DNA of 64,000 nt from Pseudoalteromonas shioyasakiensis (GTDB taxonomy: Bacteria > Pseudomonadota > Gammaproteobacteria > Enterobacterales > Alteromonadaceae), in the NCBI GenBank assembly GCA_013391845.1, contig CP058414.1, positions 2,466,501 to 2,530,500 of the forward strand. The letters run 5' to 3'. This document shows positions 1 through 64,000 of this stretch, in pieces; the first letter of the stretch is position 1, and each line of letters starts with the position of its first letter. A program made the translations under genes and the position numbers. The notes below the pieces were generated by a model that made no database searches, had not been told where the DNA came from, and saw only the letters and a list, made by a program, of their open reading frames with translations.

Positions 1-16
1 GATTAAAAAGTACAAA

Positions 17-42
17 ATAAAAGCAGCCAAAGCTGCTTTTTA
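17..42 (-). terminator. Terminator after the pepN-DUF2835 unit
   Basis: An 8-bp inverted repeat (AAAGCAGC / GCTGCTTT) with A/T runs on both sides lies just downstream of the DUF2835 stop. Read on the minus strand it is a hairpin followed by T-rich sequence. It could work in both directions. Confidence 0.7.
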
Positions 43-261
43 ACTAATTTTCTCTAGTTTTAAAAACTGATTTTCAGCGGTTAATGTCAACCTAAAGCGC
101 CCTCTTATACCTAAGGATGAAATAAAAGGGCGTAAATGGTTTGCATCAAAGCGAACAGTCTTGCCACCATCCTCTGTGACTTGCACAGATTTATATTTAC
201 CATGATAGTAATCAAGACATTCTGAATAACTCAGATACAAGGCAAAGTAATACTCATTCAT
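40..261 (-). CDS. DUF2835 family small protein
   Basis: A 73-residue protein that I recognise as DUF2835 (core around Y-Y-F-x-L-x-L-S-Y-x-E-C-L near residues 4-16 and L-R-P-F followed by G-I-R-G-R-F-R-L near residues 43-58). The family is small and cytosolic and has no known function. Its ATG overlaps the pepN stop by one base (TAATG), so it is probably translationally coupled to pepN and shares its transcript. No signal peptide or membrane segment is visible. Family membership is fairly sure; the role is unknown. Confidence 0.75.
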   Translation of the reverse strand: MNEYYFALYLSYSECLDYYHGKYKSVQVTEDGGKTVRFDANHLRPFISSLGIRGRFRLTLTAENQFLKLEKIS

Positions 262-2855
262 TAACTTTCGAGAGCTTTCTCAACTTTTTCAAACAAATCA
301 TCACTGAGACCATCTAAATCAGCTAAGCGTTGCAATTGTGCTTTCATTGCCGCTGAACGATTTTCATCATAGCGTTTCCATGACATAAACGGTGTCAGCA
401 TGCGCGATGCATTTTGCGGGTTAATATCATTAAGCTTAACCAGTAAATCACCTAGTAATTGATACCCTTTTCCATCTGCACGATGGAACTGAGTGATATT
501 AAAGTGACTAAAGCTTCCAACTAATGCACGCACTCGGTTAGGGTTACCAAAGTCAAAACTAGGATGATCATAGAGTGCTTTAATATCGTTGATACTCGTT
601 GCTGAATCTTTCATTGCTTGTAAGGCAAACCATTTATCCATAACAAGCACATCATGACGCCATTTAGCATCAAACTCATTTAGCAGTGTGTCACACAGTG
701 GATGGTTTGCTTTAACCACAGCACTTAATGCAGCAAGGGCGTTGGTCATATTGCTACTGTTTGCAGATTCTCTAATCAAGCTGCTAACTTCGCTATGATT
801 TGTTTTCGCTAAATAGTATAAACAAAGTTGCTTAAGAGCACGTACGGCAACGGCTGTAGCGGATGTTGATCCATCGTCATCAAGGGCGTTAAAACAATTA
901 ACCAATGACTCTGTTAGGAAGTTGGCAATTTGCGATTCAAATGCATTTTGCACAGCAATAATGTCATCAACAGGGATGACGGTATATTCTGCAGCAAGAG
1001 TATCGTAGCTAGGCAGCTTTAACAGCTCCGCAATTAGTGCGAGGTCACCTTCACGATTATCAACTAGTAGCTTTAATGCCGACAAGATATCATCAGATAA
1101 ACAAGCTTCACCACTGGCAATCGCCGCTTTCATTTCATTCGTAAATAAACGCTGCTGAGCATCCCAACGTGAAAAGTCACTGCGAGCAAAACGCATAATA
1201 TGTAACAGATCAGCTGCAGACGTATTTTGATTAACAATGCATGGCGCTGAGAAATCTTCAAGTAGCACTGCTACTGGGCGCTGTGTAATATCTTCAAAAA
1301 CAAATTTCTGCGTTTTTTCAGTAACATTTAATACCGAATCTTGTGGCTGATTATCAATCACAAGAGGTAGCGACTGCCCTTCACTATCTAAAAGCTCAAT
1401 AGCAAACGGTATGTGCAATAAGGCATTGTTAGGCTGATTATCAGGTGCGAATTGTTCAATACTCAATGTAAAAGTCTGATTTTGTTCATTATACACTTGT
1501 TCTACATTGAGCTTTGGTGTACCCGCTTGGCTGTACCATCGCTTAAATTGCGTTAAATCAATACCGGATGCATCACTCATTGCAGCCACAAAATCATCAC
1601 AGGTAACAGCTTGCCCGTCATGGCGCTCGAAATACAATGCCATACCTAGCTGGAACTTCTCTTCTCCCAGTAAGGTGTGCATCATACGGATAACTTCAGC
1701 TCCTTTGTCATACACAGTCACAGTATAAAAATTATTCATTTCAATGACTTTCTCAGGTCGAATTGGGTGCGCCATAGGCCCTGCATCTTCACTGAATTGG
1801 TGAGTTCGCATAACTTTAACTGCATCAATACGATTAAGTGCACGGGAGCCTAAGTCACTACTAAACTCTTGATCACGGAAAACCGTTAACCCTTCTTTCA
1901 ACGACAATTGGAACCAGTCTCGGCAAGTGACTCGATTACCTGTCCAGTTATGGAAGTACTCGTGGCCAACTATAGACTCAATCGTATGATAATCTTTGTC
2001 GGTGGCCGTTTCTTGATTTGCTAAAACACATTTTGAATTAAAGATATTGAGACCTTTATTTTCCATTGCACCCATGTTGAAGAAATCAACGGCAACAATC
2101 ATGTAAATGTCTAAATCATATTCAAGGTTAAAGCGCTCTTCGTCCCATTGCATTGACTTCTTTAAAGACGTCATCGCGTGGGGCGTTTTCGATAAGTTGC
2201 CTTTATCCACAAACAAGGCTAATTCAACTTGTCTACCAGACTGGGTTGTATAATGGTCACGTAGCACATCAAAATCACCAGCAACAAGTGCAAATAAATA
2301 ACTTGGCTTTTTAAATGGGTCTTGCCATTTTACAAAGTGACGTCCGTCATCTAAGTTACCTGACTCAATTTGGTTACCATTAGACAGTAAATGAGTGTAT
2401 TTTTTGTCGGCAATAATTGTCACATCAAAGCTGGCAAGTACATCTGGTCGGTCGAGGTAATAGGTAATCTTTCTAAAACCTTCAGCTTCACATTGCGTAC
2501 AGTAAGCACCGCCTGACAGGTACAATCCTTCTAATGAGGTGTTTGTTTGCGGGTCAATTTGGTTCTCAATTTTAAGTATAAAATTTTTAGGCAAATTATG
2601 AATGATCAGCTTTTCATCTTCGAGCGTGTAATCATTATAAGCTTTGTCATCAACCATCACAGAAATTAGTGTTAAATCAACACCATCTAGAGAAAGATCA
2701 GCATTACTTTCGTCAGTACGATTGATTGTCATTGTTGACTGTACTGAGGTTTTTAACGGCGCTAGTTCAAAATGTAAATCGATGTGTTGAATTGAGAATT
2801 GTGGGGCTTGGTAATCTTTTAAATATTGAGCTTGAGGTTTACTCGTAGCAGACAT
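261..2855 (-). CDS. pepN: Aminopeptidase N (M1 family, alanyl aminopeptidase)
   Basis: Cytosolic zinc aminopeptidase that removes N-terminal residues, with broad specificity and a preference for Ala, Arg and Lys, in the last steps of protein turnover. The GAMEN substrate-binding motif is at residues 262-266. The zinc motif HEYFH is at 298-302 and the third ligand Glu is near 321, almost the same positions as in E. coli PepN. About 864 residues is the usual length. The longest frame begins at a TTG four codons upstream, but the ATG at 2855 has GGAG eight bases before it, so I chose the ATG. It is followed by DUF2835 with a one-base overlap. A perfect hairpin (2870-2888) lies directly before its ribosome binding site. 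Confidence 0.95.
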   Translation of the reverse strand: MSATSKPQAQYLKDYQAPQFSIQHIDLHFELAPLKTSVQSTMTINRTDESNADLSLDGVDLTLISVMVDDKAYNDYTLEDEKLIIHNLPKNFILKIENQIDPQTNTSLEGLYLSGGAYCTQCEAEGFRKITYYLDRPDVLASFDVTIIADKKYTHLLSNGNQIESGNLDDGRHFVKWQDPFKKPSYLFALVAGDFDVLRDHYTTQSGRQVELALFVDKGNLSKTPHAMTSLKKSMQWDEERFNLEYDLDIYMIVAVDFFNMGAMENKGLNIFNSKCVLANQETATDKDYHTIESIVGHEYFHNWTGNRVTCRDWFQLSLKEGLTVFRDQEFSSDLGSRALNRIDAVKVMRTHQFSEDAGPMAHPIRPEKVIEMNNFYTVTVYDKGAEVIRMMHTLLGEEKFQLGMALYFERHDGQAVTCDDFVAAMSDASGIDLTQFKRWYSQAGTPKLNVEQVYNEQNQTFTLSIEQFAPDNQPNNALLHIPFAIELLDSEGQSLPLVIDNQPQDSVLNVTEKTQKFVFEDITQRPVAVLLEDFSAPCIVNQNTSAADLLHIMRFARSDFSRWDAQQRLFTNEMKAAIASGEACLSDDILSALKLLVDNREGDLALIAELLKLPSYDTLAAEYTVIPVDDIIAVQNAFESQIANFLTESLVNCFNALDDDGSTSATAVAVRALKQLCLYYLAKTNHSEVSSLIRESANSSNMTNALAALSAVVKANHPLCDTLLNEFDAKWRHDVLVMDKWFALQAMKDSATSINDIKALYDHPSFDFGNPNRVRALVGSFSHFNITQFHRADGKGYQLLGDLLVKLNDINPQNASRMLTPFMSWKRYDENRSAAMKAQLQRLADLDGLSDDLFEKVEKALES

Positions 2856-2869
2856 AACTGACTCCAAAT

Positions 2870-2888
2870 GGCCCTGCTTAGCAGGGCC
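2870..2888 (-). repeat. Hairpin between nhaC-type gene and pepN
   Basis: A perfect inverted repeat (GGCCCTGC, three-base loop, GCAGGGCC) lies nine bases after the antiporter stop and just before the pepN ribosome binding site. It lacks a proper T tract, so it may be a weak terminator, an mRNA-end stabiliser or a structure that tunes pepN translation. Confidence 0.5.
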
Positions 2889-2896
2889 TAAATAGT

Positions 2897-4378
2897 TTAT
2901 TCAGCGTTAGCTTGTTGTTTAAGGTGTTTTGGGGTTATACGTAAAATTTTAATACCCAAATAGGCATAAACAATCGCTAATAATGGATTAATTAAATTAA
3001 AGAATGCGTACATGGCATAATCAAATGGATTGATTAGTAAAACACTTTGCATATAGGCACCACAGGTGTTCCAAGGAATAAGAGGGCTAGTAATTGTGCC
3101 ACCATCTTCTAACGTACGAGATAGATTTACCGGCTTTAAGCCTCGCTTTTCATATTCGTCTTTAAACATACGACCAGGAACCACAATTGCGATGTATTGG
3201 TCAGCTGCAACTGCATTAGTACCAATACAAGTTGCAATAGTTGCAGTAATAAGAGAGCCAGTGCTTTTAGCAATTTTTAAGATGCTCTTAACGAACATAT
3301 CAAGTAATCCAGTTTTTTCCATGATTGCGCCAAACATTAAGGCCGTCATAATTAGCCAAGTGGTTGTCAGCATGCCAGCCATACCTCCACCGCTTAATAA
3401 TGAGTCCATTTTTTCGTCGCCAGTGTCAATACTGAAACCATCAAAGAAAGTTGTCCAAACTAACTTAAAATAGCCAATCAGATGGCCTTGTGATGCATCA
3501 ATTTGGCTGTTAATTAAATCTGACTGAAATAACATAGCCCAAATCGCACCTAACACCGCACCAATCGATATTGCAGGGAACGCCGGCATTTTACGAATTG
3601 CTAAAAGCAATAACACAACCAGTGGTACTAGCATTTCAAAACCGATATTAAAGTTTTGCTCTAATAAATTAACGATTTCATCAATACGCCCTGCTTCTGT
3701 TGAGCCTCCAGCATTAAAGCCCATAAAGATAAAAATGATTAAGGCAATGATGAAGCTTGGCACTGTTGTCCAAAGCATATGATGGATATGCTCAAATAAA
3801 TCAGCACCAGCTACAGCAGGTGCTAAGTTAGTTGTTTCAGAAAGTGGGCTTAATTTATCACCAAAGTAGGCACCAGAAATAACCGCACCCGCCGTTACAA
3901 CTTGTTCAAGGCCAAGGCCTGTTGCAACACCTAATAACGCCACACCAATGGTCGCCGCTGTGGTCCAAGAACTGCCTATACTCATAGCTACAATGCCACA
4001 AATTAAGCAGCTAGCCGCATAAAACCAGCTAGGATTTATTATTTGTAGCCCATAGTAAATTAGAGTTGGTACAGTACCCGATAACAACCAAGTACCAATT
4101 AAGGCACCCACCATTAGCAGAATGATGATTGCACCGAGTGATAAGGTGATCCCTTCAATCATGGCTTGTTCTAGTTTTTTCCAGGTATAACCATTTTTTA
4201 AACCAATTAATGCTGCAGTAAAAGTAGCGAATAATAAAGCGATTTGGTTAGGACCTGATGATGAATTATCACCGAATAAATAAACAGCGGCGCCTAGCAG
4301 GCACACGAGCACAGTAATTGGGATCAAGGCATCTAAAAAACTGGCCTGTTTAATTGGCTTCTCTTCAATTGAATTCAA
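2897..4378 (-). CDS. nhaC: Na+/H+ antiporter, NhaC family
   Basis: A 493-residue integral membrane protein with about 11-12 hydrophobic segments and the NhaC/MleN type sequence. It carries small-residue-rich motifs such as G-S-S-W-T-T-A near residue 139, G-D-K-L-S-P-L-S-E-T-T near 173 and T-C-G-A-Y-M near 438. These proteins exchange sodium for protons, and some exchange malate for lactate, across the inner membrane, which fits a marine bacterium. The start is TTG, with GGAG eight bases upstream. It is followed directly by pepN. The exact substrate cannot be read from the sequence. A lysine riboswitch, seen before some nhaC genes, does not seem to fit in the short leader. Confidence 0.85.
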   Translation of the reverse strand: MNSIEEKPIKQASFLDALIPITVLVCLLGAAVYLFGDNSSSGPNQIALLFATFTAALIGLKNGYTWKKLEQAMIEGITLSLGAIIILLMVGALIGTWLLSGTVPTLIYYGLQIINPSWFYAASCLICGIVAMSIGSSWTTAATIGVALLGVATGLGLEQVVTAGAVISGAYFGDKLSPLSETTNLAPAVAGADLFEHIHHMLWTTVPSFIIALIIFIFMGFNAGGSTEAGRIDEIVNLLEQNFNIGFEMLVPLVVLLLLAIRKMPAFPAISIGAVLGAIWAMLFQSDLINSQIDASQGHLIGYFKLVWTTFFDGFSIDTGDEKMDSLLSGGGMAGMLTTTWLIMTALMFGAIMEKTGLLDMFVKSILKIAKSTGSLITATIATCIGTNAVAADQYIAIVVPGRMFKDEYEKRGLKPVNLSRTLEDGGTITSPLIPWNTCGAYMQSVLLINPFDYAMYAFFNLINPLLAIVYAYLGIKILRITPKHLKQQANAE

Positions 4379-4502
4379 AAGATAGTCTCCTACACGTCTT
4401 ATGTGGCGTGTTTAATTATTATTGTAAGCTTGACGCAAAACTTCAGTGGCTTTTGGGCAGCCATATCCTGCAATTATAACAACCTGACCTGTTTTAGGTA
4501 GC

Positions 4503-4528
4503 AAAAAAGGCGCCTAAGCGCCTTTTTA
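4503..4528 (-). terminator. Terminator after prc
   Basis: A strong hairpin (AAAAAGGCGC, loop of four, GCGCCTTTTT) with a T run on the minus strand lies about 30 bases beyond the prc stop. It ends the msrC-proQ-prc transcript and separates it from the antiporter gene. Confidence 0.85.
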
Positions 4529-4556
4529 TTAATCAATATTGCTATTTAATTGCCAA

Positions 4557-6581
4557 TTATTTCTTAGCAATACGACCATATTTAATAAAATCCTGCGTGA
4601 TTAATGCAGCCTCTTCTAAGAAAGGGTCTAGTTCATCAAGGCTATCAGGTAAATCATCAAGCTTTTCTACTGGCTTTTCACCAAGGCGAACTAATCGTTC
4701 ATTAGCACGCTCTAAAGCACGCTCTTCACTTTCATCTTTCTCTTTTAAACGCGTCGCTTCAACCAGTGAGATAGTTTTACGGTCTTTCTCTTCTTGGTAG
4801 CGCTTAATGTCATCAAACACATAACCAAACTCCGGCTCATCTGCAATTCGCGAATCATGAAGCTTATTAACGTAAGCAATAGCTGGTTTCAAGTTATCGA
4901 CTGAATTATATTTAGCACGAATGATACTATCCCAAGGTAAGGCATTATCTTGTTGGCTCTCGCCCCACTCCGATGGTTCAATTGCTGATGGGAATGACAC
5001 ATCTGGGATCACTCCTTTGTGCTGCGTGCTTCCGCCATTGATACGGTAGAACTTAGCGATTGTATATTGCACGCTACCTAATGGGTGATCGTATAAGTCA
5101 TAGGCGCGGCCAAGGGGTTTATGCTGCTGTACTGTACCCTTACCAAATGTTTGTTCACCAATCACAATTGCACGGCCATAATCTTGCATTGCTGCAGCAA
5201 AAATCTCTGAGGCTGATGCACTGTAACGATCAACTAAAACAGTGAGTGGGCCATCATAAAAAGTGACGCCGTCACGGTCTTTTTGCTCTTCAATACGATT
5301 ATTTAACGTGTGAATTTGCACTACTGGACCTTGGTCTATGAATAAACCAGAAAGCTGAGTTGCTTCGTAGAGTGAGCCCCCACCATTTTGACGTAAATCA
5401 ATGATAATACCGTCTACTTTGGCTTCTTTTAATTTCGCAATTTCAATTTTAACGTCTTGCGATAAATTGTTGTAGAAACCAGGAATTTCAATAACACCAA
5501 TTTTGCTGGTTAAGTCAGAGTATTTTGCTTCAAATACTTCAGATTTTGCAGCGCGGTCTTCTAAGCGGATCTTATCACGAGTGATTTCAACTACTTTAGG
5601 TGTACCGTGAGCATCTGCACCTTTTAGGTATTGCAGGCGAACTTTTGTCCCTTTTGGGCCTTTGATCAGATCAACTACGTCATCTAAACGCCAGCCAATC
5701 ACATCAACAAACTCTTCACCTTCTTGGGCAACACCAATAATACGGTCATCTGCTTTAATTTGTTCTGACTTATCAGCCGGGCCACCAGGTACTAAGCTAC
5801 GAATTACTGTATAGTCTTCATCATAGCTAAGCACAGCACCAATGCCTTCTAATTCAAGATCCATGTCCATCTTAAATTGCTCAGCACGGCGAGGTGATAA
5901 ATAAGAGGTATGCGCTTCAATGCTTCGTGCGAATGAATTCATCACGATTTGAAAAGCATCTTCACTATTAGTTTGCACTAAGCGTTTTTGCGCATTGTGG
6001 TATCGTTTGGTCAAGACTTCTTTAATGCCTTGCCAGTCTTTACCCGTCATTTTTAATCGTAAAGCATCGTACTTGACTCGTTGACGCCAAAGTTCATCAA
6101 GCTCAGCTTGGCTTGTTGCCCAATTGGCGTCTTCACGGTCGAACAGATACTCATCTTCTTTATCGAACTTCATTTCGTTTTCAAGCAGCGATAAAGAATA
6201 ATCATAACGTTCAAAACGACGTTTTAAGCTTAAGTTAAAAATATCAAAGGCAAATCCCAATTTACCTGTCGACAATGCATTATCAAACTGATCTTTATAC
6301 TGCTCAAAAGAAGCAATATCAGACGCTAAAAATACATTTTTGTTGTAGTCGAGAGATTCAATGTATCGATCAAAAACCTTTTCAGATAATTGATCGTTAA
6401 ATTTAATTGGTTTGTAATGTGCACGAGTAAATAAGTTTGTCACCCGTTTGCTTGCCGTACTATGTTGGCTTTCTTGCTTGAGTACTGGCAGATCTTTTTC
6501 AGTCAAATTGTCTGAAGATGCCAATAATGAACCTGAAAACAGGGCAGCGACTAACGGAATGAGCGTAAACTTTTTACTCAT
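4557..6581 (-). CDS. prc: Carboxy-terminal (tail-specific) processing protease Prc
   Basis: Periplasmic S41 serine protease that recognises non-polar C-termini through its PDZ domain. In E. coli it processes penicillin-binding protein 3 and degrades murein hydrolases with NlpI. Order: signal peptide (residues 1-22), N-terminal helical domain, PDZ domain about 230-320, S41 core about 340-530, then a charged C-terminal DUF3340 region. The catalytic pair is Ser456 in S-A-S-A-S-E and Lys481 in F-G-K-G, 25 residues apart as in the family. About 674 residues matches E. coli (682). The ATG at 6581 has AAGGAG eight bases upstream and was preferred over a TTG two codons earlier. It follows proQ, as in E. 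coli. Confidence 0.95.
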   Translation of the reverse strand: MSKKFTLIPLVAALFSGSLLASSDNLTEKDLPVLKQESQHSTASKRVTNLFTRAHYKPIKFNDQLSEKVFDRYIESLDYNKNVFLASDIASFEQYKDQFDNALSTGKLGFAFDIFNLSLKRRFERYDYSLSLLENEMKFDKEDEYLFDREDANWATSQAELDELWRQRVKYDALRLKMTGKDWQGIKEVLTKRYHNAQKRLVQTNSEDAFQIVMNSFARSIEAHTSYLSPRRAEQFKMDMDLELEGIGAVLSYDEDYTVIRSLVPGGPADKSEQIKADDRIIGVAQEGEEFVDVIGWRLDDVVDLIKGPKGTKVRLQYLKGADAHGTPKVVEITRDKIRLEDRAAKSEVFEAKYSDLTSKIGVIEIPGFYNNLSQDVKIEIAKLKEAKVDGIIIDLRQNGGGSLYEATQLSGLFIDQGPVVQIHTLNNRIEEQKDRDGVTFYDGPLTVLVDRYSASASEIFAAAMQDYGRAIVIGEQTFGKGTVQQHKPLGRAYDLYDHPLGSVQYTIAKFYRINGGSTQHKGVIPDVSFPSAIEPSEWGESQQDNALPWDSIIRAKYNSVDNLKPAIAYVNKLHDSRIADEPEFGYVFDDIKRYQEEKDRKTISLVEATRLKEKDESEERALERANERLVRLGEKPVEKLDDLPDSLDELDPFLEEAALITQDFIKYGRIAKK

Positions 6582-6608
6582 ACACAACTCCTTTATTTTT
6601 TACAGCTA

Positions 6609-7259
6609 TTAAATGATATACAGGCTGTCTGCTTTGGTCTTAACTTGCATCCCTGTTACTAACTCAACGTGAACTTCATCTTTATTCACTTCAGTAATAA
6701 CTGCGTTTACAAGTGCTTGGCCAAGTTTAACTTTAACTTTGCTATTAACCTTGACCTCAGAGGCAGGTAAAGGTTCAACTTTTCCTGAACGTTTTGCAGG
6801 AGCAGCTTTAGCTGGCTTATTACTTACTTTAGCGCCTTTTTCGCCTGATTTAGCGTGGTGGCCAGTATTCTTTTTGTAAGATTTTGTGTCACCGTCTTTA
6901 CGTGGACGCTGCGGCTTCTTACGCTTCGCCATTTTAGCGCGGCTTTCTTCTAACGCTTTTTGTGCGTGCTCAATGTGCTCTTGTTCAACTTTTTCGTCTT
7001 GATTACCATCAAGATCGATACGGAACTCAGACTTTGTCACTGCTTCTAAATAGCGCCAGTTTGAGGTGTACTTTCTTAATGCTTGACGTACCTGAGTTTT
7101 ACTTACCTTCTCAGAACCTTCAATGCGCTCAGCAATATCTTTAAAGATACCGACTTTAAGCGGCTGAATACCGTCTTTTTGTTTAAAACATTGTGGAAAT
7201 TCTTGATATAAGAAATCCAGTACTTCATTAATATCTTTTAGCTTGTTTGTGGTTTCCAT
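6609..7259 (-). CDS. proQ: RNA chaperone ProQ
   Basis: RNA-binding protein of the ProQ/FinO family that binds structured small RNAs and mRNA 3' ends. The FinO-like domain covers residues 1 to about 115. A lysine- and alanine-rich linker follows to about 165, and a small beta-barrel domain (V-K-V-K-L-G-Q onwards) ends the protein. Length (216) is close to E. coli ProQ (232). It lies between a small acidic gene and prc. E. coli has the same proQ-prc order, where ProQ was first linked to osmotic control of ProP. Family assignment is secure; RNA targets cannot be inferred here. Confidence 0.93.
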   Translation of the reverse strand: METTNKLKDINEVLDFLYQEFPQCFKQKDGIQPLKVGIFKDIAERIEGSEKVSKTQVRQALRKYTSNWRYLEAVTKSEFRIDLDGNQDEKVEQEHIEHAQKALEESRAKMAKRKKPQRPRKDGDTKSYKKNTGHHAKSGEKGAKVSNKPAKAAPAKRSGKVEPLPASEVKVNSKVKVKLGQALVNAVITEVNKDEVHVELVTGMQVKTKADSLYII

Positions 7260-7273
7260 CTTAGAACCTTTTA

Positions 7274-7552
7274 TTACATCTTTTCATCAAGTGATGAATC
7301 GACATAGTGTGTTACCCAGTCGGTCAACTCTTCGAAGTCCGCTTCAATAAGCGCTAAATCACCACGAAGGTGTTCCCAAATACCATTTATAATTTCATCA
7401 ATTGATTCACAGTCAAGGTCATCCGGTAGACGATCCCAAGCCATGTGAATCAGGTCGTTGAGCCTTTCAGCAACAACTTCTTCTTCCCCTTCCCAATCAC
7501 CAACATCAGCAATTGCAAAGAGGTAATCTTGCACATTTAGCAGATCTTTCAT
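7274..7552 (-). CDS. Small acidic protein between msrC and proQ
   Basis: A 92-residue, strongly acidic soluble protein that I do not recognise. It is rich in Asp, Glu and Trp (D-W-E-G-E-E-E near residue 19; W-D-R-L-P-D-D-L-D near 39). It has no signal peptide or membrane segment. The start overlaps the msrC stop by four bases (ATGA), and the stop lies about 14 bases before proQ, so it is an integral member of the msrC-proQ-prc operon. The overlap and codon use like its neighbours argue that it is real. A role linked to ProQ or MsrC is only a guess from position. Confidence 0.8.
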   Translation of the reverse strand: MKDLLNVQDYLFAIADVGDWEGEEEVVAERLNDLIHMAWDRLPDDLDCESIDEIINGIWEHLRGDLALIEADFEELTDWVTHYVDSSLDEKM

Positions 7553-8010
7553 TTTAGATTTGCCTCAAAGCACTTTACCAATGCTTCTAAACCAGCTTGA
7601 TCATCAGCATCGAATCGCGCAATGCTTGGGCTATCGATATCAAGTACAGCAAATACTTTACCGTCTTTGAAAATCGGCACAACTACTTCTGAGTTAGATG
7701 CAGCGTCACAGGCAATATGGCCAGCAAATGCATGCACGTCTTCAATGAGTTGTGTTTGTTGTGTTTGCGCGGCAGTTCCACATACCCCTTTACCTACTGG
7801 AATACGGATACATGCAGGATTACCTTGAAACGGCCCTAGCACTAATTCTTCAGGTGAATCCATCAAATAAAAGCCCGCCCAATTTACGTCCTCTAGTGAG
7901 GTAAATAACAGCGCACTAATATTTGCCATGTTGGCAATGATATTTGATTCACCAGTGATTAGCGATTCAGTTTGTTTAACTAATGACTGGTAAAAATCTT
8001 GCTTTTGCAT
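7549..8010 (-). CDS. msrC: Free methionine-(R)-sulfoxide reductase (GAF domain)
   Basis: Cytosolic GAF-domain enzyme that reduces free L-methionine-(R)-sulfoxide using thioredoxin. The three conserved cysteines of the family are present: Cys67 in P-A-C-I-R, Cys77 in K-G-V-C-G-T and Cys101 in H-I-A-C-D-A. The D-I-D-S motif is near residue 124. About 153 residues matches E. coli MsrC (YebR). It starts the operon msrC-small acidic gene-proQ-prc, the same neighbourhood as in E. coli. Methionine oxidation repair next to RNA and protein quality control genes is conserved, but the reason is not known. Confidence 0.92.
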   Translation of the reverse strand: MQKQDFYQSLVKQTESLITGESNIIANMANISALLFTSLEDVNWAGFYLMDSPEELVLGPFQGNPACIRIPVGKGVCGTAAQTQQTQLIEDVHAFAGHIACDAASNSEVVVPIFKDGKVFAVLDIDSPSIARFDADDQAGLEALVKCFEANLK

Positions 8011-8079
8011 ACCAAACTACTTCTTATTAAACATACAGTAGCTAAAGGTACTCTTTGTAGACGACAAATGAAACCTTTT

Positions 8080-8106
8080 GAGGGCAAAAAAAAACATTTT
8101 GCCCTC
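8080..8106 (-). terminator. Terminator-like inverted repeat after the 131-residue membrane gene
   Basis: GAGGGCAAAA and TTTTGCCCTC face each other around an A-rich loop, about 30 bases past the stop of the membrane protein gene. The T run lies inside the loop on the minus strand, so termination is plausible but not certain. Confidence 0.5.
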
Positions 8107-8135
8107 AATTTCATTCAGCTTGATTAATTATTCTG

Positions 8136-8531
8136 CTATTGATGAGAAGATTGTGCTGTAAGGCCCTGTCTTAAACCAAATAAAAACAGCCCTGCTGCAA
8201 GGGCAGACATGACAGCATTGACTACAAATGCCATACCTGTTGTAGCACTCAATAAGTAACTAAAGATAGCTCCACCTAGTAAACCCAGTGTCAGCACACC
8301 TGAATAATTTACTTTCGCATACTTATACATAAGCAGGTAGCCAGGTACCACAAATGCAGCCATAGTTAAGCCTACAATGTGTGCATTGGCTATTGCACTG
8401 ACAAGTAAGTTAAAGAAAATACTAAAGCCATTTCCTTCAAGTGAAAACGCATAATAAAGGCCTAAGATACAACCAACGATCACAGGCGATAATAAAGAAA
8501 GTCCTACACTCTTTGCTAAACGATGTTTCAT
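8136..8531 (-). CDS. Small inner-membrane protein, unknown function
   Basis: A 131-residue hydrophobic protein with four predicted membrane segments (about residues 10-28, 36-58, 60-70 and 80-122 taken together). I do not recognise a family. It stands alone between msrC and the tRNA genes, with a terminator-like repeat on one side. No charged catalytic motif is visible. Base and codon use are like the neighbours. Confidence 0.65.
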   Translation of the reverse strand: MKHRLAKSVGLSLLSPVIVGCILGLYYAFSLEGNGFSIFFNLLVSAIANAHIVGLTMAAFVVPGYLLMYKYAKVNYSGVLTLGLLGGAIFSYLLSATTGMAFVVNAVMSALAAGLFLFGLRQGLTAQSSHQ

Positions 8532-8652
8532 AAATTCCCTAATGCCACAAAGATAATACGAGAAGTATTAAGCATGGACTAACTAGGGAAAATGCGAAAT
8601 ATCGACAATAGTCGTAATTTGCTTGGCAAAGGAATAAAGCGGCAGAAACAAA

Positions 8653-8680
8653 AAAGCCGCTGAATAAATTCAGCGGCTTC
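8653..8680 (-). terminator. Terminator of the tRNA-Ser pair
   Basis: GAAGCCGCTGAA and TTCAGCGGCTTTTTTG form a strong hairpin with a T run on the minus strand, six bases after the CCA end of the second tRNA. It ends the two-gene tRNA transcript. Confidence 0.85.
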
Positions 8681-8685
8681 AATGA

Positions 8686-8776
8686 TGGTGGAGAGATAGG
8701 GATTTGAACCCTAGAGGGGCTACAAACCCCTGCCGGTTTTCAAGACCGGTGCATTCGACCACTCTGCCATCTCTCC
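8686..8776 (-). tRNA. serT: tRNA-Ser(UGA), second copy
   Basis: Read on the minus strand this begins GGAGAGATGG and folds into a class II tRNA with a long variable arm. The anticodon loop is C-T-T-G-A-A-A, giving anticodon TGA for UCA and related serine codons. The acceptor stem GGAGAGA pairs with TCTCTCC and the CCA end is encoded. It is identical over its whole length to the copy at 8818-8908. In E. coli serT also lies beside yccA, so position is conserved. Confidence 0.97.
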
Positions 8777-8817
8777 GAATGCGAAAACCTACCCGCTTAC
8801 GCAAGTAGTAAAAATAA

Positions 8818-8908
8818 TGGTGGAGAGATAGGGATTTGAACCCTAGAGGGGCTACAAACCCCTGCCGGTTTTCAAGACCGGTGCATTCGACCACTCTGCC
8901 ATCTCTCC
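8818..8908 (-). tRNA. serT: tRNA-Ser(UGA), first copy
   Basis: Identical to the copy at 8686-8776, with the same TGA anticodon, long variable arm and encoded CCA. The two are separated by 41 bases and are probably cut from one precursor. This copy is nearest to the promoter at 8919-8947. The duplication looks recent because no base differs. Confidence 0.97.
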
Positions 8909-8918
8909 GACGGCGTGC

Positions 8919-8947
8919 ATAATAGATAAGGAAGCCGGGTTTGTGAA
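8919..8947 (-). promoter_or_regulatory. Promoter of the tRNA-Ser pair
   Basis: On the minus strand TTCACA and TATTAT are 17 bases apart, followed by a GC-rich discriminator (GCACGCCG). This arrangement is typical of stable RNA promoters under stringent control. It lies 10 bases from the 5' end of the first tRNA. Confidence 0.6.
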
Positions 8948-9105
8948 GCTTTTTTTTCAAAAAACTGTTTAAGTGATTAAAAAACAACTAAATCGTTCAG
9001 CATTAACACAATCAAACTCAAAATATAATCGATTTGAACTTTTCTATTATTTATCTTGTCTATTGATCCACAATAGTTTGCCCAAATATATAACTCTTGA
9101 TAGGC

Positions 9106-9132
9106 TTAGTTCAGTTTAATAATTGGAACTAA
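9106..9132. promoter_or_regulatory. Inverted repeat before yccA
   Basis: TTAGTTC and GAACTAA face each other across 13 bases, 34 bases before the yccA start. It could be an operator or a leader hairpin. No regulator can be named. Confidence 0.3.
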
Positions 9133-9166
9133 CGAACGTATAAGTTCATTTAAAGGAGCTCTAACA

Positions 9167-9832
9167 ATGGCGTTTAATCAATCGTACAATACTGCTAGAC
9201 CAGTAATGTCGACTATTGAAACCAATAAAGTTTTGAAGAATACCTATTTCTTACTGGCTATGACACTGGCATTTAGCGCAGTAACAGCGGGTATTTCAAT
9301 GGCAATGAATCTACCTTATTTTATGGGTTTAGTATTTAGCTTGATTGCATTTGGTGTACTTTTTGTTGTCAACAAAAAGGCAGACAGTGCATCAGGTGTT
9401 GCCTGGGTATTCGTTTTCACAGGTTTGATGGGCGCAGGACTTGGTCCAATGCTTAACTACTACGCTGCAATGCCAAATGGCCCTATGCTTATTATGCAAG
9501 CCCTAGGTTCGACAGCCTTAATCTTCTTCGGCTTATCAGCTTACGCTCTAACCACTAAAAAAGATTTCTCATTTATGGGTGGTTTTTTAATAGTGGGCTT
9601 AATTGTGGTAATTATCGCAAGCTTAGTAAATTTATTTATTGGTAGCTCTATTACCTTTATGGTAATTAACGCTGCAGTTGTATTGATTATGTCTGGTTTA
9701 ATATTATTTGACACTAGCCGCATTATTAATGGCGGTGAGACAAATTACATCCGCGCAACAGTTGCTTTATATCTGAACGTGTATAATTTATTCACGTCAC
9801 TTCTACACCTACTTGGTGCAAGTGATGACTAA
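9167..9832 (+). CDS. yccA: Bax inhibitor-1 family membrane protein YccA
   Basis: A 221-residue inner-membrane protein with seven hydrophobic segments, of the BI-1/YccA family. In E. coli YccA is a slow substrate and modulator of the FtsH membrane protease and protects SecY from degradation when the translocon is jammed. The C-terminal part (Y-L-N-V-Y-N-L-F-T-S-L-L near residue 202) is characteristic. GGAGC lies nine bases before the ATG. Its neighbours, tRNA-Ser on one side and tusE in the next operon, match the E. coli serT-yccA-tusE order. Confidence 0.92.
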   Translation: MAFNQSYNTARPVMSTIETNKVLKNTYFLLAMTLAFSAVTAGISMAMNLPYFMGLVFSLIAFGVLFVVNKKADSASGVAWVFVFTGLMGAGLGPMLNYYAAMPNGPMLIMQALGSTALIFFGLSAYALTTKKDFSFMGGFLIVGLIVVIIASLVNLFIGSSITFMVINAAVVLIMSGLILFDTSRIINGGETNYIRATVALYLNVYNLFTSLLHLLGASDD

Positions 9833-9852
9833 TTAAATAGTTCTGCTAAAAT

Positions 9853-9877
9853 AGCCCCTTTCTAGGGGCTTTTTTAT
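9853..9877 (+). terminator. Terminator after yccA
   Basis: AGCCCC and GGGGCT with a six-base loop and a T run lie 20 bases beyond the yccA stop and only about 11 bases before the tusD start. Any tus transcript must either read through it or begin close to it. Confidence 0.8.
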
Positions 9878-9887
9878 TGGATGCGTT

Positions 9888-10241
9888 TTGGCACAATTTG
9901 TACTTTCTCTTCATACCGCGCCGACCGATCATGACACGACACAACGGCTAATTAAATTTGCGCAAGCTTGTCTTGATTCTGGTCACTCAATTACAGCTAT
10001 CTTTCTTTATCAAGCAGGTGTTTTCCACGCAAGTAATCATTTAGAACTTGCCAGTGATGAGTTACCAATTAATCGTTTATGGCAAGAATTAAACTCGCAA
10101 GATGTTCCTCTGCTTCTTTGTGTTACTGCTGCAGAAAAACGAGGGTTAGATATTGATAACACAGGCGTGTTTACAGTTGCTGGCTTAGCTGAGTTTGCAA
10201 TGTTAGTAAGTGAAGCTGATAAATGGGTGCAGTTTAAATGA
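9888..10241 (+). CDS. tusD: Sulfurtransferase TusD (tRNA 2-thiouridine relay)
   Basis: Sulfur carrier subunit of the TusBCD complex, which passes persulfide sulfur from TusA to TusE for 2-thiolation of the wobble uridine in tRNA Lys, Glu and Gln. The DsrE-like fold is visible, and the active cysteine is at residue 78 (L-L-L-C-V-T), exactly the E. coli position. The start is TTG; no ATG is available in frame near the family's usual start, and 117 residues is close to the usual length. The ribosome binding site is weak. It overlaps tusC by four bases. Confidence 0.9.
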   Translation: MAQFVLSLHTAPTDHDTTQRLIKFAQACLDSGHSITAIFLYQAGVFHASNHLELASDELPINRLWQELNSQDVPLLLCVTAAEKRGLDIDNTGVFTVAGLAEFAMLVSEADKWVQFK

Positions 10242-10594
10242 AAAACATTCTTGTGATCAGTCAACACAGTCCATTTGATGATCAACATATTCGTGAATCA
10301 CTCGACACTACACTGATTTTTGCTGCTATCGAACAAAACATTAGTTGGCTTCTTAGTGGTGAGGCAGTATTAGCTCTGAAAAAAAATCAACAGCCAGAGC
10401 AACTTGGCATTAAAAACTATTTTAAAACCATTAAAACCCTTGAGTTATACGATGTTGAAAACATTTATGTCTGTGAAAAGTCGTTAATGGACTTTAACCT
10501 TTCAGAAGATAGTCTGATTATCGATGTTAAAGTAGCTAACTTTGAGCAACAGCGAGACTTAATTACAGAGCAGCATCAGGTGGTGACGTTATGA
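10238..10594 (+). CDS. tusC: Sulfurtransferase complex subunit TusC
   Basis: A 118-residue DsrF-like subunit of the TusBCD heterohexamer, which needs TusC structurally though the sulfur passes through TusD. It starts M-K-N-I-L-V-I and has the D-Q-H-I-R-E-S-L-D-T-T-L-I-F-A-A helix near residues 15-30. ATGA overlaps with tusD upstream and tusB downstream show translational coupling, as expected for equal subunit amounts. Confidence 0.9.
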   Translation: MKNILVISQHSPFDDQHIRESLDTTLIFAAIEQNISWLLSGEAVLALKKNQQPEQLGIKNYFKTIKTLELYDVENIYVCEKSLMDFNLSEDSLIIDVKVANFEQQRDLITEQHQVVTL

Positions 10595-10857
10595 GTACAT
10601 TGCATATTTTTTCGAAACCCTTATCCCACTATTGCAATAATATGTTGGCTAATCTAATTACTGCACAGGATAAGGTACTACTAGTCAGTGATGCTTGTTA
10701 TAACAATATGCAATTTAAGCAGTTCTCATCCTGTCTATATTTACTTGAAGAAGATACTACAGCTCGCGATATTTCACTCAATAAAGAGGATATCGTAATA
10801 GACTACACACAGTTTGTAGAAATGACTTTAAATGCACAGAACACAATTACTTGGTAA
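10591..10857 (+). CDS. tusB: Sulfurtransferase complex subunit TusB
   Basis: An 88-residue DsrH-like subunit of the TusBCD complex. It begins M-S-T-L-H-I-F-S-K-P and keeps the short DsrH length. It starts within the tusC stop (ATGA) and ends three bases before tusE, so all four tus genes form one operon. Sequence identity to E. coli looks modest, but position and length make the call safe. Confidence 0.87.
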   Translation: MSTLHIFSKPLSHYCNNMLANLITAQDKVLLVSDACYNNMQFKQFSSCLYLLEEDTTARDISLNKEDIVIDYTQFVEMTLNAQNTITW

Positions 10858-10860
10858 ACC

Positions 10861-11190
10861 ATGCTTGAATTTAATAACAAACAAATAGAAACAGACAAAC
10901 AAGGTTATTTACTTGATTCAAATGATTGGTGTGAAGATCTAGCGCCTATCATTGCTGAACAAGAGAACATTACTTTAAGTGAACAGCACTGGGAAGTTGT
11001 GCACTTTGTGCGTGATTTTTATCTTGAATACAACACCAGCCCAGCTATTCGTATGTTGGTCAAAGCTATGGCTCAAAAGCTTGGTGAAGAAAAAGGTAAT
11101 AGCATGTACTTGTACAAACTTTTCCCTAAAGGTCCTGCTAAGCAAGCAACTAAAATTGCAGGTTTACCTAAACCAGCTAGGTGCATTTAA
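10861..11190 (+). CDS. tusE: Sulfurtransferase TusE
   Basis: DsrC-family protein that takes sulfur from TusD and delivers it to MnmA on tRNA. The conserved penultimate cysteine is present (Cys108, ending P-A-R-C-I). The middle holds the W-C-E-D-L and [12 protein letters not shown] motifs. In E. coli tusE lies next to yccA and away from tusBCD. Here tusD, C, B and E are contiguous, and mnmA, the acceptor enzyme, lies about 1.1 kb downstream on the same strand. The stop overlaps the rluE start by one base. Confidence 0.93.
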
Positions 11191-11837
11191 TGGTAAACAA
11201 ACCTAAAAGTAAACCACGTCGCAGTAGTGGCCGAACATACTCAAGGCCGATACAAAAACGTGAAGTAAAAAAAGCAATTAGCCCAGAGAAACGTAAAGTC
11301 GTACTGTTTAACAAACCATTTGATGTGCTTTGCCAGTTTACTGATGACCAAAACCGCAAAACGCTTGCCGACTTTATTACTATTAAAGACGTTTATGCAG
11401 CAGGACGCCTAGACAGAGATAGTGAAGGGCTGTTGCTACTTACAAACTGCGGTAAATTACAACACACTCTCACTGAACCCAATAAAAAAACAGCAAAAAC
11501 GTATTGGGTGCAAGTAGAAGGTGATGTTACTGATGAGGCTATCTTTGCGCTTAACAAAGGCGTAGAGCTTAAAGATGGCATGACCAAGCCTGCCAAGGTT
11601 AGGCGAATTAATGAACCCGCAATTTGGCCACGTACCCCGCCCGTTCGCGAACGAAAGAATATTCCAACTAGCTGGTTAGAAATATCCATCACTGAAGGAA
11701 GAAACCGCCAAGTTCGCCGTATGACAGCCCATGTTGGTTTCCCTACTTTGCGATTAATTAGATATAGCATTGGTAACTATACTCTTGATGGTTTGGACAG
11801 TGGCCAGTTTAAAGTCGTGAACAATCCCGATGCATAA
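11190..11837 (+). CDS. rluE: 23S rRNA pseudouridine(2457) synthase RluE
   Basis: Converts U2457 of 23S rRNA to pseudouridine. The catalytic Asp is in [13 protein letters not shown] near residue 73, and the C-terminal R-N-R-Q-V-R-R-M motif is typical of the RsuA/RluE branch. The N-terminus is basic and has no S4 domain, as in RluE. I chose the ATG at 11190, which overlaps the tusE stop (TAATG) and has AGGTG upstream, over a GTG three codons earlier. It overlaps nudJ by eight bases. The rluE-nudJ-mnmA-hflD-purB order matches E. coli. Confidence 0.93.
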
Positions 11838-12264
11838 ACCTAATGTCACAGTTGCTGCAATCGTCAGGTGTCAAGACAAGTATTTACTTGTTAAAGAGCG
11901 CGATAAGCACACAGGTGAAATTTGTTATAACCAACCAGCAGGTCATTTAGAAGCCAATGAAACCTTAGCAGAAGCAGCTCATCGCGAACTTGTTGAAGAA
12001 ACTGGCATTAGCCTTAATGCCAATCATCTTGTTGGCATTTATAATTTGCATGCCGCAAATGGCGTTCACTATATGCGTTTTAGTTTTGCTTTTAATTGCC
12101 CTACACTAATAGCACCCTCCCCCCAGGATGATGATATTCTCAGCGCAGATTGGTTTAGTTTTGAACAAATTAAAAGCCTACCACTGAGAAGCCCCCTCGT
12201 TTTAAAATGCATTGAAGATCATTTAGCTGGTAAAGCCTATCCACTTAGTTTGATTTACCAATAA
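11830..12264 (+). CDS. nudJ: Nudix phosphatase NudJ
   Basis: A 144-residue Nudix hydrolase. In E. coli NudJ acts on nucleoside di- and triphosphates and on the thiamine precursor HMP-pyrophosphate. The Nudix box is complete (G-H-L-E-A-N-E-T then R-E-L-V-E-E-T-G-I near residues 38-60). Its start overlaps the end of rluE. The physiological substrate cannot be decided from the sequence. Confidence 0.9.
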
Positions 12265-12267
12265 CGG

Positions 12268-12297
12268 CTGTGATTTTGGCTGGTTTGGGTATATAAT
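12268..12297 (+). promoter_or_regulatory. Likely promoter of mnmA
   Basis: A perfect TATAAT at 12292-12297 lies in the gap between nudJ and mnmA. The upstream hexamer (TGTGAT or CTGTGA, 17-18 bases away) is poor. A start near 12304 would give mnmA, hflD and purB their own transcript. Confidence 0.5.
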
Positions 12298-12338
12298 ATC
12301 GGCCTTTCCATAGCAGTTAAAAAATGACAGCGAATATT

Positions 12339-13439
12339 ATGAGCGAAAATAGTCACATTAAAGTCATCGTGGGTATGTCCGGCGGTGTGGATTCTTCTGT
12401 ATCAGCGTATTTATTAAAGCAACAAGGCTATCAAGTTGAAGGCCTGTTCATGAAAAACTGGGAAGAAGATGATAATGATGAATATTGCGCTGCAGCTGAA
12501 GACCTTAAAGACGCACAAGCAGTCTGTGATAAATTAGGTATTGAGCTTCATACTGTAAATTTTGCAGCAGAATACTGGGATAATGTTTTTGAGTACTTCT
12601 TAGCAGAGTACAAAGCAGGCCGTACGCCTAACCCAGACATCATGTGTAATAAAGAAATTAAATTCAAAGCATTCTTAGAATTTGCAGCTCAAGCACTCGG
12701 CGCTGATTACATCGCTACTGGTCACTATGTGCGCCGTGAAAAACGGGGTGATAAATTTGTTATGTGTCGTGGCCTTGATGACAATAAAGATCAAAGTTAT
12801 TTCTTATACACTTTAAGCCATGAACATATTGCACAAACGCTTTTCCCTGTAGGTGATATTGCTAAACCTGAAGTTCGCCGTATTGCCGAAGAGCAAGATT
12901 TAATAACTCACGATAAAAAGGACAGTACAGGTATTTGTTTTATCGGTGAGCGTAAATTTAAAGATTTCTTACAAAAATTCTTACCGGCACAGCCAGGTAA
13001 AATCGAAGATACCGATGGTAATGAAGTTGGCGAGCACGAAGGCTTGATGTATCACACTTTAGGTCAACGTAAAGGCCTCTTAATTGGTGGTATGAAAGAA
13101 GGTTCGGGTGAACCTTGGTATGTTGTAGACAAAGACATTGAACGCAATGTACTAGTTGTTGGCCAAGGTAAAGACCACCCTCGCCTATACAGCAATGGCT
13201 TAAATGCAAATCAACTACACTGGGTTGACCGTGTCGGCCCTAAAGGTACAACACGCTGCACTGTTAAAACTCGTTATCGCCAAGAAGACATCAGCTGTAC
13301 ATTACTCGTTGGTGAAGATGGCATGGCTCGCGTATTATTTGATGAGCCACAAAAAGCGGTTACACCTGGTCAATCAGCCGTATTCTACGCTGATGAAGTC
13401 TGCTTAGGTGGTGGTATTATTGATTCGGTGATTAAGTAA
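12339..13439 (+). CDS. mnmA: tRNA 2-thiouridine(34) synthase MnmA
   Basis: Adenylates and then thiolates the wobble uridine of tRNA Lys, Glu and Gln, using sulfur delivered by TusE. The PP-loop motif G-M-S-G-G-V-D-S-S is near residue 12. The two catalytic cysteines are in P-D-I-M-C-N-K-E and S-T-G-I-C-F-I-G-E. The ATG at 12339 gives M-S-E and about 366 residues like E. coli (368); an in-frame ATG at 12324 is also possible. It lies close to the tus genes, so most of the thiolation pathway is in one place. The stop overlaps hflD by one base. Confidence 0.95.
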
Positions 13440-14041
13440 TGACAGAGCACCAAGTCATGGCTTTAGCTGCCATGTGTCAAGTTGCCAAACAAGTACAAAA
13501 AGTTGCGCAATATGGCCAAGGCAGTGATCACGAATTAGAAAAGTTATTAAGCTGTATTGTCGAAACATCACCTGATACACCTGAAGATGTATATCAGGGT
13601 AAACATAATTTACGTGAAGGCTATCGTATTTTGATTGCCCAGCTTTCTGCCGGCGCAGATAAAGACGTCGAAATCGTAAAATATGTAGGTGGCTTAATGC
13701 AATTAGAACGTGCCTTGAGCGCAAAACAAAGCAGCTTAAATGAATTAGGTCGTCGCATTGATGACGTTAAACGTCGCCTCGACCATTTTGCTATCACAGA
13801 TGATACTGTAGTAGCAGCGCTTGCTGATATTTACTCGTCGGTGCTAAGCCCCCTTGGGCATCGTATTCAAGTTTACGGCAAGCCAGAGTTATTAAAACAG
13901 CAGCTCACGCAAAACAAAATTCGCGCCTTATTATTGGCCGGAATTCGTAGTGCCGTGTTATGGCGACAAATGGGCGGTAAACGCCGTCACTTTTTCTTTG
14001 CAAAAAGAAAAATCCTCGCTATTGCTAAACAATCAATTTAA
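13439..14041 (+). CDS. hflD: High frequency lysogenization protein HflD
   Basis: A 200-residue, helical, peripheral inner-membrane protein. E. coli HflD binds the lambda CII activator; its housekeeping role is unclear. The sequence starts [14 protein letters not shown] and ends with a basic segment (R-R-H-F-F-F-A-K-R-K). It starts inside the mnmA stop (TAATG) and precedes purB, as in E. coli. Confidence 0.9.
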   Translation: MTEHQVMALAAMCQVAKQVQKVAQYGQGSDHELEKLLSCIVETSPDTPEDVYQGKHNLREGYRILIAQLSAGADKDVEIVKYVGGLMQLERALSAKQSSLNELGRRIDDVKRRLDHFAITDDTVVAALADIYSSVLSPLGHRIQVYGKPELLKQQLTQNKIRALLLAGIRSAVLWRQMGGKRRHFFFAKRKILAIAKQSI

Positions 14042-15446
<1,405 letters not shown>

Positions 15447-15463
15447 ATTCAAACAAAGACTTG

Positions 15464-15495
15464 AAAAAGCGAAAGGCCTTCCTTTCGCTTTTTTT
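15464..15495 (+). terminator. Terminator after purB
   Basis: AAAGCGAAAGG and CCTTTCGCTTT with a four-base loop and a long T run lie about 20 bases beyond the purB stop. Confidence 0.9.
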
Positions 15496-15519
15496 ATACC
15501 AATTCGCTTAGGTCATGTT

Positions 15520-16665
15520 ATGTATCAATTATCCATCAATTCACTTACCCAAGAGCAATTTTTAGCTCAGTATTGGCAAAAAAAACCATTGCTTATCAAA
15601 CAAGGTTTTAAAGACTTTACTGACCCCATTGAGCCAGAAGAGCTTGCGGGTCTTGCAATGGAAGAAAGTATTGAATCACGAATAGTGACCAATCACTCAA
15701 ATGACTGGCAAGCACACCATGGTCCGTTTGAAGACTTTAGCTTATTGACTGAAAAGCACGCTACATTACTAGTACAAGCGGTTGACCATTGGCATAGCGA
15801 TGCTGCTCAATTACTAGAGCCATTTCGCTTTATTCCTAACTGGCGCATCGATGATTTAATGATTAGCTACTCAACACCAGGTGGTGGTGTTGGCCCGCAT
15901 TTAGACCAATACGATGTGTTTATTATTCAAGGCCAAGGCAAACGCCATTGGCGGGTTGGTATGCCTGATGCTAACCTAAGACAGTTTGCGCAAAATAAAA
16001 GCCTGCTACAAGTCGAGCAGTTTCCTGCTGTTATCGACTGTGTTCTAGAGCCTGGTGATATTCTTTATATTCCACCGGGTTGTCCACATGAGGGTTACGC
16101 AGTTGAAAACGCATTAAATTACTCTGTTGGCTTTCGAGCACCAAACCAGCGCGATTTATTATCACAGTTTGCAGACCATTTGATAGATACTGAACTTGGC
16201 AATCAACGATACAGTGATGCTGAGCTTAAATTACGTGACTCAAAAGGCGAACTTAAGGAATTTGAAGCTGAAAATGTTAAACAGCTGATGATTGCTGCAA
16301 TAAATGATGATGCAATATTTAAGACTTGGCTTGGTAACAATATGAGTCAGCCAAAACATGAAATGGATTTAGCACCTTTAGAAGAACCTTATACATTAGA
16401 TAATTTACTTGAGTTACTACGTGATGACGAGGTTGTTTTTGAGCGCTTAGGTGGCACCCGAGCAATCTATCAAGTGATTGGAGATAAAATACTTTTAAGT
16501 GTTAATGGCATTAATTACATGCATGATTTACATGAGCTTGAATTAATTAAAAAGCTCACAGATCAAACCTGGCTGACAGCTGCTGATATAAATAGTTCAA
16601 AAAATAATCACATTTTCTTAAAAACTTTTACTACACTTTTAAATGAGGGTATTTGGTTTTGTTAG
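15520..16665 (+). CDS. roxA: Ribosomal protein L16 arginine hydroxylase RoxA (YcfD)
   Basis: JmjC-type 2-oxoglutarate and iron oxygenase. E. coli RoxA hydroxylates Arg81 of ribosomal protein L16. The iron triad is visible: His127 and Asp129 in P-H-L-D-Q-Y-D and His190 in P-P-G-C-P-H. A C-terminal winged-helix part follows to residue 381, the usual two-domain length (E. coli 373). It follows purB here. In E. coli phoPQ lies between purB and roxA, and those genes are absent here. Confidence 0.93.
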   Translation: MYQLSINSLTQEQFLAQYWQKKPLLIKQGFKDFTDPIEPEELAGLAMEESIESRIVTNHSNDWQAHHGPFEDFSLLTEKHATLLVQAVDHWHSDAAQLLEPFRFIPNWRIDDLMISYSTPGGGVGPHLDQYDVFIIQGQGKRHWRVGMPDANLRQFAQNKSLLQVEQFPAVIDCVLEPGDILYIPPGCPHEGYAVENALNYSVGFRAPNQRDLLSQFADHLIDTELGNQRYSDAELKLRDSKGELKEFEAENVKQLMIAAINDDAIFKTWLGNNMSQPKHEMDLAPLEEPYTLDNLLELLRDDEVVFERLGGTRAIYQVIGDKILLSVNGINYMHDLHELELIKKLTDQTWLTAADINSSKNNHIFLKTFTTLLNEGIWFC

Positions 16666-16677
16666 GAGCGTGTGTTT

Positions 16678-17136
16678 ATGGGCTATCAAATAGATGAAGT
16701 TGAATGGAGTATCGACAAGGAACTTTTACAACAGATCCGAGAGCGGGTATTTGTTTGCGAATTGCATATTCCAAAACACATTGAGTTTGACCATTTAGAT
16801 AAAACAGCACATCACGTCCTTGTAACAGACGAATGTAAATGCCCAGTTGCTACTGGGCGTTTATGCAATGATGGCCTAATTGGTCGTATAGCTGTTTTGC
16901 CTGAACACCGTAACCGTTCGGTTTACAAATCATTATTGAATTACTTAGTAAGTATGGCTGAAAAGCAAGGCTGTGACTGTGTAAGTATTAATTGTATTTT
17001 GAATGAGGTAGACAGGTTTAAACAAAATGGCTTTTCAGCAGATGGTTTAGTGTTTATGGAAGCTGGTATTCCAAGGCAGCGAATGCTCTGCCCTATCAAG
17101 CAGTTTGATACGCGGCCATTCACTTTAGTACATTAA
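16678..17136 (+). CDS. GNAT family N-acetyltransferase
   Basis: A 152-residue acetyltransferase with the acetyl-CoA motif region R-I-A-V-L-P-E-H-R-N-R-S near residues 62-73. The canonical Q/R-x-x-G-x-G/A loop is altered (R-N-R-S-V-Y), which may lower activity or alter cofactor binding. Several cysteines are spread through the protein. The ATG at 16678 has AGGAG nine bases upstream and was preferred over GTG at 16672. It closely follows roxA and may share its transcript. The substrate is unknown. Confidence 0.75.
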   Translation: MGYQIDEVEWSIDKELLQQIRERVFVCELHIPKHIEFDHLDKTAHHVLVTDECKCPVATGRLCNDGLIGRIAVLPEHRNRSVYKSLLNYLVSMAEKQGCDCVSINCILNEVDRFKQNGFSADGLVFMEAGIPRQRMLCPIKQFDTRPFTLVH

Positions 17137-17150
17137 GGTTTAGGTAAAAT

Positions 17151-17182
17151 AAAAAAGCTGAATAAAATTATTCAGCTTTTTT
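17151..17182. terminator. Bidirectional terminator
   Basis: AAAAAAGCTGAATAA and TTATTCAGCTTTTTT form a near-perfect palindrome between two convergent genes. It has T runs on both strands and can end both transcripts. Confidence 0.9.
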
Positions 17183-17204
17183 ATTAGTAAGTTTGTAAAG
17201 TCAG

Positions 17205-17651
17205 TTATGCTGGCTCGTTTTGCCACATTTCTTCTTTTTCAAACAACTCATATAAGCCATGAGCACGATTGATTAGCAAATTCGCAAAATCAACTTTGGT
17301 TTTGTCTACGGCCCCTGATTGCATTAGCTGATCAGCCTTCAATTGCCACTGCATTGAAAAATAACGTAATACTTCACGTGCATTAGTTGCTGCGCTTGCT
17401 TCAGCGTGATCAGTCGGTAAGCGACCCGTGATCACCCAATAGCTTTTACCGTTTTGTGCTTTAAATTTCCAAATTGCCACTAAAGGCGCAATGAAACGAC
17501 TTTCTTTCTCAACAACAGTTTGCGGGATAACCCCTTTTTCTGCTAAATGCTTTTGTGCATTTTGGAAACATTCTCTTTGCCAAATAACACTTTGTTTTTG
17601 CGCTTCGGCTTGTTCTTCTGGTGTTAATGGTCTTGCTTGTTTTTGTTCCAT
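17205..17651 (-). CDS. DUF4826-like cytosolic protein
   Basis: A 148-residue soluble protein that I assign to DUF4826 from memory, with moderate confidence. The middle part (F-I-A-P-L-V-A-I-W-K-F-K-A then Y-W-V-I-T-G-R-L-P-T-D-H) looks like the conserved core. The N-terminus is rich in Gln and Glu. No signal peptide is visible. AAGAG lies upstream of the ATG. No function is known. It stands alone between a terminator and a decayed gene. Confidence 0.65.
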   Translation of the reverse strand: MEQKQARPLTPEEQAEAQKQSVIWQRECFQNAQKHLAEKGVIPQTVVEKESRFIAPLVAIWKFKAQNGKSYWVITGRLPTDHAEASAATNAREVLRYFSMQWQLKADQLMQSGAVDKTKVDFANLLINRAHGLYELFEKEEMWQNEPA

Positions 17652-17788
17652 GGTGGTTACTCTTTTACAACATTTCTGACACTTTAAGGTTTAAAATGGC
17701 GCTGTGCAAGTGTTTACGGGCAATCAAAAGGCATTTTAATTTACTTGAGTATTATTCAGCCAACTCAGAATGAAGAGTTAGGCACAGT

Positions 17789-18297
17789 TTAAAATTGCAG
17801 CTCTTCAATTGTTGATTCTCGACCTAAAATTGTGTTGCGGTGTGGGTAACGACCAAACCTATCAATAATAACTTTGTGCTTTAGTTCAAACTCATAATTA
17901 CTCATGCCTTTAAACAATTGCTCAGCCTGCTGATGAATGACTTTCGATTCACTGTGCATAAAAAGCATATAAATAAACGCTACTTGTGAGCTTTCAAGTT
18001 ATATATCAAAACCTAGTTCGATAGCTCTTTGCGCTAAGCTTAGTGCTTACGGATCTTGGCTAAACGCTTTCGCTGTTTCACGGTCAATACCGCGTGAAAA
18101 CTGAGCTAACACGATGATTTCAGCTAATAGCCTAGTGCATATATTCACTAATCAGCATGCTCGCCAGCTAACCTGCAAAAGACATTATGAAAACTAACGC
18201 TTAATTAATGCATCAACTTCATCAGATTGTTAATACCAACCTTCAGGGCCAAATTCATGAAACCAAAAATCAATAATCTAATGCTTGTCCAAGCTTG
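17789..18297 (-). pseudogene. Decayed DUF924 family gene
   Basis: Minus-strand translation gives pieces of a DUF924 protein in the right order but broken by stops and frame changes. They are an N-terminal D-F-W-F-H-E-F-G-P-E-G-W-Y piece near 18260, a middle A-E-I-I-V-L-A-Q-F-S-R-G-I-D-R piece near 18090-18130, then F-I-Y-M-L-F-M-H-S-E-S and F-G-R-Y-P-H-R-N-T-I-L-G-R-E-S-T close to the natural stop at 17789. At least three in-frame stops are present, and the segment after the N-terminal piece is scrambled. The intact family has about 180-200 residues and no established function. The gene is surely inactive. Confidence 0.85.
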
Positions 18298-18304
18298 AAT
18301 TTCT

Positions 18305-19549
18305 TTAGTTACCAAGTACTTTTGCAGGGTCTACCCGGGTTGCTTGCCACGCTGGGTAAAGTGTTGCCAAAATTGCGAGGACAAAGGTGACAATCACGGT
18401 GATAACGATATCTTGCCATACTAATTTGCTTGGTAAAAACTCGATAAAATACACACCTTGTAACGGGTTATCACCAAATAAGTTACTTACCCAAGTGAAC
18501 AGTTCACTAATATTTAATGCTAGCATCACACCGATAATCGTGCCCAAAATCACACCTATTAAGGCTTGTGTAAAACCTTGCATAACAAAGGTCGCTAAAA
18601 TGGTACTATCTTGTGCGCCCATGGTTTTTAAAATCGCAATATTTGCCTGTTTCTCACGTACTTCCATCACTAGAGACGAAACAATATTGAAACTCGCTAC
18701 CGCAATTATTAAAAACACCACGATATACACAATGGTACGAACCATTTGAATATCTTGATATAAGCTCCCCTGCGTTCGAAACCAACTAGAGACATAAACA
18801 TAATCTGGAATAACTTGCCCAACACGCATCGCTGTTTGATGGGCGGCGAACACATCGGCCACTTGTAATCGTAAGCCGGTTACTTGGTTTTCATTAAAGC
18901 TCAGCACATTTTGCGCTTTGTCTAGACGAATAAAAGCCGCGGTTTCATCTATTGGACCTCCCATTTTAATAATACCAGCCAGATTCAAGCTCACGCGTTT
19001 TGGAGCCAGTAAAGTGTTACTTTGCTGGTTTATCTGTGGGATTAATAAGGTAACTGGATCGCCAATTTTAAGACCTAATCGGTTTACTATTTGTTGTCCT
19101 AAAAGCACATCTTCTTGTTGTAACTGGCTAACTAAGCGCCCTTCTGTAAATTGGTTTAATGCCGACACCTGATTTTCAAATTCAGGGCTAACACCGCGCA
19201 CTTCAACCGCTTTTAACTCACTTTTATATTGCGCCATACCATTAACACTAATAAAGGGTGCAGCACCTGTTACACCGGTTTGAGAGCGAAGTAGCGCAAT
19301 TTTTGATTGCCAGTTATTGATTGGTTTATTTGGCGCGACATATTCAACCTGTGGTACAACAGATAAAAGCCGATGCACTAATTGCTGCTCAAAGCCATTA
19401 ATAACTGAAAGAGCAACAATTAAGACGGCTACTCCTAAAAGTATGCCAATCGTCGAAGCTTTAGCTATAAAGCTAACAAAGCCATTTTGTCCGTCTTTTT
19501 GTCCGCTATGAGCGCGGAATCGTTTTGAAATAAAGGCACTAAGCAACAT
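18305..19549 (-). CDS. lolE: Lipoprotein-releasing ABC transporter permease LolE
   Basis: Inner-membrane subunit of LolCDE, which lifts outer-membrane lipoproteins from the inner membrane to LolA. One membrane segment near residue 30, a large periplasmic domain (about 50-260) and three C-terminal segments give the MacB/FtsX type layout. At 414 residues it equals E. coli LolE. I chose the ATG at 19549, which gives M-L-L-S-A-F and overlaps the lolD end by 11 bases with AAGAG upstream; earlier ATGs would overlap more. Third gene of lolC-lolD-lolE. Confidence 0.93.
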   Translation of the reverse strand: MLLSAFISKRFRAHSGQKDGQNGFVSFIAKASTIGILLGVAVLIVALSVINGFEQQLVHRLLSVVPQVEYVAPNKPINNWQSKIALLRSQTGVTGAAPFISVNGMAQYKSELKAVEVRGVSPEFENQVSALNQFTEGRLVSQLQQEDVLLGQQIVNRLGLKIGDPVTLLIPQINQQSNTLLAPKRVSLNLAGIIKMGGPIDETAAFIRLDKAQNVLSFNENQVTGLRLQVADVFAAHQTAMRVGQVIPDYVYVSSWFRTQGSLYQDIQMVRTIVYIVVFLIIAVASFNIVSSLVMEVREKQANIAILKTMGAQDSTILATFVMQGFTQALIGVILGTIIGVMLALNISELFTWVSNLFGDNPLQGVYFIEFLPSKLVWQDIVITVIVTFVLAILATLYPAWQATRVDPAKVLGN

Positions 19550-20237
19550 GCTGAGACTCTTTAATTGCAAGCTTACCATCATCTAAATAAGCAATTTTGC
19601 CGAGTTTATCTGCAAGCTCTAAATCATGAGTTACCACTACAAAACTGGTTTTTAAGCTGGTATTTAACTCTTTAATTAAGTCGTAAATCTTAATAGCGTT
19701 TTGTTTATCTAGGTTACCCGTTGGTTCATCGGCAAGCACCAAAGCAGGCTCTGTTACTAATGCACGTGCGATTGCAACCCGCTGCCTCTCACCACCTGAT
19801 AAAGCCGATGGTTTATGTTCGCTGCGATGAGACAAGCCTACTTTATCTAGCATGTTATGCGCTTTTTCCGTTGCATCGACTGCACTTAAACCTTTAATTA
19901 AGAGTGGCATAGCAACATTTTCAATCGCAGTAAATTCCATTAATAGATGATGGAATTGATAAATAAAGCCTAAATTTTCATTCCGGAAACTGGCTTGTTG
20001 TTTTCGATTTAATTTAGAAACCTGCTGACCTTTAATTTCAACCTTGCCTGAACTTTCGTTATCCAAGGTGCCTAATATATGCAATAAAGTACTTTTGCCT
20101 GAGCCAGAGCTACCTACAACAGCTAACATTTCGCCTTGTTTAAGTGTTAAATCAACCCCTTTTAATACCGCAACCTCGTTATCGCCATCTTGATAAACTT
20201 TGTTCAGCTGCTGACAATTGATAACTAAATCACTCAT
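19539..20237 (-). CDS. lolD: Lipoprotein-releasing ABC transporter ATPase LolD
   Basis: ATP-binding subunit of LolCDE. Walker A (G-S-S-G-S-G-K-S-T near residue 42), the signature [10 protein letters not shown] near 143 and Walker B ([12 protein letters not shown] near 166) are complete. The ATP-grip P-loop spacing and 232 residues are as in E. coli. It overlaps lolC by eight bases and lolE by 11, consistent with strict co-expression of the complex. Confidence 0.95.
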
Positions 20238-21447
20238 AACGTAATACCTCTGCTGGATTCACTTTTGCAGCTTTTCTGGCAGGATACAAAGTAGCTAAAA
20301 AGCTCATCGCAATACTCCCTGCAGCAATTAGACTCAAACTCATAACATCAAATTTAACTGGTAAACTCACACCCGCTAATAAATTGATGCCTAACATATT
20401 TAATAATTCATTAATGTTGCTACTTAATAGCACACCAAGTAACGCACCAATGCTGGTACCGATCAGACCGTTATATAAGCCTTGGATCATAAAAACATGC
20501 TGCACTTGTAACGGGGTTAAACCCAGTGTTTGTAAAATAGCTACTTCACTTTGCTTCTCACTGACCATCATGGTTAATGCTGAAACTATATTAAACACCG
20601 CAACGAGCACGATTAAGCCAAGTAACATCGACATAATACGCTTTTCCATCGCCACAGCAGCAAATAGTGTCCCTTGGCTAGCTCGCCAATCAGCCACTGT
20701 GTAATCATTTAAAATAGCTGACTGAGATTGCAAAACTTGCTCAACAGCAAATGGTTCATAAAGCGAAACACTTAAGTTTGGTGCCGCTGATTTTGCCAGC
20801 TTTAAAACCCGGCCTAACGAATAACCACTAGTAAATGCCAATGACATATCGATTTCTGATTGCGTTTCATAAAGAGCGCCAACGGTAAACAAGCGCTGGC
20901 TAGGTACTCGACCTAGGGGGGTATATGAACTCGCATTAGGCATAATCACCCGTACTTTATCCCCGAGCGAAATGCCTAATTTTCGGCTCAAATAGCGGCT
21001 AATAGCAATATGGTAGTTGCTATCCATTACTTGTGACCAATTACCGGCAACAATTTTATCCTTTACGTTATAGAGGGAGCTTCCTTCATCATAGAGCCCT
21101 TGTAACAATACGCCGTGCAAATCTTGGTTAGTTTGTAAAATTGCTTCACCATGACGATAAAGGTTAACTTGTTTAATATCTTGAGAGTTTTCTAGTTGCT
21201 GCTTTAACTGCAGCATGGTTTCTTTCGAGTTATCATCAGCTGATACTTCGATATGGGGAATTAATCCAAGCATGTTGGTTTTCAGGTTATTTTCAAAGCC
21301 ATTCATTACTGAACTGACTGTAAACAAGGCCATTAAGCCAATAGCAATGCCCGCAATAGAGAAAAATGAAATAAATGAGATAAAGGCATTACCCTTTGAG
21401 GAGCGACTATATCTCAGCCCTATAAAAAGGCTAACAGGTTGAAACAT
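20230..21447 (-). CDS. lolC: Lipoprotein-releasing ABC transporter permease LolC
   Basis: Membrane subunit of LolCDE that binds LolA through its periplasmic domain. It starts M-F-Q-P-V-S-L-F-I-G-L-R-Y, very close to E. coli LolC, and has S-V-M-N-G-F-E near residue 45. It has four membrane segments with a periplasmic domain between the first and second, in 405 residues. First gene of the operon. It is named LolC rather than LolE from the N-terminal match and gene order. Confidence 0.94.
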   Translation of the reverse strand: MFQPVSLFIGLRYSRSSKGNAFISFISFFSIAGIAIGLMALFTVSSVMNGFENNLKTNMLGLIPHIEVSADDNSKETMLQLKQQLENSQDIKQVNLYRHGEAILQTNQDLHGVLLQGLYDEGSSLYNVKDKIVAGNWSQVMDSNYHIAISRYLSRKLGISLGDKVRVIMPNASSYTPLGRVPSQRLFTVGALYETQSEIDMSLAFTSGYSLGRVLKLAKSAAPNLSVSLYEPFAVEQVLQSQSAILNDYTVADWRASQGTLFAAVAMEKRIMSMLLGLIVLVAVFNIVSALTMMVSEKQSEVAILQTLGLTPLQVQHVFMIQGLYNGLIGTSIGALLGVLLSSNINELLNMLGINLLAGVSLPVKFDVMSLSLIAAGSIAMSFLATLYPARKAAKVNPAEVLRYE

Positions 21448-21536
21448 AATAAGTTATGGATATTCCAAGGGCTAAATATGCGCTCATGTTAGCACAGATT
21501 TAGCTAGCATGGGATGCGCGAAATTGTAAAAAATAA

Positions 21537-22418
21537 TTATAAATCTGATACTTGAACAGTAGCAACCAAATGGTCTAGTAATGCTTTTACATTGGTTGCT
21601 ATAAACTGCCTAGGTGGATAAACACCCCATACACCTTCAGGTGCGGGTGCAACATTTGAAAGTACAGCGGTCAACTTGCCACTGGCTAGGTGTTCATTAA
21701 CATAGTAATCCGGTAGTTGCACGATACCCAACCCTTTCATAGCAGCGTCAACCAATGCCCAACCGCTGTTACATGCTAACCGCCCAGCCACTTTTATATG
21801 CTTATCTTGGCCTTGCTCTTTTACCCGCCAGTAACTGTTATTTCCAATCAGGCAATTATGCTGATGTAATTCACTAACACTATGTGGTTGGCCAAATTTA
21901 TTTATATATTCAGTGCTACAGCAAATAACAAGCCTGCGCTGACTAATACGCCGTGCTTTCAAGGATGAATCCTTTAAATGACCGAGCCGAATTGCTAGGT
22001 CATACCCATCTTCTAATAGATTGACTTGTTCATTACTTAAATGGCTGATCACTTCAATATCTGGGTGTTTTTGCATAAACGAATGTACTGCAGGCATGAT
22101 AAAACTTTCACCGTACATCACTGGGGCTGTTAGCTTTATACTGCCTTTTGGTGTCAGTTGCTGCTCTGCAAGCAGTGCCGTGGCATCATCCATGGCATGC
22201 TGTAATTGCTTTGTTTGATGCGCAAACACCTGCCCCTCTTGCGTTAGCACCACTTTACGGGTCGTACGGGTTAGCAATTGTGTGTTTAATCGCTCTTCTA
22301 ATTGACTCACATAACGGCTTACATGGGCCACCGACATACCCAGAAGTTTACTTGCTTTGGTAAAACTGCCCGTTTCTGCTACCGCTAAAAATTCATCAAT
22401 TCCGTGCCAACGATTCAT
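21537..22418 (-). CDS. LysR family regulator next to formaldehyde detoxification genes
   Basis: A 293-residue LysR-type regulator. The winged helix-turn-helix covers residues 1-60 (G-S-F-T-K-A-S-K-L-L-G-M-S) and an effector domain follows. I chose the ATG at 22418 giving M-N-R-W-H-G; the longer frame to 22463 has no better ribosome site. It is divergent from frmA, with about 110 bases between the starts, so it likely controls frmA-fghA. The inducer (formaldehyde or an S-hydroxymethylglutathione-related signal) is inferred from context only. Confidence 0.85.
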   Translation of the reverse strand: MNRWHGIDEFLAVAETGSFTKASKLLGMSVAHVSRYVSQLEERLNTQLLTRTTRKVVLTQEGQVFAHQTKQLQHAMDDATALLAEQQLTPKGSIKLTAPVMYGESFIMPAVHSFMQKHPDIEVISHLSNEQVNLLEDGYDLAIRLGHLKDSSLKARRISQRRLVICCSTEYINKFGQPHSVSELHQHNCLIGNNSYWRVKEQGQDKHIKVAGRLACNSGWALVDAAMKGLGIVQLPDYYVNEHLASGKLTAVLSNVAPAPEGVWGVYPPRQFIATNVKALLDHLVATVQVSDL

Positions 22419-22519
22419 TATTACCATACTGTAAAAGTGTTTTAATAAAACGAAGATTATCATTCATTGAGAAATAAATAAAATAGACTAGGTTTAATAC
22501 TTACTTCCAACAACTATAA

Positions 22520-23650
<1,131 letters not shown>

Positions 23651-23661
23651 TCTTTTAATTT

Positions 23662-23689
23662 GGCGTTAGGTTAATGCCTAGCGCCTTTG
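23662..23689 (+). repeat. Hairpin between frmA and fghA
   Basis: GGCGTTAGG and CCTAGCGCC with a six-base loop and a weak T-rich tail. It could cause partial termination and so lower fghA relative to frmA. Confidence 0.45.
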
Positions 23690-23705
23690 TTTCAAGGATT
23701 TGGTT

Positions 23706-24542
23706 ATGCTAGAAAACATAAGCTCAACAAAAGTCAGCGGTGGCTGGCATAAACAATATACCCACCAAGCTACCAGTACACATTGTGCTATGCGCTTTGC
23801 GATATTTTTACCACCCGGTGCCAGCGAAACGAATAAAGTGCCAGTGATGTACTGGTTGTCAGGTTTAACCTGTACCGATGAAAACTTTATGCAAAAAGCC
23901 GGGGCATTTAAAAAAGCGGCTGAACTGGGTATTGCGATTGTCGCTCCAGATACTAGCCCGCGTGGTGATAATGTTCCTGACGATGAAAACTACGATTTTG
24001 GTCAAGGTGCAGGCTTTTATGTCAATGCGACTCAAGCGCCTTACAATGTGCATTACAACATGTACGACTATGTTGTGTCTGAATTACCTGCACTTATCGA
24101 AGCACACTTCCCTGTGACGACTAAAAAAGCCATTGCTGGTCATTCTATGGGTGGTCACGGCGCATTGATGATTGCACTAAAAAACCCGAAACAATACGTC
24201 AGCGCCAGTGCTTTTAGCCCGATTGTTAACCCGATTAATTGCCCTTGGGGTGAAAAAGCGTTTAGCAATTACCTAGGTAATGATAAAGCAAGTTGGCTTG
24301 AATACGACAGTTGTGAGTTAATGAAAAAAGCCGTCGCTGATGATTATTTACCGATTCGCATTGATCAAGGTGAGGCCGATAACTTCTTAACTGAGCAACT
24401 CAAAACGGAGAACATATTTGCTGTCGTGAATGAGAAAGATTATCCAGCCGAAATTAACATGCACGCAGGTTATGATCATAGTTACTTCTTTATCAGTAGC
24501 TTTATTGACGAACACCTAATGTTTCATCAAACGTATCTGTGA
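23706..24542 (+). CDS. fghA: S-formylglutathione hydrolase
   Basis: Esterase D family serine hydrolase that splits S-formylglutathione into formate and glutathione, completing formaldehyde detoxification. The nucleophile Ser147 is in G-H-S-M-G-G, and the catalytic His is in H-A-G-Y-D-H-S-Y-F near residue 257. At 278 residues it matches E. coli FghA. I chose the ATG at 23706 with AAGGA seven bases upstream rather than a TTG two codons earlier. It is co-directional with frmA. Confidence 0.95.
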   Translation: MLENISSTKVSGGWHKQYTHQATSTHCAMRFAIFLPPGASETNKVPVMYWLSGLTCTDENFMQKAGAFKKAAELGIAIVAPDTSPRGDNVPDDENYDFGQGAGFYVNATQAPYNVHYNMYDYVVSELPALIEAHFPVTTKKAIAGHSMGGHGALMIALKNPKQYVSASAFSPIVNPINCPWGEKAFSNYLGNDKASWLEYDSCELMKKAVADDYLPIRIDQGEADNFLTEQLKTENIFAVVNEKDYPAEINMHAGYDHSYFFISSFIDEHLMFHQTYL

Positions 24543-24556
24543 TTAATATCTAATTT

Positions 24557-24865
24557 TTAGTGTGAGGGCTTAGCTTCCTCACACTCTTTAATACTTCGTG
24601 TGATTTGCCTGCAAACTAACTTTGGTTGTTCCTCTTTGGGTTCGAGTAAACCTATTACAGCGCTATCAATTTCAAAGCCTAACTTTGCAAATGAAAAGCC
24701 CTCAGAGTCCGTTACTGTGCTGTTAGTTTGATTTGCATTTGTGGTTGCAAGGTTTGTTGGTTGTGAGTTTTTTGCATAGCCATCTACTATTGACCCCGCC
24801 ACTGTACACCCCACTAATTGGTAGCTAACAAAGCAAATAACAAGTTTTGAGAAGTTAATCTTCAT
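24557..24865 (-). CDS. Putative lipoprotein, paralogue of its neighbour
   Basis: A 102-residue protein with a lipoprotein signal (Q-L-V-G-C with the lipid Cys at residue 20). After the Cys it has a V-x-D-G motif, a variable spacer, L-G-F-E-I-D and a C-terminal C-R-Q-I-T-R-S-I-K-E-C motif. The same order occurs in the gene directly upstream (24855-25199), so the two arose by tandem duplication. They overlap by 11 bases. The function is unknown. The C-terminal end overlaps a hairpin that may terminate fghA from the other side. Confidence 0.75.
   Translation of the reverse strand: MKINFSKLVICFVSYQLVGCTVAGSIVDGYAKNSQPTNLATTNANQTNSTVTDSEGFSFAKLGFEIDSAVIGLLEPKEEQPKLVCRQITRSIKECEEAKPSH
24559..24590 (+). 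terminator. Terminator after fghA
   Basis: AGTGTGAGG and CCTCACACT with a nine-base loop and a short T-rich tail lie 17 bases past the fghA stop and overlap the end of the convergent lipoprotein gene. Confidence 0.6.
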
Positions 24866-25199
24866 TATTAAAACTATCCATTAATGTAGGTCTTTTTTTC
24901 GGCTCAGCTTGAACCTCAACACATTCATTTACTGCGCGACTTATTTGACGACATTTAAGCTCAACATCTTTACCTTTGCTACCATTCTCTAGACCTTCAA
25001 TAATCGCCTTGTCGATTTCGTAACCTAGCATTGTCATGGTCATGCCATAGTTAACTCGGTCATTATCTTTTTTATCTGCATAGGCGCTTGCAGGCTGTGC
25101 TTGGCTAGAGGCCCCGCCAATACCATCTGCAACTAGACCAACTGCTGTACAGCCACTAAGTAAACTAAAAGGTAGCATCACATACAAAAATTTAAGCAT
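24855..25199 (-). CDS. Putative lipoprotein
   Basis: A 114-residue protein with a lipobox L-L-S-G-C (Cys17). It shares V-A-D-G, L-G-Y-E-I-D and C-R-Q-I-S-R-A-V-N-E-C with the downstream gene. The paired cysteines of the last motif could form a disulfide in the periplasm. It is the first gene of a two-gene unit. I do not recognise the family. Confidence 0.75.
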   Translation of the reverse strand: MLKFLYVMLPFSLLSGCTAVGLVADGIGGASSQAQPASAYADKKDNDRVNYGMTMTMLGYEIDKAIIEGLENGSKGKDVELKCRQISRAVNECVEVQAEPKKRPTLMDSFNNED

Positions 25200-25274
25200 C
25201 GGTCCTCCAATACACTTAAGCTTATTTTATAAGCATAATGAAAAATGCATAATTTAACTGTAAAAAACTGTAAA

Positions 25275-26768
25275 TTAATCACAAATATCGCGAATAAACT
25301 CTTTTAGAAACCCAACTAACTGCAATAGGAATATTAATAAGAAAGGTAAAGCGCCTAAAATTGCAACGCTTCGATTTAATGGCTCATCTTGTAAAAGTAA
25401 AAGAGCCAAGCTGCATAAGAATAATGCCAAACACCAAGTGTAAAGGGTCACTCGATTGCTAGGATCAGCTCCTACAAGTTCCCTTATGACTAAAATTGCA
25501 GAGTCAGCTGATGTTGCAACAAATATCAATAGTAATAACAAACTAGCCCAAATAAACACGGTTCCTTGCCAACCTAATTGATTAAAAAAGACAAATAATC
25601 CTTGGCTGTAATCTTGTTTTATCGCTACTAAAATACCCGCTTGATTGAGTCTATCCCATTCAATTGCTGCCCCAGAAAAGGTCGCAAACCAAATAATAGT
25701 CACTAAAGTAGGAATACACACAACCGCAAAAATAAATTGCCAAACCTTACGCCCCTGACTTATTTTGGCTAAAAAAACACCAACAAATGGACCCCAGGCT
25801 AACCACCAAAAGTAATAGTTATATGTCCAATGAGTGGCCCAATCCGGCGCTTTTAATTGGCTATCAAATTGCCAAGTTCCAGTTACTAGCAGCTGTAAAT
25901 AATAGCCAGTTCCATCTAGAGCAATTTTTATAATTGGCTCAATCGGCACCACTGTTAATAACCAGACCAACAAACTGAATGCCAAAATCACATTAAAAAT
26001 GCTTAGTGATTGTACGCCGCGACGTAAACCAAACTTTACTGATAGCGAATATATAACTGTTAATAAACAAACGATTAATGAGCCAACTAATAAAGTAGAA
26101 GTAACTCCCAACTCTATCTCAACCCCTTTACTTATCAACAGAGTTGAATTTGCTATAGTGCCAACTACACCAAAAAATATCGCGAGAACAGCAATTAATT
26201 TTACAATAAAAGAGACTGTAAATTTTGTTGATTTATCAAACCTGTTACCTACTGCAGTAAGAACAGGCGAACAAATATCACCAGTCTTACCACTATATTG
26301 AGTTAACCCACCAAGCACTAAAGCAAATACCGCATAAAGTGCCCAAGCATGAGCCCCCCAATTAACTAATGTTAGCGCCAAGCTACTGGCTAATCTATCT
26401 GGATATAAGCTTTGTTTAAGGGGCGGGTCAAGCGAATGTAAAGCAGGCTCCGCAACTCCCCAAAAAACTAGGCCAGAGCCCATTCCCGCAGCAAATAACA
26501 TAGCAAACCAGCCAAAGTTAGAATACTCAACAACAGCATCTTGCCCACCTACTTTACGGCTGCCTAATGGACTAATAGCTAAAATTATGATGGCGAACAA
26601 TAAAAAATTCACCATTAAGAAAAAACTACTCCCAATCCAATCTAAAACCGTTTGTACAAAAGGCTGTACTTGTTCAGTGATAAAACTAGGCAAAATTACA
26701 GCAATGAGCGCACCTAACATACACAATGCGAGAGCAGTTTTTTCAAGAGATGAGGTTGTATGTTTCAA
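25275..26768 (-). CDS. BCCT family betaine/choline/carnitine transporter
   Basis: A 497-residue carrier with 12 hydrophobic segments. The BCCT family takes up quaternary ammonium osmolytes such as glycine betaine with sodium or protons. The family core is visible: W-G-P-F-V-G-V-F-L-A-K-I-S-Q-G-R near residues 323-338, and G-M-G-S-G-L-V-F-W-G-V-A-E-P near 94. The short N- and C-terminal tails suggest no long osmosensing domain. A palindrome (26796-26814) lies 28 bases before the start. The exact substrate is not clear. Confidence 0.9.
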   Translation of the reverse strand: MKHTTSSLEKTALALCMLGALIAVILPSFITEQVQPFVQTVLDWIGSSFFLMVNFLLFAIIILAISPLGSRKVGGQDAVVEYSNFGWFAMLFAAGMGSGLVFWGVAEPALHSLDPPLKQSLYPDRLASSLALTLVNWGAHAWALYAVFALVLGGLTQYSGKTGDICSPVLTAVGNRFDKSTKFTVSFIVKLIAVLAIFFGVVGTIANSTLLISKGVEIELGVTSTLLVGSLIVCLLTVIYSLSVKFGLRRGVQSLSIFNVILAFSLLVWLLTVVPIEPIIKIALDGTGYYLQLLVTGTWQFDSQLKAPDWATHWTYNYYFWWLAWGPFVGVFLAKISQGRKVWQFIFAVVCIPTLVTIIWFATFSGAAIEWDRLNQAGILVAIKQDYSQGLFVFFNQLGWQGTVFIWASLLLLLIFVATSADSAILVIRELVGADPSNRVTLYTWCLALFLCSLALLLLQDEPLNRSVAILGALPFLLIFLLQLVGFLKEFIRDICD

Positions 26769-26795
26769 ACTGAAGCCTATTTATTTAGCGTGTTT

Positions 26796-26814
26796 AGCAT
26801 ACTGTCTGTATGCT
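26796..26814. promoter_or_regulatory. Palindrome before the BCCT gene
   Basis: AGCATAC and GTATGCT face each other across five bases, close to the transporter start. This is operator-like in shape. No local regulator gene can be assigned to it. Confidence 0.4.
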
Positions 26815-26992
26815 GAAATTTCAAACAGCCAAAAGACTGAAAAAATGACACAGTAGTGCGTAAAAATCGCAAATTATATCAAGCTCTACTTTTAAAAACC
26901 CGGCTACATGTCCCTAGTTTCCTCATTTTAATTAATTTGCTGATCGGGTATTGAAATTGCAACACTCGGCTATTAACAAAAAGGAATTGATT

Positions 26993-27409
26993 ATGGACTT
27001 TAATCTTGATTGGCACGAGATCCTCGATAACCTAATGCACCTGGGGATTGCCTACTTACTTGCCCTACCCATGGCATTTGATCGAGAAAAAACGAGTAAT
27101 GGCGCAGGTCTTCGTACTTTTCCATTAGTTGCTGTTGCATCTTGTGGCTATGCATTAGTTGGAATGTCTGTTTTAACTAGCTCAGAGGCTGAGTCAAAAG
27201 TACTCGAAGGGATTATCACGGGTATTGGTTTTATTGGCGGTGGCGCCATTTTGAAGAACAAAAACTCTACTTATGGAACAGCCACAGCAGCCAGTATTTG
27301 GAACATGGGACTTATTGGCATTGCTGTGGCATTTAGTCGTTACGAAATCGCCTTTCTAATGGCATTAATTAACTTCGTAACGCTAAGATATGTAAAGCGT
27401 TTAAAGTAA
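26993..27409 (+). CDS. MgtC/SapB family membrane protein
   Basis: A 138-residue membrane protein with four hydrophobic segments and the MgtC core: R-E-K-T near residue 28, G-L-R-T-F-P-L-V near 35 and G-F-I-G-G-G-A-I-L near 81. It lacks the cytosolic C-terminal domain of Salmonella MgtC, so it is of the short type, whose role is unclear. I chose the ATG at 26993 with AAGGA seven bases upstream; the longer TTG frame lacks this. A second MgtC-like gene lies at 34309-34803. Confidence 0.85.
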   Translation: MDFNLDWHEILDNLMHLGIAYLLALPMAFDREKTSNGAGLRTFPLVAVASCGYALVGMSVLTSSEAESKVLEGIITGIGFIGGGAILKNKNSTYGTATAASIWNMGLIGIAVAFSRYEIAFLMALINFVTLRYVKRLK

Positions 27410-27413
27410 ACAA

Positions 27414-28490
27414 TTAACTGGCGTCATATTTTGAATTAACAATAGCATAACCAGTTTGTTTTACTTTAATCTCAGCAGAATTTGTAGATTTAACTAATAA
27501 ACCGCAGCGTCGGCTTTGTTCATCAAGCACATAACTCACTGAATCATTTGCTTCAAGGTCTATTACTTGATCAGCACAACGGATCTGTAATTTAGATACA
27601 TCACGTGCGCCCTCTATCTTGATAGAACCACGAGATAACGACAAATATGAAAGCTTATCCTTTGAGACATTAATTTGTGAATTGATCTGCGGAGTACGAG
27701 CTAATAAGTCATCAATTTGCTTAATTGTGGCAAGTTTGTTTTCTTCTGAAAACTCTTTTCCTTCTATATTATCTAATGCATCAATGGCGTTGTAAGCAAG
27801 ATTGAAGTCACCCTTGAAGCTGTACCATTGTAAAGCGCTTTTAGCGACTAAATACTGTATATCTGTTGGCAACTTATTTCGTAGTAAATAGGCAATAGAC
27901 AGCTGCTCATCAAAGCCAAACCATTGTTGTTGATGGTAAAAAAATTGGCTTTTTAGCCATGCAAATAACGCCTGTTCAGAGGTGTTTTTAGTGTGATCTT
28001 TATATAGCTTGGCTAATGCTTGCTCAGCTTTTTTAAATTCCTTTGCTTGCAGCATTTTATTGATTTCATCGTACTCATTGATAAAACCACGGCTAGCTTT
28101 ATCATTTGAGTAGCCATTAAAATACTTACCTACTTCAAAAGAAAACAGATAACCACCTTCAACTGTTTCACCTTTTTTAGTCGCGGGTGCAAATTCTAAG
28201 TTCGTTAAATATTTCTCTGCGTTTTCTTCACTACCACGAGTATCAGATGCCATAATCACTTCGATATCTTTAGCTTTACCTTGTTTGTCCACTACATAAG
28301 ACATTAAAGCCCAGCCCTCTAAACGAGAGCCATTATAACTACCTGGATAACGCGGATTTGTATTTTTTACGATATAGGCGGAAGTTGCTGCTTGAACATC
28401 AACACCTAAATCATTGACGTCTCTTGCTAAAGCCTGTGTTGGTAATGCGATAAGTGAACAAAGTACAGCGAGTTTAGTAAATTTAATCAT
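27414..28490 (-). CDS. Periplasmic protein with TonB C-terminal-like domain
   Basis: A 358-residue protein with a cleavable signal peptide (residues 1-22, ending A-L-A). A TonB-C-like fold follows (P-R-Y-P, then G-W-A-L-M-S-Y-V-V-D and P-A-T-K-K-G, about residues 45-120), and then a helical, TPR-like region to about 260. It lacks the N-terminal anchor and proline-rich linker of true TonB, so it is not a classic energy transducer. The ATG at 28490 has GGAG nine bases upstream. It ends five bases from the convergent MgtC-like gene. Confidence 0.7.
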   Translation of the reverse strand: MIKFTKLAVLCSLIALPTQALARDVNDLGVDVQAATSAYIVKNTNPRYPGSYNGSRLEGWALMSYVVDKQGKAKDIEVIMASDTRGSEENAEKYLTNLEFAPATKKGETVEGGYLFSFEVGKYFNGYSNDKASRGFINEYDEINKMLQAKEFKKAEQALAKLYKDHTKNTSEQALFAWLKSQFFYHQQQWFGFDEQLSIAYLLRNKLPTDIQYLVAKSALQWYSFKGDFNLAYNAIDALDNIEGKEFSEENKLATIKQIDDLLARTPQINSQINVSKDKLSYLSLSRGSIKIEGARDVSKLQIRCADQVIDLEANDSVSYVLDEQSRRCGLLVKSTNSAEIKVKQTGYAIVNSKYDAS

Positions 28491-28534
28491 GAGTAATTGC
28501 TCCAATTCCCTTTGATAGGAACATTTATAGCACT

Positions 28535-28562
28535 AAAAAAGGCGCTTTAAAAGCGCCTTGCT
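28535..28562 (-). terminator. Terminator after the ketosynthase gene
   Basis: AAGGCGCTT and AAGCGCCTT with a T run on the minus strand lie about 30 bases beyond the stop. Confidence 0.85.
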
Positions 28563-28592
28563 GTCAAGAATGTACTTAAACAAGTCTTGATC

Positions 28593-30491
28593 TTAAAACA
28601 TGTCCGAATAAGGGTTTGATTTTGATAATAAAACCTTTTTATCAAAACCTGGGATTGTCATTGAGTCTTGGCAAATTTTGATGTCATTTTCATCAATTAA
28701 GCCGTCACCAAAGCGATAAATAAGCTCATAATGACCTAAATCAGCCTGTTGTTGGTAATCAGCTTGAGCTTGAGCTACTTGAGTATGACGATCCTGATAT
28801 TCCGCCATAACCACATCACCATGACGCTTTGCTAGCATTTGCAATGTAATTGCTGGAGATAAAACAGTCGCCGTTGCGTTGTTACCACCAAACCCTTTTG
28901 AATTTATAAATGCAATGTCCATTGCATCACATTGATAATGTTCTGTGCGAATATCTAAATGCTCGCTATAAACGTCATCAGCCACTTTATCGATTGTAGT
29001 AATCCCTGGCATAATGTTATGACTAAACACGCCTAATGCCATGGCTAATTGATCACCACTGGCTGGAGCAATAGTATGCCCAACATACGCTTTAGGAGCT
29101 GCAATCTTCCAATTATCAATAGCAAATGTCTGTGCTACCTTATGGTAAATTAATGATTCTGTTACGCGGTTTTGAGGCGTGCTTGAGCCGTGAGCCAATA
29201 TAAAGCTACGTTTTTGTACCGCTTCTTGACCAACAATACCACTAGCTAGTGCAACAGATTTTGCCATTGTAATATAGTTACCAGGGCCCGGTGCTGTGAT
29301 TGATTTTTTAATTCCATCAGCATTTACGAACACATCCGCAACGCTACCTAACACATCAGCACCTAACTCTAATGCCAATGCATCATCCATTAAGATAGCA
29401 ACCTGTGCACCTTCACCAATTGTAAAGCCACAGTTTTCACCAAATGGACGGCTTGTACGGCGATGATCAACGACTTCTGAATTATCAAGGCGCTTTAGGC
29501 CCTCTTCATTTGCAAGTGCGCTCATATTACCAAAGCCTTCAACAATTTCTGGCGTAATAGCACACTCTACTGATGCCACAATCGCTACTCGCGTGCGACC
29601 TGCTTGAATATCGTTTACAGCAGCACGTAGGTTATATAAAAACGTGGCACACGCGCCTGATGTGGTAAAGGTCGTACCCACGTTACCTGTTACATAAGCA
29701 TTGATAAAGTCGGTCGACATGGTGTTTAAGCCAAGTGCAAGCTGTTTTGTACTAACGCGATCACCTTGTTGACGCGCACGAATCAAACCACCAAAACCTT
29801 CATCATCAACTTGCCCAGCAACAGAGGCTGAGTAAGTACCAATTTGATCAGGCTCAACACTGTTCATTACCTGCTGCCACGGTAGACCAGTCGAACGAAT
29901 TGCATCAGTTGCAGCAAAGATAGTTGCTTGCAGACCTCTAGGCTGGTAGCGGCTGTTATACATAGCTGAAGGTTCGAAACCTGTCGGTAGTTGACCCGCC
30001 GCTTTAATTGGATTATCGCGGGTACTGTCATGTTTAATAGCAAGATCAGCACTAATAGTTACTTTTACTTTTTTATCGCTCAACTCCTCAATGTGCCAGC
30101 TACTAGGTACAGGGGTTGGTAAATCACGGCGACGCGTTTCAAAAACTATTTGTTGTTCATCTGACGCTGTTAACGTCATTTTTTGCTGCCACGGAGTCGC
30201 ATCAACATCGAAGTGATTTTTTTCAATTTTGCGAATAAGTGTGCCAGCTAAAATTTGTTCACCGAACTTAGCTTCGATATCTTTTTCAGCAACTGTATTG
30301 CCTTGAGCATCTTTAAGTACACCTTCAGTAAGGGTGACTAAGTTCATTAAAGTCGCTAAGCCTAAAAATGTCTCCTGACGGGCTTTAGCGTCCAAGCTGT
30401 CTAACACGATACGACGATAACCTTGATGAAAAGAAGTGCGGCCAGCGGCATTAATACCACCCATACCAACAATAACGGGTAATGCTGTCAT
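28593..30491 (-). CDS. fabY: Beta-ketoacyl-ACP synthase, FabY type
   Basis: A 632-residue condensing enzyme much longer than FabB or FabF (about 410). The catalytic residues are Cys281 in S-G-A-C-A-T, His434 in A-H-G-S-S-T-P and His472 in V-G-H-T, with Lys467 before the second His. The long N-terminal and internal insertions and total length fit Pseudomonas aeruginosa FabY, which starts fatty acid synthesis from acetyl-CoA and malonyl-ACP in place of FabH. I infer the same role; a specialised lipid pathway is the alternative. It is divergent from a GlxA-type regulator. A terminator lies downstream, so it is a single-gene unit. Confidence 0.75.
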   Translation of the reverse strand: MTALPVIVGMGGINAAGRTSFHQGYRRIVLDSLDAKARQETFLGLATLMNLVTLTEGVLKDAQGNTVAEKDIEAKFGEQILAGTLIRKIEKNHFDVDATPWQQKMTLTASDEQQIVFETRRRDLPTPVPSSWHIEELSDKKVKVTISADLAIKHDSTRDNPIKAAGQLPTGFEPSAMYNSRYQPRGLQATIFAATDAIRSTGLPWQQVMNSVEPDQIGTYSASVAGQVDDEGFGGLIRARQQGDRVSTKQLALGLNTMSTDFINAYVTGNVGTTFTTSGACATFLYNLRAAVNDIQAGRTRVAIVASVECAITPEIVEGFGNMSALANEEGLKRLDNSEVVDHRRTSRPFGENCGFTIGEGAQVAILMDDALALELGADVLGSVADVFVNADGIKKSITAPGPGNYITMAKSVALASGIVGQEAVQKRSFILAHGSSTPQNRVTESLIYHKVAQTFAIDNWKIAAPKAYVGHTIAPASGDQLAMALGVFSHNIMPGITTIDKVADDVYSEHLDIRTEHYQCDAMDIAFINSKGFGGNNATATVLSPAITLQMLAKRHGDVVMAEYQDRHTQVAQAQADYQQQADLGHYELIYRFGDGLIDENDIKICQDSMTIPGFDKKVLLSKSNPYSDMF

Positions 30492-30618
30492 AAAAAACCT
30501 TGAGAAAACGTGTTATGAGAATTAAACCAAGTTTAAATGGATTAACTAATACACTTTGTGCTTAAATAGCCAAATAACCTGCATAAAAGGCCAAAAACAA
30601 CTGGTCGGAGCAATTTCA

Positions 30619-31629
30619 GTGACGAAACTTCAACATCAAAAAGCCATAGAAATTAGTGTTTTGGTTTATCCACACTTACTAATAACTAGTTTAACCTTAC
30701 CTATAGAAATGCTTAGAGCCGGCGAGGCCTTTGCCAAAAGCCATCATCAGCATAACGAATTTAAACCTCTCAACATCAACTTAGTAGCAACTAGCATAAA
30801 AGCGATCCCCAACCGCACGGGGCTAGCAATAATGCCCGATTGCGAAACTGCCTCAGCGCCAGCTAGTGAGTTAATTATTGTCCCTGGTATTTGGCGCAAC
30901 CCGCGACCTGTAGTAAGCAAACAGCAAAGCTTGGTTGACTGGCTTGGCGATTCTTGGCGGCAAGGCAGTCATATCATTGGTGTAGGTACTGGCAACTGTT
31001 TAGTTGCTGAGGCTGGATTACTTGATGGTCACCCTGCTACCACCCACTGGCATTACGCAGAGCAATTTAAACGTGACTACCCTAAAGTGCAGCTTAAACC
31101 TGACTTTTTTATTACTCAATCTGAGCGTATGTATACAGTTGCCAGTTTAAATGCCCTTGCAGACGTTATAGTCCATATTATTAGCCAATATTATGGTCGA
31201 GCAGCAGCGCAACATGTTGAACGTAATTTCTCTCATGAGATTCGTAAGCCCTATGAAGATCAACGTTATCTAGAAGGTGCGGTTGATAAGCACCCTGATG
31301 AACTTATTGCGCAAATTCAATTTTGGCTGAAAAACAATTTAACCTCTGAACTGACCCTGCAAGAAATTGCGGCGCAATTTAGTTTAAGCTACCGCACCTT
31401 TACACGCCGCTTTCGTCAAGCCACCAGCCAAACACCCGTTGAATATTGGCAACAGCTGCGTGTTCAAACGGCAAAAGAGTTATTAGCCTCATCAAATTTA
31501 TCTATTCAAGAGGTAGCACTAGAAGTCGGATATAACGACCAAGGTCATTTAACAAGGGTATTTAAGAAAGTGCTTTCACAAACACCAAGTGAATATCGCA
31601 CAGTAGTTAGGCGTAAACTGTTTGGTTAA
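30619..31629 (+). CDS. GlxA family transcriptional regulator (DJ-1/PfpI + AraC)
   Basis: A 336-residue regulator. The N-terminal DJ-1/PfpI-like domain covers about residues 10-190 (G-V-G-T-G-N-C-L-V-A-E-A-G-L-L-D near 127 keeps a Cys at the nucleophile elbow). Two AraC helix-turn-helix motifs follow (T-L-Q-E-I-A-A-Q-F-S-L-S and I-Q-E-V-A-L-E-V-G-Y). I chose the GTG at 30619, which has GGAG eight bases upstream; a longer TTG frame lacks a ribosome site. It is divergent from fabY and may control it, but that is only positional. Confidence 0.85.
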   Translation: MTKLQHQKAIEISVLVYPHLLITSLTLPIEMLRAGEAFAKSHHQHNEFKPLNINLVATSIKAIPNRTGLAIMPDCETASAPASELIIVPGIWRNPRPVVSKQQSLVDWLGDSWRQGSHIIGVGTGNCLVAEAGLLDGHPATTHWHYAEQFKRDYPKVQLKPDFFITQSERMYTVASLNALADVIVHIISQYYGRAAAQHVERNFSHEIRKPYEDQRYLEGAVDKHPDELIAQIQFWLKNNLTSELTLQEIAAQFSLSYRTFTRRFRQATSQTPVEYWQQLRVQTAKELLASSNLSIQEVALEVGYNDQGHLTRVFKKVLSQTPSEYRTVVRRKLFG

Positions 31630-31749
31630 TTAATAAGAAATTACTGATTGAAGAACAATAAAATCTGATATGGAGCATTTATGTTGCTCAATTAGAATTT
31701 GTTACTAAGCTATCACTTAGTAGTATTTGTATTTAATTGAGTTCAAATA

Positions 31750-32949
31750 ATGTATCAGCCTGATTATGATGAATTAGTTGAGAGTTGGAATAAAACCCTT
31801 GAAGTATTAGCACTGTTTGCCGATGTGCCTGTCGCTTTAGTAATGAAGGTCGAAAATAATATTATTAGTGTATTTTCTAAAAATGCAAACCAATTAAACC
31901 CATACGAAATAGGCGACAGTGAAAAGTTTAAGAATTCAGGCCTTTATTGCGAGCATGTTGTAAAAAACCAGAAACTGCTGAATATACCTAATGCACTTAT
32001 TGATGATGATTGGAAAGAAAACCCTGATATCAAGCTCAATATGGTTTCCTACTTAGGTTTGCCCATTTCTGCTGGCGATACAACGCCATTTGGTACAATA
32101 TGTATCCTTGATAGCAAGCCCCATGAATACAACGAGCCAGTGATAAAACTACTCGAAACAATAAAACAAAGCTTTGAGACTCAACTAAAATTACTTTACC
32201 AACAGAAACAATCGCTTGAACAAAACCAATTTACTGAACTTGCCACTTTAATTCGTGGCATTGCCCATGAGGTCAATACTCCTTTAGGTAACTGCATAAC
32301 AGCCGTTGATTTCACTCAACAAACAGTGACAGAAACTCAAAATAGGCTTACACAGAAATGCTTGAGTCAGCAAACACTGCAAAATACACTAAACACTTTG
32401 TTAGACACTCATGAACTAGTAAGTCGCAATTTAACTACTTGCGCCTATAAGATAAGAATTTTACAGGATTTGCTCTATACAAAATCACAATCAACTAAAA
32501 CAATCATGACGTTAACTCAGCTTTCGGAGTCATTGTATAAGCATTTAGAAGAGCAAATAAAACATCGTGGTATCAAATTAGATATTAATTATCAAAACCC
32601 TCATAGCCAATTCGAAGTTGAAATAGACTTGCTAAAACAAGTACTTTTTATTTTGCAGCAAAACTCAATTGAGCATGCGTTCAACAACATCGAAAACCCT
32701 GCTATAGAAATTGATATTTATGATTTTGATGAGGTATTAAAAATTCACTACTCCGATAATGGCACCGGTATCAGCATAAGTGAACAAAACTCCATTTTCA
32801 CCCCATTTTATAAAGGTAAAAACAACCAATCAGGTATTGGGCTTGGCCTCAGCATTGCGAAGAAAATAGTTACTCAACAACTACAAGGTGAAATCTGTGT
32901 TCAAGAAAGTAACAACGGCGCTCACTTTTTAATTAGTTTGCCGAAGTAA
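31750..32949 (+). CDS. Soluble GAF-domain sensor histidine kinase
   Basis: A 399-residue cytosolic kinase with no membrane segment. The GAF domain covers residues 20-145, followed by a coiled linker and the H-box with His173 in I-A-H-E-V-N-T-P-L-G. The HATPase domain runs to about residue 398 (N-box Q-N-S-I-E-H-A-F, G1 D-N-G-T-G-I-S, G2 G-I-G-L-G-L-S-I-A). The H-box is of the HPK4 type. No response regulator is adjacent, so it is an orphan. It lies six bases before an S41 protease gene, with which it probably forms an operon. Confidence 0.85.
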   Translation: MYQPDYDELVESWNKTLEVLALFADVPVALVMKVENNIISVFSKNANQLNPYEIGDSEKFKNSGLYCEHVVKNQKLLNIPNALIDDDWKENPDIKLNMVSYLGLPISAGDTTPFGTICILDSKPHEYNEPVIKLLETIKQSFETQLKLLYQQKQSLEQNQFTELATLIRGIAHEVNTPLGNCITAVDFTQQTVTETQNRLTQKCLSQQTLQNTLNTLLDTHELVSRNLTTCAYKIRILQDLLYTKSQSTKTIMTLTQLSESLYKHLEEQIKHRGIKLDINYQNPHSQFEVEIDLLKQVLFILQQNSIEHAFNNIENPAIEIDIYDFDEVLKIHYSDNGTGISISEQNSIFTPFYKGKNNQSGIGLGLSIAKKIVTQQLQGEICVQESNNGAHFLISLPK

Positions 32950-32955
32950 GTTTTA

Positions 32956-33855
32956 ATGAAGAAATCATACTTTTTTACATTGATGTTATTTACTCTAATT
33001 TCTTCTTTTGTTGAAGCAGAGCCAAATTATGATGAAGTAAAGCAATTAATTAACAAGCACTTTATCCGTAAAAATGATTATTCAGACAAATCAGCCTATC
33101 TTGGCTATAAAACTCCAAACGTTGCAACACTTCTTAAATCACTCAATGAACCTCATACTTATCTCAAGGATAAAGATTCAAATATAATTTTTTTCAGCGC
33201 CAAAAAACGCTGTGTTAATAACAGTAAAATTAAGCTGAGTTTTCAAAAAGGTAAACTTGCTTATCTAAAAGTTTCCAGTATTGGTGCGACAACAACGGAA
33301 GAAAAATCTCAATATGTTCGTAATTCAATCAATAATATAAGATCTCAAGACAACGAGAATTCTCGATACTGGATTATTGATTTAAGAAAAAATAGCGGCG
33401 GCAATATGTGGCCGATGTTGCAAGCACTTTCCCCTTTTTTCGACGCTACACAAACATTAGGTGAATTCCATTTGTCATCTGGAAGCATTACTAGATTTGG
33501 ATTTAAAGATGGAATAGCCCATGAAAGCACGCTACAAAAAATCAATTTTCAACCAGATACTTATCATTTAAAACATCAGCCTATCGGGATTTTTGTTTTG
33601 ATTGATTCTAGCGTCGCTAGTTCAGCTGAAGCATTGGCAATTGGGCTATCTTCTCTTAATAATGTAACACTTGTTGGGGAGAAAACGTGTGGCTTAGCTA
33701 CTGTCAATACTCCGTTTGAGCTCAGTGACGAAAGTATTCTTGTTTTAACAACAGGCGAGATGGCCAATATTCATGGGCAAACGTTTAAAAATGGAATCAA
33801 ACCTAGCATGAGTAGTCTAGAATTTAGTACGCTAATCAAAGACTTTGGAGAATAA
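32956..33855 (+). CDS. Secreted S41 family peptidase, short form
   Basis: A 299-residue exported protein (signal peptide 1-21, ending V-E-A). The S41 core is visible: D-L-R-K-N-S-G-G-N near residue 138, the nucleophile region S-S-V-A-S-S-A-E-A near 217 and G-E-K-T-C-G near 239. No PDZ domain can be seen. It resembles the tricorn/CtpA-like single-domain enzymes, and the general base is not certain. It is probably translated with the upstream histidine kinase. The last 24 bases overlap the convergent acetyltransferase gene. Confidence 0.75.
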   Translation: MKKSYFFTLMLFTLISSFVEAEPNYDEVKQLINKHFIRKNDYSDKSAYLGYKTPNVATLLKSLNEPHTYLKDKDSNIIFFSAKKRCVNNSKIKLSFQKGKLAYLKVSSIGATTTEEKSQYVRNSINNIRSQDNENSRYWIIDLRKNSGGNMWPMLQALSPFFDATQTLGEFHLSSGSITRFGFKDGIAHESTLQKINFQPDTYHLKHQPIGIFVLIDSSVASSAEALAIGLSSLNNVTLVGEKTCGLATVNTPFELSDESILVLTTGEMANIHGQTFKNGIKPSMSSLEFSTLIKDFGE

Positions 33856-34275
33856 AATCTGACTAGTTTGTGGGCTACCTCTGTCCTCATAACCCACTAT
33901 TGCATAACCATTTTTGATAAGCATATTCAGCATTGCAGGAAAACGGTTCATAGACTTAACCATTATAACTCGGTAATTATTGGTCTTAACCCAAGCTTCT
34001 TGCGCGTTTAATAATGATTGAGCTATGCCCTGCCCTCTACATTTTGGCGCAACTGCACCAAGCCAGCTATAAAAGGTGTTTGAATCTAGCTCATAACCCA
34101 GTTTGTAGGCCACAGGCTCATTTTCGATATAAGCAACTAAAGCTAGATGCTCAACATCTGCACACCGTGCTTGTAATTTACTGAGGCTATTTCGGCCATC
34201 AAACTCAGGAATTTGACTATCAACAAGTAACAAATCTTCTAAACAGGACGGCTTTATTGTGTAACAAGGCTCCAT
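33832..34275 (-). CDS. GNAT family N-acetyltransferase
   Basis: A 147-residue GNAT enzyme. The acetyl-CoA loop C-R-G-Q-G-I-A is near residue 80 and follows the beta-4 strand F-Y-S-W-L-G-A-V-A-P. The acceptor is unknown. The 3' end overlaps the end of the convergent S41 gene by 24 bases, which would give overlapping antisense mRNA ends. Confidence 0.8.
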   Translation of the reverse strand: MEPCYTIKPSCLEDLLLVDSQIPEFDGRNSLSKLQARCADVEHLALVAYIENEPVAYKLGYELDSNTFYSWLGAVAPKCRGQGIAQSLLNAQEAWVKTNNYRVIMVKSMNRFPAMLNMLIKNGYAIVGYEDRGSPQTSQILFSKVFD

Positions 34276-34308
34276 GAATCACTCTAATCTAACTTCTATT
34301 ATCTAACT

Positions 34309-34803
34309 TCACTTTTCTTTTCGATAATACAACTTTGAATAGCGTTTTACACGAACATGCACACCGCGACCTAAGCTCTTAAATTTAGCTTCAAGTACAT
34401 CTACGCCATATAAAATAACGACCACTAATACTGAAAGTTTAATTGCAGCTAACAAGTTATCAGTGGCAATCACAACACCTATAGAGGCTAATACCCAGAT
34501 AGTTGCTGCGGAAGTTACACCAACTACCGCGCCATCTTTTGCAAGCATTACTCCGGCACCTAAAAAGCCAATACCGGTGATAATTTGGCCCACTACACGT
34601 GAATGGTCTATCACATCGCCATGCAACATAAATGCAGTAGCAAGAAATAAGTAGGTGCCTAACACAATGAGTGCGGAGGTACGAATACCAACAGGCTTAC
34701 CGCGTAACTGACGCTCCATACCAATAATTGCGCCGCAAAATGCGGCGCTACCAATTGCTGACCAAGAATAAGGGGCAATATCAAATAAACTACTCAGAGT
34801 CAC
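34309..34803 (-). CDS. MgtC/SapB family membrane protein
   Basis: A 164-residue MgtC-like protein with four to five hydrophobic segments. The core motifs are G-M-E-R-Q-L-R-G near residue 28, G-I-R-T-S-A-L-I near 39 and G-F-L-G-A-G-V-M-L near 78, followed by a basic cytosolic tail. It is longer than, and clearly different from, the copy at 26993. The tail is too short to be the full ACT-like domain. It follows the GNAT-C39 gene on the same strand after 30 bases and could be in that operon. Confidence 0.85.
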   Translation of the reverse strand: MTLSSLFDIAPYSWSAIGSAAFCGAIIGMERQLRGKPVGIRTSALIVLGTYLFLATAFMLHGDVIDHSRVVGQIITGIGFLGAGVMLAKDGAVVGVTSAATIWVLASIGVVIATDNLLAAIKLSVLVVVILYGVDVLEAKFKSLGRGVHVRVKRYSKLYYRKEK

Positions 34804-34833
34804 TGTACTTCCAAATCAAACTAACAATTAAAT

Positions 34834-35937
34834 TTATAAATAAAAGGCCATCGCAGTGCTGAGTCTTGATGAACCAAAACTAGCCATTTTGTTAAAATCG
34901 GCTTTGGTTATTGGGACATGCTGACAATCAATCGCCAATTGTTTTTCGTTTTCACAAAACGGGTCATGCACGTACAAGCAATGCTCATCAATATGCGTTA
35001 CACACACCCAATGCGGTGACTTTTTACCATCAAATCGATAGGTACTGATCAATAACACCACCGCTTTACCCTCCGCAAGCCAATCCTCAATAGCAACCAA
35101 GGTTAACTCTTGATAGCGTACTGGCAACTTTGCAGCTATCGCTTCTGCCACAAATTGATTATGAACCGTATGCAAGATGGCTTTTTTCTTTTCGCTTCTT
35201 ACACCATCAATAAACAAAGTTTCACGAGTATTTAAAACTACATCAGCTTTAAAACCTCGTTTCATTGCCGCAAGTGCTAACCCTAGAGGGTGACAACCGC
35301 CATGCCCTGATGTCATAAAAATAGTGGTAGCTTCACGCCATATATCCAGCTCTTTCAGTTGGCTCATTGCGGTATCATTCAATGATGACATTGCCATTAA
35401 TAACGCCGCAGGACCACAGGTAAACTCGGTTGTTTGCTGGTACCAAGGCGTGTGTTTATCGGCATTAAACTCGATATTACGTCGAATGTTTTTTTGCATT
35501 CGATGGGCATCACTATGGTCATCATAATAATCACTGTAATGACCAAACACCTGGTAACCCAGTTTTTCATATAAGCAAATTGCCGATAGGTTGTTTACCG
35601 CAACTTCTAGACGCATATATAAACGGCCGCGTTTAGCTGTTTCGTTTTCAAGCGCAAGCAGTAACTTTGAAGCAATGCCTTTGCCTTGCTGAGATTGCAA
35701 AACCGCCAGTGAATATAGCCGAGCAAGACGCGTCCCCTTGTGACACCAAACCAAACCATAACCAACTAGTTGGTTCTCGATCTCGGCCACCATCAGTAAG
35801 CCATGCGTTGCGCTGATCCAACGTTTTAAACTACGACTACTTAATCTATCTTGACTAAAGCTTTGTTCTTCAATGGCAACAAGGGCCGCCAAATCCGTTG
35901 CCTGAGCAAAACGGATTTGACAAACAGAGGCGTTCAT
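34834..35937 (-). CDS. GNAT acetyltransferase fused to a C39-like cysteine peptidase
   Basis: A 367-residue fusion. Residues 1-150 form a RimI-like acetyltransferase with the acetyl-CoA loop Q-S-Q-Q-G-K-G-I-A (81-89) and Y-E-K-L-G-Y near 123. Residues 165-367 form a C39/papain-like peptidase with Cys174 in E-F-T-C-G-P-A-A, His309 in S-P-H-W-V and Asp325 in V-H-D-P-F. No signal peptide is present, so it acts in the cytosol. Its ATG overlaps the stop of the RLAN/ATP-grasp gene by one base. This pairing is known from comparative genomics as a predicted peptide-modifying system; no substrate is established to my knowledge. Confidence 0.85.
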   Translation of the reverse strand: MNASVCQIRFAQATDLAALVAIEEQSFSQDRLSSRSLKRWISATHGLLMVAEIENQLVGYGLVWCHKGTRLARLYSLAVLQSQQGKGIASKLLLALENETAKRGRLYMRLEVAVNNLSAICLYEKLGYQVFGHYSDYYDDHSDAHRMQKNIRRNIEFNADKHTPWYQQTTEFTCGPAALLMAMSSLNDTAMSQLKELDIWREATTIFMTSGHGGCHPLGLALAAMKRGFKADVVLNTRETLFIDGVRSEKKKAILHTVHNQFVAEAIAAKLPVRYQELTLVAIEDWLAEGKAVVLLISTYRFDGKKSPHWVCVTHIDEHCLYVHDPFCENEKQLAIDCQHVPITKADFNKMASFGSSRLSTAMAFYL

Positions 35938-37331
35938 TAACCACGGCCTCGTGCTTCTAAGCGTTGTTTAAACTCATCCATAATGATCATATAAAGCTCA
36001 TCACCTAAATAGGCATCTTCGACTTTATGGTCGATACTTGGGTTGTCATTCACTTCTAACACGTATGCTTTACCTTGATGTTCTTTAACGTCAACACCAT
36101 ACAAACCTTTACCTACCGTTTTGCAGGCTTTTAACGCCGCATCGAGTACCACTTTAGGTAATTCAAATGTTGGCAAGGTTTCAAAGCCACCAGAAAAGAA
36201 ACGTTTTGCATCATGGTTATAAATTTGCCAGTGATTACGCGCCATTAAATAACGACACGCATAAATTGCACGGCCATTTAACACCCCGACACGCCAGTCG
36301 TATTCGGTGTACATGTACTCTTGTGCAAGCACAAGTGCACTAAACTCAAACAGCTCTGTTAATTTAGCAACTAACTCATCACGATTAGCAACTTTAAATA
36401 CGCCTTTTGAGAAAGAGCCTTCTGGCATTTTTAATACCAGTGGGTAGCTGAAGTTTGCTTCTAAACTTTCAATTGTCTCTTCACTTGTATCAGCCACAAC
36501 GTGAGTTTTTAAACTCGGCACTTTTTGATAATTAAAAGCATCGTGCAAATACACTTTATTACAGCAGCGCAGTATCGACTCTGCATCATCAATCACCACT
36601 AACCCTAAGCTTTGTGCTTTACTCGCTAAACGATAGGTTGGATGGTCGATGGCCGTTGTTTGACGAATAAACAACGCATCAAATTGTGCAATATTGGTAA
36701 TTTCATCAAATGTAAGTGCTTGTGCATAAATACCATGTTTAGCGGCTGCTTTAATAAATTTAGCAATGGCATCTTTATCACTTGGTGGCACTTTTTCTTG
36801 GTGATCAACCAATATGGCCATATCCCAACGGTAACGACGTTTTTTATCGTGAATGCGCCATACAGACATCGTAAAGCTATTGAGTTGCTTTACAAACTCT
36901 GTAAAGCCCGTGTCATCTAATGATGCAATCGCACCTTGCTTCACAACACCTTGTTCATCACACACCAAAATAGGCGCAGGATATTGCGAGAATAATGCTT
37001 TAGTTGCTTTGCTTTGCTGCTCTTGATCTGTGTGACCAAAAAATACAGTACAACCAGCAAGCTCTTTATGACGCGTGCTATGCTCATCGCTACGTAGTGC
37101 ATTAATTGTTTTTACACTCGGTAATACCTGATGCTTTCTTGCTTCAGCAAGCAAAGAACAATAATAACCTTTACTTAAATACTGCCCTGTATCACACAAG
37201 TTTAAAATGCGTGTTTTTGGCTCATTATGTTTTGGGTAATCACGTAAGTAGGTGTCAAAGGTAATGACATTTTCGAAATTTTGAGCAATACGTTGCTCAT
37301 TGTTATCAACCACAATCAAGGTTTTAAACAC
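35937..37331 (-). CDS. RLAN domain / RimK-like ATP-grasp ligase
   Basis: A 464-residue predicted amide ligase. The N-terminal RLAN domain begins F-K-T-L-I-V-V-D-N and runs to about residue 170. The ATP-grasp core follows: P-L-V-L-K-M-P-E-G-S-F-S-K-G binds ATP and V-L-E-V-N-D-N-P-S binds magnesium near the end. RimK-type enzymes add glutamate or other amino acids to a carboxyl end. I chose the GTG at 37331 with AGGA six bases upstream, because the extra 26 residues of the longer frame are hydrophobic and unlike the family start. It is coupled to the GNAT-C39 gene downstream. Confidence 0.85.
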   Translation of the reverse strand: MFKTLIVVDNNEQRIAQNFENVITFDTYLRDYPKHNEPKTRILNLCDTGQYLSKGYYCSLLAEARKHQVLPSVKTINALRSDEHSTRHKELAGCTVFFGHTDQEQQSKATKALFSQYPAPILVCDEQGVVKQGAIASLDDTGFTEFVKQLNSFTMSVWRIHDKKRRYRWDMAILVDHQEKVPPSDKDAIAKFIKAAAKHGIYAQALTFDEITNIAQFDALFIRQTTAIDHPTYRLASKAQSLGLVVIDDAESILRCCNKVYLHDAFNYQKVPSLKTHVVADTSEETIESLEANFSYPLVLKMPEGSFSKGVFKVANRDELVAKLTELFEFSALVLAQEYMYTEYDWRVGVLNGRAIYACRYLMARNHWQIYNHDAKRFFSGGFETLPTFELPKVVLDAALKACKTVGKGLYGVDVKEHQGKAYVLEVNDNPSIDHKVEDAYLGDELYMIIMDEFKQRLEARGRG

Positions 37332-37531
37332 GACTTTTCCTAAATTAAGTCTTATGAAAAAAATGAAAACACCCAGCCGATTAAGTGAACGCATGAGGCT
37401 AAACTTCACTTAACTAGATGGGTGCTTATAAGCATTAAGCTTGATGTGATTTATAGAGGTTTTTTTACTTTGTGACCAACGAGTTATTTTTTACTTGAAG
37501 ATGAAATTTACTGATTAATAAATTTTCTTGA

Positions 37532-38008
37532 TCATACTATTTCTGTAACGCTATAAAACTGTGCGTTACCTGCAATTGTCAGTGTTACTTCATCATCAAT
37601 TTGCTTGCCAATCAGCTGTTTACCTAACGGCGCTTCACGGGTTACAACATATATAGGCTGTTCTTTTACGGTGACTACTAAGCCACCTGCACTTGGGCCC
37701 ATAAAAAACCACTTTGAGTTATCTTGTTCATCGACAAGACACACTAATGCACCTTCACGAACCTTATTAAATTCGCTTTCTTTAAACACTGTATTGAATG
37801 CTTGTATGTCACGGTAGCACTCATTAACTCGTTCAGCTTGCCCTTGCGCTAAATAAGCGGCTTCTAAACCCAAGGTATCGTATTGAGTTTCAGCAACACT
37901 TTCTTCGTGGGTTGCTGCATCATGAGCCGCTTTTGCCGCTGCTTTGGCGTCTTGCAGTTGTGCCTCTAGCGCAAAGCGTAAATGTTCAATTACGTGTGTT
38001 TTATTCAT
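37532..38008 (-). CDS. GreA/GreB family transcription factor-like protein
   Basis: A 158-residue protein. The N-terminal half is an alanine-rich helical region that could form the Gre coiled coil. The C-terminal half is a GreA/GreB FKBP-like domain (A-P-L-G-K-Q-L-I-G-K-Q-I-D-D-E-V near residues 126-141, a hallmark of the fold). Gre factors enter the RNA polymerase secondary channel and rescue backtracked complexes. The coiled-coil tip here is not the classic acidic tip, so it may act in another way. It stands alone between secF and the ATP-grasp gene. Confidence 0.75.
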   Translation of the reverse strand: MNKTHVIEHLRFALEAQLQDAKAAAKAAHDAATHEESVAETQYDTLGLEAAYLAQGQAERVNECYRDIQAFNTVFKESEFNKVREGALVCLVDEQDNSKWFFMGPSAGGLVVTVKEQPIYVVTREAPLGKQLIGKQIDDEVTLTIAGNAQFYSVTEIV

Positions 38009-38025
38009 ATCAAAGCAGTTAAAAC

Positions 38026-38059
38026 AGAAAAGCCGCTATTCTATGGAAAAATAGCGGCT
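38026..38059 (-). terminator. Terminator after secF
   Basis: AGCCGCTATT and AATAGCGGCT with a nine-base loop and a T-rich tail on the minus strand lie about 25 bases after the secF stop. Confidence 0.8.
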
Positions 38060-38084
38060 GATGAAAGTAAGTTATAAAACTGAC

Positions 38085-39005
38085 TTATGGCATATCCATA
38101 TAGGCTTTGGTTTTATCATCCAGTGTTTGGGTGTAATTTTCTGAACTTAACCCTAATAATTGCGGTAAGGTGGCGGCGATACAAATCGATGAGAAGGTGC
38201 CCACCACAATGCCTGCAAATAACGCGATAGCAAAACCCGTTAATGCAGCGCCAGCAAGCAGCCAAATACAAGCAATGGTCGCAAGTGTTGTGCCTGAGGT
38301 GATCAATGTACGCGTTAACGTAGAGCCAATTGCATCATTAATCACAACATGGGTATTAATGCGTTGATTGTCTGGCTGAATACGTAAAAGCTCTCTAACT
38401 CTGTCGCCAACAATAATTGAGTCATTTAATGAATAGCCAATAATAGCCAGTAAACTCGCCAGCACGGTTAAATTAAACTCAAGCCCTAACAAGGAAAACA
38501 AGCCAAGCACTAAGATTAAATCATGTAACAGTGCAACCACTGAGCCTACCGCGAGTCGCCATTCAAAACGTACAGCTAAATAAACCATAATGGCAATCAG
38601 TGCTGCAAATAATGCTAAACAGCCTTGCTCAAAAAGCTCATCACCGACTTGTGAACCTAAAAAAGAACTTGAAAGCACGGTAAATTCTACACCTTGCTCA
38701 TTCAGCTCTGATTGCCAATTGCTGGCTTCACTAAGCTCTGGCGCTTCTCTTAAAACAAAGTGGTATTCACCCGCTTTAGTTATGGTTAATTTGTTTGCAA
38801 TTTCAGGACTTAACTTTGCCTTTAAATCAGCAATAGTTGTTACTGACGTTGTGTTTATCTCAGTGATGTAGCCACCTGTAAAATCAAGGCCAAAGTTTAG
38901 CCCTTTGACAGATAAAACACCTAAGCTCGCGATGACTAAAACACAGCTTAGCAATAACCCTAAAACGCGCGATTTACTCGCTGCAGTTAATGTTGACCAA
39001 CTCAT
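38085..39005 (-). CDS. secF: Protein translocase subunit SecF (second-type SecDF)
   Basis: A 306-residue inner-membrane protein with six segments and the SecF core (G-L-N-F-G-L-D-F-T-G-G near residues 33-43, G-Y-S-L-N-D-S-I-I-V-G-D-R near 190-202). With SecD it uses the ion gradient to pull exported chains out of SecYEG. Its start overlaps secD by four bases (ATGA). There is no yajC, tgt or queA nearby, as there would be for the housekeeping locus, so this looks like a second, regulated SecDF pair. Confidence 0.93.
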   Translation of the reverse strand: MSWSTLTAASKSRVLGLLLSCVLVIASLGVLSVKGLNFGLDFTGGYITEINTTSVTTIADLKAKLSPEIANKLTITKAGEYHFVLREAPELSEASNWQSELNEQGVEFTVLSSSFLGSQVGDELFEQGCLALFAALIAIMVYLAVRFEWRLAVGSVVALLHDLILVLGLFSLLGLEFNLTVLASLLAIIGYSLNDSIIVGDRVRELLRIQPDNQRINTHVVINDAIGSTLTRTLITSGTTLATIACIWLLAGAALTGFAIALFAGIVVGTFSSICIAATLPQLLGLSSENYTQTLDDKTKAYMDMP

Positions 39006-40813
39006 GCTTTAGCCCCCGATAAATTTGTCAGTTTAATGTAGAGTGTTTGGCTAAGCGCTTTTGAAATGTAAACACCGGTGAATACGCTGGTTAATAGTCC
39101 GAGCGCTAATGTAATTGCAAAACCTTTCACAGGCCCATAACCAATGGCGTATAGAATGATAGCTGTGATCATGGTGGTCACATTGGCATCAAAAATGGTC
39201 GTAAATGCTTGGTTATAGCCTTGCTCTATTGCTTGATAGGTAGGTCGACCTTTACGTTTTTCCTCTTTTATTCGCTCAAAGATAATTACATTAGTATCAA
39301 CTGCCATGCCTATTGTTAATACAAGCCCTGCGATGCCCGGTAATGTCAACACCACGCCAGGTAATAACGACATTAAGCCGACTAAAGCGGTTAAATTAAG
39401 TAACAACGCAATGTTGGCAATCAGGCCTAAACGACGATACCAAAGCGCCATAAATGCAAGGGTAATACCGATACCAAGCATTAAAGCAGCTAATCCGTGT
39501 TCAATGTTTTCACTACCTAAGCTTGGACCTATGGTTTGTTCTTGAACGATTGTCACTGGCGCTGTGAGCGACCCTGCACGAAGTAAAAGCGCTAAATCGT
39601 AAGCTGCTTGTGGGCTTTTCATATTCGTAATACTAAAACGAGAACTTAAATGCTGTGCAATGTTTGCCACATTGATCACTTCGCTTTTTTTCACAACTTC
39701 GCCATTTGCATTCCGGGAGTATTCAGAATACACCGTGGCCATTGGCTTACCTATATTGTGCTTTGAAAAAGCAGACATTGCATCGCCACCTTGAGAGTCT
39801 AAGCTAAGCTGGACTAAAGGCTTGCCCCATTCATCTTTACCAACACTGGCATTATTGATGTGATCACCTGAAAAAATCGCCACAGGATTTAAATTAACAA
39901 CACCACCACCTTGCACATTAAACGCTTTACCACCCACTTCGACGACCTGATAAAAATCTAGGGTCGCTGTTGCACCAATAATGCGTTTAGCTTCTGATGG
40001 ATCTTGTACCCCTGGTAACTCGATTCGAATTCGTTGTTTACCTTGCCTTTGCGTCACCGCTTCTGTGATGCCAAGCTCTTCAATACGTCCACGCAGGGTT
40101 GTTAAGCTTTGTGCCATGACTTGTTTATTGAATTCGCTTTGGCTTTGCTCATTAAAATGCAGTAATACTGTGGTTAGGTTATTACTCGTTGATTTAGTTT
40201 GCATCAGGCCTTTGAATTGACCTTGTAAGGTTGAGATGAGTCCTGGGAGTTGCCCTTCACCGCTTGGTAAAATTTGCAGCTCAACCCCTTCTTTTACTTC
40301 ACTGGCTCTAATACCACGAATTTTGTCTTTTCGAAGCGTCAATTTAGTTTGTTGATACACACTGTTTAAGTGCTCTTGCATTGCTTTATCTAGGTCAACA
40401 TCAAGCACAAATAGCACCCCACCATTTAAGTCAAGTCCTAACTTAATCGGTGAAAGACCAAGCTGCTGAAGCCATTGTGGGCTTGTCGCATGCTCAACAA
40501 TTTTAGCTTCCAGCTGTGGGTATTGAGTTTTTATAAAACTCAGTGCATTGGCACTTTGAGTAGGCTCAGCTAATAAAATAGCCAGTTGTGCTTGGCTATC
40601 ATTAGCTTCAGACACTTCAAAACCATGTTGATTTAGTGAAGTTGTCACACTTTGCAGCGTCACAGTTTGATCTGGCAAGCTAATGTGCAACCAAGATTTG
40701 TTAGGGTAAAGATTAGGTAGTGCGCTAACCGCTAATAAAATACACGCCGCTATCATAGCGACATAACTCATTTTTAGACGACGCCATAGCGCCGGCTTTG
40801 ATTTATGTGACAT
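39002..40813 (-). CDS. secD: Protein translocase subunit SecD (second-type SecDF)
   Basis: A 603-residue inner-membrane protein with six segments and a large periplasmic P1 domain. The motif G-L-D-L-N-G-G near residue 126 (usually D-L-R-G-G) and the conserved Asp in G-M-A-V-D-T-N-V-I-I-F-E-R near 508 needed for ion coupling are present. It starts 74 bases after a small exported gene whose end resembles the VemP arrest peptide. The ribosome site (AAGGA, 40818-40827 region) is inside a 10-base complement to sequence just after that gene's stop. Translation of secD is therefore probably held shut until a ribosome stalls upstream. Confidence 0.93.
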   Translation of the reverse strand: MSHKSKPALWRRLKMSYVAMIAACILLAVSALPNLYPNKSWLHISLPDQTVTLQSVTTSLNQHGFEVSEANDSQAQLAILLAEPTQSANALSFIKTQYPQLEAKIVEHATSPQWLQQLGLSPIKLGLDLNGGVLFVLDVDLDKAMQEHLNSVYQQTKLTLRKDKIRGIRASEVKEGVELQILPSGEGQLPGLISTLQGQFKGLMQTKSTSNNLTTVLLHFNEQSQSEFNKQVMAQSLTTLRGRIEELGITEAVTQRQGKQRIRIELPGVQDPSEAKRIIGATATLDFYQVVEVGGKAFNVQGGGVVNLNPVAIFSGDHINNASVGKDEWGKPLVQLSLDSQGGDAMSAFSKHNIGKPMATVYSEYSRNANGEVVKKSEVINVANIAQHLSSRFSITNMKSPQAAYDLALLLRAGSLTAPVTIVQEQTIGPSLGSENIEHGLAALMLGIGITLAFMALWYRRLGLIANIALLLNLTALVGLMSLLPGVVLTLPGIAGLVLTIGMAVDTNVIIFERIKEEKRKGRPTYQAIEQGYNQAFTTIFDANVTTMITAIILYAIGYGPVKGFAITLALGLLTSVFTGVYISKALSQTLYIKLTNLSGAKA

Positions 40814-40817
40814 ACAT

Positions 40818-40885
40818 GACTTCCTTCCAGCATTTTCAGCCGGTAAAAAAATAATTCCAAAAATAAAAAAGTAACGAAGGAAGTC
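40818..40885 (-). promoter_or_regulatory. Stem that hides the secD ribosome binding site
   Basis: On the mRNA, GACTTCCTTC (40885 to 40876) starts two bases after the stop of the upstream gene and is a perfect 10-base complement of GAAGGAAGTC (40827 to 40818), which holds the secD Shine-Dalgarno sequence. The 48-base loop is A/T-rich. A ribosome stalled at the end of the upstream frame would cover the first arm and free the second. This is the layout known for VemP and secDF2. Confidence 0.8.
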
Positions 40886-40887
40886 GT

Positions 40888-41325
40888 TTAGCTATGGTAG
40901 GTCGTATTCGCTTTGTACAAGAGATTAGCGTCTTTCCAGCCACTAATGCGGGATTTACGTTGCGTGGCTAACGCAAACCATGGGAGCATGCGCACAGCAC
41001 TTGGTGGCGCTAAAAAGTGCTCTTTTCCCCAATCTTCAGCAAAGAATTCAATTAATAGCTCGTAATCAGGGTCAACCTGACTATGGTAAAGAAACAATGA
41101 TGAATTACTGGCAGTTAAACGCGGCACAAGGGTATCAAACCCCGATGGTTCTACCGGTTTAGGATGCTTAGCTGTATGAGTTTGAGAAATAACTGGGGTT
41201 TTAGTCAGCTCGACTTGGAACAATTTAGTGGCAGCATAGTGTGAGTGAGTGTCAGGCATAGCCATGCTCTGTGCACTAAAGAACACAGTAAATAGCAAGA
41301 TAATGACTGAGAAAAACCGTAACAA
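40888..41325 (-). CDS. vemP: VemP-like export-monitoring arrest peptide
   Basis: A 145-residue protein with a signal peptide (residues 1-22, F-F-S-A-Q-S-M-A). It has a poorly conserved middle and a C-terminal segment R-I-S-G-W-K-D-A-N-L-L-Y (126-137) that closely resembles the arrest motif of Vibrio VemP as I recall it (R-I-x-G-W-K/R-E-T-N-A-M-Y). VemP stalls its own ribosome when export is slow, and this opens the secDF2 ribosome site. Here the gene also precedes secDF, the motif ends eight residues before the stop, and the anti-Shine-Dalgarno arm begins two bases past the stop. The start is TTG with a weak ribosome site. The motif and layout are visible; stalling is inferred. Confidence 0.85.
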   Translation of the reverse strand: MLRFFSVIILLFTVFFSAQSMAMPDTHSHYAATKLFQVELTKTPVISQTHTAKHPKPVEPSGFDTLVPRLTASNSSLFLYHSQVDPDYELLIEFFAEDWGKEHFLAPPSAVRMLPWFALATQRKSRISGWKDANLLYKANTTYHS

Positions 41326-41465
41326 GAACTGACCAATAAATTAAGTGGATAACACAGCTATAATGAGGGTAAAAAAATAAAAAACAAGTTATTACTTAAA
41401 TAAAAGTAACTAAAATAAAGCGAGCCTAACTCGACCCGCTTATTAATTTAACTTTGTTAAACAAG

Positions 41466-42512
41466 TTAAACTTCTAATGATGACATGTCGATAACAAAGC
41501 GTGAGGCCATATCACCTTGCTTTAATTTATCGAAAGCGTCATTAATTTGTTCCATTTTGATCATTTCAACTTCTGGCAGAATATTATGTAACGCACAGAA
41601 ATCGAGGATCTCTTGGGTTTGTGCTATACCACCTATCAATGAGCCAGCAACACGGCGACGTCCAAGCAGAAGTGGAACAGAGTTTGATTCTGCAAGTTCA
41701 CCAACTTGGCCAACTAGCACTTGGGTACCATCTATATCAAGTAGTGGCATATAAGGTGTAAAGTCATGTTTAACGGGTATGGTATTAATTATTAGATCGA
41801 ATTGATTAGCATGTGCTTGCATCGCTTGTTCATCACTTGAGACTAATAAGTCTTTCGCACCATAATCTAAAACCTGTTGTTTTTTCTTATCACTGCGGCT
41901 AATTGCCGTAACATGTGCACCCATTGCAGCTGCGATTTTAATTGCCATGTGACCCAAACCACCTAGACCAATTACCGCAACACGGCTGCCTGGGCCAACA
42001 TTCCACGTGCGTAGTGGTGAATAAGTTGTGATACCCGCACATAGAATTGGCGCACATTTCGCTAGTTCTAAACCTTTAGGTACATTGAGTACGAACTCTT
42101 CACGAACCACAATGTGTTTTGAATACCCACCTTGAGTAAGTTCGCCACTGATACGATCTTGCCCTGAGTATGTACCCACCATTCCTTCGCGACAAAACTG
42201 CTCTTCACCATGATGACATTGGTCACAGCTCAAACAGCTATCTACCATACAACCAACAGCGACATTATCGCCCACTTTGTATTTAGTAACGCCGCTACCC
42301 ACTTCAAGAACGCGGCCAACAATTTCATGACCCGGTACTACTGGGTACTGAGTCCAGCCCCAATCGTTTTTTGCTGTGTGTAAGTCTGAATGACACACGC
42401 CACAATAAAGAATTTCAATTGATACATCTTCTTCACGAAGTGCACGGCGTTCAAAATGATACGGCTCTAATGGTTTTTCTGAATCATGTGCTGCATAACC
42501 GACGGTTTTCAT
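41466..42512 (-). CDS. Zinc-dependent, NADP-type alcohol/aldehyde dehydrogenase (YahK-like)
   Basis: A 348-residue medium-chain dehydrogenase of the cinnamyl-alcohol group. Catalytic zinc ligands are in G-V-C-H-S-D and G-H-E, structural zinc cysteines in C-L-S-C-D-Q-C-H-H-G-E-E-Q-F-C, and the cofactor motif is G-L-G-G-L-G near residue 178, followed by a Ser-Arg pair (I-S-R-S) that favours NADP. These enzymes reduce many aldehydes. It is divergent from the ABC exporter gene, with an inverted repeat between them. Confidence 0.88.
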   Translation of the reverse strand: MKTVGYAAHDSEKPLEPYHFERRALREEDVSIEILYCGVCHSDLHTAKNDWGWTQYPVVPGHEIVGRVLEVGSGVTKYKVGDNVAVGCMVDSCLSCDQCHHGEEQFCREGMVGTYSGQDRISGELTQGGYSKHIVVREEFVLNVPKGLELAKCAPILCAGITTYSPLRTWNVGPGSRVAVIGLGGLGHMAIKIAAAMGAHVTAISRSDKKKQQVLDYGAKDLLVSSDEQAMQAHANQFDLIINTIPVKHDFTPYMPLLDIDGTQVLVGQVGELAESNSVPLLLGRRRVAGSLIGGIAQTQEILDFCALHNILPEVEMIKMEQINDAFDKLKQGDMASRFVIDMSSLEV

Positions 42513-42576
42513 GCTTACTCCTTAATTTTCTTCGTGTTTAACTCATGCAATTAACAAATTTGCTAATGCGCTGGTG

Positions 42577-42594
42577 TATACTGCACTCAGTATA
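42577..42594. promoter_or_regulatory. Palindrome between two divergent genes
   Basis: TATACTG and CAGTATA are separated by four bases. AAATTTGC elements lie on both sides (near 42556 and 42600). This could be a shared operator for the dehydrogenase and ABC exporter genes. Confidence 0.35.
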
Positions 42595-42673
42595 GAGGTA
42601 AATTTGCAAATTACACTTGCCTAAAACACGAAAGCTTTTGCCTATTTTTATCAAATTGATTTAAGAGACCCCC

Positions 42674-44464
42674 ATGCGTGGAATGAGCCGCAAAGAACAG
42701 GTGACGAGATCGCCTGATGCAATGAACCTATCACAAAGCATCAAAACACTCTGGCCCTATTTAATGACCTTTAAAGGCCGAGTTATTTTGGCTGTACTAG
42801 CTCTTATTGCAGCCAAGGGGGCCACATTGCTGATGCCTTGGGCACTAAAAGAAATAATCGACGAAGTAGATTCTAGTATCAACCCGATATTAAGCGTTCC
42901 TATTGCCCTGCTCATCGGCTATGGTTTGCTGCGCTTTGCCAGTGTGTTTTTTGGTGAAGTTCGCGATGCATTGTTTGGCCGTGTTACTGAGCACGCTATG
43001 CGCCATATTGGTTTAAAAGTATTTAAACACTTACATAGTTTAGAATTAGCCTTTCACCTTGATAGGCAAACAGGCGGTATTAGTCGCGATATAGAGCGTG
43101 GTACAAATGGCCTCAGCTTTTTAATGCGCTTTTTGATGTTTAACATCGTGCCAACCCTATTTGAAATAATCACAGTCGCCATTATTTTTGCGACCTTGTT
43201 TTCACCTTGGTTTGCATTAGTCACTGTTATCGCTGTCGCTATTTACATTGCTTTTACTGTAATAGTAACTCAGTGGCGTAACCGATTTATACGTGAAGCA
43301 AATACTGCCGATAACAACTCAAATACTCGTGCTATCGACAGCTTACTAAATTACGAAACCGTTAAGTACTTCAACAATGAACATTATGAAGCAAACACCT
43401 ACGACAGCTTTTTAGCTAAGTGGGAACAAGCGAGGCTAAAAAATCGTTTATCGTTACTGGCGCTAAATTCAGGGCAAGCACTTATTATCGCCGCAGCTAT
43501 TACAGCACTAATGTGGCTAGGTGCCAGTTCAGTGGTCAATAAAGAGCTGACCATAGGTGAGCTTGTAATGATCAATGCTTACATGATCCAGCTATTTCTA
43601 CCTCTTAATTTTTTAGGCTTTGTGTATCGTGAAATACGCCGTGCACTAACTGATCTTGAAAACATGCTCGGCTTATTAAATCGAAAAGCCGCTATTAGCG
43701 ATGACAAAGATGCAAAACCATTAACTACAACAAAAGCAGCTATTCGATTTGAGAATGTCTCTTTTAGTTACGACAAACAACGGCCTATTTTAAATAATTT
43801 AAGTTTTGAGGTTACTTCAGGCAGTAAAGTAGCGATTGTCGGTGCCAGTGGCGCAGGTAAAAGTACCTTAAGCCGCCTGCTTTACCGCTTTTATGATGTG
43901 GATGCGGGCAAAATTTATATTGATGAGCAAGTAATCAACACAGTTACACTTGAAAGTTTGCGCCAAGCTATTGCCATCGTACCGCAAGATACCGTGCTAT
44001 TTAACACCAGCATTCGCGAAAACATCGCCTACGGAAATCCAACGGCAAGCGAAGATGATATTGATAAAGCTATAAGCCTTGCCCACTTAGATGGGTTTAT
44101 TGCAAGCCTAGATAAAGGCGATAAAACCCTTGTTGGTGAGCGCGGTTTAAAAGTGTCGGGCGGCGAAAAGCAACGTATAGCAATTGCCAGAGCCATTTTA
44201 AAGGGTTCACCTATTTTATTATTTGATGAGGCAACATCAGCGCTTGATTCGCATTCAGAGCAAGCTATTTTAAGTGCTATGCGTGAAGTCGCGCAAAAGC
44301 ACACCAGCATAGTCATTGCCCATCGTTTATCTACAATCACCGACGCAGACAAAATTATTGTTATGAAACAAGGACAAGTTGTTGAACAAGGTCAGCACCA
44401 ACAGCTACTTGCGGCGAATGGCGAATATGCTCGAATGTGGCAGTTACAGCAAAGCGACGAATAA
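42674..44464 (+). CDS. Atm1/HMT-type ABC exporter
   Basis: A 596-residue half transporter: six membrane segments (about residues 35-330) and then an ATPase domain with Walker A (G-A-S-G-A-G-K-S-T), signature V-S-G-G-E-K-Q-R and Walker B (I-L-L-F-D-E-A-T-S-A-L-D). The L-N-Y-E-T-V-K-Y-F-N-N-E segment near 229 is a hallmark of the Atm1 group, which exports glutathione conjugates or metal-thiol complexes. The function as glutathione-metal exporter is inferred. The ATG at 42674 is used; another in-frame ATG lies nine bases later. Confidence 0.88.
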   Translation: MRGMSRKEQVTRSPDAMNLSQSIKTLWPYLMTFKGRVILAVLALIAAKGATLLMPWALKEIIDEVDSSINPILSVPIALLIGYGLLRFASVFFGEVRDALFGRVTEHAMRHIGLKVFKHLHSLELAFHLDRQTGGISRDIERGTNGLSFLMRFLMFNIVPTLFEIITVAIIFATLFSPWFALVTVIAVAIYIAFTVIVTQWRNRFIREANTADNNSNTRAIDSLLNYETVKYFNNEHYEANTYDSFLAKWEQARLKNRLSLLALNSGQALIIAAAITALMWLGASSVVNKELTIGELVMINAYMIQLFLPLNFLGFVYREIRRALTDLENMLGLLNRKAAISDDKDAKPLTTTKAAIRFENVSFSYDKQRPILNNLSFEVTSGSKVAIVGASGAGKSTLSRLLYRFYDVDAGKIYIDEQVINTVTLESLRQAIAIVPQDTVLFNTSIRENIAYGNPTASEDDIDKAISLAHLDGFIASLDKGDKTLVGERGLKVSGGEKQRIAIARAILKGSPILLFDEATSALDSHSEQAILSAMREVAQKHTSIVIAHRLSTITDADKIIVMKQGQVVEQGQHQQLLAANGEYARMWQLQQSDE

Positions 44465-44538
44465 ACACTGTTAACTACTAGGTTAAATGATTAGAATAAC
44501 GGCTTTATTTTTATCTATAACAAAAAGGCAACACGCAG

Positions 44539-45252
44539 ATGGGCAGAGCTTATCAAAACAAAAAAGACTCAATGGCAAAAACTGCGGGTGCAAAAACCAA
44601 AGTTTATTCAAAGTACGGAAAAGAAATTTATATCTGCGCTAAGAATGGTGGTGTTGATCCCGATGGCAACTTAGCACTTCGTCGCTTAATTGAGCGTGCT
44701 AAGAAAGACCAAGTACCTACGCATGTAATCGAGCGTGCAATCGATAAAGCCAAAGGTGGTGGCGGCGAAGATTACGTAGCAACTCGCTATGAAGGTTACG
44801 GCCCGGGCAACTGTATGATCATTGTTGACTGCTTAACCGACAACAACAAACGTACCTTCGCTGACGTACGTGTTTGTTTTACTAAAGCAAATGCAAAAAT
44901 TGGTGCGCAAAATTCAGTATCACACTTATTTGATCACCTCGCTATTTTTGTTTTTGACGGTGATGATGACGAAGCTGTATTAGAAGCATTGATGATGGCA
45001 GATGTCGATGTAACAGATGTAGAAGTTGAAGACGGTAAAATCACCGTATTTGCTCCACACACAGAATACAACAACACCCGTACAGCACTTGAAGAAATGG
45101 GAATTACTGATTTCCACGAAGATCTAATTGCCTTTGTGCCGCAAGTAGAAGCACCAATTGAAGGTGAAGACGTTGAAGTAATGGAACGCTTTTTAGCCAT
45201 GCTAGAAGACTGTGATGACGTACAAAACGTTTACCATAACGCACAGTTTTAA
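44539..45252 (+). CDS. YebC/TACO1 family protein, YeeN type
   Basis: A 237-residue cytosolic protein. The start M-G-R-A-Y-Q-N-K-K and the core [10 protein letters not shown] near residues 24-33 and I-D-K-A-K-G-G-G near 64-71 place it with E. coli YeeN rather than YebC. The family was long called a transcription regulator; recent work points to translation of difficult (for example proline-rich) sequences by acting at the ribosome. It is followed by a terminator. Confidence 0.88.
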
Positions 45253-45254
45253 TT

Positions 45255-45281
45255 AAAAAGGCCAACCAAGTTGGCCTTTTA
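45255..45281 (+). terminator. Terminator after yeeN-type gene
   Basis: AAAGGCCAAC and GTTGGCCTTT with a short loop and a T run, directly after the stop. Confidence 0.85.
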
Positions 45282-45305
45282 CCTTTTAGCACAAAGGAAT
45301 CAACA

Positions 45306-46580
45306 TTGAATACCCTCGAAGAGTTAAAAGCCGGTTCTCTACAAGGTTGTACACGGCTTCAGCTTGTTGCAGAACTAACTGAATTCCCAAAAGAAATTTA
45401 TACCCTAGCCGATACGTTAGAAACCCTTGATTTATCTAATAACCAGCTAAGTGATTTACCTGACGATTTTTACAAATTAAAAAATCTAAAACGACTGTTT
45501 TTATCATTTAATCAGTTTAAACACATACCTGACGTGCTAAGACAATGCCCAAACTTAATCATGGTGGCATTTAAAAGTAATCAAATTACTGAATTTAAAG
45601 CACACTGTTTGCCAACGAAAATTGAATGGCTGATCTTAACTGATAATCAAATCCCCGCTTTGCCGGATACATTTGGTGAGTACAGTCAGCTTAAAAAGCT
45701 GGCACTGGCCGGCAATCAGTTAACACATTTGCCAGCCTCAATGGCTAATTGTAAAGAGCTTGAGCTAATACGTTTAAGCGCCAATAAGCTTACAAAAGTT
45801 GAAGATTGGCTTTTAGCCTTACCGAAACTTGCTTGGCTTGCCTTCTCTGGTAACGATTTAAATCGTTCAACCAGCTTACATTGTGAGCTGTTTAGCCAAA
45901 TAGCACTGGATGAAATCGATGTTAAAAAGCAGATTGGCCAAGGCGCATCTGGGGTTATTCACTTCGCAAACTGGCATCAACGACCTGTTGCCCTTAAGTT
46001 ATTTAAAGGCGAGATCACCAGTGATGGCTACCCACTCGATGAGCTTAATTGCTGTTTACAAGCAAGTGAGCACCCAAACCTAATTAAAGCGTTGGGCTAT
46101 GTTGATGAAGAGTCACAACTGGGTTTAGTAATGGAGCTGATCAATAAAGAGTTTACGAACCTTGGCTTACCACCATCACTTGCAAGTTGTACCCGTGACA
46201 CATTCGAAGACAACTGCCAGTACACGCCAGAAATGGTGCTAAAAATCATTCAACAAATGACAAGTACCCTCGCCCATTTGCATAAAAAGCAAGTTAGCCA
46301 TGGTGACATTTATGCCCATAACAGCATGATCAATTCACAAGGCGATTTATTGTTTGGTGACTTTGGTGCCGCAACCGATTTATCGATGCTAATGCCAACT
46401 CAACAACAGCTATTAGAAGGCATTGAAGTACGTGCCCTCGGTTATTTTATCGATGATTTACTGACTGTTGTGACTGAACAAAACAACATTACAAAGATGC
46501 TTGCCGACATAGCCCAAGAGTGCTTGGTACTCAACTCAGAAAAACGACCTCGCTTTTCTGAGCTGCTTGCGCGATTATGA
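45306..46580 (+). CDS. Leucine-rich repeat protein kinase
   Basis: A 424-residue cytosolic fusion. About seven leucine-rich repeats (residues 38-190, pattern L-x-x-L-x-L-x-x-N-x-L) precede a Ser/Thr/Tyr-type kinase domain. The kinase keeps G-Q-G-A-S-G (211-216), Lys231, the catalytic loop H-G-D-I-Y-A-H-N (332-339, with Gly in place of Arg) and Asp352 in G-D-F-G, so it looks active. No membrane segment or signal peptide is present. The start is TTG with AAGGA eight bases upstream. The substrate is unknown. Confidence 0.85.
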   Translation: MNTLEELKAGSLQGCTRLQLVAELTEFPKEIYTLADTLETLDLSNNQLSDLPDDFYKLKNLKRLFLSFNQFKHIPDVLRQCPNLIMVAFKSNQITEFKAHCLPTKIEWLILTDNQIPALPDTFGEYSQLKKLALAGNQLTHLPASMANCKELELIRLSANKLTKVEDWLLALPKLAWLAFSGNDLNRSTSLHCELFSQIALDEIDVKKQIGQGASGVIHFANWHQRPVALKLFKGEITSDGYPLDELNCCLQASEHPNLIKALGYVDEESQLGLVMELINKEFTNLGLPPSLASCTRDTFEDNCQYTPEMVLKIIQQMTSTLAHLHKKQVSHGDIYAHNSMINSQGDLLFGDFGAATDLSMLMPTQQQLLEGIEVRALGYFIDDLLTVVTEQNNITKMLADIAQECLVLNSEKRPRFSELLARL

Positions 46581-46604
46581 TTTAATACTAATTTGCCTAT
46601 AAAC

Positions 46605-46629
46605 AAAGCCTCACTGAGGCTTTATTTTT
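46605..46629. terminator. Bidirectional terminator
   Basis: AAAGCCTCA and TGAGGCTTT around a single base, with T/A runs, between convergent genes. It overlaps the last codons of the desaturase-like gene. Confidence 0.65.
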
Positions 46630-47758
46630 GCCTGTTAAACGGAAACAGCTGCTGCTTTAACATTCCTTCGGGCATGTAATCGCCAACCACACCATATTTA
46701 TCGGGCCACTCTGCTTGACCTTTTACAGCGGTGCCAAATAGATAATCTAAAAAAGAAAAATGCGCTGCATAGTTACGGTCAATGGCCGCTTTATCAGATG
46801 AATGGTGCCAATGATGAAACTGAGGAGTAACCAGAAAATACTTTAACCAACCAAAATTTACGCGAACATTGGCATGGTTAAACACAGCCTGAAAGCCAAC
46901 AATAATCACATAAAGGCTAATGACTTCAGATGGAAAGCCCAGTACAAAAATAGGCGTAAGTACTAAGCTACGCGTCACTAATATTTCTAAAATATGCTGA
47001 CGTGAGCCTGCGAGCCAATCCATTTCTTTTGCACTATGATGCACGGCATGAAAACGCCAAAGCAGAGGTACTTCGTGATAAGCCCTGTGCACAAAGTATT
47101 GCATTAAATCGGCCACTAAAATAATTAAGAAGAGCTGGAGTAAAAATGGCATTTCTATAATAAAGCCTTGCACAGTATCAGATACAGCCCAGCCAAATGC
47201 GTGATGCACAAACTGATTGGTTGCAAGAAGCACAAAACCGATAATTAAATGATTTACAAAGAAATGATTTAAATCGCCTTGCCACTCAGTGCGGAGAATT
47301 TTTTGCTCTTTGCGGTGCGGTAGCAGCTTCTCAATTAAAATAAAAATCAGTGTGGAGCCAAGTAAATCAAGAATGAACCAATCAAGCCCTAGGTATGGCG
47401 TATTATCTCTAAAATCGCCCACTTGAACATTCGGGCCACCAAATGCAATAGCAAGAAGTATCAGCACCCAAGCTGTAGCACCGAGTCGTTTGTTAGTGTT
47501 ACGAACAAAGTTCAACAAGCCTAAACTGCCTGAAATAATTAGTGCCACGAACATTAGCTGACGCAAAAACTCAACGCTGTAGTTTTGTCGAAGCTCTGGC
47601 GTCGTTAAGTACTCAGGAAAGTGAAAAGCTAATACTCCTAAACAGGATAAAATCGCTAAGAAGCAGGCAATATAGCCACTGATATTGCCTTCACCCACTT
47701 GAAACTGCTCAGCCCGAAATAACCGATGATAAAGACGAGTCATGATATAAAAATCCAT
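46622..47758 (-). CDS. Fatty acid hydroxylase / sterol desaturase superfamily protein
   Basis: A 378-residue membrane protein with about seven hydrophobic segments. The diiron histidine boxes are present: H-R-A-Y-H near residue 217, H-A-V-H-H near 231 and H-H-W-H-H near 314. The family hydroxylates or desaturates lipids at the membrane face. The bacterial substrate is unknown. The ATG at 47758 and a second at 47743 (M-T-R-L-Y-H-R) are both possible; neither has a clear ribosome site. Confidence 0.85.
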   Translation of the reverse strand: MDFYIMTRLYHRLFRAEQFQVGEGNISGYIACFLAILSCLGVLAFHFPEYLTTPELRQNYSVEFLRQLMFVALIISGSLGLLNFVRNTNKRLGATAWVLILLAIAFGGPNVQVGDFRDNTPYLGLDWFILDLLGSTLIFILIEKLLPHRKEQKILRTEWQGDLNHFFVNHLIIGFVLLATNQFVHHAFGWAVSDTVQGFIIEMPFLLQLFLIILVADLMQYFVHRAYHEVPLLWRFHAVHHSAKEMDWLAGSRQHILEILVTRSLVLTPIFVLGFPSEVISLYVIIVGFQAVFNHANVRVNFGWLKYFLVTPQFHHWHHSSDKAAIDRNYAAHFSFLDYLFGTAVKGQAEWPDKYGVVGDYMPEGMLKQQLFPFNRQK

Positions 47759-47926
47759 TTATCAATTTTTTGCAGCATAACACAGAAGAATTTAGGAACA
47801 AATGTACGCTGAGTCATCACGAAAATGTGTAAATAAAAAATTAATAGCGAAGAAGTGTCTAATATTATTGAACATCCATATCCTTATAAAACGATTTAGG
47901 CTTATAAAAGAATAAGCCTTTAACTA

Positions 47927-48370
47927 TTACTGAAATGCTTTATCAAACTTATCTTGATCAAGGTATTTATCAAATGCACCTAAAGCATTACCCACACTTG
48001 GCTCAGCCATTAACTCTTGCATTGCAACTTCACCGACAATACCGAATGCGTTTTCCATTGCTCCCTGACCGCCGACTTCTATCGCCGCCTTTGCTTGCTT
48101 TGGACAGTCTTCGGTTAATAAACGCGTAACTAACGCACCAACATAGCGATTAGTTTCATCCATATCTTGTTCTGTCACGTTCGAGAAAGGCTTAATTATA
48201 CTGTGCGTCGACATACCTAGATAAATCCACTTAGCGAGGTTCTTTCGTTCTTTGCCATTTAGTGAATCAGTTAAACACACTGCAAGTTGCTGTGCTTCTT
48301 GCGATGCGGATACATAACAAGGCAGTATCGACGATAAAAAGAGTGACGTAGTTAATAAGATTTTTTTCAT
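47927..48370 (-). CDS. Secreted protein of unknown function
   Basis: A 147-residue protein with a clear signal peptide (M-K-K-I-L-L-T-T then a hydrophobic stretch and A-S-A near residue 23). The mature part is helical, with two cysteines (near residues 32 and 90) that could form a disulfide. I chose the ATG at 48370 with AAGGA upstream; the longer frame would bury the signal peptide. I do not recognise a family. Confidence 0.75.
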   Translation of the reverse strand: MKKILLTTSLFLSSILPCYVSASQEAQQLAVCLTDSLNGKERKNLAKWIYLGMSTHSIIKPFSNVTEQDMDETNRYVGALVTRLLTEDCPKQAKAAIEVGGQGAMENAFGIVGEVAMQELMAEPSVGNALGAFDKYLDQDKFDKAFQ

Positions 48371-48438
48371 TATCTTTCCTTGAAAACAATTACGCACAAT
48401 AAAGTAATGTGAATCCAAATTAATTTCCAGTAAAAACC

Positions 48439-48464
48439 AAAAAAGCCACGATAAACGTGGCTTT
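48439..48464 (-). terminator. Terminator after gap
   Basis: AAGCCACG and CGTGGCTT with a T run on the minus strand lie about 30 bases past the gap stop. It ends the edd-eda-gap transcript. Confidence 0.85.
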
Positions 48465-48495
48465 GTTGGATAAAGCTTAAACTTTTACTGTTCTA

Positions 48496-49500
48496 TTATA
48501 AGAACTGACCTAGCGCTTTAACTTGGTCTAACATGCGGTTTGAGAAACCCCACTCGTTATCGTACCAAGCCATCACTTTAACAAGCTTACCATCTACTTT
48601 AGTTTGGGTAGAATCGAAGATTGAAGACGCTGGGTTATGGTTAAAGTCGATAGAAACAAGCGGTAGTTCGTTGTATTCAAGAATACCTTGCATTGCACCT
48701 TCTGATGCTGCTTTAACTACTTCATTGATTTCTGCTGCAGTTGTTTCACGCTTAGCAACGAACGTTAAGTCTACTAAAGAAACGTTGATTGTTGGTACAC
48801 GTACTGCCATGCCGTCTAGTTTACCCGCAAGTTCAGGAAGTACTAAGCCAACTGCTTTAGCAGCACCTGTTTTAGTTGGGATCATTGACTGAGTTGCGCT
48901 ACGTGCACGATATAAATCTGGGTGATAAACGTCAGATAAGTTTTGATCGTTTGTGTATGCATGAATTGTCGTCATGCTACCTTGCTCGATACCTACTGTG
49001 TCGTTGATTGCTTTTGCAATCGGCGCTAAACAGTTTGTTGTACACGATGCATTTGAGATAATGTTGCTGTCAGCGTTTAATACTTCACTATTAACACCAT
49101 GAACAACAGTTGCATCCATATCAGTACCAGGAGCAGAAACGATTACTTTTTTAGCACCTGCTTCAATGTGTTTAGCCGCTGCCTCACGTGAAGTGAATAA
49201 ACCAGTACATTCTAGAACGATATCTACGTTTAGAGCTTTCCAAGGAAGGTTTGCAGGATCACGCTCTTGCGTAAGGGTAATTTCGTCATTACCAATTAGC
49301 ATGGTGTTTTCAGCAAGTGTTACTTTTTGAGAAAATTGACCGTGAACTGAGTCAAATTGAGTTAAATGCGCGTTAACATTTGCTGGTGCTAAATCGTTAA
49401 TTGCAACGATTTTGATTTCGTTGTTTTGAGCTGACTCATAAAGGGCACGTAATACGTTACGACCGATACGTCCATAGCCATTAATTGCAACATTAATCAT
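48496..49500 (-). CDS. gap: Glyceraldehyde-3-phosphate dehydrogenase, type I
   Basis: Oxidises glyceraldehyde-3-phosphate to 1,3-bisphosphoglycerate with NAD(P)+. The Rossmann start [10 protein letters not shown] and catalytic Cys153 in S-N-A-S-C-T-T-N-C are present in 334 residues. Third gene after edd and eda (19 bases from eda), so it takes the glyceraldehyde-3-phosphate made by Eda onward to lower glycolysis. The sequence is also similar to erythrose-4-phosphate dehydrogenase, but context favours Gap. Cofactor preference is not clear. Confidence 0.92.
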
Positions 49501-49518
49501 TCTAATATCTCCCGTTAA

Positions 49519-50139
49519 TTATTTTACTTCACTTGCTTGGCGAGCAAGCGCTTCAATGGCTTGCCAGTCTTTGTTTTCAATAAGTTGTTTGTCTAACATC
49601 CACGTACCACCCACACAGATTACGTTTTTAAGTGCGAGGTAGTTAGGTGCTGTTTCAAGGCTAATGCCGCCTGTTGGACAAAATGTTACTTGTGGTAAAG
49701 GGCCACCAATTGATTTCAGCATTGCAGTGCCACCCGCTGCTTCTGCAGGGAAGAACTTTTGAAACTTAAAGCCTTGGCTTGCTAATTTCATTACTTCACT
49801 TGGTGTCGCAGCACCTGGTAAAAATGGAATATCAGACTCTTTAGCCAGTGCTAATAATTCGTCGTTTACGCCAGGGCTAACCATAAAGTCAGCACCGGCT
49901 TTAACTGATGCATTAAATGTCGCTTTATCAACCACAGTACCTGTGCCAACGTATGCTTCTGGTACGGCTTCTTTCATTAGCTTCACTGCTTCTGCCGCAA
50001 TTGGCGTACGCAAAGTAATTTCTAATGCTTTTAAGCCACCGTTATAAAGCGCACGTGCAAGGGGTGCTGCATCTTCAAGTTTTTCGATAACAACAACCGG
50101 TACCACAGGTGCCGATGATAAAATTTTCTCAATGCTCAT
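49519..50139 (-). CDS. eda: KDPG aldolase (2-keto-3-deoxy-6-phosphogluconate aldolase)
   Basis: Cleaves KDPG to pyruvate and glyceraldehyde-3-phosphate, the last specific step of the Entner-Doudoroff pathway. The base Glu is in A-L-E-I-T-L-R-T near residue 40, and the Schiff-base Lys is in F-K-F-Q-K-F-F-P-A near residue 128. At 206 residues it matches E. coli Eda (213). It lies 34 bases after edd. Confidence 0.95.
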   Translation of the reverse strand: MSIEKILSSAPVVPVVVIEKLEDAAPLARALYNGGLKALEITLRTPIAAEAVKLMKEAVPEAYVGTGTVVDKATFNASVKAGADFMVSPGVNDELLALAKESDIPFLPGAATPSEVMKLASQGFKFQKFFPAEAAGGTAMLKSIGGPLPQVTFCPTGGISLETAPNYLALKNVICVGGTWMLDKQLIENKDWQAIEALARQASEVK

Positions 50140-50173
50140 TGTTTGTTCCTCATAGCCCAGTAACGGCGTATTA

Positions 50174-52024
50174 TTATTCTAAACCAAAGGCGCTAGCGCC
50201 TAGGTCTGCACTACTTACTATATTTCTGAAACCTGCAAATAACTCTCGACCTGTGCCGTATGTTTGGCTTGGTTGGCTAAGTTGTAATTCACGTTTTGCT
50301 AATTCTTCATCGCTTACATGTACTTTCAATACACCTGCTGGTGCGTCAAGCGTCACTAAATCACCTTCGTGAATTTTAGCGATTACACCACCTTCAACAG
50401 CTTCTGGTGCTAAGTGGATTGCAGCAGGAACTTTACCAGATGCACCCGACATACGACCGTCTGTGACAATCGCCACTTTGTAGCCTTGGTCTTGCAGTGT
50501 TGCCATTACTGGCGTCAACTTATGAAGTTCAGGCATGCCTTTCGCTTTCGGACCTTGCTCTTTAATTACAGCAATAAAGTCTGTGTTTAATTCACCGCGG
50601 CTATACGCTTCTTGTAACTCACCTTGTGAGCTAAATACTTTAGCTGGTGCAGAAACAACTTGGTGTGACTCTGCCACTGCTGATACTTTAATAACTGCTT
50701 TACCAAGGTTACCAGTAAGAAGCTGTAAACCACCCTGCTTACTAAACGGGTTATCAATTGGGCGCAATACTTCTTCGTCGTGTGACTTTTCAGGACACGA
50801 CACCCATTTAACTTTGCTTGGGCCTGTGCTGTTAGTCATAATCACCGATGAATCTTTATCTAACATTGGCTCCGTGGTGTATGCTTCTAACCCATCACCG
50901 ACAATCGTTTTCACATCGTTATGTAAGTAACCTTTGCTAAGTAGTTGCTTCATTAAGAAGCCCATACCGCCAGCTGCTTGGAAGTGGTTCACATCAGCTG
51001 AGCCGTTCGGGTAGATACGCGTAAGAAGTGGCACAACTTCAGATAAGTCAGCCATGTCTTTCCACGTTAGGATCACACCTGCAGCTTTCGCAATAGCCAC
51101 TAAGTGGATTGCGTGGTTTGTTGAGCCGCCTGTTGATAACAAGCCAACTAAACCATTAATAATTGTTTTTTCACTTACTACATCTGCAAGGCAGTTAGCA
51201 TCTTTTGTTTCGATTAACTGCTTTAACATGGTTTCTACAGCATGACCTGTTAAACCATCACGTAGTTCTGTGTAAGGGTTAATGAAAGAGCTACCTGGTA
51301 AATGTAGACCCATGATTTCCATTAACATTTGATTCGAGTTTGCCGTACCGTAGAAAGTACATGTACCGGCACTGTGATAAGATGCGCTTTCAGCTTCAAG
51401 AAGCTCTTCACGACTTACTAAGCCTTGTGCAAATTTTTGACGAACACGAGCTTTTTCTTTATTCGGGATACCCGATTGCATTGGACCTGCTGGTAAAAAA
51501 TACGTTGGTAAATGACCAAATGATAAAGCACCAATTAAAAGTCCTGGGACGATTTTGTCACAAACACCTAAACAGAAAACACCGTCGAATACATCATGCG
51601 ATAAAGAAACCGCAGTAGACATTGCAATCACGTCACGTGAGAACAATGATAACTCCATACCGTCACGGCCTTGTGTTACGCCATCACACATTGCTGGTAC
51701 ACCGCCAGCAACTTGTGCTGTTGCATCGTACTTAGTCGCAAGGTTTTTGATGATTTCTGGGTAATCTTTGTAAGGGACATGCGCAGAAAGCATGTCGTTA
51801 TAAGCGTTGATGATAGCTAGATTTGGTTGCTCGTCTGCTTTTAAACGATCTTTGTCATCGCTGCTACAAGCAGCCATAACATGTGCAATATTACCACAGC
51901 CTAAACCTGCACGAACTCTTGTTTGTTTTTTTGCGTGCGAGATTCGCTCTAAATAATCTTGGCGGGTCTCTTTACTGCGTTCGATAACGCGTTCGGTGAC
52001 TTCTTGAATACGAGGATGCAACAT
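50174..52024 (-). CDS. edd: 6-phosphogluconate dehydratase
   Basis: Iron-sulfur dehydratase that makes KDPG from 6-phosphogluconate. Cysteines for the 4Fe-4S cluster are in [16 protein letters not shown] and [12 protein letters not shown] place the start at the ATG at 52024 (M-L-H-P-R-I), which aligns with E. coli Edd (M-N-P-Q-L); this gives about 616 residues. An in-frame ATG at 52039 and a TTG at 52072 with GGAG seven bases upstream are alternatives. First gene of edd-eda-gap, with two operator palindromes upstream. Confidence 0.93.
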
Positions 52025-52159
52025 ATAAATTCGACTCATCTCTATAGTTAGAGGATAAAGGCTCAGTAACAATTACAGACTCCACGAAAATAATTATACT
52101 GAGCATCTTTGATTTACCCGTTCAAAGGTACGCTGACAGGCTGTCTCTCACAACCAACC

Positions 52160-52173
52160 TGACACCGGTGTCA
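52160..52173. promoter_or_regulatory. Operator palindrome near the edd start site
   Basis: A perfect 14-base palindrome TGACACCGGTGTCA, about where transcription of edd would start given the promoter at 52179-52207. It is identical to the sites at 52193 and 54678. The form with a CG centre is typical of LacI family operators. Confidence 0.8.
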
Positions 52174-52178
52174 CTGTA

Positions 52179-52207
52179 TTAACTCATGACTGTGACACCG
52201 GTGTCAA
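52179..52207 (-). promoter_or_regulatory. Likely promoter of edd-eda-gap
   Basis: A perfect TTGACA on the minus strand (52207 to 52202) is followed after 17 bases by AGTTAA. The TTGACA shares bases with the operator at 52193-52206, and the start would fall in the other operator. Repressor binding would block the polymerase. Confidence 0.55.
52193..52206. promoter_or_regulatory. Operator palindrome on the edd -35 box
   Basis: Second perfect TGACACCGGTGTCA, 33 bases from the first centre to centre, i.e. about three helical turns. This puts both dimers on the same DNA face and would allow cooperative binding. Confidence 0.8.
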
Positions 52208-52395
52208 CCTTATCTGTTAAATTTAGTTTAATTTTTTTAAATGACCAAATAATGAACAACTTTATTTTAGTAGAATATGAGCAGAATTCATATGAAGTAC
52301 TACTATCAAAGGCGTACCCTCTAGCCTAAGTTTGTAGTTAGTTCTATTTTAAAACAATGAGTTAAAGTGTTGTTATCCATTTTACCCATCTGAAA
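52207..52395. other. Gap between edd promoter and lacI terminator
   Basis: A/T-rich sequence. I see no reading frame, repeat or RNA gene in it. It makes up most of the non-coding stretch between edd and the lacI-type gene. Confidence 0.5.
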
Positions 52396-52432
52396 TAAAA
52401 AAGCCCGAGAACGCGTCACTCATTCTCGGGCT
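52396..52432 (-). terminator. Terminator after glk-lacI
   Basis: AGCCCGAGAA and TTCTCGGGCT with an 11-base loop and a T run on the minus strand, about 24 bases past the lacI-type stop. Confidence 0.9.
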
Positions 52433-52455
52433 ACTGTGAAAAAACAAGATGAAAT

Positions 52456-53469
52456 TTATTTAATTGCAGCTGTCGACTCACGAGTAATGAGTTTTGCTTC
52501 AAGGGTTACTTGATAAGGCGACTCTTGTGGGTCACTAATATGAGTAATCAATTGCTTGACTGCTTGCTGAGTCATTTCTTCAACTGGTTGAGCAATGGTA
52601 GTTAACCCTGGCCAGATATGACGAGCAATTGGAGCGTTATCAAATCCAGCGATAGAAATATCATCTGGCACTCTTAACTGCATTTGCGTAGCAAGTTTTA
52701 ACACCGCTGCTGCCATGTAATCATTTGAAGCAAATACCGCCGTTGGCCGAGGATTTAAATCTAGAATAGTACGGGCACTGTCAACACCTGAGTGATAACT
52801 GAAGTTACCTTCTTCAACTAAGCGCTCATCAAACTCAATGCCGTTTGAAGCAAGTGCTCTTCGGTAACCTTTAAAACGTTGCTCTGTAGCACTGTGATCA
52901 GGGTGACCTTTAATGAAAGCGATTTCTTTATGACCAAGCTTAATAAGATGCTCAGTTATTTCAAAAGCTCCCTGCTCATCATTACTTCTTACAGAAATAG
53001 AGTCGTCTTCAAGTACCGCTGATGCGACGCGAGCATACGGGATCTTTTTCGATTTTAAAAAGCTTACAAGTTCAGGAAAATCTGAAAATGGAGGGGTCAG
53101 TACAATACCGTCTAAACGCGAGGTTTGAATCAACTGCTCAATATTACTAATTAATTCGTCGCCACGTAACTCACAAGGATGGATCAATAAGTTGTAATTA
53201 AGCTCATGACAGGCAGCTAAGGCACCAGTTTGGACACGGGTAATATAGCTTTTACTAGGATTATCGTATAAGCAACCAATAATAAAACTACGGTTTTGTG
53301 CCAAACCTCGTGCAATTGGGTTTGGCGTGTAATCAAGCTCTTTAAATACTTTAAGTACTTTTTCGCGCGTTGCATCACTCACGTTTGGCTCGTTGTTGAG
53401 AACGCGAGATACTGTTTTTTTCGATACACCGGCATAGCTGGCGACACTGTTGATGGTTACTTTCTTCAT
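52456..53469 (-). CDS. LacI family repressor of glucose catabolism genes
   Basis: A 337-residue LacI-type regulator: helix-turn-helix (I-N-S-V-A-S-Y-A-G-V-S-K-K-T-V-S-R-V-L-N) at residues 5-25, then a sugar-binding-protein-like domain. I chose the ATG at 53469 (M-K-K-V-T-I). It follows glk by 22 bases and likely shares its transcript. It is the best candidate to bind the three identical palindromes before edd and glk. The ligand (glucose, its phosphate or KDPG) is unknown. Confidence 0.88.
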   Translation of the reverse strand: MKKVTINSVASYAGVSKKTVSRVLNNEPNVSDATREKVLKVFKELDYTPNPIARGLAQNRSFIIGCLYDNPSKSYITRVQTGALAACHELNYNLLIHPCELRGDELISNIEQLIQTSRLDGIVLTPPFSDFPELVSFLKSKKIPYARVASAVLEDDSISVRSNDEQGAFEITEHLIKLGHKEIAFIKGHPDHSATEQRFKGYRRALASNGIEFDERLVEEGNFSYHSGVDSARTILDLNPRPTAVFASNDYMAAAVLKLATQMQLRVPDDISIAGFDNAPIARHIWPGLTTIAQPVEEMTQQAVKQLITHISDPQESPYQVTLEAKLITRESTAAIK

Positions 53470-53491
53470 CCGCTCTACATCCAACTGCTAA

Positions 53492-54490
53492 TTACGCATT
53501 ACTTTTAACATGTATACACGCAGCAGCACCAATGAATGGAATGTTGTCTTGTGTTACAAGCGTAACAGGGATCTGTGAAGTATATTGCGACATTATGCCT
53601 TTGTCTGCAAAACGTTCAACAAATCGACTAGATAATAGACGTTGTTGCATGCGAGGTAAAATACCACCACCAATAAATACGCCACCTAATGCGCCAAATG
53701 TCAGGGCTAAATCCCCTGCTACGCTACCAATCCAATCACAAAATTGATTTAGCGTTGCATCACACACTTCACATTGACCTGTAGTTGCCAACTCACTGAT
53801 TTGTGCTGCATCTAAATTCTTAGCTTCAACGCCTTTTACTGCAGCCATAGCACGATATAAATGCGCTATACCAGGGCCTGAGAACACAGTCTCTACAGAC
53901 ACATGATTTAATTGCTTTTTAAGTTCAGTAATTAGCAACCGGTCTAATTCAGTTACTGCTGCAAGAGTAATATGGCCTGCCTCGCAGCTAAGAACAGCGC
54001 TGCCTTGAGATGTTCGAACTAAACACGCAGCACCAAAACCTGTACCAGGTCCCATTACGGCAATATTAGCATTTTCATCAGCTTGGCCTGCTTTAACGGC
54101 CATATTTTGTGAATCATCTAAATAAGGAGCCGCATAAGCAAATGCAGCAAAATCGTTGATTACTTCAAGTTGCTCAAATGCGAATTCAACTTTTAAGTCT
54201 GCAACATTAAAGTGCCAGCCAAGGTTTGTTAAATGTACTTGACCTGCTTTAATCGGACCCGCTACCGCTAAACATGCACGGTTTGGCTTTGGAAATGAAA
54301 TTTGGCTGAAATACTGAGTAATTGCACTTTCTAAAGAGCCAAAGTCAGCACTTGGGAATGTTAAATTATGCTCGATAACAAACTGGTTAGTTTGTGCATT
54401 AAAGTCAGTGATTAAAGCGAAACGAGCGTTAGTGCCGCCAATATCGGCAACAAGAATAGGAGCGAATTCTGTCGTTGTCTGTGTGTTCAT
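53492..54490 (-). CDS. glk: Glucokinase
   Basis: Phosphorylates glucose with ATP. The N-terminal phosphate motif L-V-A-D-I-G-G-T-N-A-R-F-A-L (residues 13-26), N-D-F-A-A near 112 and G-P-G-T-G-F-G-A near 148 are as in E. coli Glk; 332 residues fits (321). It suits a bacterium that takes in free glucose, for example released by the GH15 enzyme, and feeds it to edd and eda. An operator overlaps its promoter, and a terminator-like hairpin lies in its leader. Confidence 0.94.
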   Translation of the reverse strand: MNTQTTTEFAPILVADIGGTNARFALITDFNAQTNQFVIEHNLTFPSADFGSLESAITQYFSQISFPKPNRACLAVAGPIKAGQVHLTNLGWHFNVADLKVEFAFEQLEVINDFAAFAYAAPYLDDSQNMAVKAGQADENANIAVMGPGTGFGAACLVRTSQGSAVLSCEAGHITLAAVTELDRLLITELKKQLNHVSVETVFSGPGIAHLYRAMAAVKGVEAKNLDAAQISELATTGQCEVCDATLNQFCDWIGSVAGDLALTFGALGGVFIGGGILPRMQQRLLSSRFVERFADKGIMSQYTSQIPVTLVTQDNIPFIGAAACIHVKSNA

Positions 54491-54605
54491 GTTGTTTTCT
54501 CTATTTGTCTAAGCTAGTTGCCGCTTATTTTTCTAGTTTTCAATGGCAAAGCCATTGTGTCTGCTAAACTTTGGGTCATTGCCTCAAGGAAGCTATCTTT
54601 TGTAT

Positions 54606-54636
54606 TAAAAAAATGCTGCCCAATTGAATGGGCAGC
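54606..54636 (-). terminator. Terminator-like hairpin in the glk leader
   Basis: On the minus strand GCTGCCCA and TGGGCAGC with a six-base loop are followed by A and seven T. No minus-strand gene lies upstream of it, and the likely glk promoter is 38 bases upstream, so it would act on the glk leader itself. Confidence 0.65.
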
Positions 54637-54673
54637 CAAATACGTTTTGACAACAAAATGATAAAACAGTGAC

Positions 54674-54703
54674 ATTATGACACCGGTGTCAGATTGGGAT
54701 CAA
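54674..54703 (-). promoter_or_regulatory. Likely promoter of glk
   Basis: On the minus strand TTGATC and CATAAT are 18 bases apart, with the operator palindrome filling the spacer. Predicted transcription start is near 54667, giving a leader of about 175 bases. Confidence 0.5.
54678..54691. promoter_or_regulatory. Operator palindrome in the glk promoter
   Basis: Third perfect TGACACCGGTGTCA. It lies between the -35 and -10 elements of the predicted glk promoter and about 214 bases before the divergent lacI-type gene. Confidence 0.8.
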
Positions 54704-54904
54704 TAAAAATTTTCATTATTTGTGCATGCATACGTATTTATTAAGAAAACCTGCGTATTAAGTATCGAAAAAGCATATATATACGCATAAAAAATGCCTA
54801 GCTGTGTACAGAACAGTCACACACACGCCGCTTGTCACAAATAGCTTGAAAAAAATATTAAATAGCCGAAAATGGAAATACTTCTTCTGTTATTTGGTAA
54901 CCAT

Positions 54905-55924
54905 ATGAAAGGTAAGGCGACATCATTTGACATTGCACATTATGCGGGTGTGTCACAGTCAACCGTGTCTCGCGCGCTGCGAAATAGCCCTTTGGTCAAC
55001 GAAGAAACGCGTCGACGTGTTCACGAGGTAGCAAAGCAGCTCAACTATAAAGTTGATAAAAATGCCAGTAACTTAAGAACACAACAAAGTAGCACCCTGG
55101 CACTTTTATTATTTGAAGATCCAACCTCGGATGAATCACAAATAAATCCTTTCTTCTTAGCAATGCTAGGCAGTATTACAAGAGCCTGTGCAAAAGAAGG
55201 CTACGATTTACTCGTATCGTTTCAGTCTAGCAGCTCTGATTGGCAAGCTGATTACGAAGACAGCCACCGTGCAGATGGCCTAATTTTGCTTGGTTATGGT
55301 GATTACCTCGATTATCAACCTAAGTTTAAAACCTTAATTGACCAAAACACTAAGTTTGTATGTTGGGGTGCAAGCGTAGATAACCGCCCAGATTTAACTG
55401 TCAGCTGTGATAACTACGGCGGTGGTAAATTAGCTGCTGAGCATTTACTCGCAACCGGAAGAACTGATTGTGCATTTATTGGTGATGCCTCTGATCATAG
55501 CCCTGAGTTTTTTGCTCGCTACCAAGGTTTTAAAGATGCATTCTTAGCCAAAGGCGTGGCTTTAAACGAGCGTAAGATGGCTAATGCTATTTCAACAGAA
55601 GAATCTGGCTATCACGCGACTCGTTCCCTCATAGCAAATAACATTCGTTTTAACTCATTATTTGCGGCCAGCGACTTGATTGCTATTGGTGCTATTCGCG
55701 CGTTAAAAGAAGCAAAAATCAAGGTCCCCGATGATGTACATGTTGTTGGTTTTGATAACATTGCGGTTGCCAGCTTTGTAAACCCACCACTTACCACTGT
55801 TCAACAAGACACTACCCTCGCCGGACAAATGTTGGTAGATAACCTGCTCAAACTCATTCGGGGTGAAGATGTAGAGAATACCCTTTTACCACCACGGTTA
55901 ATTATTCGTGGTTCGAGTGTTTAA
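54905..55924 (+). CDS. LacI family transcriptional regulator
   Basis: A 339-residue LacI-type regulator: helix-turn-helix (F-D-I-A-H-Y-A-G-V-S-Q-S-T-V-S-R-A-L-R-N-S) near residues 8-28, then the ligand domain. I use the ATG at 54905 (M-K-G-K-A-T); an ATG at 54872 would add 11 hydrophobic residues before the DNA-binding domain and is less likely. It is divergent from glk and could share control of that promoter. Only about 25-30% of its recognition-helix context resembles the other LacI protein by eye, so it probably has its own targets. Confidence 0.86.
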   Translation: MKGKATSFDIAHYAGVSQSTVSRALRNSPLVNEETRRRVHEVAKQLNYKVDKNASNLRTQQSSTLALLLFEDPTSDESQINPFFLAMLGSITRACAKEGYDLLVSFQSSSSDWQADYEDSHRADGLILLGYGDYLDYQPKFKTLIDQNTKFVCWGASVDNRPDLTVSCDNYGGGKLAAEHLLATGRTDCAFIGDASDHSPEFFARYQGFKDAFLAKGVALNERKMANAISTEESGYHATRSLIANNIRFNSLFAASDLIAIGAIRALKEAKIKVPDDVHVVGFDNIAVASFVNPPLTTVQQDTTLAGQMLVDNLLKLIRGEDVENTLLPPRLIIRGSSV

Positions 55925-56116
55925 TTTTTAGCGATAACAGCTTTGTTATCGCCTACTCCCTTCCCAACCAGAAACTTATTGCATTAAAATTAGTTTTTTT
56001 TCGATTTACCCAAGACTATTACTTCGAAAAAGCAGATAATTACACCTATTATGATGAAAACGCTTATCTGGCACACAAAGCTTAGATAGCAACGCGCACA
56101 AAGGTGGAATTTTTTA

Positions 56117-58303
56117 ATGGAAATTAAAGTTAATTTTCTCGACAACCTCAGGCTTGAAGCTAAGTTTGATGATTTCTCTGTCATTGCAGACCAACCTATA
56201 CGCTATAAGGGTGATGGCACTGCACCAAGTCCATTCGATTACTTCTTAGCTTCATCTGCATTGTGTGCGGCTTACTTTATTAAAGTGTATTGTAATTCAC
56301 GCGATATCCCGACAGATGGTATTCGTGTTGCACAAAACAATATCGTTGACCCAGAAGACCGCTATAACCAAATTTTCCAAATTCAGGTTGAATTACCAGA
56401 AAGCCTTTCTGAGAAAGACCGCACGGGTATTTTACGCTCTGTTGAACGCTGTACAGTAAAACGTGTTATTCAAACCGGCCCTGAATTTAAAATCGATACT
56501 GTTGAAAGCATTGAAGCTGATGCGCAAGCAATGCTGATGGCAAAACCAGGTGATGACAGCAACACGTTTATTTTAGGTAAAGATTTACCGCTTGAAGAAA
56601 CCATCGCAAATATGACGACCATCCTTGAAGAGTTAGGGATGAAAATCGAAATCTCTTCTTGGCGTAATATTGTGCCAAATGTGTGGTCTTTACATATCCG
56701 TGACGCTGCGTCGCCAATGTGTTTTACCAATGGTAAAGGTGCAACTAAAGAAAGCGCGCTATGTTCTGCTTTAGGTGAGTTTATTGAGCGCTTAAACTGT
56801 AACTTCTTCTATAACGACCAGTTCTTAGGCGAAGACATTGCCAATAGCGAGTTTGTTCATTACCCAAATGAAAAGTGGTTTGCACTAACTGACGATGACT
56901 CGCTACCAGAGGGTATTTTAGATAATTACACCCGTGAAATTTATAATCCAGATGGTGAACTTTGTGGCTCACACCTAATCGATACCAACTCTGGTAATAA
57001 AGATCGTGGTATTTGCTCTATTCCTTATGTTCGCCATTCAGACGGTGAAACTGTTTACTTTCCTTCAAACCTGATCGAAAACTTATTCTTAAGTAATGGT
57101 ATGAGCGCAGGTAACAATTTTGCCGAGGCAAAAGTACAATGTTTATCTGAAATTTTCGAGCGTGCCGTTAAGCGTCAAATCATTGAACAAGAAATTGTTT
57201 TACCAGACGTACCACAGGAAGTATTAAATAAATATCCAGGTATTGTTGCGGGTATTAATGGTCTTGAAGAACAAGGTTTCCCTGTTGTAGTAAAAGATGC
57301 CTCGCTAGGTGGTCAGTTCCCAGTGATGTGCGTAACACTCATGAACCCTAAAACAGGAGGGGTATTTGCCTCTTTTGGTGCGCACCCAAGCTTTGAAGTT
57401 GCGTTAGAGCGCAGTTTAACTGAGTTATTACAAGGCAGAAGCTTTGAAGGCTTAAACGATGTACCTAAGCCAACGTTCAATAGCATGGCGGTTTCTGAGC
57501 CTGAAAACTTTGTAGAGCACTTTATTGACTCAACGGGCGTGATCTCATGGCGTTTCTTCAGCGCTAAACACGATTATGATTTTGTTGAATGGGATTTCTC
57601 TGGCAGCAATGAGGAAGAAACAGCGAGCTTATTCGGAATTTTAGAAAGCTTAGGTAAAGAAGCTTACATTGCTGAGTTCTCTGACCTTGGTACTGCTTGC
57701 CGCATTTTGGTGCCCGATTACTCAGAAGTTTATCCTGTAGAAGACTTAATCTGGGACAATACCAATAAAGCACTGAACTTCCGCGAAGATATCTTAAACC
57801 TACACCGTTTATCAGAAGATCAACTTGCCGATTTAGTTGAACGCCTAGAACAAAGTGAACTAGATAACTACATTGATATCATCACCTTAATCGGCATTGA
57901 GTTTGATGAAAACACAGTGTGGGGTCAGTTAACGATTCTTGAGCTAAAACTGCTTATTTATTTAGCACTCGGTGATTTAGAAGCGGCAATGGAGCTGGTT
58001 GAAGCTTTCTTACAATATAATGACAATACCATTGTTGAACGTGGCCTATTCTACCAGGCAATGCACGCAACGTTAGAAGTAGCACTAAGCGATGACCTTG
58101 AGATTGAAGATTACATTCACAGCTTCACTCGTATGTTTGGTCAAGAAACCATGGATGCTGTAGTTGGCTCAATCAATGGCGATGTGATGTTTTATGGCTT
58201 AACAGAAACCAGCATGAAGCTTGAAGGTTTAGATAGACACCTTCGTTTAATCGAAAGTTACAAAAAGCTACACGCTGCTCGCGCGAAAAAAGCGGGGCTG
58301 TAA
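56117..58303 (+). CDS. ycaO: OsmC domain - YcaO domain fusion protein
   Basis: A 728-residue cytosolic protein. Residues 1 to about 140 are OsmC-like (S-P-F-D-Y-F-L-A-S-S-A-L-C-A-A with a Cys). Residues about 165-560 are a YcaO domain (G-K-G-A-T-K-E-S-A-L-C-S-A-L-G-E-F-I-E-R near 215 and A-E-A-K-V-Q-C-L-S-E-I-F-E-R near 337, the ATP-binding Glu-rich helices). A helical C-terminal part follows. E. coli YcaO lacks the OsmC part and helps RimO methylthiolate ribosomal protein S12. No azoline peptide precursor is seen nearby. GGTGG lies upstream of the ATG. Confidence 0.88.
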   Translation: MEIKVNFLDNLRLEAKFDDFSVIADQPIRYKGDGTAPSPFDYFLASSALCAAYFIKVYCNSRDIPTDGIRVAQNNIVDPEDRYNQIFQIQVELPESLSEKDRTGILRSVERCTVKRVIQTGPEFKIDTVESIEADAQAMLMAKPGDDSNTFILGKDLPLEETIANMTTILEELGMKIEISSWRNIVPNVWSLHIRDAASPMCFTNGKGATKESALCSALGEFIERLNCNFFYNDQFLGEDIANSEFVHYPNEKWFALTDDDSLPEGILDNYTREIYNPDGELCGSHLIDTNSGNKDRGICSIPYVRHSDGETVYFPSNLIENLFLSNGMSAGNNFAEAKVQCLSEIFERAVKRQIIEQEIVLPDVPQEVLNKYPGIVAGINGLEEQGFPVVVKDASLGGQFPVMCVTLMNPKTGGVFASFGAHPSFEVALERSLTELLQGRSFEGLNDVPKPTFNSMAVSEPENFVEHFIDSTGVISWRFFSAKHDYDFVEWDFSGSNEEETASLFGILESLGKEAYIAEFSDLGTACRILVPDYSEVYPVEDLIWDNTNKALNFREDILNLHRLSEDQLADLVERLEQSELDNYIDIITLIGIEFDENTVWGQLTILELKLLIYLALGDLEAAMELVEAFLQYNDNTIVERGLFYQAMHATLEVALSDDLEIEDYIHSFTRMFGQETMDAVVGSINGDVMFYGLTETSMKLEGLDRHLRLIESYKKLHAARAKKAGL

Positions 58304-58317
58304 CCAAGGAATATCCG

Positions 58318-58353
58318 AGCCGCACGTTTTCACAACGTGCGGCTTTACTTTTT
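58318..58353 (+). terminator. Terminator after the OsmC-YcaO gene
   Basis: AGCCGCACGTT and AACGTGCGGCT with a five-base loop and a T-rich tail. Confidence 0.9.
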
Positions 58354-58373
58354 CGCGACACTTAAATGTTAAC

Positions 58374-59294
58374 TTAGCGAAAATGCACGCCTGTAATATC
58401 ATACTCAGCAATAAAGCGGCCACCATAAGTGTCTACAAACATAAACTCCATCTCTACTTTTTCTCGTTGGCCTTTATGTTCAAGCAATTCAATAATAAAG
58501 TATTTATTCGAATTAAGGTCAAAAGAACGGCCTTGCGTTTCTCGTATAATATTAAACTTTGTAGGGTTACCGATTCTGTCAAAGTACTCAAAAAGTACGT
58601 TTAAACCGCGCGCATAAATCCCTGAGGCTCTTTGTGAGGAATTAGGTTGTTGTTGGGCCAACAACCACGTTTTGTCTTTTTGATTTACAGCTTTAATAAA
58701 CTCAGTAATTAATTGTTGGTGTTCAACCAAAGGCGGCATATTTACTTTTTTAAGTGCTTGTATGAGTTTATCACCCGCTATACCTGTTCTCGCTATGTAA
58801 TTATCAAAACCGGCCTCTATCGACATATAACTTAGATAGTCAGCAAGACCATCTCTGTACACCTGTTCAAATGTGCCATATTCTTCCGAGAGAATACGTT
58901 CAAGGCGATTATAGAAAGAAAAAGCATGCGCAGAGTCTAATTTTTTCAATTCCGAAGTATCTATCAATTGACCAAAAAGTAGTGCATTTAAGTCAATTAC
59001 ATTCGTTTTGTCGTCAAACGTAACTATTTCTTTAGCCCACTCTTTATTGGCTTTGGCAAGTTGCAGATAGTAACGTTGAAAAGGTGCACCATGCTCATCA
59101 GCGATGGTTATTTTCTTTGTCGAAAAGTCATAAATTTTAGCGTTTTTTGTAGGGCCAGTTCTAACACTTACCTTAAAGCCTTTTGACAGTGCAGTAAATT
59201 TATCAGACTTCTCAATCACAACTTCCTTTGAAGCAAAAACAGTCGTCGTAAAGAGCAGTAAAAAGCTGGCAACGAACCATCTAGCAGTTTTCAT
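58374..59294 (-). CDS. Secreted protein of unknown function
   Basis: A 306-residue protein with a signal peptide (residues 1-21, ending V-F-A-S). The mature part has a short beta-rich segment, a helical middle and a beta-rich C-terminal region after residue 210. I do not recognise a family. It stands alone and converges on the OsmC-YcaO gene. Confidence 0.75.
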   Translation of the reverse strand: MKTARWFVASFLLLFTTTVFASKEVVIEKSDKFTALSKGFKVSVRTGPTKNAKIYDFSTKKITIADEHGAPFQRYYLQLAKANKEWAKEIVTFDDKTNVIDLNALLFGQLIDTSELKKLDSAHAFSFYNRLERILSEEYGTFEQVYRDGLADYLSYMSIEAGFDNYIARTGIAGDKLIQALKKVNMPPLVEHQQLITEFIKAVNQKDKTWLLAQQQPNSSQRASGIYARGLNVLFEYFDRIGNPTKFNIIRETQGRSFDLNSNKYFIIELLEHKGQREKVEMEFMFVDTYGGRFIAEYDITGVHFR

Positions 59295-59454
59295 ATTAAT
59301 TCCTTTTTATGCTAAATTCAGGTTTACCTAGTACAGGTTCAAAGATAACTTAAATGTATATTAAAATGGTAAGTAATTGAAGCCCAATGCAAATGCTAGG
59401 GTTTTAGGTTTATAACGTTAATGTCCTGTCATTTTGTAATTAAGTAACATATCT

Positions 59455-59890
59455 TAGTGATTAGGCCATATCGTTAGTATGAGTGGCCTTGTTGTAACTC
59501 CTTATAGTTCAGCTGTCACTATTCCAACATGGGGTAAGTTGCCAGATAGTATCCAAGTTACAATATCTCTCCTTTTATAATTACTAACGTCTTCACTTAA
59601 AGTCAGGCTCTGCACATGTCGTTGAAAGAAATGCTGTAAGTAAGGGACACGAAGGTGATCAATATTTGAATCCGACTTTGTTAGACCTCATATTCTGCTT
59701 GATGGATATAAAGTAAAGTTATCACGCATGCCTTCATTCACGCGTACTTGTAAATCGATTCCAAGTGTCCTATAACTGCGAATTATGACATCAGGACACA
59801 TGCCAATAGTGACAGGTACATCATCATTTGGATAAGCAATTCTTTTATAGCTTCCATCATTAACAACGCAGTGATTTGTTCGCTACTTAG
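59455..59890 (-). pseudogene. Decayed DUF1287 family gene
   Basis: Minus-strand translation gives the DUF1287 (E. coli YijF-like) sequence in order but with breaks: G-S-Y-K-R-I-A-Y-P-N-D-D-V-P near 59850, C-P-D-V-I-I-R-S-Y-R-T-L-G-I-D-L-Q, a stop after L-Y-P-S-S-R-I, then S-D-S-N-I-D-H-L-R-V-P and D-I-V-T-W-I-L-S-G-N-L-P-H-V-G-I-V-T near 59530, followed by a stop and a garbled end (R-P-L-I-L-T). The start is missing. The intact family is secreted, about 200 residues, and of unknown function. This gene is inactive and explains most of the 665-base gap here. Confidence 0.85.
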
Positions 59891-59903
59891 AGGCAGGCAA
59901 CTT

Positions 59904-59941
59904 TAAAAACAAAAGCCACAGCAAGTGCTGTGGCTTTTGTG
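59904..59941 (-). terminator. Terminator after the GH15 gene
   Basis: ACAAAAGCCACAGCA and TGCTGTGGCTTTTGT with T-rich flank on the minus strand, about 20 bases past the stop. Confidence 0.85.
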
Positions 59942-59959
59942 TCAATGCGTTAGTAAAAC

Positions 59960-62359
59960 TTACTTCAATGCATCTTCAACAACTGGGTAATGATCCCATA
60001 CTTGTTTATCGCTCACTGAACGAAGTAACTTGATGTATTCAGCGTGAGTCCAAGCAAGCGGTGTTGCCGAGTTTGTGCCCTCACCTAACTGATAACCAGC
60101 TTTATTGTTACCTACGCCATCCCAAACTTGTTCAGGTAACATCATGCCTTCATTGGCAAAAGCTTCCATTCCTTTTACGTAGGTGTCTTTAATCGCTTGT
60201 TGCTTCATCGCATCTAGGCTATTGGTTGCGTTTGCCGCAGCGATTTCATAGTGACCACGCTCACCTGTGAAAAACGGCCATACACGCCCACGTTGACCAG
60301 GGGTGTTGTTACCACCTTCAGCGTAGTTGTTACCTGTCATTTGGTCTTCACCGTAACCATCGTTACCATAGCGGCGGTAGCCTGGGAATGAGCCCGAACC
60401 ATCAGCAAAGTTAAAGGTATAGCGTACTTGAAGGTTATCAACTAAAGTTTCGTCATCATACTCTGGTAATGTTTTTACAATGCTCGGAGCAAGTGCATCA
60501 CGTACACCATAGCGTACAAGCTCTAAGAAACCACCATCAAGGATTTGCTTTTTGTCAAAGCCTTCACGACCGTTATTGGCGTTAAGTGTAGTTGATGAGT
60601 TTGGATCTTTGTCTTGACCGATACGAATGAAATATTCACCATCGCTGTTTTCAGACTTAAGGTTACCTTGAGTCGTAAACATCGTGCTTTCAATTTCACT
60701 GTTGTAGGTTTTAGCCGTTGCTAGGTAACGCTCTGCATTTTTAGTGTCACCTGCTTTTTTAGCAATATCAGCAGCTGTCACTAGACCTGCAACAACCGCA
60801 GCTGTTGTTGATGGGGAAAAACCATTTTGTTCTTCCCAGCGCTCTTGTTGCGTTGCTGGAGGTGTAATTTGCGTGTCGTTCCAAAGAATTTTGGCAAGGC
60901 CACCATCAACCAAGAAATCAGCAGCTGGTTTTAACATTTTGCCATACCAATCTGTCAGCTCTTGATCGCTAAGTACGCCTGCTTGATGAAGTTTCCAAGC
61001 TAACATAATTGGCATTGCTGTTTGGTCAAGCTGTACACCTACCCACTCAAGTTCACCATCAACATGTGTCTTTTGTAAGAACCAGCCAGTGTCACCACCA
61101 TTGCCTGGTGTGTTATCTGTTACTTGTACTTTTTCTAGATACTCAAACGCCGTTTTAGCAGTACGTGCATCACCCATGGCCATAAATGCCATTGCAACTT
61201 GATAGAAATCACGAACCCAAACCGCTTTATAACCGGTAGAACCTGTTTTAGCCGAAACCGTTTCACCCCAAGGGTTAGAAAGTGACGCAATTAAAGCACC
61301 TGCATGAGTTTTATCTTCTTGCGCTTTTAACACCATAGCACTGGTATAGAGCAGCTTACCATTATCAGCAGTGCTGTTAGTTAATGTGCTCAAAGGTTCA
61401 AGGCTTGATAAGTAGTCTTGCCAACCAATGGCAGCACCTTCACCGTTATATGCAGCAAGCACTTTTTGATAGCCTTGGTTTAAACTTGCTTGACCTTCTT
61501 TTAGGCTTGCAACTTCAGATTTACCAAAGCTTAAAGCTAAATCAAAGGTGGTGTTTTTTGATACTTCGCCCAGCTCTGCAAGTAAGCTTACATTACCCGA
61601 CTTATCACCGGTAATTTGGTAAGTAGTTGGTAATGATTGCGATGCTCTCAACTCTTTTAAGCCATCACTTACACCCGTAAAGCCAACGCTTGCTTGTTTG
61701 AATGGTTGAGCGGCTTGTAAAGATAAAAAGTTATCATCTTGCCAAGCAACTAGACCCTTGTCAGTCACTTTTGCAAAATCATCTAAGCCATTGTTATCGA
61801 TATAAGGATTCACATTAACGTAGGCTTTCACATCTTCAAGGTCTGTATTAAATACACTACGAACAAACAGTGTTTGCCCGTTAGGATCTGTAAAGATATG
61901 TTTTTCTAAGGTGAAACGACCTTGCTTGTCTTTACTTACTACTTTGTACGCAAGCGATAATGGGCGACCTGCGTCATCTTTATATAAATAATCAATGCTT
62001 ACATCCAGATCATCGTTCTCTGTTACGGTAAAATCTTTACCAACGACAACAAATTGCATATCTTTGATTTGTGCTTGGTGAATTAAACCAAACATGGTTT
62101 CTGTGATCATGCCTTTAGCAATTGAAAACCAAACTTTTGATACTTTGCCGGTAGCAGCTGCGTCGCTATAGTGACCGTCTTGGTATTGCTCATAAGAGGT
62201 ACCAATACCTGTTTTACCAGAGTATGCCCAAAAAGGCTCAACACCCGGTGCACCCGGTGCAGAAACTTGGTCTACCGCTATATTTGCTGATTGTTCTGAA
62301 CTACAAGCTGTTAAACCTAATGCTAAAAAGCTTGCTGTAATTAGATTAAATTTTTTCAT
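59960..62359 (-). CDS. Glucan 1,4-alpha-glucosidase (GH15 glucoamylase), lipoprotein
   Basis: A 799-residue exported lipoprotein (lipobox L-T-A-C, Cys19) that releases glucose from the non-reducing ends of maltodextrin or starch. An N-terminal beta-sandwich (to about residue 290) precedes the (alpha/alpha)6 catalytic domain. The general acid lies in W-E-E-Q-N-G-F (Glu509/510) and the base in P-E-Q-V-W-D (Glu743), as in bacterial GH15. It follows the MFS carrier gene by 12 bases. Glucose formed could enter the glk and edd route encoded about 6 kb away. Confidence 0.92.
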   Translation of the reverse strand: MKKFNLITASFLALGLTACSSEQSANIAVDQVSAPGAPGVEPFWAYSGKTGIGTSYEQYQDGHYSDAAATGKVSKVWFSIAKGMITETMFGLIHQAQIKDMQFVVVGKDFTVTENDDLDVSIDYLYKDDAGRPLSLAYKVVSKDKQGRFTLEKHIFTDPNGQTLFVRSVFNTDLEDVKAYVNVNPYIDNNGLDDFAKVTDKGLVAWQDDNFLSLQAAQPFKQASVGFTGVSDGLKELRASQSLPTTYQITGDKSGNVSLLAELGEVSKNTTFDLALSFGKSEVASLKEGQASLNQGYQKVLAAYNGEGAAIGWQDYLSSLEPLSTLTNSTADNGKLLYTSAMVLKAQEDKTHAGALIASLSNPWGETVSAKTGSTGYKAVWVRDFYQVAMAFMAMGDARTAKTAFEYLEKVQVTDNTPGNGGDTGWFLQKTHVDGELEWVGVQLDQTAMPIMLAWKLHQAGVLSDQELTDWYGKMLKPAADFLVDGGLAKILWNDTQITPPATQQERWEEQNGFSPSTTAAVVAGLVTAADIAKKAGDTKNAERYLATAKTYNSEIESTMFTTQGNLKSENSDGEYFIRIGQDKDPNSSTTLNANNGREGFDKKQILDGGFLELVRYGVRDALAPSIVKTLPEYDDETLVDNLQVRYTFNFADGSGSFPGYRRYGNDGYGEDQMTGNNYAEGGNNTPGQRGRVWPFFTGERGHYEIAAANATNSLDAMKQQAIKDTYVKGMEAFANEGMMLPEQVWDGVGNNKAGYQLGEGTNSATPLAWTHAEYIKLLRSVSDKQVWDHYPVVEDALK

Positions 62360-62371
62360 TGTGTGTCCTTA

Positions 62372-63856
62372 TTATTGTTGCTTAACGCGCAGTACGGCGA
62401 CCGCTGCTAGTACGAATGACACTGCACCTAGCACTAACGCATAAATCGGTTGATTATCAAAAAGGTGGCGTAAAATTAGGCCTAATACGCTTGCCGCTAA
62501 AAGCTGCGGGATAACAATAAAGAAGTTAAAGATACCCATGTACACACCCATTTTCTTACTTGGTACTGAGGTACTTAACATTGCGTATGGTAAAGAGAGA
62601 ATTGACGCCCAAGCAAAACCAACCCCAATCATTGGCCAGATCAGTAAACTTGGATCTTTAATAACAATAAAGCTGACCAGCCCTAATGCACCTAACACTA
62701 GGTTGATAGCATGGGCCATTTTTAGTCCCACTTTTTTAACGACAATCGGAATACACAGTGCTGCAATGGCAGCAAAGCCATTGTAAGCGGCAAATAACAC
62801 ACCAACCCAATCCGCACCATTGTTGTATGCAAGTGAGCTTGTATCACTGCTGCCATAGTGGAAACTTGTTACCGCCGAGGTGGTATAAATCCACATTGCA
62901 AACAATGAGAACCAGCTAAAAAATTGTACCCAAGCTAATTGCTTCATTGTTTCTGGCATAGTGAATACATCATTCACAACTTGATAAAAGCCACCACTGG
63001 TTGCATTTTTAGCTTTTAGAGCACCGGCTATAAATTGAATAACACCAAAACTAATCAAACCACCAGCAAGCAAATAAAGCTCTTTTTCAAGAGATAGACC
63101 TGTAACAATTCCAAGAACGACAAGGCCAAGAACCGTAAAAATTGCAGCCCCTTTGTTAAAATTCACATCGCTTTGAACATCGCTCGAGTCATTGCTTTGC
63201 TCTTGCTCATGAAAACTTTCTAGCTCTTCTGGGGAATATTCTTTAGTGGTAAACACAGTCCAAAACACTGCAATAATTAAAACTACTGCACCAAAGTAAA
63301 ACGAGAATTTTACAGAATCTGGGATTTGTCCAGCTGGTGCTGTATTGGCAATATCGAACCAGTTAGTCATCATCCAAGGTAATGCCGACGCGACAACCGC
63401 ACCGATACCAATGAAGAAACTTTGCATTGCATAACCAGTTGCACGTTGCTTTTTAGGCAGGTTATCACTAACAAGTGCACGGAATGGCTCCATGGTCACG
63501 TTAATTGACGCATCCATGATCCATAGCATACCCGCTGCAATCCAAAGGCTTGGTGAGTTAGGCATAACGAATAACGATAACGTTGTTAGAATAGCCCCAT
63601 AAAAAAAGAACGGACGACGGCGACCTAACTTATTCCAAGTTTTATCGCTCCAATAACCGATGATCGGTTGTACAATAAGACCTGTAAGAGGCGCTGCAAC
63701 CCAAAGGATTGGAATGTCATCAACATTGGCACCTAAGGTTTGAAATATACGGCTCACATTACCGTTTTGTAATGCAAAGCCAAATTGGATCCCTAAGAAT
63801 CCAAAACACATATTCCATATTTGCCAAAAGCTTAGCGTTGGTTTGTTATTATTCAT
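62372..63856 (-). CDS. MFS sugar transporter, SLC45/GPH-like (maltose or maltodextrin type)
   Basis: A 494-residue carrier with 12 hydrophobic segments. The motifs Q-N-G-N-V-S-R-I near residue 30, I-G-Y-W-S-D-K-T-W-N near 66 and L-G-R-R-R-P-F near 78 match carriers called MalT/SuxC-like in marine bacteria. It lies between an upstream gene that overlaps it by eight bases and the GH15 gene, so it most likely takes up maltose or short maltodextrins. The exact sugar is inferred from context. Confidence 0.87.
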   Translation of the reverse strand: MNNNKPTLSFWQIWNMCFGFLGIQFGFALQNGNVSRIFQTLGANVDDIPILWVAAPLTGLIVQPIIGYWSDKTWNKLGRRRPFFFYGAILTTLSLFVMPNSPSLWIAAGMLWIMDASINVTMEPFRALVSDNLPKKQRATGYAMQSFFIGIGAVVASALPWMMTNWFDIANTAPAGQIPDSVKFSFYFGAVVLIIAVFWTVFTTKEYSPEELESFHEQEQSNDSSDVQSDVNFNKGAAIFTVLGLVVLGIVTGLSLEKELYLLAGGLISFGVIQFIAGALKAKNATSGGFYQVVNDVFTMPETMKQLAWVQFFSWFSLFAMWIYTTSAVTSFHYGSSDTSSLAYNNGADWVGVLFAAYNGFAAIAALCIPIVVKKVGLKMAHAINLVLGALGLVSFIVIKDPSLLIWPMIGVGFAWASILSLPYAMLSTSVPSKKMGVYMGIFNFFIVIPQLLAASVLGLILRHLFDNQPIYALVLGAVSFVLAAVAVLRVKQQ

Positions 63857-64000
63857 AATCAGCCTTTAGAGTAAATACTGCACTGCTTAAACCATTCATT
63901 TGTAATTGAATTGGCCCATTCGTTGTTGCCTCAGAAATCACAATGTCGGCATGATTTTCTAGGTTATCAGTTAACGTTAAATCACTGTGGTTAAGCTTAG
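63849..64000 (-). CDS. C-terminal end of a gene upstream of the MFS carrier (likely glycoside hydrolase)
   Basis: A frame open from the window edge ends at a stop that overlaps the MFS start by eight bases. The 49 visible residues (ending G-L-S-S-A-V-F-T-L-K-A-D-Y-E) look like the small beta-sandwich that ends GH13 alpha-amylase or alpha-glucosidase proteins. The cluster (carrier plus glucoamylase) supports this, but the catalytic part is outside the window. Confidence 0.6.
   Translation of the reverse strand, partial: KLNHSDLTLTDNLENHADIVISEATTNGPIQLQMNGLSSAVFTLKADYE

Follow-up and report, generated by a model that had tools for sequence, protein, structure and literature searches.

On its minus strand, the window (the whole 64,000-nucleotide stretch of Pseudoalteromonas shioyasakiensis DNA analysed here) carries an open reading frame (ORF) of 145 residues, followed after 74 nt by secD and then secF (Table 1). 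This gene order, put forward in the initial annotation, was confirmed and recurs in other genomes. Re-reading of the sequence also upheld the length of the frame and the position of a VemP-like motif, RISGWKDANLLY, which is followed in the translation by eight residues as claimed, while the proposed signal peptide ahead of the motif is predicted by inspection of the N-terminus. The pattern R[ILVM]xGWKxxNxxY has a single occurrence across the six frames of the 64-kb window. Two terminator-like sites may bound an operon made up of the upstream ORF, secD2 and secF2, and a consensus scan for promoter-like sites returned none on the minus strand. An out-of-frame ATG at 40815-40817 (minus strand) lies four bases 5' of secD2; its frame has four codons and could compete with the secD2 start for initiation.

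Table 1. Positions in the window of the upstream ORF, its operon and the associated RNA elements
Feature	Position	Strand	Basis
VemP-like upstream ORF, 145 aa, TTG start, stop at 40888-40890	40888..41325	-	sequence reading; relatives in other genomes
Predicted signal peptide, residues 1-22 (MLRFFSVIILLFTVFFSAQSMA)	41260..41325	-	inspection; hydrophobic N-terminus recurs in aligned relatives
VemP-like motif RISGWKDANLLY, residues 126-137	40915..40950	-	translation, alignment, profile comparison
Tyr143 codon, placed by the VemP register in the P site of the predicted stall	40897..40899	-	inference
Anti-Shine-Dalgarno arm GACTTCCTTC, first base at +15, counted from the start of the Tyr143 codon	40876..40885	-	complementarity, fold, co-variation
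secD2 Shine-Dalgarno arm GAAGGAAGTC	40818..40827	-	complementarity, fold, co-variation
secD2	39002..40813	-	Pfam, NCBIfam; SecD2 clade in tree
secF2	38085..39005	-	Pfam, NCBIfam
Terminator-like site upstream of the secD2-secF2 operon	41418..41441	-	consensus scan only
Terminator-like site downstream of secF2	38031..38059	-	consensus scan only

The SecD2 partner and the distribution of the upstream ORF

The nearest named records of the ORF all belong to Pseudoalteromonas, with eight at 92-95% identity and one at 73%. Public gene models of two close relatives (P0001 and P0002) do not begin until residues 21 and 14 in the numbering of the window frame; these annotated starts cut most or all of the signal peptide, so that screens requiring a signal would miss them. 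In line with the VemP analogy drawn in the initial annotation, the adjacent SecD is of the SecD2 type and the genome has another SecD. A tree of 30 rows separates 14 SecD2 from 16 SecD1 rows at 100/100, the window protein grouping with the SecD2 rows, including those of VemP-bearing genomes, and a second SecD found elsewhere in the window genome falling among the SecD1 rows. One genome (G349) holds three SecD copies (L250, L258, L271), two of them in the SecD2 clade, and a VemP-like ORF has been seen before one SecD2-clade copy (L183).

The ORF is closely tied to this partner. With a profile built from seven sequences (A1, matches counted at E <= 0.01), the ORF was found in 66 of 108 genomes of the genus and in 64 of 246 genomes of the family, representing 22 of 52 genera. 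By a manual count at E <= 1.4e-172, 76 of the 108 genomes of the genus have a SecD2-type match, and each of the 76 has a related ORF, 64 detected by A1 and 12 diverged; adjacency of the pair fails in G073, where a contig end splits it, and in G039, where the gap is 634 nt. Two A1-positive genomes of the genus that have no SecD2 (G020, G088) carry the ORF before an S41 gene. The family sample gave a SecD2-type match at E <= 1e-138 in 56 of 246 genomes, all 56 with a related ORF (51 by A1; G027, G156, G260, G278 and G293 by further searches), a count that would miss genomes whose SecD2 is broken or weaker; G196, which has the ORF and a nearby secD, is not among the 56. In G073, at the end of a contig of P. 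shioyasakiensis type (L006 and L026), a second short frame repeats the C-terminal 40 residues of the ORF, which may be an assembly artefact.

A broader profile (A2, 30 rows) was searched over 394 genomes of the order at E <= 0.1 and gave matches in 106 genomes and 29 of 114 genera, weak matches included; the weakest resemble chance, some with internal stops, and 30 + 60 loci were inspected, the remainder being mostly weak. The wording of the initial expectation, "another marine order", understates a range in which 29 of 114 genera match.

Kinship with VemP and the C-terminal motif

Profile-profile comparison (hhalign) of the family with ten VemP-type sequences gave a probability of 97.2 and an E-value of 3e-11 over 68 columns. 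When A2, which contains no VemP, was compared with 177,635 PDB sequences, the VemP nascent chain (5nwy) was the top match, a weak one (E 0.082) limited to 20 residues on the motif. In the order-wide genome search canonical VemPs score E 0.0015 to 0.04 with A2. VemP itself is among the matches, as L238 matches the 5nwy nascent chain at E 3.4e-70 and has TLALFN, R85 and P67 at their published places, and genomes of its Vibrio-like genus also hold forms that match A2 over most of the length of the profile (for example L179 and L181). The alignment with VemP called for by the initial annotation thus speaks for kinship, through the hhalign result and the intermediate forms in Vibrio-like genomes. 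The window family and VemP are likely to share common descent, with canonical VemP as a diverged branch.

Direct searches with the window ORF gave no match in PDB, Pfam or NCBIfam. Pfam searches over 30 relatives returned six families with one member each (best E 0.0054) and no model covering the family, and two canonical VemP-type sequences were likewise matched by no Pfam or NCBIfam model. The description of the middle of the protein as lacking evident similarity therefore holds for these databases but not for the relatives, since across 30 aligned sequences F78, Q83 and W116 show no variation, and P86 and E93 hardly any.

The arrest motif of Vibrio VemP has been given in strict form as HRIxGWKETNAMYVxLNxx (PMC7897499), while an RxxxWKxxNxxY-like motif marks 339 VemP-like sequences in a 2024 survey (PMC10987492). 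The window ORF has the broad motif near its C-terminus (R126, W130, K131, N134, Y137) and does not match the strict one: it keeps R, I, G, W, K, N, Y and A but departs from VemP at positions H138, E145, T146, A148, M149, V151, L153 and N154. In the VemP structure, the contacts of R139, W143 and K144 are with A752, uL22 and U747, Y150 stacks on C2610 and N154 on U2506; the L153A change impairs arrest, and the stall takes place during elongation at Q156/F157 (PMC5449182). R139, W143, K144 and Y150 correspond to R126, W130, K131 and Y137 of the window ORF, and L153, N154 and Q156 to N140, T141 and Y143. The tunnel anchor (R, W, K) is hence kept, whereas the VALNSQ of VemP (151-156), proximal to the peptidyl-transferase centre (PTC), reads KANTTY and is swapped for another conserved end (A..TYHS). 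The closeness to the VemP motif noted initially is accordingly real for the anchor, N and Y, but does not extend to L153, N154 and Q156, which are replaced. Applying the VemP register, in which Q156 lies 13 residues after W143 (PMC5449182), predicts a stall with Tyr143 in the P site.

Further cis elements of VemP are P67, TLALFN and R85 (PMC11470409, PMC7793623). P67 and R85 are invariant among the ten VemP-type sequences and have no evident counterpart in the window ORF; in a gapless alignment by eye, over a part where hhalign is unreliable, SLFLYHSQV of the window lies opposite TLALFNTQR of VemP and contains no Arg.

Conservation of the C-terminal end was followed in 125 distinct secD-class ends, where R occurs in 109, T142 in 79, Y143 in 75 and H144 in 58, the only counts left unforced by the anchor pattern used for collection. 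W (111), K (116), N (122) and Y (115) stand at positions constrained by that pattern, which forces W or C, restricts the residues at +1, +4 and +7 and excludes ORFs that do not fit. Cys replaces the motif Trp (the Trp130 position) in 14 of the 125 ends, mostly in a Pseudoalteromonas branch. This branch (L089-L097, L099, L101-L104, L132-L143, L164, L272-L274; for example GLINDCQPANLTYRARLTYQ) retains NLxYxA..TY or a close form. To judge from these alignments, the tunnel anchor and the PTC-proximal end appear to vary separately.

Predicted masking of the secD2 Shine-Dalgarno region

A 10-base complement to the secD Shine-Dalgarno region had been reported two bases after the stop codon of the ORF, and it is exact: GACTTCCTTC pairs over its full 10 nt with GAAGGAAGTC. 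Shuffled arms attain a complementary run of this length in 15 of 20,000 trials, and the complementarity can be taken as above chance because the motif, the gene order and the complementarity itself recur in other genomes. The 113-nt RNA folds with the 10-bp stem at -20.8 kcal/mol, the centroid consisting of the stem alone, so that the predicted fold contains the proposed structure, but its energy is unexceptional (z -1.35; 20 of 200 shuffles at least as stable). Candidates in Rfam at E <= 1 amounted to two matches, both far below the cut-offs and judged to be chance.

Since the energy of a single RNA is uninformative, an arm-swap test was used. Anchor and start were usable in 179 secD-class loci; five duplicates were dropped, the remaining 174 were dereplicated to 75, and in each a segment running from the stop codon until 16 nt past it was paired with the locus's own pre-secD segment. 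Own pairing averages -7.12 kcal/mol and permuted pairing -5.30 (sd 0.26), and the own mean is reached by 0 of 20,000 permutations, with the caveats that related loci are non-independent and that some secD starts have probably been placed wrongly. Four other offsets (67 loci) gave no excess, with 1738, 489, 1185 and 242 of 2,000 permutations reaching the observed value. Taken locus by locus, 25 of the 75 rank in the best tenth and 6 rank first, and many Colwellia-like loci have no pairing in these segments. Lineages spell the pairing differently, as in CGTTCTC/GAGAACG (L115), TCATTATCTA/TAGATAATGA (L132) and, at a VemP locus (L235), ACATCAT/ATGATGT. From lineage to lineage, the arm and the Shine-Dalgarno region change together.

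Among 27 strong cases the start of the arm scatters about +4 to +17 from the P-site codon, a measure that for most of them counts one unpaired base flanking the arm. If Tyr143 occupies the P site, the leading edge of the ribosome would reach the first bases of the window stem (+15) without covering it. To this extent, the suggestion that a paused ribosome would open the stem does not hold as worded.

A probable export-sensing arrest switch and its relatives

Read together, the gene order, the motif, the conserved end, the Shine-Dalgarno-complementary arm, its co-variation and the SecD2 partner make it quite probable that the ORF is a VemP-family export-sensing arrest peptide that controls secD2-secF2 translation in cis. 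The signal peptide would target the nascent chain to the Sec translocon. As long as the chain is not pulled, residues 126-143 would sit in the exit tunnel: R126, W130 and K131 would occupy the constriction, like their VemP counterparts, the lineage-specific end (N134, Y137, A139, T142, Y143) would lie close to the peptidyl-transferase centre, and translation would stall while Tyr143 occupies the P site. Extending as far as the first bases of the GACTTCCTTC arm, the stalled ribosome would keep the stem that hides the Shine-Dalgarno region open and SecD2F2 would be made, whereas pulling by the export machinery would release the stall, allow termination and re-formation of the stem, and leave secD2F2 silent. 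This reading is supported by the related ORFs in 76/76 genus and 56/56 family genomes bearing SecD2, by 5nwy as the top PDB match together with the hhalign probability and the 100/100 SecD2 clade, and by the co-variation of arm and Shine-Dalgarno region, the offsets without excess and the presence of a second SecD. Against it count the unconserved PTC-proximal part of the VemP motif, the lack of an evident R85 equivalent, the weakness and short extent of the 5nwy match, the small share of loci in the best tenth, the unexceptional fold of the single RNA and a stem barely reached by the stalled ribosome. Considering its differences from Vibrio VemP, the window ORF is most likely a variant of the VemP-type arrest switch.

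Translational coupling in which the leader ORF causes no arrest, any ribosome at the stop transiently opening the stem and loading secD2, needs only a stem right after the stop, which is what is found; it is nonetheless unlikely, as it leaves the strongly conserved anchor motif, the ending and the signal peptide unexplained, and arrest-defective mutants of the studied RGPP locus lose induction (PMC10987492). The arrest could instead occur at termination, with Ser145 in the P site and the stop codon in the A site, where the ribosome would sit over most of the arm and would itself open the stem. The arm does start immediately after the stop, and in most relatives the stop lies at a near-constant distance from the motif (9 nt past the predicted P-site codon), but some end earlier (TYH stop: L157, L158, L173) or later (L159, L170 and others) and VemP stalls in elongation at Q156/F157 (PMC5449182), which makes a termination stall quite improbable. 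That the ORF encodes an ordinary exported protein in need of its C-terminal motif and stands before secD2 incidentally fits the predicted signal peptide, the conserved middle (F78, Q83, W116) and the lack of a family model, but is very hard to reconcile with a SecD2 tie that has no exception in the sampled genomes and with a post-stop arm that fits its own downstream Shine-Dalgarno region in both testable classes (secD and S41).

Among known systems, vemP-secD2F2 shares with the window the signal peptide, the position before secD2-secF2, the RxSGWKxxNxxY core, the constriction contacts (R139, W143, K144) and Y150, the masking stem, the SecD2-type partner and a second SecD; the arm sequence differs. 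The uDF_RQH_Enterobacterales peptide of Alteromonas naphthalenivorans, as described in PMC10987492, also precedes a secDF2 gene, with a masking stem, and this system has been demonstrated both in vitro and with E. coli reporters (PMC10987492). It ends in an RGPP arrest motif, whereas the 145 aa of the window ORF contain no RGPP and no C-terminal R-[A/G]-P-P-like motif of the RAPP/RGPP arrest peptides. SecM (secA) and MifM (yidC2) resemble the proposed switch in that force-released arrest exposes a downstream Shine-Dalgarno region (PMC7897499, PMC10987492), but their arrest sequences and target genes differ (PMC7897499).

Related ORFs were also found before other genes. At 20 loci (L098, L100, L126-L131, L145-L148, L150, L208, L215, L217-L220, L239) such an ORF lies 47-223 nt before a gene for an S41-peptidase-like protein with a hydrophobic N-terminus, PF03572 being confirmed in all four proteins scanned. 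The arm-swap test gave -8.84 against -4.81 (sd 0.54) kcal/mol with 0 of 20,000 permutations reaching the observed value, for 20 loci that were not dereplicated and are in part closely related. A profile of 14 S41-class ORFs (A4) aligns with A2 at 99.3 (E 3.7e-20). At E <= 1e-30, an S41 match is present in 31 of 246 family genomes, 17 of which have the ORF directly upstream by coordinates, and is absent from the window genome. In Serratia-like genomes, four loci (L180, L225, L226, L227) have a related ORF before a DedA-like gene; PF09335 was confirmed for the one protein scanned (L225), where dedA is followed by mzrA (NF007915, 149.6 bits, cut-off 89), whose product resembles the N-terminal region of SecD. 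Named relatives of the dedA-class ORF are Serratia and Chania proteins labelled hypothetical or, by one source, lipoprotein. Pairing between the stop-adjacent arm and the pre-dedA segment amounts to -11.1, -10.0, -12.8 and -5.6 kcal/mol, four values being too few for a test. The dedA-class arrangement may be what is left of a former secD2 operon, or dedA may be a new target.

Two papers treat VemP as restricted to Vibrio (PMC8887479, PMC11470409). The 2024 survey confined its search to regions upstream of secA, secDF and yidC, and its passage on the 339 VemP-like sequences names only Vibrio species (PMC10987492), although the VemP cluster of that survey may already include relatives beyond Vibrio. 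No report of S41- or dedA-class versions was found in searches of the open-licence PMC literature. On balance, we favour, with some reserve, a reading in which export-sensing arrest peptides form a family that spans the order and has VemP as one of its branches, with separate evolution of anchor and PTC-proximal end and re-use of the module for non-Sec genes, namely a dedA-mzrA operon and the gene of an exported S41-peptidase-like protein. The branches of this family would then comprise the VemP anchor with VALNSQ, the window anchor with A..TYHS, and the Pseudoalteromonas NLxYxA..TY end with a Cys-containing segment in place of GWK. Such a family of natural variants would reveal which tunnel contacts arrest needs, with the anchor and the PTC-proximal half separately testable, and in many marine bacteria it would link the induction of secDF2 to export stress. 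Should the S41 and dedA versions prove functional, export would also be monitored by arrest peptides on behalf of genes outside the export machinery.
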